40,015 nt of DNA from NCBI GenBank assembly GCA_029210645.1, contig JARGFT010000002.1, forward strand, positions 1 to 40,015, written 5' to 3'. The stretch comes from Anaerosomatales bacterium. Lineage in GTDB: Bacteria; Actinomycetota; Coriobacteriia; Anaerosomatales; SLCP01. Below the pieces are notes generated by a model. That model made no database searches. It saw only the letters and a list, made by a program, of their open reading frames with translations, and was not told the origin of the DNA. Below, in pieces: positions 1-40,015 of this stretch. Each line of letters starts with the position of its first letter. The stretch's first letter is position 1. The translations under genes were made by a program, and so were the position numbers.

Positions 1-219
<219 letters not shown>

Positions 220-359
220 GAGTCTCCTCCTCACGAGACCTTTCCGACGGTACCGGCCACTCCGGCCGATTGGGTTCCGCCCAAAGATAGTCTCATACTT
301 CCTGTCCGTTATGTCCGTACTCGAAACGCTCGGGCCACACGAGCCCAGCGTGTGTGACC

Positions 360-435
360 TGGTAGCGGTGACTGGATTCGAACCAGTGACTCCACGGGTA
401 TGAACCGTGTGCTCTAACCGCTGAGCTACACCGCC
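360..435 (-). tRNA. tRNA-Met (CAU), elongator type
   Basis: The minus strand folds into a full cloverleaf of 76 nt with encoded CCA. The anticodon stem CACGG/CCGTG encloses the loop TTCATAC, giving anticodon CAU, and the T arm has GGTTCGAATCC. The acceptor stem has a G1-U72 wobble. The initiator-specific unpaired 1:72 position and the three G-C pairs of the initiator anticodon stem are absent, so an elongator Met tRNA is the best call. A CAU tRNA modified to read AUA (Ile2) cannot be excluded from sequence alone. Confidence 0.93.
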
Positions 436-484
436 AGATCAGCCGGCGCACCCGTTTTCAGGGAGCACGGCCGGCCGGGATGAC

Positions 485-561
<77 letters not shown>

Positions 562-608
562 ATCACACGACGGGAGTCTCACGTTCGCTCTCGCGCGTGG
601 TTGTTCGC

Positions 609-693
609 TGGTGGGGGCGCCAGGATTCGAACCTGGGTAGGCATAGCCAACGGGTTTACAGCCCGTCCCCTTTAGCCACTCGGGCACACCCCC
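609..693 (-). tRNA. tRNA-Tyr (GUA), class II
   Basis: This is an 85-nt cloverleaf with acceptor stem GGGGGTG/CGCCCCC and encoded CCA. The long variable arm expected of bacterial tRNA-Tyr is present. The anticodon loop CTGTAAA gives GUA. It is the first gene of the tRNA-Tyr/Thr/Met/tuf set and lies about 60 nt downstream of a good promoter candidate. The genomic DNA just upstream of the tRNA has a run of eight T on the minus strand. Confidence 0.96.
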
Positions 694-762
694 ACAAAAA
701 AAAGACACTCTCTTCAGCTTATCAAGTTGCATGCCGAGACAGGCTCGGCCGAAAGCATACGA

Positions 763-792
763 ATGGTACTCCATCGATTCTTGGAGTGTCAA
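763..792 (-). promoter_or_regulatory. Probable promoter of the tRNA-Tyr/Thr/Met/tuf unit
   Basis: The minus strand has a perfect -35 TTGACA (787-792), an 18-bp spacer and the -10-like TACCAT (763-768). The spacer contains the short inverted repeat CTCCA/TGGAG. No coding sequence covers 694-879. Start-site mapping is not possible from sequence alone. Confidence 0.55.
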
Positions 793-879
793 CGACGACA
801 ACGCCACCGGGCGTAGCCACGCGTACCGTCCGGAACCCGACGCGCCAGACGCGACCGAAGGTGTGGACGGCGACCGTCC

Positions 880-1290
880 TCAACACCGCGCGTCGGCGGC
901 TCTCAAACGCTGGGTGAGTACCTCGAGCAGCTTCACCGCGACCGACGGATGCTGCTCGAGAGCCGCACGGAAATCCCAGCTCGAGAGCATCATGCAGCGT
1001 GTCGGCTCGGCGGCCCGGATCGTAGCGGAGCGCGGCGCGCTGTCGAGCAGGGCCATCTCCCCGAAGAACTCCCCGGGCCCGAGCCCGCCCACGTGGGCGC
1101 CGTCCTTCTCGACCTCAACCCGCCCCTCGAGCACGAGGTAGAAGGCGGTACCGGGTGTGCCCTGGCTCACGATGAGCTGCCCGGTCTCGAACTCGTTGAC
1201 CAGCGCCCGCGAGGTCACCGCCTCGATCTCGGCCGTGGTACACCGGGAGAACAGAGGCACGCCGGCAAGCATCTGAGTGTCCGTCGTCAT
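880..1290 (-). CDS. Stand-alone cyclic nucleotide-binding domain protein
   Basis: The 136-residue protein is essentially one cAMP/cGMP-binding beta-barrel (cNMP-binding/Crp N-domain family). The phosphate-binding cassette is intact at about residues 74-94: FFGEMALLDSAPRSATIRA includes the Glu that contacts the ribose and the Arg that contacts the cyclic phosphate. There is no C-terminal helix-turn-helix, so it is not a Crp-like transcription factor. It is more likely a soluble sensor or regulatory subunit. The ATG directly follows a GAGGGGG ribosome-binding site. It is divergent from a nucleotide cyclase gene about 110 bp away, which suggests the two act as maker and reader of one signal. That link is inferred. 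Confidence 0.85.
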   Translation of the reverse strand: MTTDTQMLAGVPLFSRCTTAEIEAVTSRALVNEFETGQLIVSQGTPGTAFYLVLEGRVEVEKDGAHVGGLGPGEFFGEMALLDSAPRSATIRAAEPTRCMMLSSWDFRAALEQHPSVAVKLLEVLTQRLRAADARC

Positions 1291-1344
1291 CCCCCCTCGG
1301 GCCTCTCAACCCCGCATCCTCTCTCGCCGATACTCTACACCACA

Positions 1345-1382
1345 GGCACCCGGAGGAGCCGTCGCATCATGCGCCGGGTGCC
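1345..1382. repeat. Inverted repeat between the cNMP-binding and cyclase genes
   Basis: Perfect 9-bp arms GGCACCCGG (1345-1353) and CCGGGTGCC (1374-1382) flank 20 nt that contain the smaller palindrome CGCAT-C-ATGCG. The element ends 8 nt before the cyclase ribosome-binding site. It could be an operator for the divergent pair or an RNA hairpin near the cyclase start. The sequence alone does not decide. Confidence 0.5.
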
Positions 1383-1403
1383 GACGTGCGGAAGGTGGTC
1401 TCT

Positions 1404-2984
1404 GTGCGCCGTACGACTTTCAAGAACGAGCGGGTGTACCGCTGGGTACACGGCGCGCTCTTCGCGGGCCTGCTTTGGTCGGGGCTGACCTCGCTCAGCT
1501 TCGCGCCCGAGGCAACCATTCCGTTCCTCGCCCTGGCAACGGGTATCGCCGCCGTTCTCGCCCCGGCGGCCGCCGTCCTCATGACCGCCGGGCTCATCGC
1601 TCTCCCCCTGCTCGCCGCGGATCTCGTTACCGGTCTCGTCTTCCTCATCCTGTCGGTGGTGCTCTTCCCCTTCCTCGCCCGTCACTCCGGCGGGGCGTTC
1701 CTCGTCGTTGCCTACGGAGTGCTACTGGCCTACGCCGGGCCGGCGTGGGCCGTGGTCGCGGTGGCCGGACTGCTCTTCGGCTCGTCGGGAGGGGCGGCGC
1801 TCGCCGCTCTCGCGTGCATCGCCACCCAACTCAGCGCAGGGCTCGCGGGACTCGCCCACGCAGGGGTGGTCGCGAGTGGTGCGCCCGCCACGGCGTCCCC
1901 CGTGTTGTCGAACCTCCCGGGCGACATGCTGGATCTCGCATGGCTGCAGACAGCGCTCGAGGCCGCCGATCCGTCGGCGTTCCTCGCCGCGCTACCGGGT
2001 GCGGCAACGCTGCCGCTCTTCGTCCTCCAGCCCCTCGCGTGGGCGGCCGGCGCAGCGGTGACCGGAGCGATACTGCGGCCTGCCGGGAGCCGGTACCGCA
2101 CGCTCACCGCACTCGTCGCCGCACCAGCGGGTGTTGCCGTCGCCGCGACAGCGCATCTCGTCGTGCTCGGTGCCTACGATGCTCTGCCTCCGGTAAACGC
2201 GGCTGCAGCACTCTCGGCTTCGCTCGGCTGCGCGCTGCTCGTCAGCGGTGTTCGCGATTGGGTCTTCTCCCCCGTGGTCGCCCGCCGTCTCCCGGCGCAG
2301 CACGCCGGTATCGGGGAGGGAGCCGACGTCGACGAGCTGCTCAGGCTCATCGCCAGCGCGGAGGACACCCTTGCAAGCCAGCATGCCACCACGGCTACGG
2401 TCCTGATCACCGACGTCCAGGCTTTCTCCGCGCTGACAGAACGTCACGGCAGCCTCGCTTCGGCCCGGCTGATCCAGCGCCAGCGGGACCTGCTGGTGCC
2501 GGTGATCGAAACGTCGGGTGGCCGGTGCAAGTCCACCGGTGGCGACGGCCTCGTCGCAGCGTTTACCGATCCGCAGGACGCGCTGGCCGCCGCAGCCGAG
2601 ATGCAGCGTGCCCTCGAGCGACACAACGCCGCCGGCAAGGCGGACGAGGCCATCGTGATCCGGGTGGGTATCGCCACCGGCGAGCTGGTCCTCGACCGGG
2701 GTGGACGCCCCTTCATCGGCAGCGCCATCAATCTTGCCGCACGCATCATGGACCACGCCGAGGGAGGACAGGTACTCGTCTCGGGCGAGGTGGCCGAGGA
2801 GGCACGAGCGGCAGCGCTGCCCGTCGCCTCTCACGGGACCTTCGAGCTCAAGAACATGAGCGTGCCCGTGGAGATCGTCGAGGTGCTCTGGAAACACGCC
2901 CCCGCCCGAACAGACACCATCAGATCCGGCCGCAGCGTCTTGAGCGCGTTGCGCGAGGCGATCAATGCAAAGGCTCCGGCGTAG
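1404..2984 (+). CDS. Membrane-bound class III adenylate/guanylate cyclase
   Basis: The protein of about 526 residues has a long hydrophobic N-terminal half with multiple membrane segments (about residues 15-300) and a C-terminal class III cyclase catalytic domain (about 330-510). The first metal Asp is in VLITDVQAFSALTER, the second in GGDGLVAAF, and the late Asn and Arg in AINLAARI. Two substrate-specifying positions look unusual: the Lys of CKSTGGDG is one residue earlier than in the common KxxGD form, and the usual Asp before the Asn-Arg block is replaced (PFIG). The base preference is therefore uncertain. I chose GTG 1404 because GGAAGGTGG precedes it by 5 nt; the upstream GTG at 1386 has no such site. 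It is divergent from a cNMP-binding protein. Confidence 0.88.
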   Translation: MRRTTFKNERVYRWVHGALFAGLLWSGLTSLSFAPEATIPFLALATGIAAVLAPAAAVLMTAGLIALPLLAADLVTGLVFLILSVVLFPFLARHSGGAFLVVAYGVLLAYAGPAWAVVAVAGLLFGSSGGAALAALACIATQLSAGLAGLAHAGVVASGAPATASPVLSNLPGDMLDLAWLQTALEAADPSAFLAALPGAATLPLFVLQPLAWAAGAAVTGAILRPAGSRYRTLTALVAAPAGVAVAATAHLVVLGAYDALPPVNAAAALSASLGCALLVSGVRDWVFSPVVARRLPAQHAGIGEGADVDELLRLIASAEDTLASQHATTATVLITDVQAFSALTERHGSLASARLIQRQRDLLVPVIETSGGRCKSTGGDGLVAAFTDPQDALAAAAEMQRALERHNAAGKADEAIVIRVGIATGELVLDRGGRPFIGSAINLAARIMDHAEGGQVLVSGEVAEEARAAALPVASHGTFELKNMSVPVEIVEVLWKHAPARTDTIRSGRSVLSALREAINAKAPA

Positions 2985-2998
2985 AAGCACCGGAGCCT
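2971..2998 (+). terminator. Hairpin overlapping the cyclase stop codon
   Basis: The arms AGGCTCCGG (2971-2979) and CCGGAGCCT (2990-2998) form a perfect 9-bp stem with a 10-nt loop that contains the TAG stop (2982-2984). There is no T-run after it on either strand, so it is a weak intrinsic terminator candidate. It separates the plus-strand cyclase from the convergent tRNA-Thr. Confidence 0.45.
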
Positions 2999-3008
2999 GC
3001 TGATCTCG

Positions 3009-3083
3009 TGGAGCTGGCGGAGGGAGTCGAACCCACAACCTACTGCTTACAAGGCAGTTGCTCTGCCATTGAGCTACGCCAGC
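3009..3083 (-). tRNA. tRNA-Thr (UGU)
   Basis: This is a 75-nt cloverleaf on the minus strand with acceptor stem GCTGGCG/CGCCAGC, discriminator T and encoded CCA. The anticodon stem ACTGC/GCAGT encloses CTTGTAA, giving UGU, which reads ACA/ACG. It lies 45 bp downstream of sigH on the same strand, a place where many Gram-positive genomes carry tRNA, rpmG and secE-nusG genes. Confidence 0.95.
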
Positions 3084-3128
3084 GCGCGCCCTATTGTAGA
3101 CGCGGCTCGCGTGACGTGCCACCCGGCA

Positions 3129-3779
3129 TCAGCACATGCGACAGCGGTCTATCTGCGTCTCCATCTTGCGCTTGACCCGCTGCAACGCGTTGTCGACCGA
3201 TTTGGTGTGACGCCCGAGGTCGTCGGCGATCTCCTGGTACGAGCGCCCCTGGACGTACATAGAGAGCACGCGCGATTCGAAGGGCGAGAGCGACTCGGTG
3301 AACCCCCTACGGATGAAGTCGCCTTCCCATGCGGAGAGCACGATCTCCGCGGGGTCACAGACCTCTCTTGCCGCCAGGATGTCCTCGAGTAGACGCTCTC
3401 CGTCGTCCTCCGCCGTGGCCGGACGGTTGAGCGAGACGTAACCGTTGAGGGGGGTGTGCTTCTGGCGCGTCGCGGTCTTGATCGCAGTGATCATCTGACG
3501 GGTCACACACAGCTCGGCAAAGGAGCGGAAGCTCGACTGGCGTGACGGGTCGTAGTCCCTGATGGCCTTGAACAGGCCGATGAGCCCCTCCTGGATGACG
3601 TCATCCCGGTCGCCACCCACGAGGAAGTACGAGCGTGCCTTGCAGCGCACGAGGCTGCGGTACTTGCGGATGAGCATGCTTGACGCTCTTTGGTCGCCGT
3701 CCCGGGCGGCCATGACGAGCTCGAGTTCCGCGGCGCGTGCACTACCAGGCGTGTACGCGCCCCGCGTTTGTGCGTCCAC
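3129..3779 (-). CDS. sigH: RNA polymerase sigma factor SigH (sigma-70 family)
   Basis: The 216-residue sigma factor has region 2 at about residues 20-100, with the core-binding and -10 segment around DDVIQEGLIGLFKAIRDYD, and a C-terminal region 4 helix-turn-helix in SYQEIADDLGRHTKSVDNAL. Length and motifs match the SigH/Spo0H group rather than short ECF factors. In Bacillus SigH drives early stationary-phase and sporulation genes. No sporulation genes are visible here, so its regulon in this organism is unknown. It lies downstream of rae1/yacP, as in Bacillus, but about 170 bp away and with its own promoter candidate. The GTG start follows a G-rich ribosome-binding site. Confidence 0.92.
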   Translation of the reverse strand: MDAQTRGAYTPGSARAAELELVMAARDGDQRASSMLIRKYRSLVRCKARSYFLVGGDRDDVIQEGLIGLFKAIRDYDPSRQSSFRSFAELCVTRQMITAIKTATRQKHTPLNGYVSLNRPATAEDDGERLLEDILAAREVCDPAEIVLSAWEGDFIRRGFTESLSPFESRVLSMYVQGRSYQEIADDLGRHTKSVDNALQRVKRKMETQIDRCRMC

Positions 3780-3861
3780 TCACAATCCCCCCCGCGCGTA
3801 CCCCCGTTGAACCCCTTGGGGAAGGACGGCGCCGCCGGCAGCAGCGCCTTGGCTCGACTCG

Positions 3862-3890
3862 AACATCACAGTTTGGTGACGGCATGTCAA
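3862..3890 (-). promoter_or_regulatory. Probable promoter of sigH
   Basis: The minus strand shows a perfect -35 TTGACA (3885-3890), a 17-bp spacer and the weak -10 GATGTT (3862-3867) preceded by an extended -10 TG. It lies in the 170-bp gap between rae1/yacP and sigH and would give a leader of about 80 nt. This suggests sigH can be expressed separately from the upstream block. Confidence 0.45.
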
Positions 3891-3951
3891 CGGTTTCACG
3901 AGAGGCTGAAGAAGTCTGAGTGGCGCGGGCGTCGCGGTGCGATCTTCGGCT

Positions 3952-4467
3952 CTACGGTTCTCCGCGAGCCCAGCGCGCGAGAACCTCGCTGACTCCCCTG
4001 TCGACCCGCTCGGAGATAGTGGACCTCCTGTTTCCCGAGGGAGTGTAGTCGCTGTGTTCGGCCCGTTCCCCCGCGATCTCGGCGATGAGCTCTGCAGACG
4101 ACATCCGTGTCACTCCGGCACCCATGACCGCCCACTGTGTCTGGGCGTCGCTCGTGACAACGGTGACCTCATGCCCGGCCGACCTGCGGATGCTCGCCGC
4201 CTGCTCGATAACGCTGTCGGCATCGGTCAGGTACGGTGAGAAGATGACCTCCACACCCGCGATGACATGCGGGGCACCGTCCGAGTGCGGGTTCTTGGCG
4301 CCGTCGAATACGACGAGGGCCGCGTGTTCGCCATGGGCGTAAGCCGCTACGTCCGAGACGAGCCGGGCGCGCGCCGCATCGAGGTCCTCGGCAGCGAGCG
4401 ACACGTACGGCTCGCCTGCGTTCATCACGTTGTATCCGTCGACGATCAGGAAGCGGTGAGCGCTCAT
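3952..4467 (-). CDS. rae1: NYN-domain ribonuclease Rae1 (YacP)
   Basis: Rae1/YacP is a ribosome-associated endoribonuclease that cuts mRNA in the A site. The 171-residue protein has the PIN/NYN fold: the opening Asp in FLIVDGYNVMNA, a second acidic cluster at VVFDGAKN, then TDADSVIE and VVTSDAQTQW. I set the start at ATG 4465-4467, which overlaps the rlmB stop by 4 bp (ATGA). This removes a spurious N-terminal extension that would lie inside rlmB. The rlmB-rae1-sigH order matches Bacillus. Confidence 0.9.
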   Translation of the reverse strand: MSAHRFLIVDGYNVMNAGEPYVSLAAEDLDAARARLVSDVAAYAHGEHAALVVFDGAKNPHSDGAPHVIAGVEVIFSPYLTDADSVIEQAASIRRSAGHEVTVVTSDAQTQWAVMGAGVTRMSSAELIAEIAGERAEHSDYTPSGNRRSTISERVDRGVSEVLARWARGEP

Positions 4468-5201
4468 CGCGGGCCGCTTGTTCTCCGCACCCATTCGTAC
4501 GCCAGCACCGCTGTCGCCTGTGCCACGTTGAGGGAGCCGACCCTGCCCGCCACGGGCAGTCTGACGGTGAAGTCGCACGCCTTCTCAACGAGCCGTGACA
4601 GGCCCTCTCCCTCGGAACCCATGACAAGCGCGATGCGCCCCTCGAGTGCGGAGTCCCACACGACGGTGGTCGCGGTCTCGGTGGCTCCCGCCACCCAGTA
4701 GCCAGCCTCCTTCACACGCTCGAGCACGCGAACGAGGTTCGGCTCTCGGACCACCGGCAGGTGCGCGAGCGCTCCGGCCGAGGTCTTGTACGCGGCCGGC
4801 CCCACGGCCGCAGAGCGGGCCTTGGGGATCACGAGCGCATCGGCACCGACGACCTCGGCACAGCGGGCTGCGGCCCCGAGATTGCCCTCGTCGGTGATGT
4901 GGTCGAGGACGACGATCAGGCTCGACGTGCGCTCCCCCACGCTCGCAAGCACCTCGGCAAGCGACGCGTACTCGAACGCGGCCATCTCCGCCATCACGCC
5001 CTGGTGAGCGCCACGCACGCTCCTCTCGTCAAGCACACGGCGCGGCACCGTCCTGACCCCGATCCCGCGCCCGGACGCCAGGCGCCTGATCTCCGCGATC
5101 GGCTCTCCCTCGGGCCCGGGTGCCAGCAAGACGGACGTCACCGGAGCGCCGCCCCGAAGCGCCTCGAGCACCGCATTGCGACCCTCGATGAGCGAGCTCA
5201 T
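4464..5201 (-). CDS. rlmB: 23S rRNA 2'-O-methyltransferase, RlmB/TrmH (SpoU) family
   Basis: The 245-residue SpoU-family methyltransferase has an N-terminal RNA-binding domain (SLIEGRNAVLEALRG at residues 3-17) and a knotted SAM-binding domain with motifs DHITDEGNLGAAARCAE, LVMGSEGEGLSRLV and SLNVAQATAVLAYE. By family it methylates a 2'-hydroxyl in 23S rRNA; the exact site (G2251 for RlmB) is inferred. The ATG at 5199-5201 follows the cysS stop by 1 nt, so the genes are translationally coupled. In Bacillus mrnC (mini-RNase III) lies between cysS and this gene; it is absent here. Confidence 0.92.
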   Translation of the reverse strand: MSSLIEGRNAVLEALRGGAPVTSVLLAPGPEGEPIAEIRRLASGRGIGVRTVPRRVLDERSVRGAHQGVMAEMAAFEYASLAEVLASVGERTSSLIVVLDHITDEGNLGAAARCAEVVGADALVIPKARSAAVGPAAYKTSAGALAHLPVVREPNLVRVLERVKEAGYWVAGATETATTVVWDSALEGRIALVMGSEGEGLSRLVEKACDFTVRLPVAGRVGSLNVAQATAVLAYEWVRRTSGPR

Positions 5202-5202
5202 G

Positions 5203-6702
5203 TCACTCGGCTCTCGGAGAGTAGATGACGCGTGCGCCCTGGGGCGTGTCCTCGACGACGAAGCCCAGCTCGGCCAGCCCTTCCCTGACCGCGTCCGCCG
5301 CCGCCCAGTTGCGCTCGGTGCGGGCGACGGAGCGTGCGGCCAGCAGCGCCTCAACCGCAGCATCCGGGTCCTTACCGGCGTAGCCGGCGAGCTGCTCGGC
5401 CAACCCGACGACCTCTTCGGGGTAGACACTCGTCGTGGCGTCGCCGAGGATGACACCGAGTGCCCCGAGGAGCTCGACGAGCGTCTCCTCGACCACGCCG
5501 AGCGCGATGAGGTCCGCGGAGGAGAGACCGCCGGGGTGCGCGGACATGAAGCTGTTGGCAGAGCGAGCCAGCTCGAAGAGCGCGCCGAGCGCGCCGGCGG
5601 AGTTGAAGTCATCGTCCATCTCGGCGATGAAGCGATCACGGGCCGCAAAGGTGACCTCGACCAGAGTGTCGCGCTCGGCCGGCGCGGCCCCCGCCGGGAC
5701 CGGGGTCGTTCCCCGCGCCCATCTGATGTTGCGTACGAGCGTCGCCACGCGCTCGTATGCTGCCTTCGCCTCGTCAAGACGATCGAGAGAGAAATCCAGC
5801 GGACTGCGGTAGTGCGTCTGCAGCATGAGCATCCGGATCACCGGCGGCTCGTAGTCCTTCAGCACCTCGCGCAGAAGCATGAAGTTGCCGAGCGACTTGC
5901 TCATCTTCTCCGCGTTGACCTGCAGCAGGCCTCCGTGAAGCCAGTACTTCGCGAAGGGCTGACCGGTGGCCGCCTCTGACTGCGCGATCTCGTTCTCGTG
6001 ATGCGGGAAGATGAGGTCCGAGGCGCCGCCGTGGATGTCGAAGGCCGGACCGAGTTCCTTCTCCGACATCACGGAGCACTCCAGGTGCCAGCCGGGACGA
6101 CCCTCGCCCCACGGGCTCGTCCAGTGAGGCTCGCCCGGCTTGGCTGCCTTCCACAGGGCAAAGTCGAGGGGATCGCGCTTGCGCTCGTCGACCTCGATCC
6201 GGGCGCCGGAGCGCATCTCGTCGACGTCGCGCCCCGAAAGCTTCCCGTACTCGGGGAAGGAGCGCACGGAGAAGTACACGTCGCCGTCCACCTCGTAGGC
6301 GTGGCCGCGCTCGATCAGACGCCCGACCATCTCGATCATCTCGGGGATCGTCTGCGTCGCGCGCGGCTGGACGTCCGGACGGCGCACGCCGAGCTGGCGC
6401 ATCGCATCGAGGAACGCCTCGCTGTAGGTGCGCGCGACCTCCTCGGCCGAGCTCCCCTCCTCGGCAGCACGCGCGATGATCTTGTCGTCGACGTCGGTGA
6501 TGTTCTGGACGAAGGTCACGTCGAATCCCCGCCACTCCAGATACCGGCGGATGACATCGAAGGAGAGGAAGGTGCGGGCATTACCGATGTGGATGTGGTT
6601 GTACACTGTCGGTCCGCACACGTAGATGGAGACCGCCCCCTCGGCACGCGGCACGAACTCCTCCTTGCGACGCGTAAGGGTGTTGTATACGCGGATGCTC
6701 AT
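5203..6702 (-). CDS. cysS: Cysteinyl-tRNA synthetase
   Basis: This class I synthetase charges tRNA-Cys. The 499-residue protein has the zinc-binding and HIGH region [16 protein letters not shown] near residue 28, the family motif [10 protein letters not shown] and the KMSKS loop [10 protein letters not shown], followed by a helical DALR-type anticodon domain. I chose ATG 6700-6702 ([16 protein letters not shown]) because it matches the family N-terminus and has GAGG 5 nt upstream. A GTG 5 codons earlier also has a GGAG site, so the start could be slightly longer. Pairing with cysE upstream puts cysteine synthesis and use in one transcript. Confidence 0.97.
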
Positions 6703-6729
6703 GTGGACCTCACTCACTCGCGGCTCCGT

Positions 6730-7482
6730 TCAGTAGGCACACGACTCCCCTTCGCCGGTCTCCGCGGCGTCCTCATCCGGTCGGCCGACCTCGGAGACTG
6801 CGGCGGGAGCCGCAGGGACGGGTGGCTCACCATACTCGATGGCCGCCGCCTCGTCGCTCGCGAGCCGGGCTTCGAGCCGGTCGATGCGCCGCTGCATACA
6901 GCGAAACATCTCGACCACGGGGTCCGGGAGATCCTCATGATGCAGATCGACGGCGTCGATCTTGCGGCCCTCCCGTACGACGACGCGACCCGGTATGCCG
7001 ACCACCGTGCAGTTGGGAGGCACGTCGTTGACCACAACGGCTCCGCCGCCCACGCGAGTGCCCCGGCCGATCGTGATGTCTCCGAGTACGGCAGCTCCCA
7101 CTCCGACGACGACGCAGTCCTCGAGGGTCGGATGGCGCTTGCCTCGTTCCTTGCCCGTGCCTCCCAGGGTAACCCCCTGGTACAGGGTCACGTCGTTGCC
7201 GATGACGGTGGTCTCACCGACGACCACGCCCATCCCGTGATCGATGAAGAAACGCTCCCCGATGGTCGCACCGGGATGTATCTCGATACCCGTGCAGAAG
7301 CGGGCGACCTGGGACCACCACCGCGCAAGGCCCTTGCGTCCGTGCTTCCACAGCCAGTGGTGCTGTCGGTGCCACCACACCGCGTGCAAACCCGGATAGT
7401 TCAGCAGAACGCTCCAGGTCGTGACGGCAGCGGGGTCGCGCTCCTTGACGGCCTGGATGTCCTGTTTGACACGCTGGAACAT
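6730..7482 (-). CDS. cysE: Serine O-acetyltransferase
   Basis: CysE acetylates serine with acetyl-CoA, the committed step to cysteine. The 250-residue protein has the short helical N-domain and a left-handed parallel beta-helix of hexapeptide repeats (about residues 65-180). These include the catalytic segment [18 protein letters not shown] and [24 protein letters not shown]-terminal tail of about 40 residues rich in Pro, Ala, Glu and Asp is longer than usual and low in complexity. The ATG at 7480-7482 has GGAGGACTC before it. It is the first gene of a cysE-cysS-rlmB-rae1 unit with its own promoter candidate. Confidence 0.95.
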
Positions 7483-7542
7483 GAGTCCTCCGGACGGCAC
7501 CGCCGTACTCGGCCATTTCCTACCGAAACGCTATGGATTCAG

Positions 7543-7572
7543 ACTATCGCCCCGCGCTTGCCGCGGTGTCAA
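7543..7572 (-). promoter_or_regulatory. Probable promoter of cysE-cysS-rlmB-rae1
   Basis: The minus strand has a perfect -35 TTGACA (7567-7572), an 18-bp spacer and the -10 GATAGT (7543-7548). Transcription would start about 55 nt before the cysE ATG. The leader is too short for a T-box. Confidence 0.6.
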
Positions 7573-7597
7573 ATCATCATCGCCGGGCACGCCTCGC

Positions 7598-8095
7598 CTA
7601 CCCGACACGCTCGCCGGATGTGCCCGCGCGATCCAGCAGAACGACCGCGTGCGCGGCCACTCCCTCCTCGCGTCCCGCGAAGCCCAGACCCTCGGTGGTC
7701 GTCGCCTTCACGCCCACGCACTCCACGCCGACGCCGAGTGCGCCGGCCAGACGCTCCCGCATCTCCTCGCGGTAGGGAGCGATCCGGGGCCGCTCGAGGA
7801 CGAGAATGGTATCGGCATCCACGAGTCGCCAGCCCGCATCCGCCATCACCGTGGCAACGTACTCCAGCAGTGCGATGCTGTCAGCCCCGGCGTAGACGGG
7901 GTCGGTGTCCGGGAAGAGCGCGCCGATATCGCCCATCCTCATCGCCGAGAGCAGGGCGTCCATGAGCGCGTGGGTCAGGACGTCGGCATCGGAGTGGCCC
8001 GCGAGGCCCTCGTCGAAGGGGATCTGAACACCGCCGAGAACGAGCGGCCGCCCGCTCACGAACGCGTGGACGTCGTAGCCCGAACCGATCCGCAT
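7598..8095 (-). CDS. ispF: 2-C-methyl-D-erythritol 2,4-cyclodiphosphate synthase
   Basis: IspF cyclises CDP-methylerythritol phosphate in the MEP isoprenoid pathway. The 165-residue protein has the zinc ligands in GYDVHAF and GHSDADVLTHALMDALL, the FPDTDP loop and the C-terminal block VKATTTEGLGFAGREEG. The ATG at 8093-8095 overlaps the ispD stop (TGATG); a GTG one codon earlier is also possible. Together with ispD it supplies two sequential or near-sequential MEP steps. Zn-dependent homotrimer is the family norm. Confidence 0.96.
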   Translation of the reverse strand: MRIGSGYDVHAFVSGRPLVLGGVQIPFDEGLAGHSDADVLTHALMDALLSAMRMGDIGALFPDTDPVYAGADSIALLEYVATVMADAGWRLVDADTILVLERPRIAPYREEMRERLAGALGVGVECVGVKATTTEGLGFAGREEGVAAHAVVLLDRAGTSGERVG

Positions 8096-8808
8096 CACGT
8101 GCCGCCTTCCCCTCGCGCCGCCAAGAGGGCCTCGGCAACCGCCAGGTCCTCGGCGAGCGTGACCTTGATGTTGTCCCGGGGTCCCTCGACCACGCCGACC
8201 GTGCCCCCCGCGGCCTCGACCAGCGAGGCGTCGTCTGTGCCCTCGCGTCCGCCGGCAACTGCCTTGGCATAGGCGACACGCAGCGCATCGCTCCGAAAGA
8301 CCTGGGGCGTCTGGACGGCCCAGAACCGCGAACGGTCGGGTGTCGAGGTGACGAGGGCATCGTGGACCGTCTTGAGCGTGTCGACCGACGGGTGCCCGAC
8401 CACGACCCCTGTGAGCCGGGGTTCGTCATCCAGTGCATCCAGTGCGGCGTTGAAGAGCGCCGGGCCGGCGAGCGGGCGGGCACCATCGTGGACTGCCACG
8501 TACTCGAACGCGTCAGGGACCTTCGCCAGCCCGGCTGCTACCGAGTCCTGACGCCGGGGACCCCCGGCAACGAACAGCACCTCGACGCCGGACAAACCCG
8601 TGCCGAGCGCCTCCGCATACTCGCTCACCCGGTCCGGATGGCACACCACGACCACCAGGCCGACCCGTGCGACCCCGGTACACGCATCGAGGGAGTACGC
8701 CACGACGGGCCGTCCCGCCAGCAGGGCCAACTGCTTTCCGCTGCTGCGGCCGAACCGCTCACCGGTGCCTCCGGCGACCAGCACCGCCGCCGTGTCGCGG
8801 TCACCCAT
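8095..8808 (-). CDS. ispD: 2-C-methyl-D-erythritol 4-phosphate cytidylyltransferase
   Basis: IspD makes CDP-methylerythritol from MEP and CTP. The 237-residue protein has the nucleotide-binding loop LVAGGTGERFGRSSGKQL; the usual Pro-Lys-Gln is Gly-Lys-Gln here, but the catalytic Lys remains. It also has VAVHDGARPL, TDDASLVEAAGG and the C-terminal NIKVTLAEDLAVAEALL. The start overlaps the yacL stop by 8 bp, and ispF follows with overlap, so the three are cotranscribed. Confidence 0.95.
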   Translation of the reverse strand: MGDRDTAAVLVAGGTGERFGRSSGKQLALLAGRPVVAYSLDACTGVARVGLVVVVCHPDRVSEYAEALGTGLSGVEVLFVAGGPRRQDSVAAGLAKVPDAFEYVAVHDGARPLAGPALFNAALDALDDEPRLTGVVVGHPSVDTLKTVHDALVTSTPDRSRFWAVQTPQVFRSDALRVAYAKAVAGGREGTDDASLVEAAGGTVGVVEGPRDNIKVTLAEDLAVAEALLAARGEGGT

Positions 8809-9886
8809 CCCGACCGCCGCTCTCGTCGGCCCGGCCGAGGAAGCGGGAGAAGATCATGCGGCCGGCTGAGGTCTGCAGAACCGACGTCACCTCGACATCG
8901 GCCTCGCTGCCGATGTGATCGCGCCCGTCGGCCACCACGACCATCGTCCCGTCCTCCAGGTAGCCGACGCCCTGGCCGGACTCCTTGCCTTCCTTGGCTA
9001 TCCGCAGGCGGATACGCTCTCCCGGCAGGTAGTTGGGACGCATCGCCGAGGCGATCTCGTTGAGGTTCAGCACCGCAACGCCTCGCACGCGCGCCACGCT
9101 CGTGAGATTGTGATCGACGGTGAGTACGGCGGCGCCGGTCTCGGCAGCCAGGTGCAGCAGCTTGTTGTCGACGTCGGGGATCTCCGGGTAGTCGATCTCG
9201 AACACCTCGATCCGGCTGGCCCTCTCGTCCTTCAGGCGCGAGAGCAGATCGAGTCCCCTGCGGCCCCGCGCGCGACGGGCATCATCGGCGGAGTCGGCAA
9301 GCGTGTGCAGCTCGCCGAGAACGAATCGGGGAACCCGAAGCTCGCCTTCGAGCAGACCGAGTTCGCGCAGTGCCGAGAACCGGCCGTCGATGATCGCGCT
9401 CGTGTCGAGGACCTTGAGTTCGTCACCCTCGCACGCGACATCGGCGTCACCCATCAGCGGCATCGCGCGCGCGAAGTCTCCCCTCTTGATGAAGGCGATG
9501 CGCACACCGAGCGAGCCGAGCATGAGGAAGAGCAGGACAGTCGCAAGACCGGAGAGCCAGCCGGGCTCGATGAAGCGAAGCGGGACGCTCGCAAGCCAGG
9601 CGATAGCCAGCCCGACGATCAGCCCGGCGACGCCGAGCACGAGGTCGAAGGGCGCGGTCTGCCGGAGTCGCTCCTCGGCACGCTGGTACACCGCGGCCAA
9701 CTCGCGACCGAAGATCCCGCCCAGCACGTACCCGATGAGCAACCCCAGGATGATGAAGATAAGGATGACGACGTACGGGGGGTAGCCTATCTGGTCCGAC
9801 CAGTCGATGAGCCCCGAAACCGCGAATCCGCCCAACGCACCGGCCGCGACGAAAACGACCCGGGTGATATGGACGATCATGGGCAT
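8801..9886 (-). CDS. YacL-type membrane protein with PIN and TRAM domains
   Basis: The 361-residue protein has four N-terminal hydrophobic segments (about residues 5-130) including the Gly-rich FIILGLLIGYVLGGIFG, then a PIN nuclease-like domain starting VLDTSAIIDGRF, with acidic residues near DDARRARGRRG and LTVDHNL. A C-terminal TRAM-type RNA-binding domain includes GYLEDGTMVVVADGRDHIG. It matches Bacillus YacL in size, domain order and position next to disA and ispD. Its substrate is unknown. The start is uncertain: I took ATG 9884-9886, and another Met lies 2 codons later. The 113 bp upstream shows no clear promoter. Confidence 0.9.
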   Translation of the reverse strand: MPMIVHITRVVFVAAGALGGFAVSGLIDWSDQIGYPPYVVILIFIILGLLIGYVLGGIFGRELAAVYQRAEERLRQTAPFDLVLGVAGLIVGLAIAWLASVPLRFIEPGWLSGLATVLLFLMLGSLGVRIAFIKRGDFARAMPLMGDADVACEGDELKVLDTSAIIDGRFSALRELGLLEGELRVPRFVLGELHTLADSADDARRARGRRGLDLLSRLKDERASRIEVFEIDYPEIPDVDNKLLHLAAETGAAVLTVDHNLTSVARVRGVAVLNLNEIASAMRPNYLPGERIRLRIAKEGKESGQGVGYLEDGTMVVVADGRDHIGSEADVEVTSVLQTSAGRMIFSRFLGRADESGGRDG

Positions 9887-9999
9887 GTGACGCTTCTGGG
9901 CCTGGACCGGCCCGGTGCGCCACCACCTCCCTCCGACACTATCGGCACGAGACGCCTGGCAGGCTATCCAGGGAGATTCTATCACGCAGGAGGCGATTC

Positions 10000-11064
10000 T
10001 CAGCCCCTGACGTGCTGCTTGACTCGCTTCAGCCCTTCCACGATCGCCACCGCCCGGCGCTCGCCGATGCCGTCGACCTCGTCGAGGTCATCGATGGTGG
10101 CCTCGAGCACTCCTTGCAACGTCCCGTAACGCTCGACGATGCGTGCGATGACCGACGCCGGGAGCATGGGGATGCGACGCAGCACCCGCAGGCCACGCGG
10201 CCGCAGATGGTCCTCGGCCGACTGGGTCTCACCATCCACCAGCCCGAGTACTCCTGCGATCGTGGTCGGCTCGAGCAACTGCTCGGTGCCGAGCTTGCCG
10301 ATCTGCGTCCTGATCGCCCCGATCTTGCGGGGCCCACCGTCGCGCGCATAGTCGCGCAGGAGGAGCAGGTACTCGTCGTCGACGGTTGCGGTGAGCTCCT
10401 CGGCCTGCATGCGTATCAGCCTACCCTCGGTGCCGAGCTCGGCGATGTAGCGCGTGACCTCTCTGGCAGTCCGCTGTACCAGCTCGAAGCGTCCGATGAC
10501 ATCGGTCACGTCGCCGAGGGTGACCAGGTCCTCGAACTCCAACTCGGTCAGCCGGTCGAGCGTCTGGTCGAGCCGGTTGCGGTACCGCTGCAGGGTCTGA
10601 AGAGCCTGGCTGGCTTTTGCGAGCAGGACGTCGATCTCGTCCAGGATAACGCGCGTCCCGTTCAGGTAGAGGCTCACTACCTCGCGGCGCTGCGAGATCG
10701 AGATGACGAGCGCGCGCGTCTGGCGGCTCACCCGTTCGGCGGTACGATGGCGCATGCCCGTCTCGGTGGTGGGCAGGGTCGCGTCGGGCACGAGGTGCAC
10801 GTTCGCAAGCACGATGTGCTTGCAGTTCTCGTCGAGGATGATGGCCCCATCCATCTTGGCAAGCTCGTAGAGCCGCTGCGCCGAGAAGCCGGTGTCGATG
10901 GTGAAGCCACCGTTGCAGAGGGGCTCGACCTCGGCCCTGTCGCCGATGACGATGAGCGCGCCGGTGCGGGCAGCGATGATGTAGTCGAGCCCTTCACGCA
11001 GGGGAGTTCCGGGCGCAACCTTCTCGAGCTCGACCCTCATGCGGGCTTCCTCGCTCTGGGCCAC
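10000..11064 (-). CDS. disA: DNA integrity scanning protein DisA (diadenylate cyclase)
   Basis: DisA makes cyclic di-AMP from two ATP and pauses its activity at branched DNA. The 354-residue protein has the DAC domain with active-site motifs DGAIILD and GMRHRTAERVS, a central helical spine and a C-terminal helix-hairpin-helix DNA-binding domain (ATIDDLDEVDGIGERRAVAIVEGLKRV). I chose GTG 11062-11064 because GGGGAGG lies 4 nt before it; an ATG 8 codons later also has a GAGGAA site. RadA lies upstream, as in Bacillus, where RadA and DisA interact. Confidence 0.96.
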   Translation of the reverse strand: MAQSEEARMRVELEKVAPGTPLREGLDYIIAARTGALIVIGDRAEVEPLCNGGFTIDTGFSAQRLYELAKMDGAIILDENCKHIVLANVHLVPDATLPTTETGMRHRTAERVSRQTRALVISISQRREVVSLYLNGTRVILDEIDVLLAKASQALQTLQRYRNRLDQTLDRLTELEFEDLVTLGDVTDVIGRFELVQRTAREVTRYIAELGTEGRLIRMQAEELTATVDDEYLLLLRDYARDGGPRKIGAIRTQIGKLGTEQLLEPTTIAGVLGLVDGETQSAEDHLRPRGLRVLRRIPMLPASVIARIVERYGTLQGVLEATIDDLDEVDGIGERRAVAIVEGLKRVKQHVRG

Positions 11065-11158
11065 GTCGCCTCCCCTCAGCCGGACCGGAACCCCGGTCTC
11101 ACTCCGGATTCTGCCAGACCTCACCCGAGCACACCAGAGACGCCCGCCTCCCCGGGGC

Positions 11159-12523
11159 CTACCGCACGTCCTGCGTCACAAGTCCGACGAGGTCCGTGAC
11201 ACTGGCAACGGCGGAGTGCTGCACGACGTCAGGCAGTGCGACACTCGCGGGCACCGATGCGACGAGCCGCGTCAGACCCTGGCGGGCCCCCTCGCGGACA
11301 CGCGCTTCGGTGTGGGCCACCGGCCGGACGAGACCGGTCAACGCAATCTCACCGAAGGCGACCACATCGAGCGGAACCGCACGGTCCTTGAGCGCCGAGG
11401 CAAGCGCGACGGCCAGCGGAAGATCGACCGCCGGCTCGGCGACACGCACTCCCCCTGCCACCGAGACGTAGACGTCGTACCCGGAGAAGGAAACGCCGCC
11501 TCGACGCTCGAGCACGGCGATGACCTGGAGCAACCGCCCGGTGTCGATACCGGTCGCCAGCCGGCGTGGGACCTGAAGGTAGGTCGGCGTCACCAGCGCC
11601 TGTATCTCGACGAGAAGAGGTCGGGAGCCCTCCATCGCCGCCATGACTACCGAGCCGGGAACCGGGGAGCGGCGATCGCCCAGGAGCATCGCCGCGGGAT
11701 CGCCAACGGGCAGCAGCCCCCGCTCGGTCATCTCGAAGATCCCGATCTCGGACACGGGACCGAAGCGGTTCTTGACCGCGCGGACCACGCGAAACGCATG
11801 GTCCCGGTCTCCCTCGAAGTACAGCACCGTGTCCACCATGTGCTCGAGGACCCGCGGACCGGCGATCGCGCCGTCCTTGGTGACGTGGCCCACGAGCACG
11901 GTGGTGACCCCGAGGTCCTTGGCGATGCGCATGAGGCGCGCGGTTGCCGCCCGGACCTGTCCCACGCTTCCGGGAGCGCCCGTGAGCTCGGGATCGAACG
12001 CGGTCTGGATCGAGTCGACGACGAGCAACTCGGGGGGCTGCTCTCTCACTGCGGCCTCGACGGCCGCGATGTCGGTCTCGGGGATCAGCTCGACACCCTC
12101 GGCAGCCGAATCCGTGCGGCGTGCACGCATCCCCACCTGACCGGGAGACTCCTCGCCGCATGCATAGAGCACACGGCCGCCCGATCGGGCGACGGCTGCG
12201 GCAACCTGGAGCAGGATCGTGGACTTGCCGATGCCCGGTTCGCCACCGAGCAGCACGAGCGAGCCGGTGACGAACCCGCCTCCGAGCACCCGGTCGAGTT
12301 CGCTCACGCCCGTTGGCGTGCGCGACTCCTCGGCATGACCGACCTCGGTCAGCGGCACGCGAGCCGCAGCCCCCGGAAGCACACCGGCGCCACGGGGACC
12401 GGTGACAACCTCGGCCTCCTCGACGAAGGTCCCGAACTCGCCGCAGTCCGGGCAGCGCCCGTACCACTTGGGCGCACTCGCACCACACGACTGACAGCGC
12501 CAAACGGTGCGGGCGCGCGCCAC
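11159..12523 (-). CDS. radA: DNA repair protein RadA
   Basis: RadA is a RecA-like motor that drives branch migration of recombination intermediates. The 454-residue protein has an N-terminal four-Cys zinc finger (CQSCGASAPKWYGRCPDC), the Walker A GEPGIGKST, Walker B LLVVDSIQ, the RadA-specific KNRFG motif and a C-terminal Lon-like domain with GGVRVAEPAVDLPLAVALAS. The GTG start lies 6 nt after the clpC stop, with GGGAGAG at the end of clpC as its likely ribosome-binding site, so it is coupled to clpC. Confidence 0.97.
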   Translation of the reverse strand: MARARTVWRCQSCGASAPKWYGRCPDCGEFGTFVEEAEVVTGPRGAGVLPGAAARVPLTEVGHAEESRTPTGVSELDRVLGGGFVTGSLVLLGGEPGIGKSTILLQVAAAVARSGGRVLYACGEESPGQVGMRARRTDSAAEGVELIPETDIAAVEAAVREQPPELLVVDSIQTAFDPELTGAPGSVGQVRAATARLMRIAKDLGVTTVLVGHVTKDGAIAGPRVLEHMVDTVLYFEGDRDHAFRVVRAVKNRFGPVSEIGIFEMTERGLLPVGDPAAMLLGDRRSPVPGSVVMAAMEGSRPLLVEIQALVTPTYLQVPRRLATGIDTGRLLQVIAVLERRGGVSFSGYDVYVSVAGGVRVAEPAVDLPLAVALASALKDRAVPLDVVAFGEIALTGLVRPVAHTEARVREGARQGLTRLVASVPASVALPDVVQHSAVASVTDLVGLVTQDVR

Positions 12524-12529
12524 GGGGCG

Positions 12530-15082
<2,553 letters not shown>

Positions 15083-15211
15083 ACAGAATCGCTCCTCGTA
15101 TCGATACCGGCCGCACCATCGGCCGGGATGTTCCCGTAGATACCAGTATACCCGCCGCGCTGACAGCAGGCCGCACCTCTATCATCGGCAAAGCAAGCGC
15201 GGTGCCATAGA

Positions 15212-15232
15212 CTTGAGTCGAGCAGACTCAGA
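15212..15232. promoter_or_regulatory. HAIR-like element (putative HspR operator) upstream of clpC
   Basis: On the plus strand CTTGAGT (15212-15218), a 7-nt spacer (CGAGCAG) and ACTCAGA (15226-15232) match the actinobacterial HspR operator CTTGAGT-N7-ACTCAAG at 12 of 14 positions. It sits in the 198-bp gap between lysS and clpC. HspR itself is not in the window. The gap to the best -10 candidate is about 60 bp, larger than usual for a repressor site, so the true promoter may lie elsewhere in the gap. Confidence 0.6.
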
Positions 15233-15280
15233 TGTGGAGAGGCGGAGGATACCGGGCAGAGAGCCAGCGTCCAACCGGGC

Positions 15281-16810
15281 CTAAGCCTCCGGTCTCATGT
15301 GCGGGAAGAGCAGCACATCGCGGATGGACGCACTGTCGGTCAGCAGCATGACCAGGCGGTCGATGCCGATACCGAGCCCGCCGGCGGGCGGCATCCCGTA
15401 CTCCATCGCCCTGAGGTAGTCCGCGTCGTACCCCATCGCCTCGTCATCGCCGGTCGCCTTCGCGCGCATCTGCGCCTCGAAGCGTTCACGCTGATCGATC
15501 GGGTCGACAAGCTCGCTGAACGCGTTTGCTATCTCGCGACCGGTCACGATGAGCTCGAAGCGCTCGGTCAGCTCAGGCTCCCCGGGCTTCTTGCGCGCCA
15601 GCGGCGAGGTCTCGAGCGGGTACTCGGTCACGAACACCGGGCCGGCCAGCTCGTGCTCGACGAGCTTCTCGAACAGCTCCGTGATGAGCTTGCCCTTGCC
15701 CCACGAGTCGTCGACAGGCACACCATGGGTGCCGCACAGCGTCCGAAGCTCCTCGAGCGTGCGGGCGAATGAGACGTCCTCGCCCGCCGCCTCGGACGTG
15801 AGCTCGATCATCGTGCTCCGGGGCCACGGTGAGGAGAGGTCGACCGGCGTGCCCTGGTACTCGATCTCAAGCGTGCCGAGCACCTCGGCGGCCACACTCG
15901 TGATGAGGCTCTCGGTCAGCTCCATCATGCCCTCGAGGTCGGTGAACGCCTGATAGGCCTCGAGCATGGTGAACTCGGGATTGTGCCTCGGCGACATGCC
16001 CTCGTTACGGAAGCTGCGGTTGACCTCGTAGACCCGCTCGAAACCGCCCACCAGCAACCGTTTGAGGTAGAGCTCGGGTGCGATGCGCAGGTAGAGATCG
16101 ATGTCGAGCGCGTTGTGATGCGTAACGAACGGGCGCGCCGTCGCTCCGCCGGGAATCGGGTGAAGCATCGGGGTCTCGACCTCGAGAAAGCCGCGGCCCT
16201 CCATGAAGCGGCGGATCGCCGAGACGATGCGGAAGCGGGTCTCGAAGACCTGGCGCACCTCGGGGCTGGCGATCAGATCGACGTAGCGCTGGCGGTAGCG
16301 GGTCTCGGTGTCGGTGAGCCCGTGGAACTTCTCGGGGAGCGGGCGCAGTGACTTCGAGAGCAGCGTCACCTCTGTGGGGGCAACGGAGAGCTCTCCCCTG
16401 CGGGTGCGCAGCACCTCGCCGGTCGCGCCGACCCAGTCTCCGAGATCCAGGCCTGTGACCTCAGAGAAGGCCTCGTCGCCCAGTACGTTGACCCGGCAGA
16501 AGAGCTGGAGGTCACCTGTGGCGTCACGGATAACGAGGAACGCGACCTTGCCCTGCTCGCGCCGGGCAACCAGACGGCCTGCCACCGTGACGGTCTCGCC
16601 GGTATCCGCGCCGGGCTCCAGTTGGCCGTAGGACTCAGCGAGCTCCCCGGCCCTGTGGGTGACGTCGAAGCGGCTCAGGTACGGCTCGCGGCCCTGCGCT
16701 CGAAGCTGGTCCAGCTTGCCCCTGCGCGACGAAAACGCGTCGTCAGGCACGGCATCGTCTGGCCGGCCGTCCGCCTCTGCCCTCTCGTGAGTGATGTTGT
16801 CGTCGGCCAC
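15281..16810 (-). CDS. lysS: Lysyl-tRNA synthetase, class II
   Basis: This enzyme charges tRNA-Lys. The 509-residue protein has an N-terminal OB-fold anticodon domain (about residues 65-165, with VTVAGRLVARREQGKVAFLVI) and a class II catalytic core. Motif 2 is FRNEGMSPRHNPEFTMLEAY and motif 3 is GLGIGIDRLVMLL near the end. The first 35 residues are an acidic, low-complexity extension. The GTG start lies 8 nt after the greA stop, so the two are coupled. No T-box or other leader is visible. Confidence 0.97.
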   Translation of the reverse strand: MADDNITHERAEADGRPDDAVPDDAFSSRRGKLDQLRAQGREPYLSRFDVTHRAGELAESYGQLEPGADTGETVTVAGRLVARREQGKVAFLVIRDATGDLQLFCRVNVLGDEAFSEVTGLDLGDWVGATGEVLRTRRGELSVAPTEVTLLSKSLRPLPEKFHGLTDTETRYRQRYVDLIASPEVRQVFETRFRIVSAIRRFMEGRGFLEVETPMLHPIPGGATARPFVTHHNALDIDLYLRIAPELYLKRLLVGGFERVYEVNRSFRNEGMSPRHNPEFTMLEAYQAFTDLEGMMELTESLITSVAAEVLGTLEIEYQGTPVDLSSPWPRSTMIELTSEAAGEDVSFARTLEELRTLCGTHGVPVDDSWGKGKLITELFEKLVEHELAGPVFVTEYPLETSPLARKKPGEPELTERFELIVTGREIANAFSELVDPIDQRERFEAQMRAKATGDDEAMGYDADYLRAMEYGMPPAGGLGIGIDRLVMLLTDSASIRDVLLFPHMRPEA

Positions 16811-16818
16811 TGTGGCGG

Positions 16819-17289
16819 CTAGCGCGAGATCTTCTTGACGGTGTACTCGAGGAGACGGCCCGAGGGAGTGTTGACCTTGACGGTCTGGCCCTTCTTGGCA
16901 CCCATGATCGCCTGGCCCACCGGTGACTCGTTGGAGATCTTGGCCTGCGTCGGATCCGCCTCGGCCGAGCCCACGATCTGGTATTTGTGGACCTCACCGT
17001 CGGCGTCGATCAGTTCGACCTTGCTGCCAAGGCTGACCTTCGACGAGTTCGCCGGCGACTCGATGATCGTCGCATTCGACAGAATGAGATTGACCTCGGC
17101 GATCCGGCTCTCGACCCACGCCTGCTCGTTCTTGGCGTCGTCGTACTCGGAGTTCTCGGAGATGTCACCGAACTCCTTCGCTTCCTTGATGCGCTCCCCA
17201 ACCTCACGGCGGCGAACGGTCTCGAGGTAGCGCAACTCTTCTTCAAGCTTGGTCTGACCTTCAGCGGTGAGGACGGTTTCTTTGTGCAT
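16819..17289 (-). CDS. greA: Transcription elongation factor GreA
   Basis: GreA rescues backtracked RNA polymerase by stimulating transcript cleavage. The 156-residue protein has an N-terminal coiled coil with the acidic tip AKEFGDISENSEYDDAKNEQ and a C-terminal globular domain ending NTPSGRLLEYTVKKISR. Length and motifs match GreA exactly. I set the start at ATG 17287-17289 (MHKETVLTAEG); sequence further upstream in frame is not family-like. It heads greA-lysS. Confidence 0.96.
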   Translation of the reverse strand: MHKETVLTAEGQTKLEEELRYLETVRRREVGERIKEAKEFGDISENSEYDDAKNEQAWVESRIAEVNLILSNATIIESPANSSKVSLGSKVELIDADGEVHKYQIVGSAEADPTQAKISNESPVGQAIMGAKKGQTVKVNTPSGRLLEYTVKKISR

Positions 17290-17353
17290 GACCTGAGGAC
17301 TCCAGTACGGGTCGGTTCTGCGCAGCGCGCCAGAACGGCCAATGACTAACGCA

Positions 17354-17380
17354 CGGGCTGCCCGTTGTCCGGACAGCCCG
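17354..17380 (-). terminator. Hairpin between tatA and greA
   Basis: CGGGCTG (17354-17360) and CAGCCCG (17374-17380) form a 7-bp GC-rich stem with a 13-nt loop, about 75 bp past the tatA stop and 65 bp before greA. No T-run follows, so termination activity is uncertain. It could be a terminator for tatA or a leader structure of greA. Confidence 0.35.
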
Positions 17381-17453
17381 CGAAAATGTCCACGAAAGTA
17401 TACCCCATACTCCCGTGAGCGCAAGTCGTGCGCGCGTCAGCGCACGCTCGAAG

Positions 17454-17666
17454 TCACTCGTCTGACTTTGACGCCTTCGTGGAGGTATCGTCCTCCAGGT
17501 CCTCCTCGTCGTCGTCGCCCTTGCCGTCGACGCCGTCGCGAATCGCCTTCATCGTCTTGCCAATCGACTTGCCGAGCTGCGGCAGCCGGCTCGGACCGAA
17601 GAGCAGCAACACGACAACAAGGATGATCACCCACTCCATACCGCCTGGCAGACCGAGAATCGCCAT
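17454..17666 (-). CDS. tatA: Sec-independent translocase protein TatA/E
   Basis: TatA forms the pore-like part of the twin-arginine pathway that exports folded proteins. The 70-residue protein has one N-terminal membrane helix (MEWVIILVVVLLLFGPSRLP), the conserved FGPSRLPQLGKSIG hinge, an amphipathic helix and an acidic Asp/Glu-rich tail. I use ATG 17664-17666; a GTG two codons upstream lies 4 nt after AAGGAG and could be the real start. tatC is not in the window. It lies directly downstream of rex on the same strand. Confidence 0.93.
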   Translation of the reverse strand: MAILGLPGGMEWVIILVVVLLLFGPSRLPQLGKSIGKTMKAIRDGVDGKGDDDEEDLEDDTSTKASKSDE

Positions 17667-17751
17667 ACTCACGTCACTCCTTGAGATGGGGTGCAAGACG
17701 TATACGGCCGTCAATGCGGCCGGTCACTCCGTTCACCTGCAGAAAAGCATA

Positions 17752-18414
17752 TCACTCGGCAGCCACCGCGGCTATCGTGTCGGACTTGGACAGATAGTAG
17801 AGGGTATGAAGCAACTCCCGGACCGGGTCGGTGTTGTGGACCACAACGCCGGCGGGGGCGCGAACCATCGTCGAGGAGTAGTTCAGGATCACGCGGATGT
17901 CGTGCGCCACCATGAGGTCCGCCACCTCCTGCGCCGCATCGTGCGGCACGGCGATGACCCCGATGCGGATTCCCTGCTCTGAGACGACTCTGGGCAACTC
18001 CGAGATGTCACGCACGACCATATCCCCGGCCCTGCTGCCGACCCTGGCGGGATCCTTGTCGAAGATCGCCACCAGAGCGAATCCGCGCGACTTGAGCCCA
18101 TCGTATGACGCGATGGCCGTACCGAGGTTCCCTGCTCCGACAAGCACCATACGGTGGGCATGGTCCGAGCCCAGGATGCGCTGCACCTGCTCCACAAGCG
18201 AGGCGATGTCGTAACCAACTCCACGTTTGCCGAACTGGCCGAAGTGCGTGAGGTCACGCCTGATCTGAGCGGGATTGATGTGCGTCAGCTCTCCGAGCCG
18301 CGCAGAGGACACGGTGCTGTCGCCCTCCTGCCTGAGCTGGAGAAGGACGCCAAGATACGCCGGGAGGCGCTCGATCACACCCCCAGGAATGTGGTTGATG
18401 TGGTTCCCGTTCAC
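17752..18414 (-). CDS. rex: Redox-sensing transcriptional repressor Rex
   Basis: Rex represses fermentation and respiration genes and leaves DNA when the NADH/NAD ratio rises. The 220-residue protein has an N-terminal winged helix (SSARLGELTHINPAQIRRDL, then FGQFGKRGVGYD) and a Rossmann domain with VLVGAGNLGTAIASY. The GTG at 18412-18414 is preceded by GAGGGG with a 5-8 nt gap. An imperfect Rex-like operator overlaps its promoter, suggesting autoregulation. As the only redox regulator seen, it is a likely controller of the cytochrome genes, but no strong Rex site was seen in front of them. Confidence 0.95.
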   Translation of the reverse strand: MNGNHINHIPGGVIERLPAYLGVLLQLRQEGDSTVSSARLGELTHINPAQIRRDLTHFGQFGKRGVGYDIASLVEQVQRILGSDHAHRMVLVGAGNLGTAIASYDGLKSRGFALVAIFDKDPARVGSRAGDMVVRDISELPRVVSEQGIRIGVIAVPHDAAQEVADLMVAHDIRVILNYSSTMVRAPAGVVVHNTDPVRELLHTLYYLSKSDTIAAVAAE

Positions 18415-18443
18415 ACCTGATCCCCTCAGTGGGCCGCACAGAT

Positions 18444-18473
18444 ATAGTAACAATAGTTACAATTGCAGCACAA
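18444..18473 (-). promoter_or_regulatory. rex promoter with overlapping Rex-like operator
   Basis: The minus strand has -35 TTGTGC (18468-18473), an 18-bp spacer and -10 TACTAT (18444-18449). Across spacer and -10 lies the imperfect palindrome TTGTAACTATTGTTACTA (18445-18462). It matches the Rex consensus TTGTGAA-N4-TTCACAA at about 9 of 14 positions and has a perfect inner core GTAAC-N4-GTTAC. The AT-rich site stands out from its GC-rich surroundings. Confidence 0.6.
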
Positions 18474-18504
18474 GCGGGATTCGAGAATTCTCCTCAGAAG
18501 ATGT

Positions 18505-19623
18505 CTAGATCGAAGCCCGGCGAACGCGAGACACGACATCTGCCCTGGTCAGAACGCCAACCAGTCGCCCGTCCCCCACCACGAGAAGCGCACCAGGTCC
18601 TGTCGGGGAGAGGCGGGGCAGCACGGAGTCGGCTGCCTCTTCCGCATCGACGAGCAACCGCGCAAGGTCCCGGTCCGCAGCTTCCGCGACGTACGTCGTG
18701 GCCCACTCGTCCCGGGGGATCCGCTTGACGTCGGAGAGCGAGATCAGTCCGATGATCGAGCCGGCAGACTCAACGGGATACCGGCTGTGTCGTCCGCTGA
18801 TGAAGTACTCCTCTACCAGCTGATCCAGCGTTATCGACCCCGGTGTAACAACCGGATCCGGTGACATGATGTTCGAAACCCGAACGCCTTCAAGGGTGAC
18901 CTTGAGAAGTTGCTGCCGGTAGGAGGCCTCGGCGAGCATCGCGATGAACCACCCGATCAGCCCGAACCAGATGAAGTCGAGCGAACCCCGCAGCACTCCA
19001 AGCACCGCCAGGGCCACCATCGCGTAGCCGATGAACTGGCCGGCCCGGCTCGCCCAGAGCGTGGCCTTGAGCTGGTCACCACCGAGTGCCCAGAGTGCGG
19101 CCCTCAGCACTCTCCCGCCGTCGAGAGGGAAGCCCGGGAGCATGTTGAACAGGGCGACCCAGAAATTGATGAAGGCCAGGTACTGGAAGGGAGCCCAGAC
19201 GACATCGGTGACGCCCGCTGCGCTCAGCCCGACGTAGGTGATGAAGAAGAGTGCTGCCAGGACCAGGCTCGCGAGCGGGCCGGCTATGGCCATGAAGAAC
19301 TCTCGCCCCGGACCGGCCGGTTCCTCCTTCATCTGGGCCACGCCGCCAAACATGAACAGCGTGACCTTCTCGACCTTAATGCCCCCGGTCCGCGCAACCA
19401 ACGAGTGGCTCAGTTCGTGCGCGATGATCGACGCGAAGAAGAGCACCGCGGTGATGATGCCACTTAACGTGTTCACCCAGGGGGAGCGACCGGGAAACTC
19501 GCTCGGGAAGTACGTGAACGAGAGGGTCGTGGCCACCAGAACGAAGATGATCACCCACGTGGGGTTCACCTCGAGGGGGATGCCGAAGAGCCGACCGAGC
19601 CTGAATGATGGCAGGTTGAACAC
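18505..19623 (-). CDS. Site-2 protease family (M50) metalloprotease with CBS pair
   Basis: This intramembrane zinc protease has 372 residues. The zinc ligands are in IIAHELSHSLVARTGG (HExxH, about residue 70) and NMLPGFPLDGGRVLRA (third ligand Asp). Several membrane segments surround them. The C-terminal third carries two CBS domains (about residues 245-370, starting VSNIMSPDPVVTPGS), which usually bind adenosyl nucleotides and may tune activity. The GTG start has GGAG 8 nt upstream. The natural substrate is unknown. It belongs to the SREBP/S2P-like group seen widely in actinobacteria, not to SpoIVFB or RseP with PDZ. Confidence 0.92.
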   Translation of the reverse strand: MFNLPSFRLGRLFGIPLEVNPTWVIIFVLVATTLSFTYFPSEFPGRSPWVNTLSGIITAVLFFASIIAHELSHSLVARTGGIKVEKVTLFMFGGVAQMKEEPAGPGREFFMAIAGPLASLVLAALFFITYVGLSAAGVTDVVWAPFQYLAFINFWVALFNMLPGFPLDGGRVLRAALWALGGDQLKATLWASRAGQFIGYAMVALAVLGVLRGSLDFIWFGLIGWFIAMLAEASYRQQLLKVTLEGVRVSNIMSPDPVVTPGSITLDQLVEEYFISGRHSRYPVESAGSIIGLISLSDVKRIPRDEWATTYVAEAADRDLARLLVDAEEAADSVLPRLSPTGPGALLVVGDGRLVGVLTRADVVSRVRRASI

Positions 19624-19646
19624 CGGCTATTCTCCCTCCTGATGGG

Positions 19647-19670
19647 CCGGGACGCCCTGGGGCGCCCCGG
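19647..19670 (-). terminator. GC-rich hairpin between mtnP and the M50 protease gene
   Basis: CCGGGACGCC (19647-19656) and GGCGCCCCGG (19661-19670) form a 10-bp stem with one mismatch and a CTGG loop. It lies just after the mtnP stop and before the next start. There is no T-run, so it is at best a weak or partial terminator. Confidence 0.35.
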
Positions 19671-19697
19671 AACGCATCGGCCAGACAGGACCCCTCG

Positions 19698-20492
19698 CTA
19701 GAAACTTGCCCCTTCGAGCGCGGACGCACACTCGCACTCACGCTCGGCGGGAAGGGCAGGAATCATCGCGTAGAGCAAGTTCTTGACCTTGTCATTGTTC
19801 TCAGTGAATACGCGCACGACCTCTTCGTTGGACACGGGCTCGATGCCCTCGAGACCGGCGTCATGATCGGTGATCAGCGAGATGTTGCAGTAGCATATTT
19901 CGAGCTCGCGGGCCAGGTAGCACTCGGGATACTGGGTCATGTTGATGACCTCCCATCCCTGCGAGGCAAACCACTTGGACTCAGAGCGAGTGGAGAAGCG
20001 CGGACCTTGGATGACGACGACGGTGCCTTTCGGGTGTGCATCGATGCCGAGCTCAACAGCTTTGTCGTAGGCGATACCCCGCATCGTCTCGCAGTACGGG
20101 TCTGCGGATGAAACGTGAGTGGTGATCGGGCCGTCGAAAAAGGTGTCCTTCCGTCCCCAGGTGCGATCGACGAACTGGTCGCAGATCACGAAATGGCCGG
20201 GCTCGATCTCGGGCTGCAGCGAACCGCACGCGTTGGGACCGATGATGCGCGATACCCCGAGCTCCTTCATGGCCCAGAGGTTTGCACGGAAGTTGATCAT
20301 GTGCGGAGGCAAAGAGTGATCCTTGCCGTGGCGAGGCAGGAATGCGACGCTTCGCCCTCCTATCTCACCGTGCATGACAGGTGAAGACGGCGCGCCGAAC
20401 GGCGTGTTGACTTTGAACTCACGCGGATTGTCGAGGAGCTCGTAGAAGCCACTCCCGCCGAAAACGCCGATCTCTGCCTTCGGATACTCCAT
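19698..20492 (-). CDS. mtnP: S-methyl-5'-thioadenosine phosphorylase
   Basis: The enzyme phosphorolyses methylthioadenosine to adenine and methylthioribose-1-phosphate. The 264-residue protein has the phosphate loop VFGGSGFYELL, FLPRHGKDHSLPPHMINFRAN, the base pocket GPNACGSLQPEIEPG and the sugar/base motif INMTQYPECYLARELEICY ending in ITDHDAG. The last part carries a CEC (Cys-x-Cys) at residues 253-255, a feature known from thermostable archaeal MTAP-II enzymes. An inosine or guanosine phosphorylase is a weaker alternative. GGGGAG precedes the ATG. Nearby are a nuclease and a SAM hydrolase, fitting a SAM-salvage neighbourhood. Confidence 0.9.
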   Translation of the reverse strand: MEYPKAEIGVFGGSGFYELLDNPREFKVNTPFGAPSSPVMHGEIGGRSVAFLPRHGKDHSLPPHMINFRANLWAMKELGVSRIIGPNACGSLQPEIEPGHFVICDQFVDRTWGRKDTFFDGPITTHVSSADPYCETMRGIAYDKAVELGIDAHPKGTVVVIQGPRFSTRSESKWFASQGWEVINMTQYPECYLARELEICYCNISLITDHDAGLEGIEPVSNEEVVRVFTENNDKVKNLLYAMIPALPAERECECASALEGASF

Positions 20493-20567
20493 CTCGTCTC
20501 CCCTTCAGTGCGCATGTCCCGTGCGGGCGGTCACCGCATGATTGTAGTGCATCCCCTCGAAGATGGC

Positions 20568-21569
20568 TCAGGCACGCACGAGGTGACGCGCCTCCTCCGA
20601 GTCGGCGACGGGACGATCGTCCGCTGCGGGCGCCGGCGCATACAGCGGCCGGCGGAACAGGTTGGACGAGTCGGTCCACCGCTCCTCGGCGCGCGACGCG
20701 TTTCCTGTGAGCGAGATGAACCCGTCCGCCTTCGCATCCAGGTTGTCTGCATGGTGCAGCAGTAGAGCCTCTATCGTGGAGGGCCGCTTCGGGGATCCCC
20801 ACTCGAGCTCACCGTGGTGCGAGAGAACGGCGTGCGACAGCCGCGTGAGAAGCTCACGAGGAGGTGCCGGCGTGAGCGAGGCGGCCACCTCCCTCAGGCG
20901 GCGCTCCGACAGGACCACGTGTCCGAGCAAACGTCCTTCATCGGTGTAGCCGACAGCGGTGTCGTAGGTGAGCTCGTCCACCTTCCCGATATCGTGCAGC
21001 AGTGCGGCGGTCACCAGGAGGTCCGTATCCACGCCGTCATACGTTTGCCCCAGCATGCGACAGAGTGCCGCCACCGCGAGCGTGTGCTCCATGAGGCCGC
21101 CGAGGTAGGCGTGATGGTGTGTCCGCGCGCCCGGGCATGAGACGAACCTGTCGAAGAAGCCCTTGTCCCCGAAGACTGCCTTGAGAAGGCGGCGAAGCCC
21201 ACGATGGCGAACCGTTGACGCGACGGCTTTGAACTCGGCGACGACCTCGTCTTTCTCGCGACGAGACGACTCCATGAGATCGGCCGGATCGTACTCTGCG
21301 GCCGGCGCGAGGTACTCGACGGAGATTCGTTTGCTGCCGCGGTACGAGCTGACGACACCTCGAACGCGGACCACGCCGCCACTCGGTACGCCAGCGGCCT
21401 CGGAGGTGGGGCGGAAGTACACGGCAGGGATGCGGCCGGACCGATCCGCAAGCTCCAGGGCCAGGAACGCCTCACCGGCGCGCGTCGAGCGCATCTCCTT
21501 GACGCCGAGGGCGAAGAGCGCGTCCACGCGCGCGCCCTCGGCCAGTTCCCGGATGTACTGGTTCTTCAT
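20568..21569 (-). CDS. YhaM-like 3'-5' exoribonuclease (OB-fold plus HD domain)
   Basis: The 333-residue protein has an N-terminal OB-fold nucleic-acid-binding domain (residues 5-90, with RSGRIPAVYF and VRVRGVVSSYRGSKRISVEY) and an HD phosphohydrolase domain with HHHAYLGGLMEHTLAV, LLVTAALLHDIGKVDEL and AVLSHHGELEWGS. This layout is that of Bacillus YhaM, an Mn-dependent 3'-5' exoribonuclease also active on DNA. It is a similarity call. The last 40 residues are a poorly conserved Pro/Ala-rich tail. It lies between mtnP and a SAM hydrolase gene on the same strand. Confidence 0.86.
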   Translation of the reverse strand: MKNQYIRELAEGARVDALFALGVKEMRSTRAGEAFLALELADRSGRIPAVYFRPTSEAAGVPSGGVVRVRGVVSSYRGSKRISVEYLAPAAEYDPADLMESSRREKDEVVAEFKAVASTVRHRGLRRLLKAVFGDKGFFDRFVSCPGARTHHHAYLGGLMEHTLAVAALCRMLGQTYDGVDTDLLVTAALLHDIGKVDELTYDTAVGYTDEGRLLGHVVLSERRLREVAASLTPAPPRELLTRLSHAVLSHHGELEWGSPKRPSTIEALLLHHADNLDAKADGFISLTGNASRAEERWTDSSNLFRRPLYAPAPAADDRPVADSEEARHLVRA

Positions 21570-21627
21570 GTGAGTGCCCTTCCGTCATCCTCATCTCCAT
21601 ACCGAGGATAGGCGGAGGGTCTGACAC

Positions 21628-22431
21628 TCAGATGCCGCGCACGCGCGCCGACACGCCGGGCTCGATCCCGTAGCGCTCGGCGGCGCTCCCCATACGGATC
21701 GCCAGCGTGAGCCAGCCCGACGAGTCGATCAGGGCCACCGGCTCGCCCTCCTCGACATCCGCGAACGTCCCGGCGAACGGCATCTCGAGCGCAAGGTGGC
21801 CGAAGCTCACCTCGAGGCGCTCGCTGTGAAGTCCGCGCTCGTCGATCTCTTCGGCCGCGATACGCAGGCGCAGCGATCCGAACCGGTCGCGCTCAAGGAC
21901 GGGTGCGACCACGAACTCGCCGTCCGACACCGTCGGAGGGAAGGGCGCGGGCACCAGCATCTCGGGGTCGATCGGATCGCCCAGAGACGACGGCTGGACG
22001 CCACAGGCCAGAGCGGCTGCGGCCGGAGCCAGGACGTCACGCGCGTGGAAGGTGCGGAGCGGCTTGCGGAAGTCAATCTTGGAGGACTCCACGGCGTATA
22101 CCTCCTCCACGCCGCCCAGTCGCTCGGCCGCAAGCATGAGCACACCGTTGTCGGGCCCCACGAGCCTGGTCCCGCTGCGAGCCGTGATGCAGAGGTCCTT
22201 CCTGCCGCCTCCCACACCCGGATCGACCACCACGAGATGGATCGCTTCGGGAAGCTGATACACGCCTGCAGCGGCTACCGCAGCGCCCTTCTTGATGTCG
22301 AAGGGCGGTATCTGATGGCCGAGGTCGACCACTCGCGCAAGCGGACAGGCTCGGTGGATCACGGCGTGACACACCCCGACCCACGTATCTTCCAGTCCGA
22401 AGTCCGATACGAAGCACACGATGTTCTGCAC
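21628..22431 (-). CDS. SAM hydroxide adenosyltransferase (DUF62 family)
   Basis: The family splits S-adenosylmethionine to adenosine and methionine using water; related enzymes are the SAM chlorinases and fluorinase. The 267-residue protein has the N-terminal block CFVSDFGLEDTWVGVCHAVI, HLVVVDPGVGGGRKDL, LVGPDNGVLMLAAERLGG and TFHARDVLAPAAA, all typical. The GTG at 22429-22431 has AGAGGA 7 nt before it. The fluorinase-specific insertion is not evident, so the hydrolase role is the more likely. Its neighbour mtnP also salvages an adenosine derivative of SAM. Confidence 0.9.
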   Translation of the reverse strand: MQNIVCFVSDFGLEDTWVGVCHAVIHRACPLARVVDLGHQIPPFDIKKGAAVAAAGVYQLPEAIHLVVVDPGVGGGRKDLCITARSGTRLVGPDNGVLMLAAERLGGVEEVYAVESSKIDFRKPLRTFHARDVLAPAAAALACGVQPSSLGDPIDPEMLVPAPFPPTVSDGEFVVAPVLERDRFGSLRLRIAAEEIDERGLHSERLEVSFGHLALEMPFAGTFADVEEGEPVALIDSSGWLTLAIRMGSAAERYGIEPGVSARVRGI

Positions 22432-22547
22432 GTCTCGATCCTCTCAGCGGGCCGGCGCATCCACGGTGGTGTCCCTTCTCTTTATCTCCCCCGAAGCAGG
22501 CTATCGACTACCATGTGACCATGGCAGTGAGGAAGGGTGGTATCCGC

Positions 22548-22997
22548 ATGGGTCGGCGACCGACGGCTGGAGTTGCACTCGTGGCGTCCTTGCTGGTGCT
22601 CTTTCTCGTCGCGTGCGGCGGTCCGGACGTGACCTTCGTGTCAGAGAACGCCGTCTATACGCTCGATGATATCGAGGCGCTGCATGCCTCTCAACGTCCC
22701 CCCTCATCTCTTGCCGGGGCTCCAGTCGGTGAAGCATCCGAGCTCAGACATGATGCTCTCGTCGAGTTGCGTTCGCGCGGCAACGAGTCCGCCGAACTGG
22801 CGGAGTTCGTCACCGTGGCTCTCGCGGACACGGGCCGCTCGGTCCTTTACTACGGCGAAGCCGCAGTCGTTGAGGGCTCCCCCGCGTGGGTCATCCTGGA
22901 AGCGTGGGGAGCCGAGGGCGGCACGCTGGACAGCACGCGCCTGTGGGTCTTCGATCGAGCGAGCGGTTCGGTCGTCTACTCGTCCACGAGCCGCTGA
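22548..22997 (+). CDS. Small putative lipoprotein, unknown function
   Basis: The 149-residue protein has a signal peptide with a lipobox LVAC (hydrophobic run VALVASLLVLFLVACGG), so it should be lipidated at the Cys near residue 24 and held on the outer face of the membrane. The rest is a compact domain ending RLWVFDRASGSVVYSSTSR, which I do not recognise. I chose ATG 22548 because AGGAAGGGTGG lies 7 nt upstream; earlier in-frame ATGs have no such site. It is divergent from the SAM hydrolase gene and convergent with a hypothetical gene 16 bp away. Confidence 0.78.
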   Translation: MGRRPTAGVALVASLLVLFLVACGGPDVTFVSENAVYTLDDIEALHASQRPPSSLAGAPVGEASELRHDALVELRSRGNESAELAEFVTVALADTGRSVLYYGEAAVVEGSPAWVILEAWGAEGGTLDSTRLWVFDRASGSVVYSSTSR

Positions 22998-23013
22998 CGG
23001 ACGTCGCATCCTC

Positions 23014-23376
23014 TCACGCGGCTCCTTGCTGGGCCTCGAGCCATGCGCTGACCTCGCGTGCGACACGCTCGCCATCTGCGCCTGAGGCCGCCAGATCCGC
23101 TGCGACTGAGGCAGCCATCGCGCTGAGGCGATACTCCCGGGCACCCGGAGCGTTCGACCGGGCAGCAAGGCGACGGATGACGGACCGGAAGTACGACCTC
23201 ACGCGGTAGCGTGACGCTGAGTCGAGCGACCCTTCCCCGAGATGCGAGAGATTCCTGACTGTGCTCTCGCGCGCCCGTTGCACGAGCTGCTCGGGCAGCC
23301 CGTCCTTCGTTCGAGCGTCGCGCGCGAGACCCTCCGTGTACGACCAGAGCGTGTGTGCTGTGCGTGTACATGCCAT
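23014..23376 (-). CDS. Hypothetical protein behind an SOS box
   Basis: The 120-residue protein is rich in Arg and Ala, predicted helical, with no signal peptide, membrane helix, zinc motif or family I recognise. It is not RecX, LexA or a YneA-like division inhibitor by any visible motif. I chose ATG 23374-23376 because GGAGGTGG lies 6 nt upstream; the longer in-frame start would include the operator itself. A near-perfect LexA-type box lies 17 bp before the ATG, so damage-induced expression is likely. It is convergent with the lipoprotein gene. Confidence 0.72.
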   Translation of the reverse strand: MACTRTAHTLWSYTEGLARDARTKDGLPEQLVQRARESTVRNLSHLGEGSLDSASRYRVRSYFRSVIRRLAARSNAPGAREYRLSAMAASVAADLAASGADGERVAREVSAWLEAQQGAA

Positions 23377-23392
23377 CTGCGCCACCTCCATA

Positions 23393-23406
23393 CGAACGTC
23401 TGTTCG
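23393..23406. promoter_or_regulatory. LexA (SOS) box
   Basis: CGAACAGACGTTCG on the minus strand matches the Gram-positive/actinobacterial LexA consensus CGAACRNRYGTTYC at 13 of 14 positions and has perfect GAAC-N4-GTTC arms. It is 17 bp upstream of the hypothetical gene start, with a TACATT -10-like hexamer about 10 bp further upstream, so LexA bound here would block transcription. Confidence 0.8.
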
Positions 23407-23467
23407 CATGGAATGTAGTTCATGGCTCTGACACGAACGCTGTCGGCAGCGACCCCGTCCGAAAACC

Positions 23468-24145
23468 CTAGGTGAGGGACCCGAGCGCCCACGCCTTGAG
23501 CCACGCGCTGCCCGCGATCTGCAGCGCGCTCAGTCCCACTGCGATCAGGATCGGCACCCATGCGTCACGCAGACGGGTCGCCCTGCGCTCGAAGGACGGC
23601 AGCAGACAGACGATGACGAGGTTGACGGTCGCGAATGTCACGATGATGGTCGCGGCGGTCAGCACCGGGTAGATGACGCCCAGGTACGGTGCGCCGTACC
23701 ACACGACCAGATAGGACAGAACCAAAGCGGCAAGGTAGGCCCCGACGTCCCGGGCACCCTCGAGCACCCGTCCCGGACCGGGCCTGCGCCACAGCTCGGA
23801 GGAGAGCACCGGCGCGATCCACGCCGCGAGAGCGAAGCCGGTCATGAGCCCCGTCAGCAGGCGGAGCTCGTTCGTGGTAACGCGGAGGCCCGCATACGAG
23901 GTGACGCCGTCGATCCCCATGGCGATAACGCCGAGAGCAAGCACCACGTTAACCGCTGTGGTGGGCGGCTGTGACGGGCGGTCCCGGCGCATCAACGAGA
24001 GGATCGCCAGCGCGATGGCGAACCCGATGTAGATCCCGGCGTCACGGGCACACACCGGCGCCTGCAATCCGCCGCCGAAGAACGAACGTTCGGGCAACTG
24101 GTGGCACAACCCGTAGCCCACCGAATCGAGCACCGCCTGGAGCAC
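23468..24145 (-). CDS. DUF2085 family membrane protein
   Basis: The 225-residue protein starts with a short region holding the family signature CHQLPERSFF and then PVCARDAGIYIGF. These Cys and His residues are conserved in DUF2085, whose function is unknown. About six membrane helices follow. The GTG at 24143-24145 lies 5 nt after GGGAGG; reading further upstream would run into the tRNA-Pro gene. It probably follows tRNA-Pro on the same transcript. Confidence 0.8.
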   Translation of the reverse strand: MLQAVLDSVGYGLCHQLPERSFFGGGLQAPVCARDAGIYIGFAIALAILSLMRRDRPSQPPTTAVNVVLALGVIAMGIDGVTSYAGLRVTTNELRLLTGLMTGFALAAWIAPVLSSELWRRPGPGRVLEGARDVGAYLAALVLSYLVVWYGAPYLGVIYPVLTAATIIVTFATVNLVIVCLLPSFERRATRLRDAWVPILIAVGLSALQIAGSAWLKAWALGSLT

Positions 24146-24204
24146 GTGTCCCTCCCGGAGACACGGCAGGCCGGTCGCTGACCGGCCTGCCGTAAGATGT
24201 CGGA

Positions 24205-24281
24205 TGGTCGGGATGGCGGGATTCGAACCCACGACCTCTGCGTCCCGAACGCAGCGCTCTACCAAGCTGAGCCACATCCCG
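24205..24281 (-). tRNA. tRNA-Pro (CGG)
   Basis: This is a 77-nt cloverleaf with acceptor stem CGGGATG/CATCCCG, discriminator A and encoded CCA. The anticodon stem CTGCG/CGCAG encloses TTCGGGA, giving CGG, which reads CCG, a common codon in this GC-rich genome. The gene lies just downstream of its own promoter candidate. Confidence 0.96.
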
Positions 24282-24291
24282 ACGAGGCGGT

Positions 24292-24320
24292 ATGATACAC
24301 GCTCCCGTCCGCCAGGGCAA
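24292..24320 (-). promoter_or_regulatory. Probable promoter of tRNA-Pro
   Basis: The minus strand has -35 TTGCCC (24315-24320), a 17-bp spacer and -10 TATCAT (24292-24297). The start site would fall only a few bases before the tRNA 5' end. Confidence 0.6.
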
Positions 24321-24336
24321 AGAGCCCCTCGGACCA

Positions 24337-24366
24337 GGAAGGGCCCCTCTTGCGAGGGGCCCTTCC
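24337..24366 (-). terminator. Strong hairpin downstream of the 24-heme cytochrome gene
   Basis: GGAAGGGCCCCTC (24337-24349) and GAGGGGCCCTTCC (24354-24366) form a perfect 13-bp stem with the 4-nt loop TTGC, 49 nt beyond the cytochrome stop codon. There is no long T-run after it, but its strength and place make it the best terminator candidate in the window. It separates the cytochrome from the tRNA-Pro promoter. Confidence 0.75.
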
Positions 24367-24414
24367 GTCGTCTCGTAGTGCCGCTCCGGTCGAGCGGGTT
24401 GTCGCGCCTTCAGG

Positions 24415-25563
24415 TCAGGGTCTACTCAATCCGACGTGGCACCTCGAACAGATCGTGGGCTCGTGGCACTCGAAGCACGGTTCGGCGCCGTTCTCGCGCA
24501 CGATCGCGGGGTGCTCGACGGTTGTCCAGTCGGCCTCGCCGGTCGCACCTTCGTGGTGGCAGTTGTCGCAGAAGAACTGCACGTGGCAGTTCTCGCACAC
24601 CGGCTTGCTCAGGTCACCCGACTGGAAGCTTCCAGCGTGAGTGTCCTTGAAGTCTGCAGGGTGCGGCATCTCAACGCGGTGGCAGTCCGAGCAGAACTTG
24701 GCCTCGACGCCACCCTCGCCATGACAGTAGGTGCAGTTCTCGGCAAGCTGGTTGTACGCCTGCGGATGGCCAGCGGGCTCATCGATGTTGCGACGATTCG
24801 TCCAGTCGTTGGCCTGGTGGGTAGTCGGCAGCACCTCGGAATCGGTGTGACAGTCGACGCAGAAGTCCTTCTCGTGACACTTCTCGAAGCAGCCGTCCCC
24901 ACCCTGCTCGTTCACGGTGTTGGCGTGGATACGCAGCCACGGCTGGCCGTCGATAGCGCCCTCGTGGTGACAGTCGCTACAGAGCTCGACGTAGGTGTGG
25001 CAGTTGGTGCAGGACTCGGGGTTGTTCCGCCCGGTAGTGGCGTGGAACTCCTTGAAGTCCTGCGGGTGCGGCATGTCCATACCGTGGCACGCGCGGCAGA
25101 AGGCCGCATTCAGGCCGCCCTCGCCGTGGCACACTTCGCACGACGTGATCTCGTTGTTCGCCGCGACTGCGTGCTCGCCGAGTTCCTCAGCTGGCCTGCG
25201 GAGCCAGTCGTTCGCCTCGTGCGAGGTTGGAACCGGACTCAGCTCGTCATGGCAGTCCTTGCAGTACGAGATCTCGTGGCACGCCTCGAGGCATCCCGGA
25301 ACGCCGTTGGATCTCACGGCCTCGGCATGCTGCTGCTGACCCCATGCGACCTCGGTGTCGAACTCCCAGTTCGATGCCGAGCCGTGGTGGCAGCTGTCGC
25401 AGAAGTACGGATCAGCCGAGGTGTGACACATCTCGCACTTCTCCATGCTGCTGGCGACCAGTTCCGGGTGAGTGTTGGTCTTGAACTCGTCCGGGTGCGG
25501 CATGTCCATGCCGTGGCAGTCCATGCAGAACCTGGACTCGACGTGACACGTGGAGCAGTAGCC
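24415..25563 (-). repeat. Three tandem six-heme protein modules
   Basis: The coding sequence repeats a unit of about 135-139 codons. Each module runs CxxCH, CxxCH followed by a MPHP block with Phe-Lys-x-x-His, CxxCH, then CDSCHH/CSDCHH/CDNCHH, then a fifth motif (CLEACH, CFEKCH, CFECH) and a sixth (CKDCH, CVDCH, CSRCH). The first two modules end in a TSHEANDW/TTHQANDW segment; the third stops at the protein end. The period is clear at protein level while the DNA has diverged, so the duplication is old. Confidence 0.85.
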
Positions 25564-26505
25564 CACCTCGGCGACCTTGGGCAGGTGCGCAAGACGCTCG
25601 TACATCGGCGCGTCCTCGGAGAGCTCGCCACCGTCGGCAGCGTAGGCCTTGGCCGTGCCGAGCATCGACTCGTCGTTGCTCTCCTCGGCCGGCTCCTCGG
25701 TCTCGGTCTCCTCTTCGGACTCCTCGCCGTGAGCGTCACCGGCCGCCGCCTCGCGGGCCTCGATGTCCTCGAGCGCCATGTCGGCGTGGCCGCGCGGGTA
25801 GAAGCCGTCCTCGAAGTGGTTGCCCGGCTTCAGCTCGAAGTCAGGCGTGTGGCATGCGGCGCATGCTCCCGGTGCGGGGATCCCGCCCGGTGACTCATCG
25901 GTAAGGGTGTGGCAACGGAAACAGGCCGTCATGAGCATGAAGTCCTCATGCGGCTGGTTGGGGTTGCCGGTTGAGGAGTCGGTGAGTGTGAGCTCGAAGT
26001 CCTCCACGTGCGCGGTGCGGTTGTGGCACACCGTGCAGTGGATCTCCGCATCCTCATGGACCACGTGGTCGATGACGATGCCGGGACTGGGCGTGACATT
26101 GCGGTTCGCCAGGTTGTGGCATTGCGTGCACTGCCCGGAACCCATGTACTTCTGGCTGAGCGCCAGGTGAGAGCCCGGATTGAGCGGCAGGTGGAATTTG
26201 TCGGTTGCCGTCAAGTACAGCTCGCCAAGCGCCTCGGCCTTATGAAGCAGGAACGTGATCGGATCCGCGTTCACAGGCATGTGGCAGGCCATGCACGATA
26301 TCTTCGAGTGCGGGGATCGGTCGTACGCGATGATCGTGTCGTCCTGCACCTTGTGGCACACGCTTGCACAGAACCAGTATGTCGATGTCACCCCTAATGC
26401 GATTACGACGAACGCAGCCATCCCCAGGACCAGAACTCCGGTCCAGATGATGTACCGCGGCCGACGGACCGGGTCTTTGAACCCGGACAGGGATATCTTC
26501 GCCAT
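24415..26505 (-). CDS. Membrane-anchored 24-heme c-type cytochrome (NapC/NirT-like head)
   Basis: The 696-residue protein has one N-terminal membrane helix (residues 18-40) and 24 heme-binding motifs: 21 CxxCH and 3 CxxxCH. The first, CASVCH at residues 46-51 right after the membrane helix, plus CMACH is the NapC/NrfH quinol-dehydrogenase pattern. Six hemes lie in the head (residues 46-235), followed by an acidic Glu-rich linker (about 257-280). Then three tandem six-heme modules begin near residues 315, 454 and 589. It probably takes electrons from menaquinol and passes them along the envelope; the partner is unknown. I chose ATG 26503-26505, 8 nt after AGGAG. Confidence 0.93.
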   Translation of the reverse strand: MAKISLSGFKDPVRRPRYIIWTGVLVLGMAAFVVIALGVTSTYWFCASVCHKVQDDTIIAYDRSPHSKISCMACHMPVNADPITFLLHKAEALGELYLTATDKFHLPLNPGSHLALSQKYMGSGQCTQCHNLANRNVTPSPGIVIDHVVHEDAEIHCTVCHNRTAHVEDFELTLTDSSTGNPNQPHEDFMLMTACFRCHTLTDESPGGIPAPGACAACHTPDFELKPGNHFEDGFYPRGHADMALEDIEAREAAAGDAHGEESEEETETEEPAEESNDESMLGTAKAYAADGGELSEDAPMYERLAHLPKVAEVGYCSTCHVESRFCMDCHGMDMPHPDEFKTNTHPELVASSMEKCEMCHTSADPYFCDSCHHGSASNWEFDTEVAWGQQQHAEAVRSNGVPGCLEACHEISYCKDCHDELSPVPTSHEANDWLRRPAEELGEHAVAANNEITSCEVCHGEGGLNAAFCRACHGMDMPHPQDFKEFHATTGRNNPESCTNCHTYVELCSDCHHEGAIDGQPWLRIHANTVNEQGGDGCFEKCHEKDFCVDCHTDSEVLPTTHQANDWTNRRNIDEPAGHPQAYNQLAENCTYCHGEGGVEAKFCSDCHRVEMPHPADFKDTHAGSFQSGDLSKPVCENCHVQFFCDNCHHEGATGEADWTTVEHPAIVRENGAEPCFECHEPTICSRCHVGLSRP

Positions 26506-26577
26506 AGACATCTCTCCTCGCTGAGCCTCGGACGTAGCCCCACGTGAAACAAGACACATGCACGTCTGACAGGTTAC

Positions 26578-26606
26578 ACGATAGCCAAAGAAGGCCTGCT
26601 ACTCAA
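26578..26606 (-). promoter_or_regulatory. Probable promoter of the 24-heme cytochrome gene
   Basis: The minus strand has -35 TTGAGT (26601-26606), a 17-bp spacer and -10 TATCGT (26578-26583), giving a leader of about 65 nt. No Rex or Crp-like palindrome is obvious over it. The remaining 90 bp to the RidA-family stop hold nothing I can name. Confidence 0.5.
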
Positions 26607-26697
26607 CTGAAAAGTGCAGGTGACTACCGGCGAGTACCTCCGCCCGACTACCTGTGTGTTCGACGGCGCAGACGGGCATCCTGCCGCGTGCGTCGGC

Positions 26698-27162
26698 TCA
26701 GACGGACCCGAGCATCAGCACGATGGAAACCTCGACGGGGGCATCCTTGGGGAGCCGGGCTACCCCGACTGCCTCGCGTGCATGCCGTCCGGCCTGGCCG
26801 AACGCGGATAACAAGACTTGGCTCGCACCATCGATTACCTGGGGCTGAGCAACGAATCCCGCAGCGGAAGCAACGTAGCCGACGAGCTTGACGACGCCGA
26901 TCACGTCATCGAGATCGCACACGGTCGACGCCGCGGCGAGCGCGTTAAGAGCTGCGGTCCGCGCGCACTCGGCAGCGAGCTCCGGTGTGATGTCCGTACC
27001 GACCAGACCGCTTGCGAGCAGCTCGCCCGCCTCGGTCGGCAGCTGCCCCGAGGTGAAGACCAGCGCGCCCGCGCGAACCGCCGGGAGGTAGTCGCCCAGC
27101 GCAGACGGTGGTTCGGGCAGTACAAGACCCGCGGACTCCAGACGATCGGGAACGGCAGCCAT
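26698..27162 (-). CDS. RidA (YjgF/YER057c/UK114) family protein
   Basis: Many family members hydrolyse reactive enamine/imine intermediates from PLP enzymes. The 154-residue protein has the fold signatures VFTSGQLPTEAGELLASGLVG, ARTAALNALAAA and, near the end, AREAVGVARLPKDAPVEVSIVLML. It is longer than classic RidA (about 130) and belongs to the YjgF-like subgroup, where the catalytic Arg of RidA is often missing. The Arg at REAVGVARLP may be it, so activity is uncertain. The ATG at 27160-27162 follows GGGGGAGTC. It is divergent from the redox operon beginning at 27304. Confidence 0.85.
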   Translation of the reverse strand: MAAVPDRLESAGLVLPEPPSALGDYLPAVRAGALVFTSGQLPTEAGELLASGLVGTDITPELAAECARTAALNALAAASTVCDLDDVIGVVKLVGYVASAAGFVAQPQVIDGASQVLLSAFGQAGRHAREAVGVARLPKDAPVEVSIVLMLGSV

Positions 27163-27241
27163 GACTCCCCCTTGCTCGACATGGACACGTGACATGCGAG
27201 TGTCTGACGCCGCCATCGTATCAGGCCCGGCGCGAAGGAAG

Positions 27242-27270
27242 TTGCCGAGCGATACCCCTTGGGGTATAAT
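27242..27270 (+). promoter_or_regulatory. Promoter with CsoR/CstR-like operator for the redox operon
   Basis: On the plus strand -35 TTGCCG (27242-27247), a 17-bp spacer and a perfect -10 TATAAT (27265-27270). The perfect palindrome ATACCCC-TT-GGGGTAT (27252-27267) covers the spacer and half of the -10. It has the TACCCC/GGGGTA look of operators for the CsoR/RcnR/CstR repressor family (copper, other metals or sulfane sulfur). No such repressor gene is in the window. It may also affect the divergent RidA-family gene. Confidence 0.7.
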
Positions 27271-27303
27271 AGCCGTGTAGTTGCCGAGTGAACGGGACGG
27301 TGA

Positions 27304-27516
27304 ATGATCGGAATGCCTGCAGTGCGCATAGCGAACGACTCCTGCGACCGCTCGCCGGGGTGCCCTGCCCGAAGCGTGTGCCCTCGAGGCGCCATCCAGC
27401 CCGTCTCAGGAGGGTCCTACCCGGGGGCCAACGGGTACTATGTCGTGGAAGAGAAGTGTACGGGTTGTGGTGTGTGTGCACGCGTCTGCGCCGGCGGCGC
27501 AGTGACCTTTGCTTAG
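27304..27516 (+). CDS. Small 4Fe-4S ferredoxin-like protein with atypical first motif
   Basis: The 70-residue protein has seven Cys. The C-terminal motif CTGCGVCARVC (C52, C55, C58, C62) is a standard 4Fe-4S motif. The N-terminal one is unusual: C14-x5-C20-x5-C26-Pro instead of CxxCxxCxxxCP, so the second cluster has lost or changed a ligand. It probably carries electrons in the cytoplasm. The ATG at 27304 follows GGGA and GGTGA; a second Met lies 3 codons in. It is the first gene of an operon; its TAG stop overlaps the ribosome-binding site of the next gene, 10 nt away. Confidence 0.85.
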   Translation: MIGMPAVRIANDSCDRSPGCPARSVCPRGAIQPVSGGSYPGANGYYVVEEKCTGCGVCARVCAGGAVTFA

Positions 27517-27526
27517 GAGAGATATC

Positions 27527-27865
27527 ATGACCGAGAACGTAGTCACCATCCAGGTCTTCGACCTGCCTGCACAGACCGCGTGCTTCAGCGGCGGTTGAGG
27601 ACCGTCCTGGTCTCCGGAGGAGATCACTGCTCTGATCCGTGCCGAGATGGAACGCCGTTTCGGGGATGCTGCCCAGATCCTCTACCACGACGTTCAGGAC
27701 GAGTCGGTACGCACCGAGCACGCCAGGCTTCTCGATGAGATAGACACCCGCGGACTGCTCTACCCCGTTACCGTGTTCGACGGCGCGCCCGTCTACGACG
27801 GAGCCGTCTCCTACCCCGGCATCCTGCGAGCGGTACAGGAGCGGCTCGAGCGCAGCACCGCGTAG
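27527..27865 (+). CDS. Putative thioredoxin-like selenoprotein (in-frame UGA as Sec)
   Basis: The reading frame from ATG 27527 meets UGA at 27596-27598 (codon 24) and continues open for 88 more codons to TAG 27863-27865, giving 112 residues with Sec24. The local motif is C19-FSGG-U24-GPSW. The part after UGA has a thioredoxin-like look, with a YPVTVFDG segment (probable cis-Pro at 80). Codon use and amino acid pattern continue unchanged over the UGA, and a hairpin fits a bacterial SECIS. AGGAGA precedes the ATG. A weak likeness to DUF1462/YuzD, or to the thioredoxin-like (seleno)protein family SaoT known from family annotation, is possible. It probably works with the ferredoxin in one redox task. 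Confidence 0.8.
27604..27630 (+). other. Putative bacterial SECIS hairpin
   Basis: Just after the UGA, UGGUCUCC (27608-27615) pairs with GGAGAUCA (27619-27626; one G-U) around the loop GGA (27616-27618). Two further pairs lie below after a small internal loop (27604-27605 with 27629-27630). The loop starts 17 nt after the UGA and opens with G, which fits the accepted bacterial SECIS rules (G in the first two loop bases, about 16-37 nt spacing). Confidence 0.65.
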
Positions 27866-27878
27866 CGACCCGAGAGAC

Positions 27879-28172
27879 TCAGCGGGGCATCACGCGGTCG
27901 AGGAAGATGCCCACAAGGCCCTTGGACATGAACTGGTCCCACGCGCTCTCCTGCCCCCCCGGCGGGAGAGCGCGGTCGTATGCGCGTCGCAAGTCCGGGT
28001 CCTTCAGTACGCGGTACGCCTCGTTGATGCGCTGCATCCGCCGGGTGGCCCGCGCCTGCTCTCGGTCGGATGCGCGATCAGGATGATGCTTCAGACTGAG
28101 CGCCCGGTACGCCTTCTCGATGACTGCGGGGTCGGCATCGCGAGTGACCTGAAGCCTCTGGTAGTGGTCCAC
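27879..28172 (-). CDS. Small J-domain (DnaJ-like) protein
   Basis: The 97-residue protein is almost only a J domain: DHYQRLQVTRDADPAVIEKAY at the start, the HPD motif at residues 30-32, and INEAYRVLKDPDLRRAYDR. It lacks the Gly/Phe, zinc-finger and client-binding domains of DnaJ, so it is a co-chaperone that stimulates DnaK ATPase at an unknown place. The GTG at 28170-28172 lies 4 nt after GGAGGAG. It is convergent with the selenoprotein gene, 13 bp apart, with no clear terminator between them. Confidence 0.9.
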   Translation of the reverse strand: MDHYQRLQVTRDADPAVIEKAYRALSLKHHPDRASDREQARATRRMQRINEAYRVLKDPDLRRAYDRALPPGGQESAWDQFMSKGLVGIFLDRVMPR

Positions 28173-28247
28173 GCAACTCCTCCGTGCAGCGCATCGGGTG
28201 GCGGGCGGCATCATCGTACCATTCGCCCAGAGCGTGAGTCGCAGACC

Positions 28248-29153
28248 TCAGATCACGACCGGCTGCTCCTCGGCACCTCGCGCCCTGAGCTCGGAGATCA
28301 CCACCGCAACGAGCACGAGTGCGGCCCCTCCCAACTGGAGCGGGGTCAGGCGGTCGCCGAGCAGCAACGCCGCCAGCGCGATGGTGAAGATGGGCTCCAG
28401 GGTCGAGAGCAGGGAGGCCTGGGCTGCACCGATCCGCGAGAGCGCCCGCAGGTAGAGGATGACCGCGGCGAAGGTGGGCAGAAGTACGATGGCGCCGAGC
28501 AGCGCCCACAGCTGCCAGTCCCAGCCGACCGGAGCGAGTCGGGAGCCGCTGGCGAGCGCCGCACCGGTCACTAGTACCGCCGTGGCCGCGAACGTGTAGG
28601 TCATGAGAACGGAACGGGAGCGTCCTGGCATCCACCGGTGGGACAGCAGCGTGAAGCTCGCATATCCCGCCGCAGCGCCGAGACCGAGCACCACGCCGAG
28701 CGGGTGGGTCCCCCCGGATGCAGAGAACGGGTTGACCACGAGCACGCATCCGGCGAACGCAAGCAGGACCGCAAACGCCCTACCCGGATCCACCGGGCCC
28801 GGTCGCAGGACGGAGTCGACCACCGCAATCATCGCCGGATACGTGTAGAGCAGTACCGCGACGACCGATGCCTCGGCGTAGTTCAGGGCGAAGAAGAAGC
28901 ACAGCGACGCGGCACCGTATCCCGCGACCGAGAGGACGGCGTAGCGAGCGAGGTCGCCACCGGACACGCGCAGTGCCGACGGCTTCTTCAGCGCCAGGTA
29001 GGTGCCGAGAAGCACCGCGGCGATGCCGAAGCGCCATGAGAGCAGCTGCAGCGGCTGCGCACCACGCTCGTATGCGAGGCTGGTGAAGATCGCCAACGTG
29101 CCGAAGCACGCCGCGGAGACGGCCACTGCCGCCAGAGCCGTACGCCGCTTCAT
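28248..29153 (-). CDS. EamA/DMT family transporter
   Basis: The 301-residue protein has ten predicted membrane helices in two EamA repeats (about residues 5-135 and 148-290). The first opens AACFGTLAIFTSLAYERG with SWRFGIAAVLL; the second carries YASFTLLSHRWMPG and SLLSTLEPIFTIALAALLLGDRL, a typical EamA block. It is likely an exporter of small metabolites such as amino acids; the substrate is unknown. I use ATG 29151-29153 behind GGGTGGGG, which drops a shadow extension. Confidence 0.9.
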   Translation of the reverse strand: MKRRTALAAVAVSAACFGTLAIFTSLAYERGAQPLQLLSWRFGIAAVLLGTYLALKKPSALRVSGGDLARYAVLSVAGYGAASLCFFFALNYAEASVVAVLLYTYPAMIAVVDSVLRPGPVDPGRAFAVLLAFAGCVLVVNPFSASGGTHPLGVVLGLGAAAGYASFTLLSHRWMPGRSRSVLMTYTFAATAVLVTGAALASGSRLAPVGWDWQLWALLGAIVLLPTFAAVILYLRALSRIGAAQASLLSTLEPIFTIALAALLLGDRLTPLQLGGAALVLVAVVISELRARGAEEQPVVI

Positions 29154-29276
29154 CCCCCACCCTTCCCGTCCGGGCCCCACTAAAGGAGACAACCATGCCA
29201 CCGCCGTCGGGGTGCGTCAACGCCGTGGTATGCTCGTCCATCGTCGGTCATCCTGCAAGACGCCGGAAGGAGCACC

Positions 29277-29675
29277 GTGCAGACACGTTTCGCCGGCCCG
29301 CTGACGCGCCGTGCCGCATGGGTCGCATCGGCACTGTGGATGGCCGTGATCTTCGGATTGTCCTCCCTGCCAGGTTCGGCGATCCCGGGTGGTGTGGGCG
29401 CGTACGGTCACTTCGGCGCGTACGCCGTGCTGGGAGGTCTGCTCTTCATCGCATTCGCCCATAAGACCGCACCGGGGCGAGCTGTCGCCTATGCAGTACT
29501 GACGGCGTCGCTCTACGGCGTGACCGACGAGGTACACCAAGCGTTCGTCCCGGGCCGGGTCCCGGACGCGGCAGACTGGGGGATGGACACGCTCGGTGCG
29601 CTGGCCGGCGCGTGGCTCGCGCTGGCCGCCCTGCGGGCCTTGGCCCGATACCGGAAGCGGCCCTCCGGCTCCTGA
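29277..29675 (+). CDS. VanZ family membrane protein
   Basis: The 132-residue protein has about four membrane helices and the VanZ signatures YGHFGAYAVLGGLLF and GVTDEVHQAFVPGRVPDAADWGMDTLGALAG. VanZ homologues are linked to teicoplanin resistance, but most have no known role. The GTG start lies 4 nt after GGAAGGAG. It is divergent from the EamA transporter and convergent with pilT, 16 bp apart. Confidence 0.9.
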   Translation: MQTRFAGPLTRRAAWVASALWMAVIFGLSSLPGSAIPGGVGAYGHFGAYAVLGGLLFIAFAHKTAPGRAVAYAVLTASLYGVTDEVHQAFVPGRVPDAADWGMDTLGALAGAWLALAALRALARYRKRPSGS

Positions 29676-29691
29676 TCGTGTCGGCAGCGGG

Positions 29692-30795
29692 CTAGTAGAC
29701 CCCGCTCTCCGCGGCCTGCTGAGGATCGATTCCCATCTGGCGCACCTTGATCTTGAAGTCGTGCGCGTTGGCTGCCATCGCCGTGGCATCCTCGAGCGTG
29801 ATCGTGCGGTCCCGGTAGAGCGCCAGCAGGCTCTGATCGAAGGTCTGCATCCCGTAGTACTCCCCCTCCTCCATGGCGTCACGGATGAGGTAGGTCTTGT
29901 CCGGGTCGGTGATGTACTCGCGGATGGTCCCCGTCATCACCATGACCTCAACGGCGGGCACGAGGCCACCGTTGATCGAAGGGATCAGGCGCATGCTGAT
30001 GATGCCCTTGAGCGTGGACGCCAGCATGAGCCGGACCTGCTTCTGCTGGTAGGGCGGGAAGAAGTCGATGATGCGGTTGATCGTCTCGGTTGCATCGATG
30101 GTGTGCAGCGTCGAGAAGACGAGGTTGCCTATCTCGGCCGCCGTCAGCGCAGCCGCGACCGTCTCATGATCGCGCATCTCGCCGATGAAGATGACATCCG
30201 GGTCCTGGCGAACGACGTGCCGCAGTGCCTCAGCGTAACTATCGGTGTCCACACCGATCTCGCGCTGGTTGACGATGCACTTCTTGTCGGCGTGCAGAAC
30301 CTCGATCGGGTCCTCGATGGTGACGATATGACCCTCGCGCGTCGAGTTGATATGGTCGATCATCGCGGCCAGCGTGGTCGTCTTGCCCGAACCGGCGGTA
30401 CCGGTCACGAGCACGAGCCCGCGGGGCTCGTCGGCAAGCCTCGTGACGATCGGCGGCAGTCCGAGCTCGGTTACGGAGGCGCGGTCGGTAGCGACACGCC
30501 TAAGCGTGATGCCGACACTCCCCCGCTGGTGGAACACGTTCACCCGAAACCGGCCCACACCCGAGACGGAGTACGCGAAGTCGACCTCACGGTGGTTGTC
30601 GAAGGTGGTCTTCTGCCGATCGTCCATCATCCCCATTGCCAGCACGCGAGTGGCGTCGGCATCGAGGGGCTGATACTCCCGCAAGACCACGAGCTTGCCG
30701 TTCAGACGAATCGCGGGCGGGCTGCCGGCCTTGACGTGCAGGTCCGAGGAGCCCCGCTCGGTCATGATCTTCAGCAGTCCGTCGATCTCAGCCAT
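29692..30795 (-). CDS. pilT: Type IV pilus retraction ATPase PilT
   Basis: PilT is the hexameric ATPase that pulls type IV pili back. The 367-residue protein has an N-terminal PAS-like domain (GLLKIMTERGSSDLHVKAGSP) and the C-terminal ATPase with Walker A GTAGSGKTTT, the Asp box IVTIEDPIEV, Walker B DVIFIGEMRD and the His box STLHT. The C-terminal AIRNLIRE-like retraction motif is seen as TYLIRDAMEEG. Other pilus genes are not in the window. Near multiheme cytochromes it could serve surface motility or contact with solids. Confidence 0.95.
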   Translation of the reverse strand: MAEIDGLLKIMTERGSSDLHVKAGSPPAIRLNGKLVVLREYQPLDADATRVLAMGMMDDRQKTTFDNHREVDFAYSVSGVGRFRVNVFHQRGSVGITLRRVATDRASVTELGLPPIVTRLADEPRGLVLVTGTAGSGKTTTLAAMIDHINSTREGHIVTIEDPIEVLHADKKCIVNQREIGVDTDSYAEALRHVVRQDPDVIFIGEMRDHETVAAALTAAEIGNLVFSTLHTIDATETINRIIDFFPPYQQKQVRLMLASTLKGIISMRLIPSINGGLVPAVEVMVMTGTIREYITDPDKTYLIRDAMEEGEYYGMQTFDQSLLALYRDRTITLEDATAMAANAHDFKIKVRQMGIDPQQAAESGVY

Positions 30796-30884
30796 CGTGT
30801 GTCACCCCATACGCCGGTTGCGTGAGAACGCGACAAGCATAGCGCACCGCACGGCCGGAGGAACACACCAAACGCCCCTCTACG

Positions 30885-31934
30885 CTACGGGCGAACGGCC
30901 CCGGTGTAGTTGGTGCGCGCCGAGAGCGACGATATCTTCACGACGTCGCCGGTCCGTGGCGAGTGGATGTACTGGCCACCACCGACGTAGATGCCGACGT
31001 GGTGGATGGGCGAGCCGAAGAAGACGAGGTCGCCGGGTTGCAGCGAGCCGCGCGGCACCTTCTGGCCCGAGCCGAACTGGGCGCGCGAGGAGTGCGGCAG
31101 CGAGACGCCGACCTGGCGGTAGACGAACATCGTGAACCCTGAACAGTCGAATGAGTTCGGGCCCGAGGCGGCCCACCGGTAGGGGGCGCCGAGGTAGCGC
31201 TTTGCGATGCTGACGACCTCGCTGCGCGCGGCGCGCGTGGGAGCCGGGAAACTCTCGGTGGGCACGATCGCCGTCGCCGTAGAGCGCGAGACGACCGCCG
31301 CGCGAGCCGCAGCCTCTGCTCGTGCCCGCTCGGCTGCCTCGATGCGGGCGATCTCATCTTCGAGGCCGGAGAGCATGCGCTTGCGCTCGGCAAGCTGGGA
31401 CTCGATGGCGGCCTTGTTCGCGGCCATCTGGTTGACGACCTGCTTGGACTCGGCCTCCTGTGTCGCGAGCTTCTCCTCGGCCGCCTTGGCCTCGGCACGC
31501 GCCTTCTCAAGCGCCGAGATGCTCTCGGCATCGCGCTCGTTGATGTCTCGCAGCAGGTCCCACGTGGCTGCGAACTGCTCGAAGCTGCGCGCGCCCAGGA
31601 GAACATCGAGGAAGGAGAGGCGTCCGGAGCGGTAGATCGAGCCGGCACGCGCATTCAAGGAACCCTGGAGGTCGTCGATTATGGCGGTCTGCTCGGCGAT
31701 CCGCTCGCGGGTCGCCTCGATGTCGCCAAGAAGCTGCTGGTGCTTCTCGCGCGCCTCGTTGTACTCCTCGGCTGCTATCTCGACCTTGGTGTCCAGCTCA
31801 TCGATCTGTGCCTTGACCTGGCGGGCCTGCTCCCGCTTGTCGGACGCAGGCGTCGCGAAAGCAGGTACAACAGCACCGAGTATGAGGACGAGAGCTAGAA
31901 CGAGCGCGACAGGTGTGCGTCTGCGGATACTCAG
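30885..31934 (-). CDS. NlpC/P60 peptidoglycan hydrolase with coiled coil, CTG start
   Basis: The 349-residue protein has a signal peptide (RRRTPVALVLALVLILGAVVPAFA), a long coiled coil (about residues 35-210) and a C-terminal NlpC/P60 Cys peptidase: catalytic Cys in FDCSGFTMF, His in HHVGIYVGGG, and IHSPRTGD. It should cut peptide stems of peptidoglycan outside the cell. No ATG, GTG or TTG occurs in frame between the upstream stop and codon 93. The only fitting start is CTG at 31932-31934, 7 nt after GGAGG and at the exact N-terminus of the signal peptide. A TTG at codon 93 would lose the signal peptide. Confidence 0.9.
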   Translation of the reverse strand: MSIRRRTPVALVLALVLILGAVVPAFATPASDKREQARQVKAQIDELDTKVEIAAEEYNEAREKHQQLLGDIEATRERIAEQTAIIDDLQGSLNARAGSIYRSGRLSFLDVLLGARSFEQFAATWDLLRDINERDAESISALEKARAEAKAAEEKLATQEAESKQVVNQMAANKAAIESQLAERKRMLSGLEDEIARIEAAERARAEAAARAAVVSRSTATAIVPTESFPAPTRAARSEVVSIAKRYLGAPYRWAASGPNSFDCSGFTMFVYRQVGVSLPHSSRAQFGSGQKVPRGSLQPGDLVFFGSPIHHVGIYVGGGQYIHSPRTGDVVKISSLSARTNYTGAVRP

Positions 31935-31976
31935 AGCGCTACCTCCTGGTAGGTTCGGTCACATGAACACAACCGG

Positions 31977-32005
31977 CTTATATTACCACGTTGCGCCCCG
32001 GTCAA
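31977..32005 (-). promoter_or_regulatory. Probable promoter of the NlpC/P60 gene
   Basis: The minus strand has -35 TTGACC (32000-32005), a 17-bp spacer and -10 TATAAG (31977-31982). The -35 overlaps the stop codon of the upstream peptidoglycan-binding gene. The leader is about 36 nt, so no riboswitch fits in it. Confidence 0.65.
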
Positions 32006-32892
32006 TCTAACGCGAGGCACACTGCGTCGAGCAGGAGGACCGCGATGCGCTGGCGCTCGTGTTCGTCCGCCCCGAGACCGGGAAGCACAATCCGTGCCAC
32101 GCGCGGAGACTTATCCCGGGACACCGCGAGCGCCACTGCGAGCCGCCCCGCCAAGTCTCCTGTGTCGGTCGTGCTCAGCGACACTGTCGGCGATCCGGCT
32201 TCGTGGGTCGACTCGCCCGAGAGGATATCGAGGACCACATCGGCGTCTGGGTGGGCGACGTCTGTCACCAGCATCACGCGCGCGGCGCTGTCCGTAGCAA
32301 GCGCCAGGTTCACGGTCCGCGAGGCAACGTCCTCGGCGGCTCCATCGTGTGCGAGGAACGCCACGCAGTGGCGCGTGAGCACCTCGGAGATGCGCGCGGG
32401 GGCCACCCTGGCCGCCTCGGGCGAGCGCGCGCTCTTTCCCTGCCACACGTGACGGAGGTGCTGGATCGAACGCACCGTCTCGGGACCCACGATGCCGTCA
32501 CCGGGCTGGCCGCTGTTGCGCTGGAACTCGCGGACGGCTCGCTCCGTGTAAGACCCGAAGATCCCGTCGGTGTCGCCGCAGGAGAAGCCGAGGGAGTTGA
32601 GCGCCTCCTGCAGCGCATGCACGTCGCGGCCGTGGAAGTAGGGCAGCCGCAGGTAGAGCATGCGGTCGCCGAGGGTGAACGTAGAATCCACGAGCGTCAC
32701 CCACGTCTCGGGGCCGACGATCCCGTCTTCGGACAGCTCGTGCTCACGCTGGAACGCTATCACCGCGTCGCGCGTGTGCCCGAAGAAGACCCCGTCGACT
32801 CCGGTTGGGCCGAGGTCGTATCCGAGCTGGAGCAGGCGGCGCTGCACGTCCTCGACCGCTGCTCCCCGCCCTCCCGGAAGTATAGGTTTCAC
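32002..32892 (-). CDS. Protein with two peptidoglycan-binding domains
   Basis: The 296-residue protein has two PG_binding_1 domains: one at about residues 10-70 (VEDVQRRLLQLGYDLGP to DGIVGPETW) and one at 85-150 (VHALQEALNSLGFSCGD to DGIVGPETVRSI). A C-terminal alpha/beta region of about 130 residues follows, with no recognised catalytic motif; it is in the place of an amidase domain but lacks the zinc ligands I would expect. I see no clear signal peptide, so a cytoplasmic CwlM-like regulatory role is possible. GTG 32890-32892 (VKPILPGGRG) has GAGG 8 nt upstream; ATG 32922 has no ribosome-binding site. Confidence 0.8.
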   Translation of the reverse strand: MKPILPGGRGAAVEDVQRRLLQLGYDLGPTGVDGVFFGHTRDAVIAFQREHELSEDGIVGPETWVTLVDSTFTLGDRMLYLRLPYFHGRDVHALQEALNSLGFSCGDTDGIFGSYTERAVREFQRNSGQPGDGIVGPETVRSIQHLRHVWQGKSARSPEAARVAPARISEVLTRHCVAFLAHDGAAEDVASRTVNLALATDSAARVMLVTDVAHPDADVVLDILSGESTHEAGSPTVSLSTTDTGDLAGRLAVALAVSRDKSPRVARIVLPGLGADEHERQRIAVLLLDAVCLALD

Positions 32893-33035
32893 CGCACGAA
32901 CCTCGATTCCCCATCGCGTCATGGAACCACGGGAGTGTCACGAACGTCTCACATCCTGAGGGCCAAACGTCATGGCTCTTTGACGACCATTGTAGAATAA
33001 CCAGATCCCGTCGCACCGAAGGAGCGTCCCGCCAC

Positions 33036-34076
33036 ATGAATGCCAAGACCGTCCTGCTCCGAACCACTGGACTTCTGATCGCTACCGTCATGCTCGCCGC
33101 GTCGGGAGGGCTTGCATGGGCTGCCGCCGGGGACTACACGTCCAGAGACCTCGTTCCTGCCGGCGTGACGGTTGCCGGGATCGAACTCGGGGGATTCTCT
33201 CCTGCACAGGTTCGGGAGGCCGTTGAGCGCACCGTGGTCGAGCCGCTCCGCGAACCGGTGAGCGTGCGAGCAGGAAGCGCGGTCTTCGAGATCGACCCCG
33301 CAGAGTTCCTGCACGCGGACGTCGAGCAAGCGGTCTCCGACGCGTTCGAGCCGAACCGGACCTCGACCATCGCGGAGCGCATCTACCGCCGTCTTCTCGA
33401 AGAGCCCGTGCGGGTCGAGATCGCTCCCGAGATCGCTGTCGACGAGGAAGCCCTCTCCAAGCGAGTTGCCGGCATGGCGGTGGGTGTCGATGTGGCGCCC
33501 GTCGATGCGAGCGTAAACATCGTCGACGGTGCGCTCGTGCTCAGCCCCTCCTCGGAGGGCAGGAGCCTCGGCCAGACGGCCTCGGTGGAGATCATCGCAG
33601 AGGCACTGCTCTCAGCGGAGACAGCCGTTGATCTTCCGGTCCTTCCCGTGGAGCCCGAGGTTGCCGAGGCGGACCTTGGCGGATGGATCGTCGTGAGGCG
33701 CGCGTCCCGCACCCTCGAGCTGTGGGAGGGTGACACGCTCGACCGCACGTACCGCGTCGCCGTTGGCGCCCAGGGGTACGCGACACCCCGTGGCGAGTGG
33801 GAGATCACCCTCAAGCGCTACCTCCCCACCTGGGGCAATCCCGGCAGCGCGTGGGCGGCCGACATGCCCAAGACCATCCCGCCCGGACCGAACAACCCGC
33901 TCGGCACCCGCGCGCTCAACCTGAACGCATCGGGTATTCGGATCCACGGGACCAGCAACGTCGACTCGATCGGGACGGCGGCCAGCCACGGATGCGTACG
34001 GATGCTCCGGCGGGATGTCGAGGAGCTCTACGAGCTGGTGGACGTGGGCACGCGGGTGTTCGTCGTGGAGCGGTAG
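33036..34076 (+). CDS. L,D-transpeptidase (YkuD family)
   Basis: The enzyme forms 3-3 cross-links in peptidoglycan. The 346-residue protein has a signal or anchor segment (GLLIATVMLAASGGLAWAA), two or more repeats of a small peptidoglycan-binding-like domain (PG_4/VanW type, with VTVAGIELGGFSPAQVREAV) and a C-terminal YkuD domain (about 220-346). The catalytic motif is HGTSN and SHGCVRM with the active Cys at about residue 321. AAGGAG lies about 11 nt before the ATG. It is divergent from the peptidoglycan-binding gene, so the two may be coregulated in wall remodelling. Confidence 0.93.
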   Translation: MNAKTVLLRTTGLLIATVMLAASGGLAWAAAGDYTSRDLVPAGVTVAGIELGGFSPAQVREAVERTVVEPLREPVSVRAGSAVFEIDPAEFLHADVEQAVSDAFEPNRTSTIAERIYRRLLEEPVRVEIAPEIAVDEEALSKRVAGMAVGVDVAPVDASVNIVDGALVLSPSSEGRSLGQTASVEIIAEALLSAETAVDLPVLPVEPEVAEADLGGWIVVRRASRTLELWEGDTLDRTYRVAVGAQGYATPRGEWEITLKRYLPTWGNPGSAWAADMPKTIPPGPNNPLGTRALNLNASGIRIHGTSNVDSIGTAASHGCVRMLRRDVEELYELVDVGTRVFVVER

Positions 34077-34123
34077 GGCGCGAGGATTCCCCGGCCGGCC
34101 CGGGTACTCTGCGGCTTCAGCGC

Positions 34124-37100
34124 CTAGTGACGCAGCCAGACCCTGTCGAGATACAGGTAGTGATTCTGGTTGCCGTTGTCCTTATGGTCGATGCGCACTC
34201 GTACCCGATCGTCATTCGAGAGGTACGCACCAGCCATGATCGGATACGTGTACTGACCTGCAGTCGTCGCCTTCGGTAGCGTGCCGATCACATCCCACGT
34301 AAGCGTGTCCCAGTTGTATGCCTCAACCTGAACGAGGTGGTTCTGGTTCCCACCGTCGTAGTAGCCGTAGATCTCGAGACTCGTCGGGATGCTGGCCAGC
34401 GGGAAGTACACCGGATGGAAGTCGATCTGGATACGCGACACCGGGGGCGCCCCGTTCAGCTCCCGGACGACGAGCAGGTTCCCGTCCTGCGTCTGTATCG
34501 ACGCGAGATCGCCGGTGAAGGTGTCATACGCCTGCACCTCGAAAGCCGAGGGATTCTCGTACTCCGGAATACGACTGTAAACATGCGCGGTGCTGTAATC
34601 GTGGCACTCAGTGAAGCAGCCACTGCCATTGCTCGGGTGATGGATCCAGTCGATATCGTCGCGGATCATGTGGTCGGTGCCGCCGTGACTCACGTGACAC
34701 GCATCGCAGCTGAGGCCGTGATCGTAGACGTGCTTCTGATGTAGGAGTGTGCCGGTCGTACTAGTCTCGGCATCGTAGAACAGGCTACCCGAGACCGGTG
34801 TGGGGCTGTCCTCGGTCCCGTCGTAGTAGACGGTCTGCTTATGGCAGGAGTAGCAGAGCAGTCCCGAAGCCGCCGGACGGGTACCGATGTACGGGCTGTC
34901 CAGGAGCGGGGCCTGCGAGCTGACGTGAGGGCCGTCAGGTCCTGCACCCGCGTTGCCGTGACAGCTTACGCAGTACATCTGCGAATCGACCGTCCAGCCA
35001 GTCACGAACGTGTCGGTGTTGTTCTGTGCGAACGGTGAGGGCGCGACCACCGAGTGGAACCCTTGATTACCGGCGGGATCGAGCTCGGCGGCGATATCGC
35101 GTGGCGAGTTGCCCCAGGAGGAGTCGGCATGACACTTGAAGCACATCTGGTACTCGTAGTCGACATCCTCGACCGGGACGTAAGGAGCCGAGAAGGCATC
35201 CACGCCCCACGTGCCGCGAACCGCACCGTACACGGATGGCGCGTACAGCGGGTTCGGCTCATCGGCCGCAGCCGCATGCACGTTATGGCAGTCCACACAC
35301 TCGGCGTGTCGCTCAAGACCCGCAGTCTCGGTCGAGACGTGTGCACCCTCGATGGCGCTCGCGGGATGGCGGCTCCTGCCAACCGGGCCGAGATCGACCA
35401 CGGCTACAGCCGGCGTGCCCCCGGCAAGTTCCGTTCCGCCACCCCACCGGGTGATGGCCACACTCATCGAATCGCCCGCCGCGTTTGCCCGGAACGCCTG
35501 CGCTGAAGGCGAGACAGACTCACCTGTGGTTCGCGAGAGCACACCGGCATTACCCACCACGAGCTGGATCTGACCGTCGCCATCGATATCACCGATCTCG
35601 AGCGCCGAGGTCGCATACCCATCGCCGGTCTCGTACGTGTCGTGCGCGACGAGGCCATTGCCGGCAACGGTCCGGAAGACGCTCACACCGCTTGCGGACG
35701 TATCACCGCGGAGCGCAACCGCCACCTCGACGGTACCCACACCCGGGAGAATGTCGCCGATCGCGGTATCCCAGGCTACAGCCCCCCCGGGACTGATCGT
35801 CGCTTCGTAGGAAGCCAACTCGACACCGGCCGAACTGAATACCGAGAGGGTGTCCACCGTCTCGCCGGAGTTCGCGACGACGATCTCGGTGGTCTCGGCC
35901 GAGGCAAGCCATACGTTGCCGATCGACGGCCCGCGCGGACCGGTTCGAGTCATGTACGCGGAACTCGAAGTCAGGGCTCCTCCTACTGCACTGAGGACCC
36001 GCAATTCGCCCGCTCCGAGCGGGTTGCCGGTCAGGGCGGTGACGACCAGGTCGGCGACATCGCCGCCGGTCAGATCGCCGGCCGCAAGACCCGATGCGTA
36101 GTCACCAACGTACTCGGGACCGGCCACCAGCGTGAAGCCGCTCCCGTTGTAGCGGTAGAGGCGCAAATAGCTCGCGCCGGCAGCCTCGATACTGACCGCG
36201 GCAACCTCGGGGAGGCCCGCACCGTCGACGATGAACTCCCCTATCTCGATGTACGTCGCCGTCTCCTCGATGCTGTGGCTCGTGTAAGAGAGTCCCGCAA
36301 GTGGATCCGTGCGGAAGACTCTCAGCACCGGCGAGGCCGGGTCGGCAACGACCAGCGCGGTCTCGCCCGATGCATCGATGTCACCGTATGCCATCGAGCC
36401 CGTTCGGCCATCCATCCCGTTCGCTACGCGGTAACGCCGCGGACCCTCGAGATCGTAGGGTGCCGTATCGTCGCCGAAAGCCCGGGTGTAGACGTGCAGG
36501 CCACCGTAGGCCGCAGGCAGGTTCGCCGGGTCCCACGCGACGACGAGCTCGGGCTCGCCGTCGATGTCTTCGGGGAAGACGCCGAACGACGCCATATCGG
36601 TGACGACCTTGGCGTTGTTGGCGTTATGGCAGGCGTAGCAGAGCGCGCGACCTTCGAGCTCGGCGAGCTTGGCGATCGGGCTCCCGTCGCCGTTGTCGCT
36701 GCCCATGGGGTTGTGGCACGACTGGCACTCGCCGGCAAGCCGTGTGGTCTCCTCGGAGGCGTACTCGGCGGTCACCGGCAGCGCAATGTCCGAGGAACCG
36801 TGCACGGTCTCGGTGGCCTCGTCGTCGTAGACCTCGGCGCCGAGCCATGTGGCCTGCGCCACCGCGTGGCAGGCGTAGCAGAGCGTGCGGTCGTTGGCGG
36901 TGATGGTCGCGGTCTCGGGCACGGCCGGTGCGACCACGGGCGGCACGATCTCGGCCGCGATCAGCGGTGCGACGTCCGAGCCGTGGGACGCGTGGCAGTT
37001 CGAGCAGGTGATCTGCGTACCGGATGCGGGATCCGGCAAGCCGAAGTGGGCCGTCTGCTCGTAGATCGACAGCCCGTCGAAGCGGTTGTCGTACTCGTCA

Positions 37101-37717
37101 CGGGCATCGTAGTGGCATGTGGCGCAGTACTGCTCGCCTTCATAGAAGGGTTCCCCCAGCTCTGTGAGCGCACGCAACAGCCCCGGGTAGGGAGTGCCGT
37201 CGGCGCGCTTCTCGGAACCGTGCGCGTCGTGACACGAGCTGCACTGTTTCTCGGGCACCTCTTCGTAGCGCGAGGCGTCCGGGAGGAGCGTGTGGGCCGA
37301 GTCCCTGAGGAAGTCATCCTGCACGACGATCTGCGAGCCGAAGCCCTCGATACCGTGGCAGGTCAGACAGAGAGCCGCGTCACCGGCGTTGGAGAGCGGA
37401 TTGGCGATCACGAGCGCAGAACCCGTGGTGTCCCAGGAACCGGACTGGGAGCGAGCGACGACACCGGGGGCAGTATGCGCCCGGTGACACATCGCACACG
37501 CGTCGGGACCCTCTTCGGTGGTGACGTGGGGAGGCAGGTCTACTGCCACTGCGGTACCCGGGACCACGAGCGCAGCCACGAGAAGGACCGCGCCAAGCGC
37601 GACCCGGATGAGCCTACCCCTTGCACCCTCGTCGGAACGCCGGGACTCGCCAGGCGCCTCTCGACCCTCGATCATTCGCCACATCCGTTCTGGGACCCCG
37701 TCTGAAGCCCGGTACAT
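34124..37717 (-). CDS. Secreted 14-heme c-type cytochrome with a beta-propeller insert
   Basis: The protein of up to 1197 residues has a signal peptide (about residues 35-60), eight CxxCH motifs (about 75-365), a heme-free region of about 400 residues with FG-GAP/VCBS-type repeats such as AYGDIDASGETALVV and EIGDIDGDGQIQLVV (about 385-800), then six more heme motifs (807-1034, the last CFTECH), and a C-terminal beta-sandwich of about 150 residues. That makes 13 CxxCH and 1 CxxxCH. It likely moves electrons on the cell surface; the propeller suggests binding to a partner or solid. The start is unclear: ATG at 37717, 37684 or 37675. A TATACT -10-like hexamer lies at 37750-37755. Confidence 0.9.
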   Translation of the reverse strand: MYRASDGVPERMWRMIEGREAPGESRRSDEGARGRLIRVALGAVLLVAALVVPGTAVAVDLPPHVTTEEGPDACAMCHRAHTAPGVVARSQSGSWDTTGSALVIANPLSNAGDAALCLTCHGIEGFGSQIVVQDDFLRDSAHTLLPDASRYEEVPEKQCSSCHDAHGSEKRADGTPYPGLLRALTELGEPFYEGEQYCATCHYDARDEYDNRFDGLSIYEQTAHFGLPDPASGTQITCSNCHASHGSDVAPLIAAEIVPPVVAPAVPETATITANDRTLCYACHAVAQATWLGAEVYDDEATETVHGSSDIALPVTAEYASEETTRLAGECQSCHNPMGSDNGDGSPIAKLAELEGRALCYACHNANNAKVVTDMASFGVFPEDIDGEPELVVAWDPANLPAAYGGLHVYTRAFGDDTAPYDLEGPRRYRVANGMDGRTGSMAYGDIDASGETALVVADPASPVLRVFRTDPLAGLSYTSHSIEETATYIEIGEFIVDGAGLPEVAAVSIEAAGASYLRLYRYNGSGFTLVAGPEYVGDYASGLAAGDLTGGDVADLVVTALTGNPLGAGELRVLSAVGGALTSSSAYMTRTGPRGPSIGNVWLASAETTEIVVANSGETVDTLSVFSSAGVELASYEATISPGGAVAWDTAIGDILPGVGTVEVAVALRGDTSASGVSVFRTVAGNGLVAHDTYETGDGYATSALEIGDIDGDGQIQLVVGNAGVLSRTTGESVSPSAQAFRANAAGDSMSVAITRWGGGTELAGGTPAVAVVDLGPVGRSRHPASAIEGAHVSTETAGLERHAECVDCHNVHAAAADEPNPLYAPSVYGAVRGTWGVDAFSAPYVPVEDVDYEYQMCFKCHADSSWGNSPRDIAAELDPAGNQGFHSVVAPSPFAQNNTDTFVTGWTVDSQMYCVSCHGNAGAGPDGPHVSSQAPLLDSPYIGTRPAASGLLCYSCHKQTVYYDGTEDSPTPVSGSLFYDAETSTTGTLLHQKHVYDHGLSCDACHVSHGGTDHMIRDDIDWIHHPSNGSGCFTECHDYSTAHVYSRIPEYENPSAFEVQAYDTFTGDLASIQTQDGNLLVVRELNGAPPVSRIQIDFHPVYFPLASIPTSLEIYGYYDGGNQNHLVQVEAYNWDTLTWDVIGTLPKATTAGQYTYPIMAGAYLSNDDRVRVRIDHKDNGNQNHYLYLDRVWLRH

Positions 37718-37807
37718 GCCGGTTCCCGGGCTCGAGAGCCTTGTGAGTCAGTATACCGTTTGCGCACGTCACGCGCACCCGGAACCAGGCGCGGACTCAC
37801 TCGCGCC

Positions 37808-39325
37808 TTACTCGCTCAGTTCGCCCCCGGAGTGCTGCGTTCCTTCGGAGCAGAACTCGTCAGCGAACCTGCCCGGATCGTAGACCTCGACCCCCCGGGC
37901 GCGAGCGACTATCGCAAGCGTCTCGTCCTCGGTCACCAGCATCCGGACGCGCAGAGCGATCGAGAGGGTCTCGGCCTGCTCCTCCTCGAGCGAGTACACC
38001 TGCGCGATGAAAGCCACGTCCGACCGGGAGACCGGGCTCATCTCGATGAGCGGCAACGTCTCCGCGTGGGGCGGATCGCCAGCCGAGGGGGCGACGTAGA
38101 GGCGCACGCGGCCCCAGTGCCCGCCCAGCGACCAGACAGACAGCATCGGGATCGCCTCGGGGCTCACCGCGGCACGCACGCGGCGAAGCAGGAAGAGCAG
38201 TGCGAGCGGAGAGAGAACGAGAATCGCCGAGAACACACCGACCCAACTCGGGCCTCCCGACCACAGCGCCGCAGCCGCGATCCGCGCCGCGTCGCCCCAC
38301 TCCCACGCCTGGACCCGGGCGTTGCCCGTATCCACGATCCACGTCACCCCTGCATGCACCACCACGTCGTTCGGGAAGGACAGCTGTCCCCCACCTGTGC
38401 CGCCTCCACCGAAGCGAGCCACCTCGCTGCCAGCCTCGGAGACCAGTACAACCTCATGCGAGAACGCGTCGGCAAGCGCGAAGTAGACAGGGGCGCCCTC
38501 CTCGGCCAGAACCACATCAAAGCCTCTGATGAGCCTGCCGAGGGGAAGCAAGCGGACGAGCGTGCCACCCGGCCCGAACTCCAGGAGCCGGCGGCTGTTG
38601 CTGTCGGCGACCCACACGCGCTCGCCGATGGACTTCACCGCGTTGGGGAAGTCGAACTCGATGGCGGGTCCCGCGGTGCCGCTAGCAGGCAGGCTGTCGA
38701 TGATGGTCCCGTCGCGCTCGACGTGCCACACCCGGTGCTCGGAGGCGATGTCGGACACGAAGAGCGAACCATCGTCGGCTGCCTCTACCGCGACCGGCCG
38801 CCATGCGAGAACGGTGTCGGTACCTTCGTACGAGGGCGTGATCGTCTCGACGAAGGAGCCGTCGGCGGTGCTGAAGGCGAGCACCGCAGCGAGGGCGCGA
38901 TCCGAGACGTAGAGCTCCTCGCCGGTCGGGTCGACAGCGGTGTAGAGCGGGACCTCGAGGCGGTCCTCGCCGATGCTGCGGACCGGCGAGCCCCCGTGGT
39001 GGAAGACAGACACCCGTCCGGCAAGGGAGTCGGTCACGTAGACGCGCTCGTCGGTCACCGCAACCGAGACGGGGCGCTGAAGTGGGTCCTCCTCGGAACC
39101 GGTGACGCTGAAGGCGAACTTCGGCGTCCCGGGTCGTCCGAAGATGTCCACCGTGGGAACGGTGGGGTCCGCGAGCATTCGACGGGCGTCGGCTGCGGCC
39201 CCCGCAACGCCGATGGCGAAGGTGAGGATGACGACGAGCACGAGCGCGCGGCGTCTGCGGCGGTACGCGGGAAGCGGTTCGGCTTCAGGCGCCCGGTTCG
39301 CAGTCGGTCGCTCGTGCTCGCTCAC
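37808..39325 (-). CDS. NHL-repeat protein with two membrane helices and a PIN-like tail
   Basis: The 505-residue protein has an N-terminal membrane helix (about residues 27-48), an extracytoplasmic six-blade NHL-type propeller (about 55-345, with repeats such as RPVSVAVTDERVYVTDSLAGRVSVF and FPNAVKSIGERVWVADSNSRRLLEF), a second membrane helix (about 355-380) and a cytoplasmic tail of about 120 residues. The tail ends LVTEDETLAIVARARGVEVYDPGRFADEF, which resembles the last part of a PIN domain. Such NHL proteins often sit next to multiheme cytochromes. The GTG start lies 4 nt after the upstream stop. Confidence 0.82.
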   Translation of the reverse strand: MSEHERPTANRAPEAEPLPAYRRRRRALVLVVILTFAIGVAGAAADARRMLADPTVPTVDIFGRPGTPKFAFSVTGSEEDPLQRPVSVAVTDERVYVTDSLAGRVSVFHHGGSPVRSIGEDRLEVPLYTAVDPTGEELYVSDRALAAVLAFSTADGSFVETITPSYEGTDTVLAWRPVAVEAADDGSLFVSDIASEHRVWHVERDGTIIDSLPASGTAGPAIEFDFPNAVKSIGERVWVADSNSRRLLEFGPGGTLVRLLPLGRLIRGFDVVLAEEGAPVYFALADAFSHEVVLVSEAGSEVARFGGGGTGGGQLSFPNDVVVHAGVTWIVDTGNARVQAWEWGDAARIAAAALWSGGPSWVGVFSAILVLSPLALLFLLRRVRAAVSPEAIPMLSVWSLGGHWGRVRLYVAPSAGDPPHAETLPLIEMSPVSRSDVAFIAQVYSLEEEQAETLSIALRVRMLVTEDETLAIVARARGVEVYDPGRFADEFCSEGTQHSGGELSE

Positions 39326-39329
39326 AACC

Positions 39330-40015
39330 TCACTGACCTGCCATAACCCGGGCCGCGGCTACCATTGCGTCTTTGTGCTCGGCAGGACTTGAAGAGGTCG
39401 TATAGACCTCGAGCAGCACGAAGACCGGGCCTTCCGTGAAGGAAAGGCCCACGAACCCCGGCCGCGTGCCGAAGTAGCCATCGAGCGAACCGATCTTGAG
39501 GTCCTGCCCGTTTGACGCGTAGCGGGTTTTCACGCGCTCTTCCACGTTGGCCCGGGCGTAGCTGTTGTCCTTGAACTGCTCGACCTCGACGGCGAGTTGG
39601 ACGATCTTGCCCGACGACGTCGGCTTGTAGTCGCGGAAGAGCACGAAGGGGTCGGAGTAGACGCGCTGACCGACGAACCCGGGCAGGGTGTCCGGGATGT
39701 AGTTCGTGAGGTTGGCGATGGGACCGACCGGGCCCTCATCGTCACCCGGGGTGGAGGGAGTGCTTCCGCCCGGCGTCGAGTCGCCGGAGCCCGTGTCGCC
39801 TCCGGAGGTGCTGTCACCGGAGCCCGTATCGCCCCCGGCAGCACCGTCGCCAGAACTCGTGCTGCCGTCCGAGCTGCCGCCACTGGAGCTGCCGCCGGAG
39901 CGCAGATCGGCCAGGCGACTGGAGGTGTCCCGATAAGACGCATCGGTCTCGGCGATCTCGGCGAAGGCGCGCTCGGCAGCCTCGGCATCTCCATCGGCAA
40001 GCGCCTGCTCGGCGG
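39330..40015 (-). CDS. Protein with TPR-like part and Ser/Gly/Asp-rich linker (5' end beyond window)
   Basis: The visible 228 residues run to the end of the window with no start. They begin with Ala/Glu-rich helices (AEQALADGDAEAAERAFAEI) like a TPR unit, followed by a low-complexity linker (39730-39900) in which Gly-Asp-Thr-Gly-Ser-Gly-Asp-Ser recurs. A C-terminal domain of about 120 residues (NYIPDTLPGFVGQRVYSDPF onward) is one I cannot name. Shorter starts inside this stretch (for example the GTG before LFRDYKP) would split the domain and are not favoured. It is coupled to the NHL gene. Confidence 0.7.
   Translation of the reverse strand, partial: AEQALADGDAEAAERAFAEIAETDASYRDTSSRLADLRSGGSSSGGSSDGSTSSGDGAAGGDTGSGDSTSGGDTGSGDSTPGGSTPSTPGDDEGPVGPIANLTNYIPDTLPGFVGQRVYSDPFVLFRDYKPTSSGKIVQLAVEVEQFKDNSYARANVEERVKTRYASNGQDLKIGSLDGYFGTRPGFVGLSFTEGPVFVLLEVYTTSSSPAEHKDAMVAAARVMAGQ

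Follow-up and report, generated by a model that had tools for sequence, protein, structure and literature searches.

The locus described here raises the question of whether an in-frame UGA at the 24th codon of a bacterial reading frame ends a gene or is read as selenocysteine (Sec) and, in the latter case, what the resulting selenoprotein does. The window, by which we mean the whole stretch of 40,015 nucleotides analysed, contains a 112-codon frame that opens at ATG 27527, includes a single in-frame TGA at codon 24 and ends at a TAG stop (27863-27865), with the translation MTENVVTIQVFDLPAQTACFSGGUGPSWSPEEITALIRAEMERRFGDAAQILYHDVQDESVRTEHARLLDEIDTRGLLYPVTVFDGAPVYDGAVSYPGILRAVQERLERSTA. An initial annotation of this DNA had proposed an ATG with a good ribosome-binding site and a UGA followed by an open frame, and both were recovered; an AGGAG lies directly 5' of the ATG, overlapping the stop of the preceding ferredoxin gene, and the UGA falls within the motif C19-FSGG-U24-GPSW. 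Codon-position variability is of the coding type both 5' and 3' of the UGA, with third positions the most variable. Reassignment of the TGA code was considered and rejected, since TGA ends the neighbouring minus-strand genes (28214..27879 and 29201..28248) as an ordinary stop, and UGA24 is therefore a case of recoding. The features of the locus are listed in Table 1. Elsewhere in the window, two large multihaem c-type cytochromes with many CxxCH motifs are encoded on the minus strand (24415-26559 and 34124-37717).

Table 1 Positions of the features assigned to the UGA-containing gene and its surroundings
Feature	Position	Strand	Evidence or remark
Sigma-70-type promoter, TTGCCG - 17 nt - TATAAT	27242..27270	+	10/12 matches; 1 found versus 0.1 expected in shuffles
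Palindromic operator ATACCCCTTGGGGTAT, CsoR/CstR type	27252..27267	.	Overlaps promoter spacer and -10
Small 4Fe-4S ferredoxin-like protein, 70 aa, first gene of the operon	27304..27516 (start may be 27313)	+	Pfam Fer4 above cut-off
Sec-containing thioredoxin-fold protein, 112 aa with Sec24, DUF1462/YuzD relative	27527..27865	+	
UGA codon read as selenocysteine (Sec24)	27596..27598	+	TGA in all homologues found
Bacterial SECIS hairpin UGGUCUCC-GGA-GGAGAUCA	27608..27626	+	Synonymous-site freeze, compensatory changes in remote clades, GGA loop as in selD

A homologue scan of ~85,000 species genomes returned 31 loci, all from Coriobacteriia/Actinomycetota MAGs and 58-98% identical, every one of which has TGA at codon 24 (31/31) within the motif C-x(4)-U-G-P-[STA]-W-S-P-[EA]-E-I-T. 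When whole genomes were searched with the alignment of these homologues, the class yielded a match in 63 of 398 genomes with exactly one TGA inside each, and the rest of the phylum added 17 genomes from four other families with weaker matches (E 1e-5 to 1e-11), again with one TGA each. The corresponding motifs of the remote clades are SCSGGUGPSWSLEEI (f48), SCGFGUGSYGLSQAEI (f46), ACRGGGUAPPLSLEE (f54) and VCSGGGUGTVSWSRAEI (f98). Among the family homologues found, none terminates at codon 24 or encodes a standard residue at that point. Homologues with Cys or Sec at this position, a check suggested by the initial annotation, were indeed obtained: all family members have UGA, and Cys was seen solely in 1xg8, a distant DUF1462 structure, and in a single weak paralogue. 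This paralogue (L123, genome G553) carries a Sec about ten residues upstream (PSGUSSSG) and a Cys at the usual Sec place (GGCGLD), and looks as if the redox pair had been swapped. The possibility that TGC or TGT had been misread as TGA is excluded, because dozens of independent assemblies share the TGA. No relatives were detected in viral sequence from IMG/VR or in plasmid sequence from PLSDB.

The hairpin expected to direct decoding had been noticed in the initial annotation, with a loop opening with G and a distance of 17 nt from the UGA; it was confirmed here, with 17 nt separating UGA and loop. It consists of an 8-bp stem, with a 5' arm (27608-27615) and a 3' arm (27619-27626), closed by the 3-nt loop GGA (27616-27618), and is far beyond chance. 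The bacterial SECIS (bSECIS) model describes a stem of 4-16 bp and a loop of 3-9 nt with an early G, located 16-37 nt from the UGA, values with which the stem, loop and spacing of this hairpin agree (PMC13188914). MFE folding of longer downstream stretches gave competing structures, and we therefore assessed the element by conservation and covariation rather than by energy. Codon sharing given the same amino acid was compared among 54 non-redundant main-clade sequences, in which codons +5 to +9 (TCT CCG GAG GAG ATC) are frozen, with a codon identity of 0.99 as opposed to 0.53 in the flanking stretches and 30% at codons +1 to +3. TCT, which accounts for only 6% of the Ser codons in the rest of the gene, is used in 51/51 cases at the frozen position. 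The frozen codons coincide with the hairpin, exceptions occur mostly in the loop (GGA to GGC or UGA), and a U-to-A change in 3/54 sequences breaks one pair. In remote clades the hairpin is preserved through compensatory changes, for example UGGUCUCU-GGA-AGAGAUCA and CUGUCUCU-GGA-AGAGACGG. Across 18 distinct hairpins 96.5% of cells are paired and 19 two-sided changes were counted, neither value being reached in any of 500 shuffles, and slid controls were ~32-55% paired. Both the UGA and the hairpin are kept in every one of the ~80 related genomes examined, and we consider the hairpin almost certain to be a SECIS element.

The genome also has the means to decode it. As the initial annotation had recommended, we looked for selA, selB, selC and selD and found all four, with selB, tRNA-Sec (selC), selA and selD clustered at 78.7-83.8 kb of the contig from which the window is taken (C22), all above curated cut-offs. 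SelD of this genome (L166, G000:C22:82932-83849) contains an in-frame TGA and is itself a selenoprotein, and the hairpin that follows has a GGA apical loop, as does the one studied here. In a survey of 80 genomes, 62 of which have the Sec24 gene, SelA was present in 53 of the 62 gene-bearing genomes. The remaining nine MAGs, four of them 77-86% and five 95-98% complete, gave no detectable selA, and seven of these gave no selB above cut-off. Missing contigs are the likely cause, as the loss of one contig would remove all sel genes, which cluster. Four MAGs that are 96-98% complete (G026, G053, G055 and G485) have the UGA gene with no detectable selA or full-length selB. In the same order, the 99%-complete genome G022 has neither the Sec24 gene nor SelA.

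Taken as a real stop, the UGA would leave the downstream frame as a pseudogene or as a separately started C-terminal protein, and ATG 27647 could formally open a 72-aa piece. Against this, dozens of genera maintain the reading frame and the motif both before and after the UGA, the codon itself lies inside the invariant motif, selection acts on the hairpin at synonymous sites and through compensatory changes, and the Sec machinery is present, so that termination at codon 24 is exceedingly improbable. A pseudogene or sequencing error was rejected on the basis of the conserved TGA and the hairpin covariation. Conservation of the UGA, SECIS covariation and the sel genes together uphold the proposal of a selenoprotein made through an in-frame UGA, an assignment that we regard as practically certain.

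The Sec24 protein matches Pfam DUF1462 (PF07315, YuzD) at 30.4 bits (cut-off 25), and the PF07315 cut-off was passed in 45 of 61 genomes. An AlphaFold2 model (pLDDT 88, pTM 0.82) has the thioredoxin-type order of elements, and its active-site loop 20-23 is the sole run of three or more residues with pLDDT below 50. Foldseek ranked 1xg8 (SA0798, Staphylococcus aureus) first (E 1.6e-4, TM 0.62/0.64), followed by ArsD and thioredoxins, and Sec24 aligns with Cys22 of SA0798. The protein is a Sec-containing thioredoxin-fold relative of DUF1462/YuzD, and model and fold search bear out its earlier description as thioredoxin-like. This likeness is one of fold: there was no profile match to thioredoxin PF00085, no WCGPC site and no match to PF13192, and ArsD (PF06953) scored 12.1 bits, below its gathering cut-off of 27. 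The initial annotation had also suggested membership of, or relationship to, SaoT (NF040730). This was rejected, because NCBIfam gives no family at E<=1; the motif is also the wrong one (CxxxxU), and the nearest described family is PF07315. DUF1462 is absent from a table of 119 prokaryotic selenoprotein families in a 2026 review. The literature searched contained no paper combining DUF1462 with the term selenoprotein and no description under DUF1462, PF07315, YuzD or Coriobacteriia selenoproteins, an absence that is no proof.

In 46 of 52 loci the gene immediately upstream of the Sec gene encodes a ferredoxin, and the two genes very probably form an operon. The first motif of the ferredoxin is unusual (CDRSPGCPARxVCP; C-x5-C-x5-CP) and stands beside a normal CxxCxxCxxxC. 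In remote families a similar ferredoxin is encoded upstream (L153) or downstream (L144) of the Sec gene. The palindrome at the promoter is the only one of its kind in the window, and 100 shuffles gave none. In 51 of 52 loci the operon is preceded by the palindrome with <=2 mismatches, ~340 nt 5' of the UGA, while shuffled controls never fell below 3. Five of the six loci without a ferredoxin have it right beside the Sec gene, and it is also found upstream in the remote families f46, f54 and f98. In f54 (L154, L156) the Sec gene lies directly behind trxA and the palindrome precedes trxA; on the other side of the Sec gene from trxA is a small zinc-ribbon-like gene (CxxC...CxxC). In L146, L153 (f46) and L144 (f98), the Sec gene is immediately preceded by a gene for a small, charged protein of ~95-120 aa that resembles a coiled coil.

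Palindromic sites of this type are known for CsoR-type repressors, a family that includes metal sensors, and loss of the CsoR His ligand position separates CstR from CsoR. The only DUF156 (PF02583) repressor gene of the genome (L164 8115-8420) encodes a protein that keeps the paired Cys; at the position of the metal-ligand His of the aligned CsoR (4m1p) it carries Ser, as in the CstR type. A near-identical palindrome lies between this gene and that of a CDF transporter. ScCsoR, a sulfane-sulfur (persulfide) sensor of Streptomyces, binds ATACC-n6-GGTAT (PMC7533328), and the operon palindrome, which lies at the promoter, fits this pattern, as an operator of the CstR type would. Binding of the operator by a CstR-like repressor is predicted and, in our judgement, probable.

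The reach of this operator was mapped by pattern search in the same genome and in the complete genome of a relative, G019, which belongs to a different family of the order. Only four exact sites were found in the former (none with the reversed control pattern), located before the Sec operon, trxA, ccdA (DsbD_TM) and an SBF/ACR3-like transporter. The six sites in G019 (control none) precede trxA, the repressor/CDF pair, ccdA, the Sec operon, an MFS transporter and a rhodanese-thioredoxin fusion. Rhodaneses, thioredoxins and carriers of thiol electrons are tools of the persulfide response. The fusion protein (L242 1475-2230) is membrane-anchored and has an in-frame TGA at its thioredoxin site (WUPTC) in addition to the upstream palindrome, and is likely another selenoprotein of the sulfur regulon.

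The same regulon contains evidence that speaks against a role in sulfane-sulfur reduction, as the CDF and ACR3-like/SBF transporters could indicate metals or metalloids. Under such a reading, the selenoprotein would be an ArsD-like carrier or detoxifier whose Cys19/Sec24 pair captures soft metals or metalloids (arsenite, for instance) and passes them to an efflux system. The two other operator-bearing genes for a CDF exporter and the SBF/ACR3-like transporter, the ArsD structures just behind 1xg8 in the fold search and the existence of metal sensors among CsoR proteins fit this idea. A metal or metalloid role has some standing because of the fold match and the transporters, but we consider it unlikely given that the protein falls short of the Pfam ArsD cut-off, the transporter scores 89 against a cut-off of 283 with the ACR3 model, the repressor has no CsoR His ligand position, the operator is common to thioredoxin, CcdA and rhodanese genes, and the immediate neighbourhood of the Sec gene showed no ars genes.

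From the Sec codon, SECIS, machinery, fold, operon, operator conservation and shared regulon, all computational observations, we infer a repressor, its signal, a substrate and an electron donor as follows. SelB would recognise the GGA-loop hairpin and the ribosome would insert selenocysteine at UGA24, giving a soluble thioredoxin-fold protein with the redox pair Cys19 and Sec24 (CxxxxU), co-produced with the small Fe-S ferredoxin from one promoter. This promoter would most likely be shut off by the CstR-like, persulfide-responsive repressor; a build-up of sulfane sulfur would release the repressor, and the operon would be expressed together with thioredoxin, CcdA and others. Sec24 may then attack the sulfur of persulfides or polysulfides, with Cys19 helping the release of sulfide, and the selenenylsulfide could be re-reduced by thioredoxin and/or the partner ferredoxin. 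We assign a probability of roughly 0.6 to this explanation as a whole, a CstR-regulated selenothiol reductase for sulfane sulfur (persulfides/polysulfides). Reduction of sulfane sulfur is favoured as the function, somewhat above even odds, because the protein combines a thioredoxin fold with the conserved Cys19/Sec24 pair, its gene is co-regulated with trx, CcdA and rhodanese genes, and the repressor is CstR-like, and it is this context that suggests the substrate. S. aureus thioredoxins are known to reduce protein persulfides (PMC6196236).

The part played by the ferredoxin is more tentative. Its service as electron donor is doubtful, and a little more so is a dedicated two-protein enzyme in which electrons of the low-potential ferredoxin pool would pass directly through the selenothiol to sulfane sulfur with no ferredoxin-thioredoxin or NADPH-thioredoxin reductase. 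The presence of a ferredoxin partner and the strict Sec requirement would also suit a selenium-linked task, namely selenium or sulfur trafficking (for example, of reduced selenium to SelD) or general peroxide or disulfide reduction, with sulfur stress as one trigger among several. The same genome has selD, and in one remote family a gene of ATP-binding, sulfur-transfer-like type (L148; judged by eye) lies upstream. Several SelA-bearing members of the class, however, lack the Sec24 gene, which is therefore not a core part of Sec synthesis, and the common operator indicates a stress regulon; we regard this alternative, too, as improbable.

These results add to the selenoproteome a Sec-using branch of DUF1462/YuzD, a family of known structure and unexplained function. 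No Cys form was found among close and medium relatives, and selenium consequently looks essential to the chemistry. Selenium use is tied here to a reactive-sulfur regulon and a ferredoxin, and the function of DUF1462, long an open question, thereby becomes directly accessible to testing. Across a whole bacterial order, standard ORF calling would truncate the gene. If the two-protein enzyme proved true, anaerobic Actinomycetota would detoxify persulfides by an electron route that is new and that uses a branch of the DUF1462 fold with an obligatory dependence on selenium.

Several known systems resemble the one described here in part. SaoT is likewise a small thioredoxin-like selenoprotein, but with a UxxC motif in place of CxxxxU, and Sao transporter genes are not found beside the Sec24 gene. 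Sec-containing thioredoxins and the Trx-like Sec.1/Sec.2 proteins (PF00085, PF13192) share the thioredoxin fold and a Sec active site, whereas the Sec24 protein matches neither Pfam family and has its Sec after the Cys, with four residues between. The arsenic metallochaperone ArsD has a related thioredoxin-like fold and differs in its sub-threshold score and in the ars operon, which is lacking here. The closest likeness is to DUF1462/YuzD (PF07315; 1xg8, SA0798), which provides the Pfam match, the best fold match and the Cys22 aligned to Sec24; the Sec24 protein differs in having Sec for Cys, the CxxxxU motif, the conserved SGGUGPSWSPEEIT segment and a ferredoxin operon, and no Sec form of this family was found in the literature searched. 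With regard to regulation, the S. aureus persulfide reductases TrxP/TrxQ and the CstR/ScCsoR regulons likewise comprise thioredoxin-like proteins and genes that answer to sulfane sulfur, and the operator ATACC-n6-GGTAT (PMC7533328) is a further point of agreement. TrxP and TrxQ employ Cys (CPDC, CGTC) together with thioredoxin reductase, whereas the present system combines Sec with an Fe-S ferredoxin partner.
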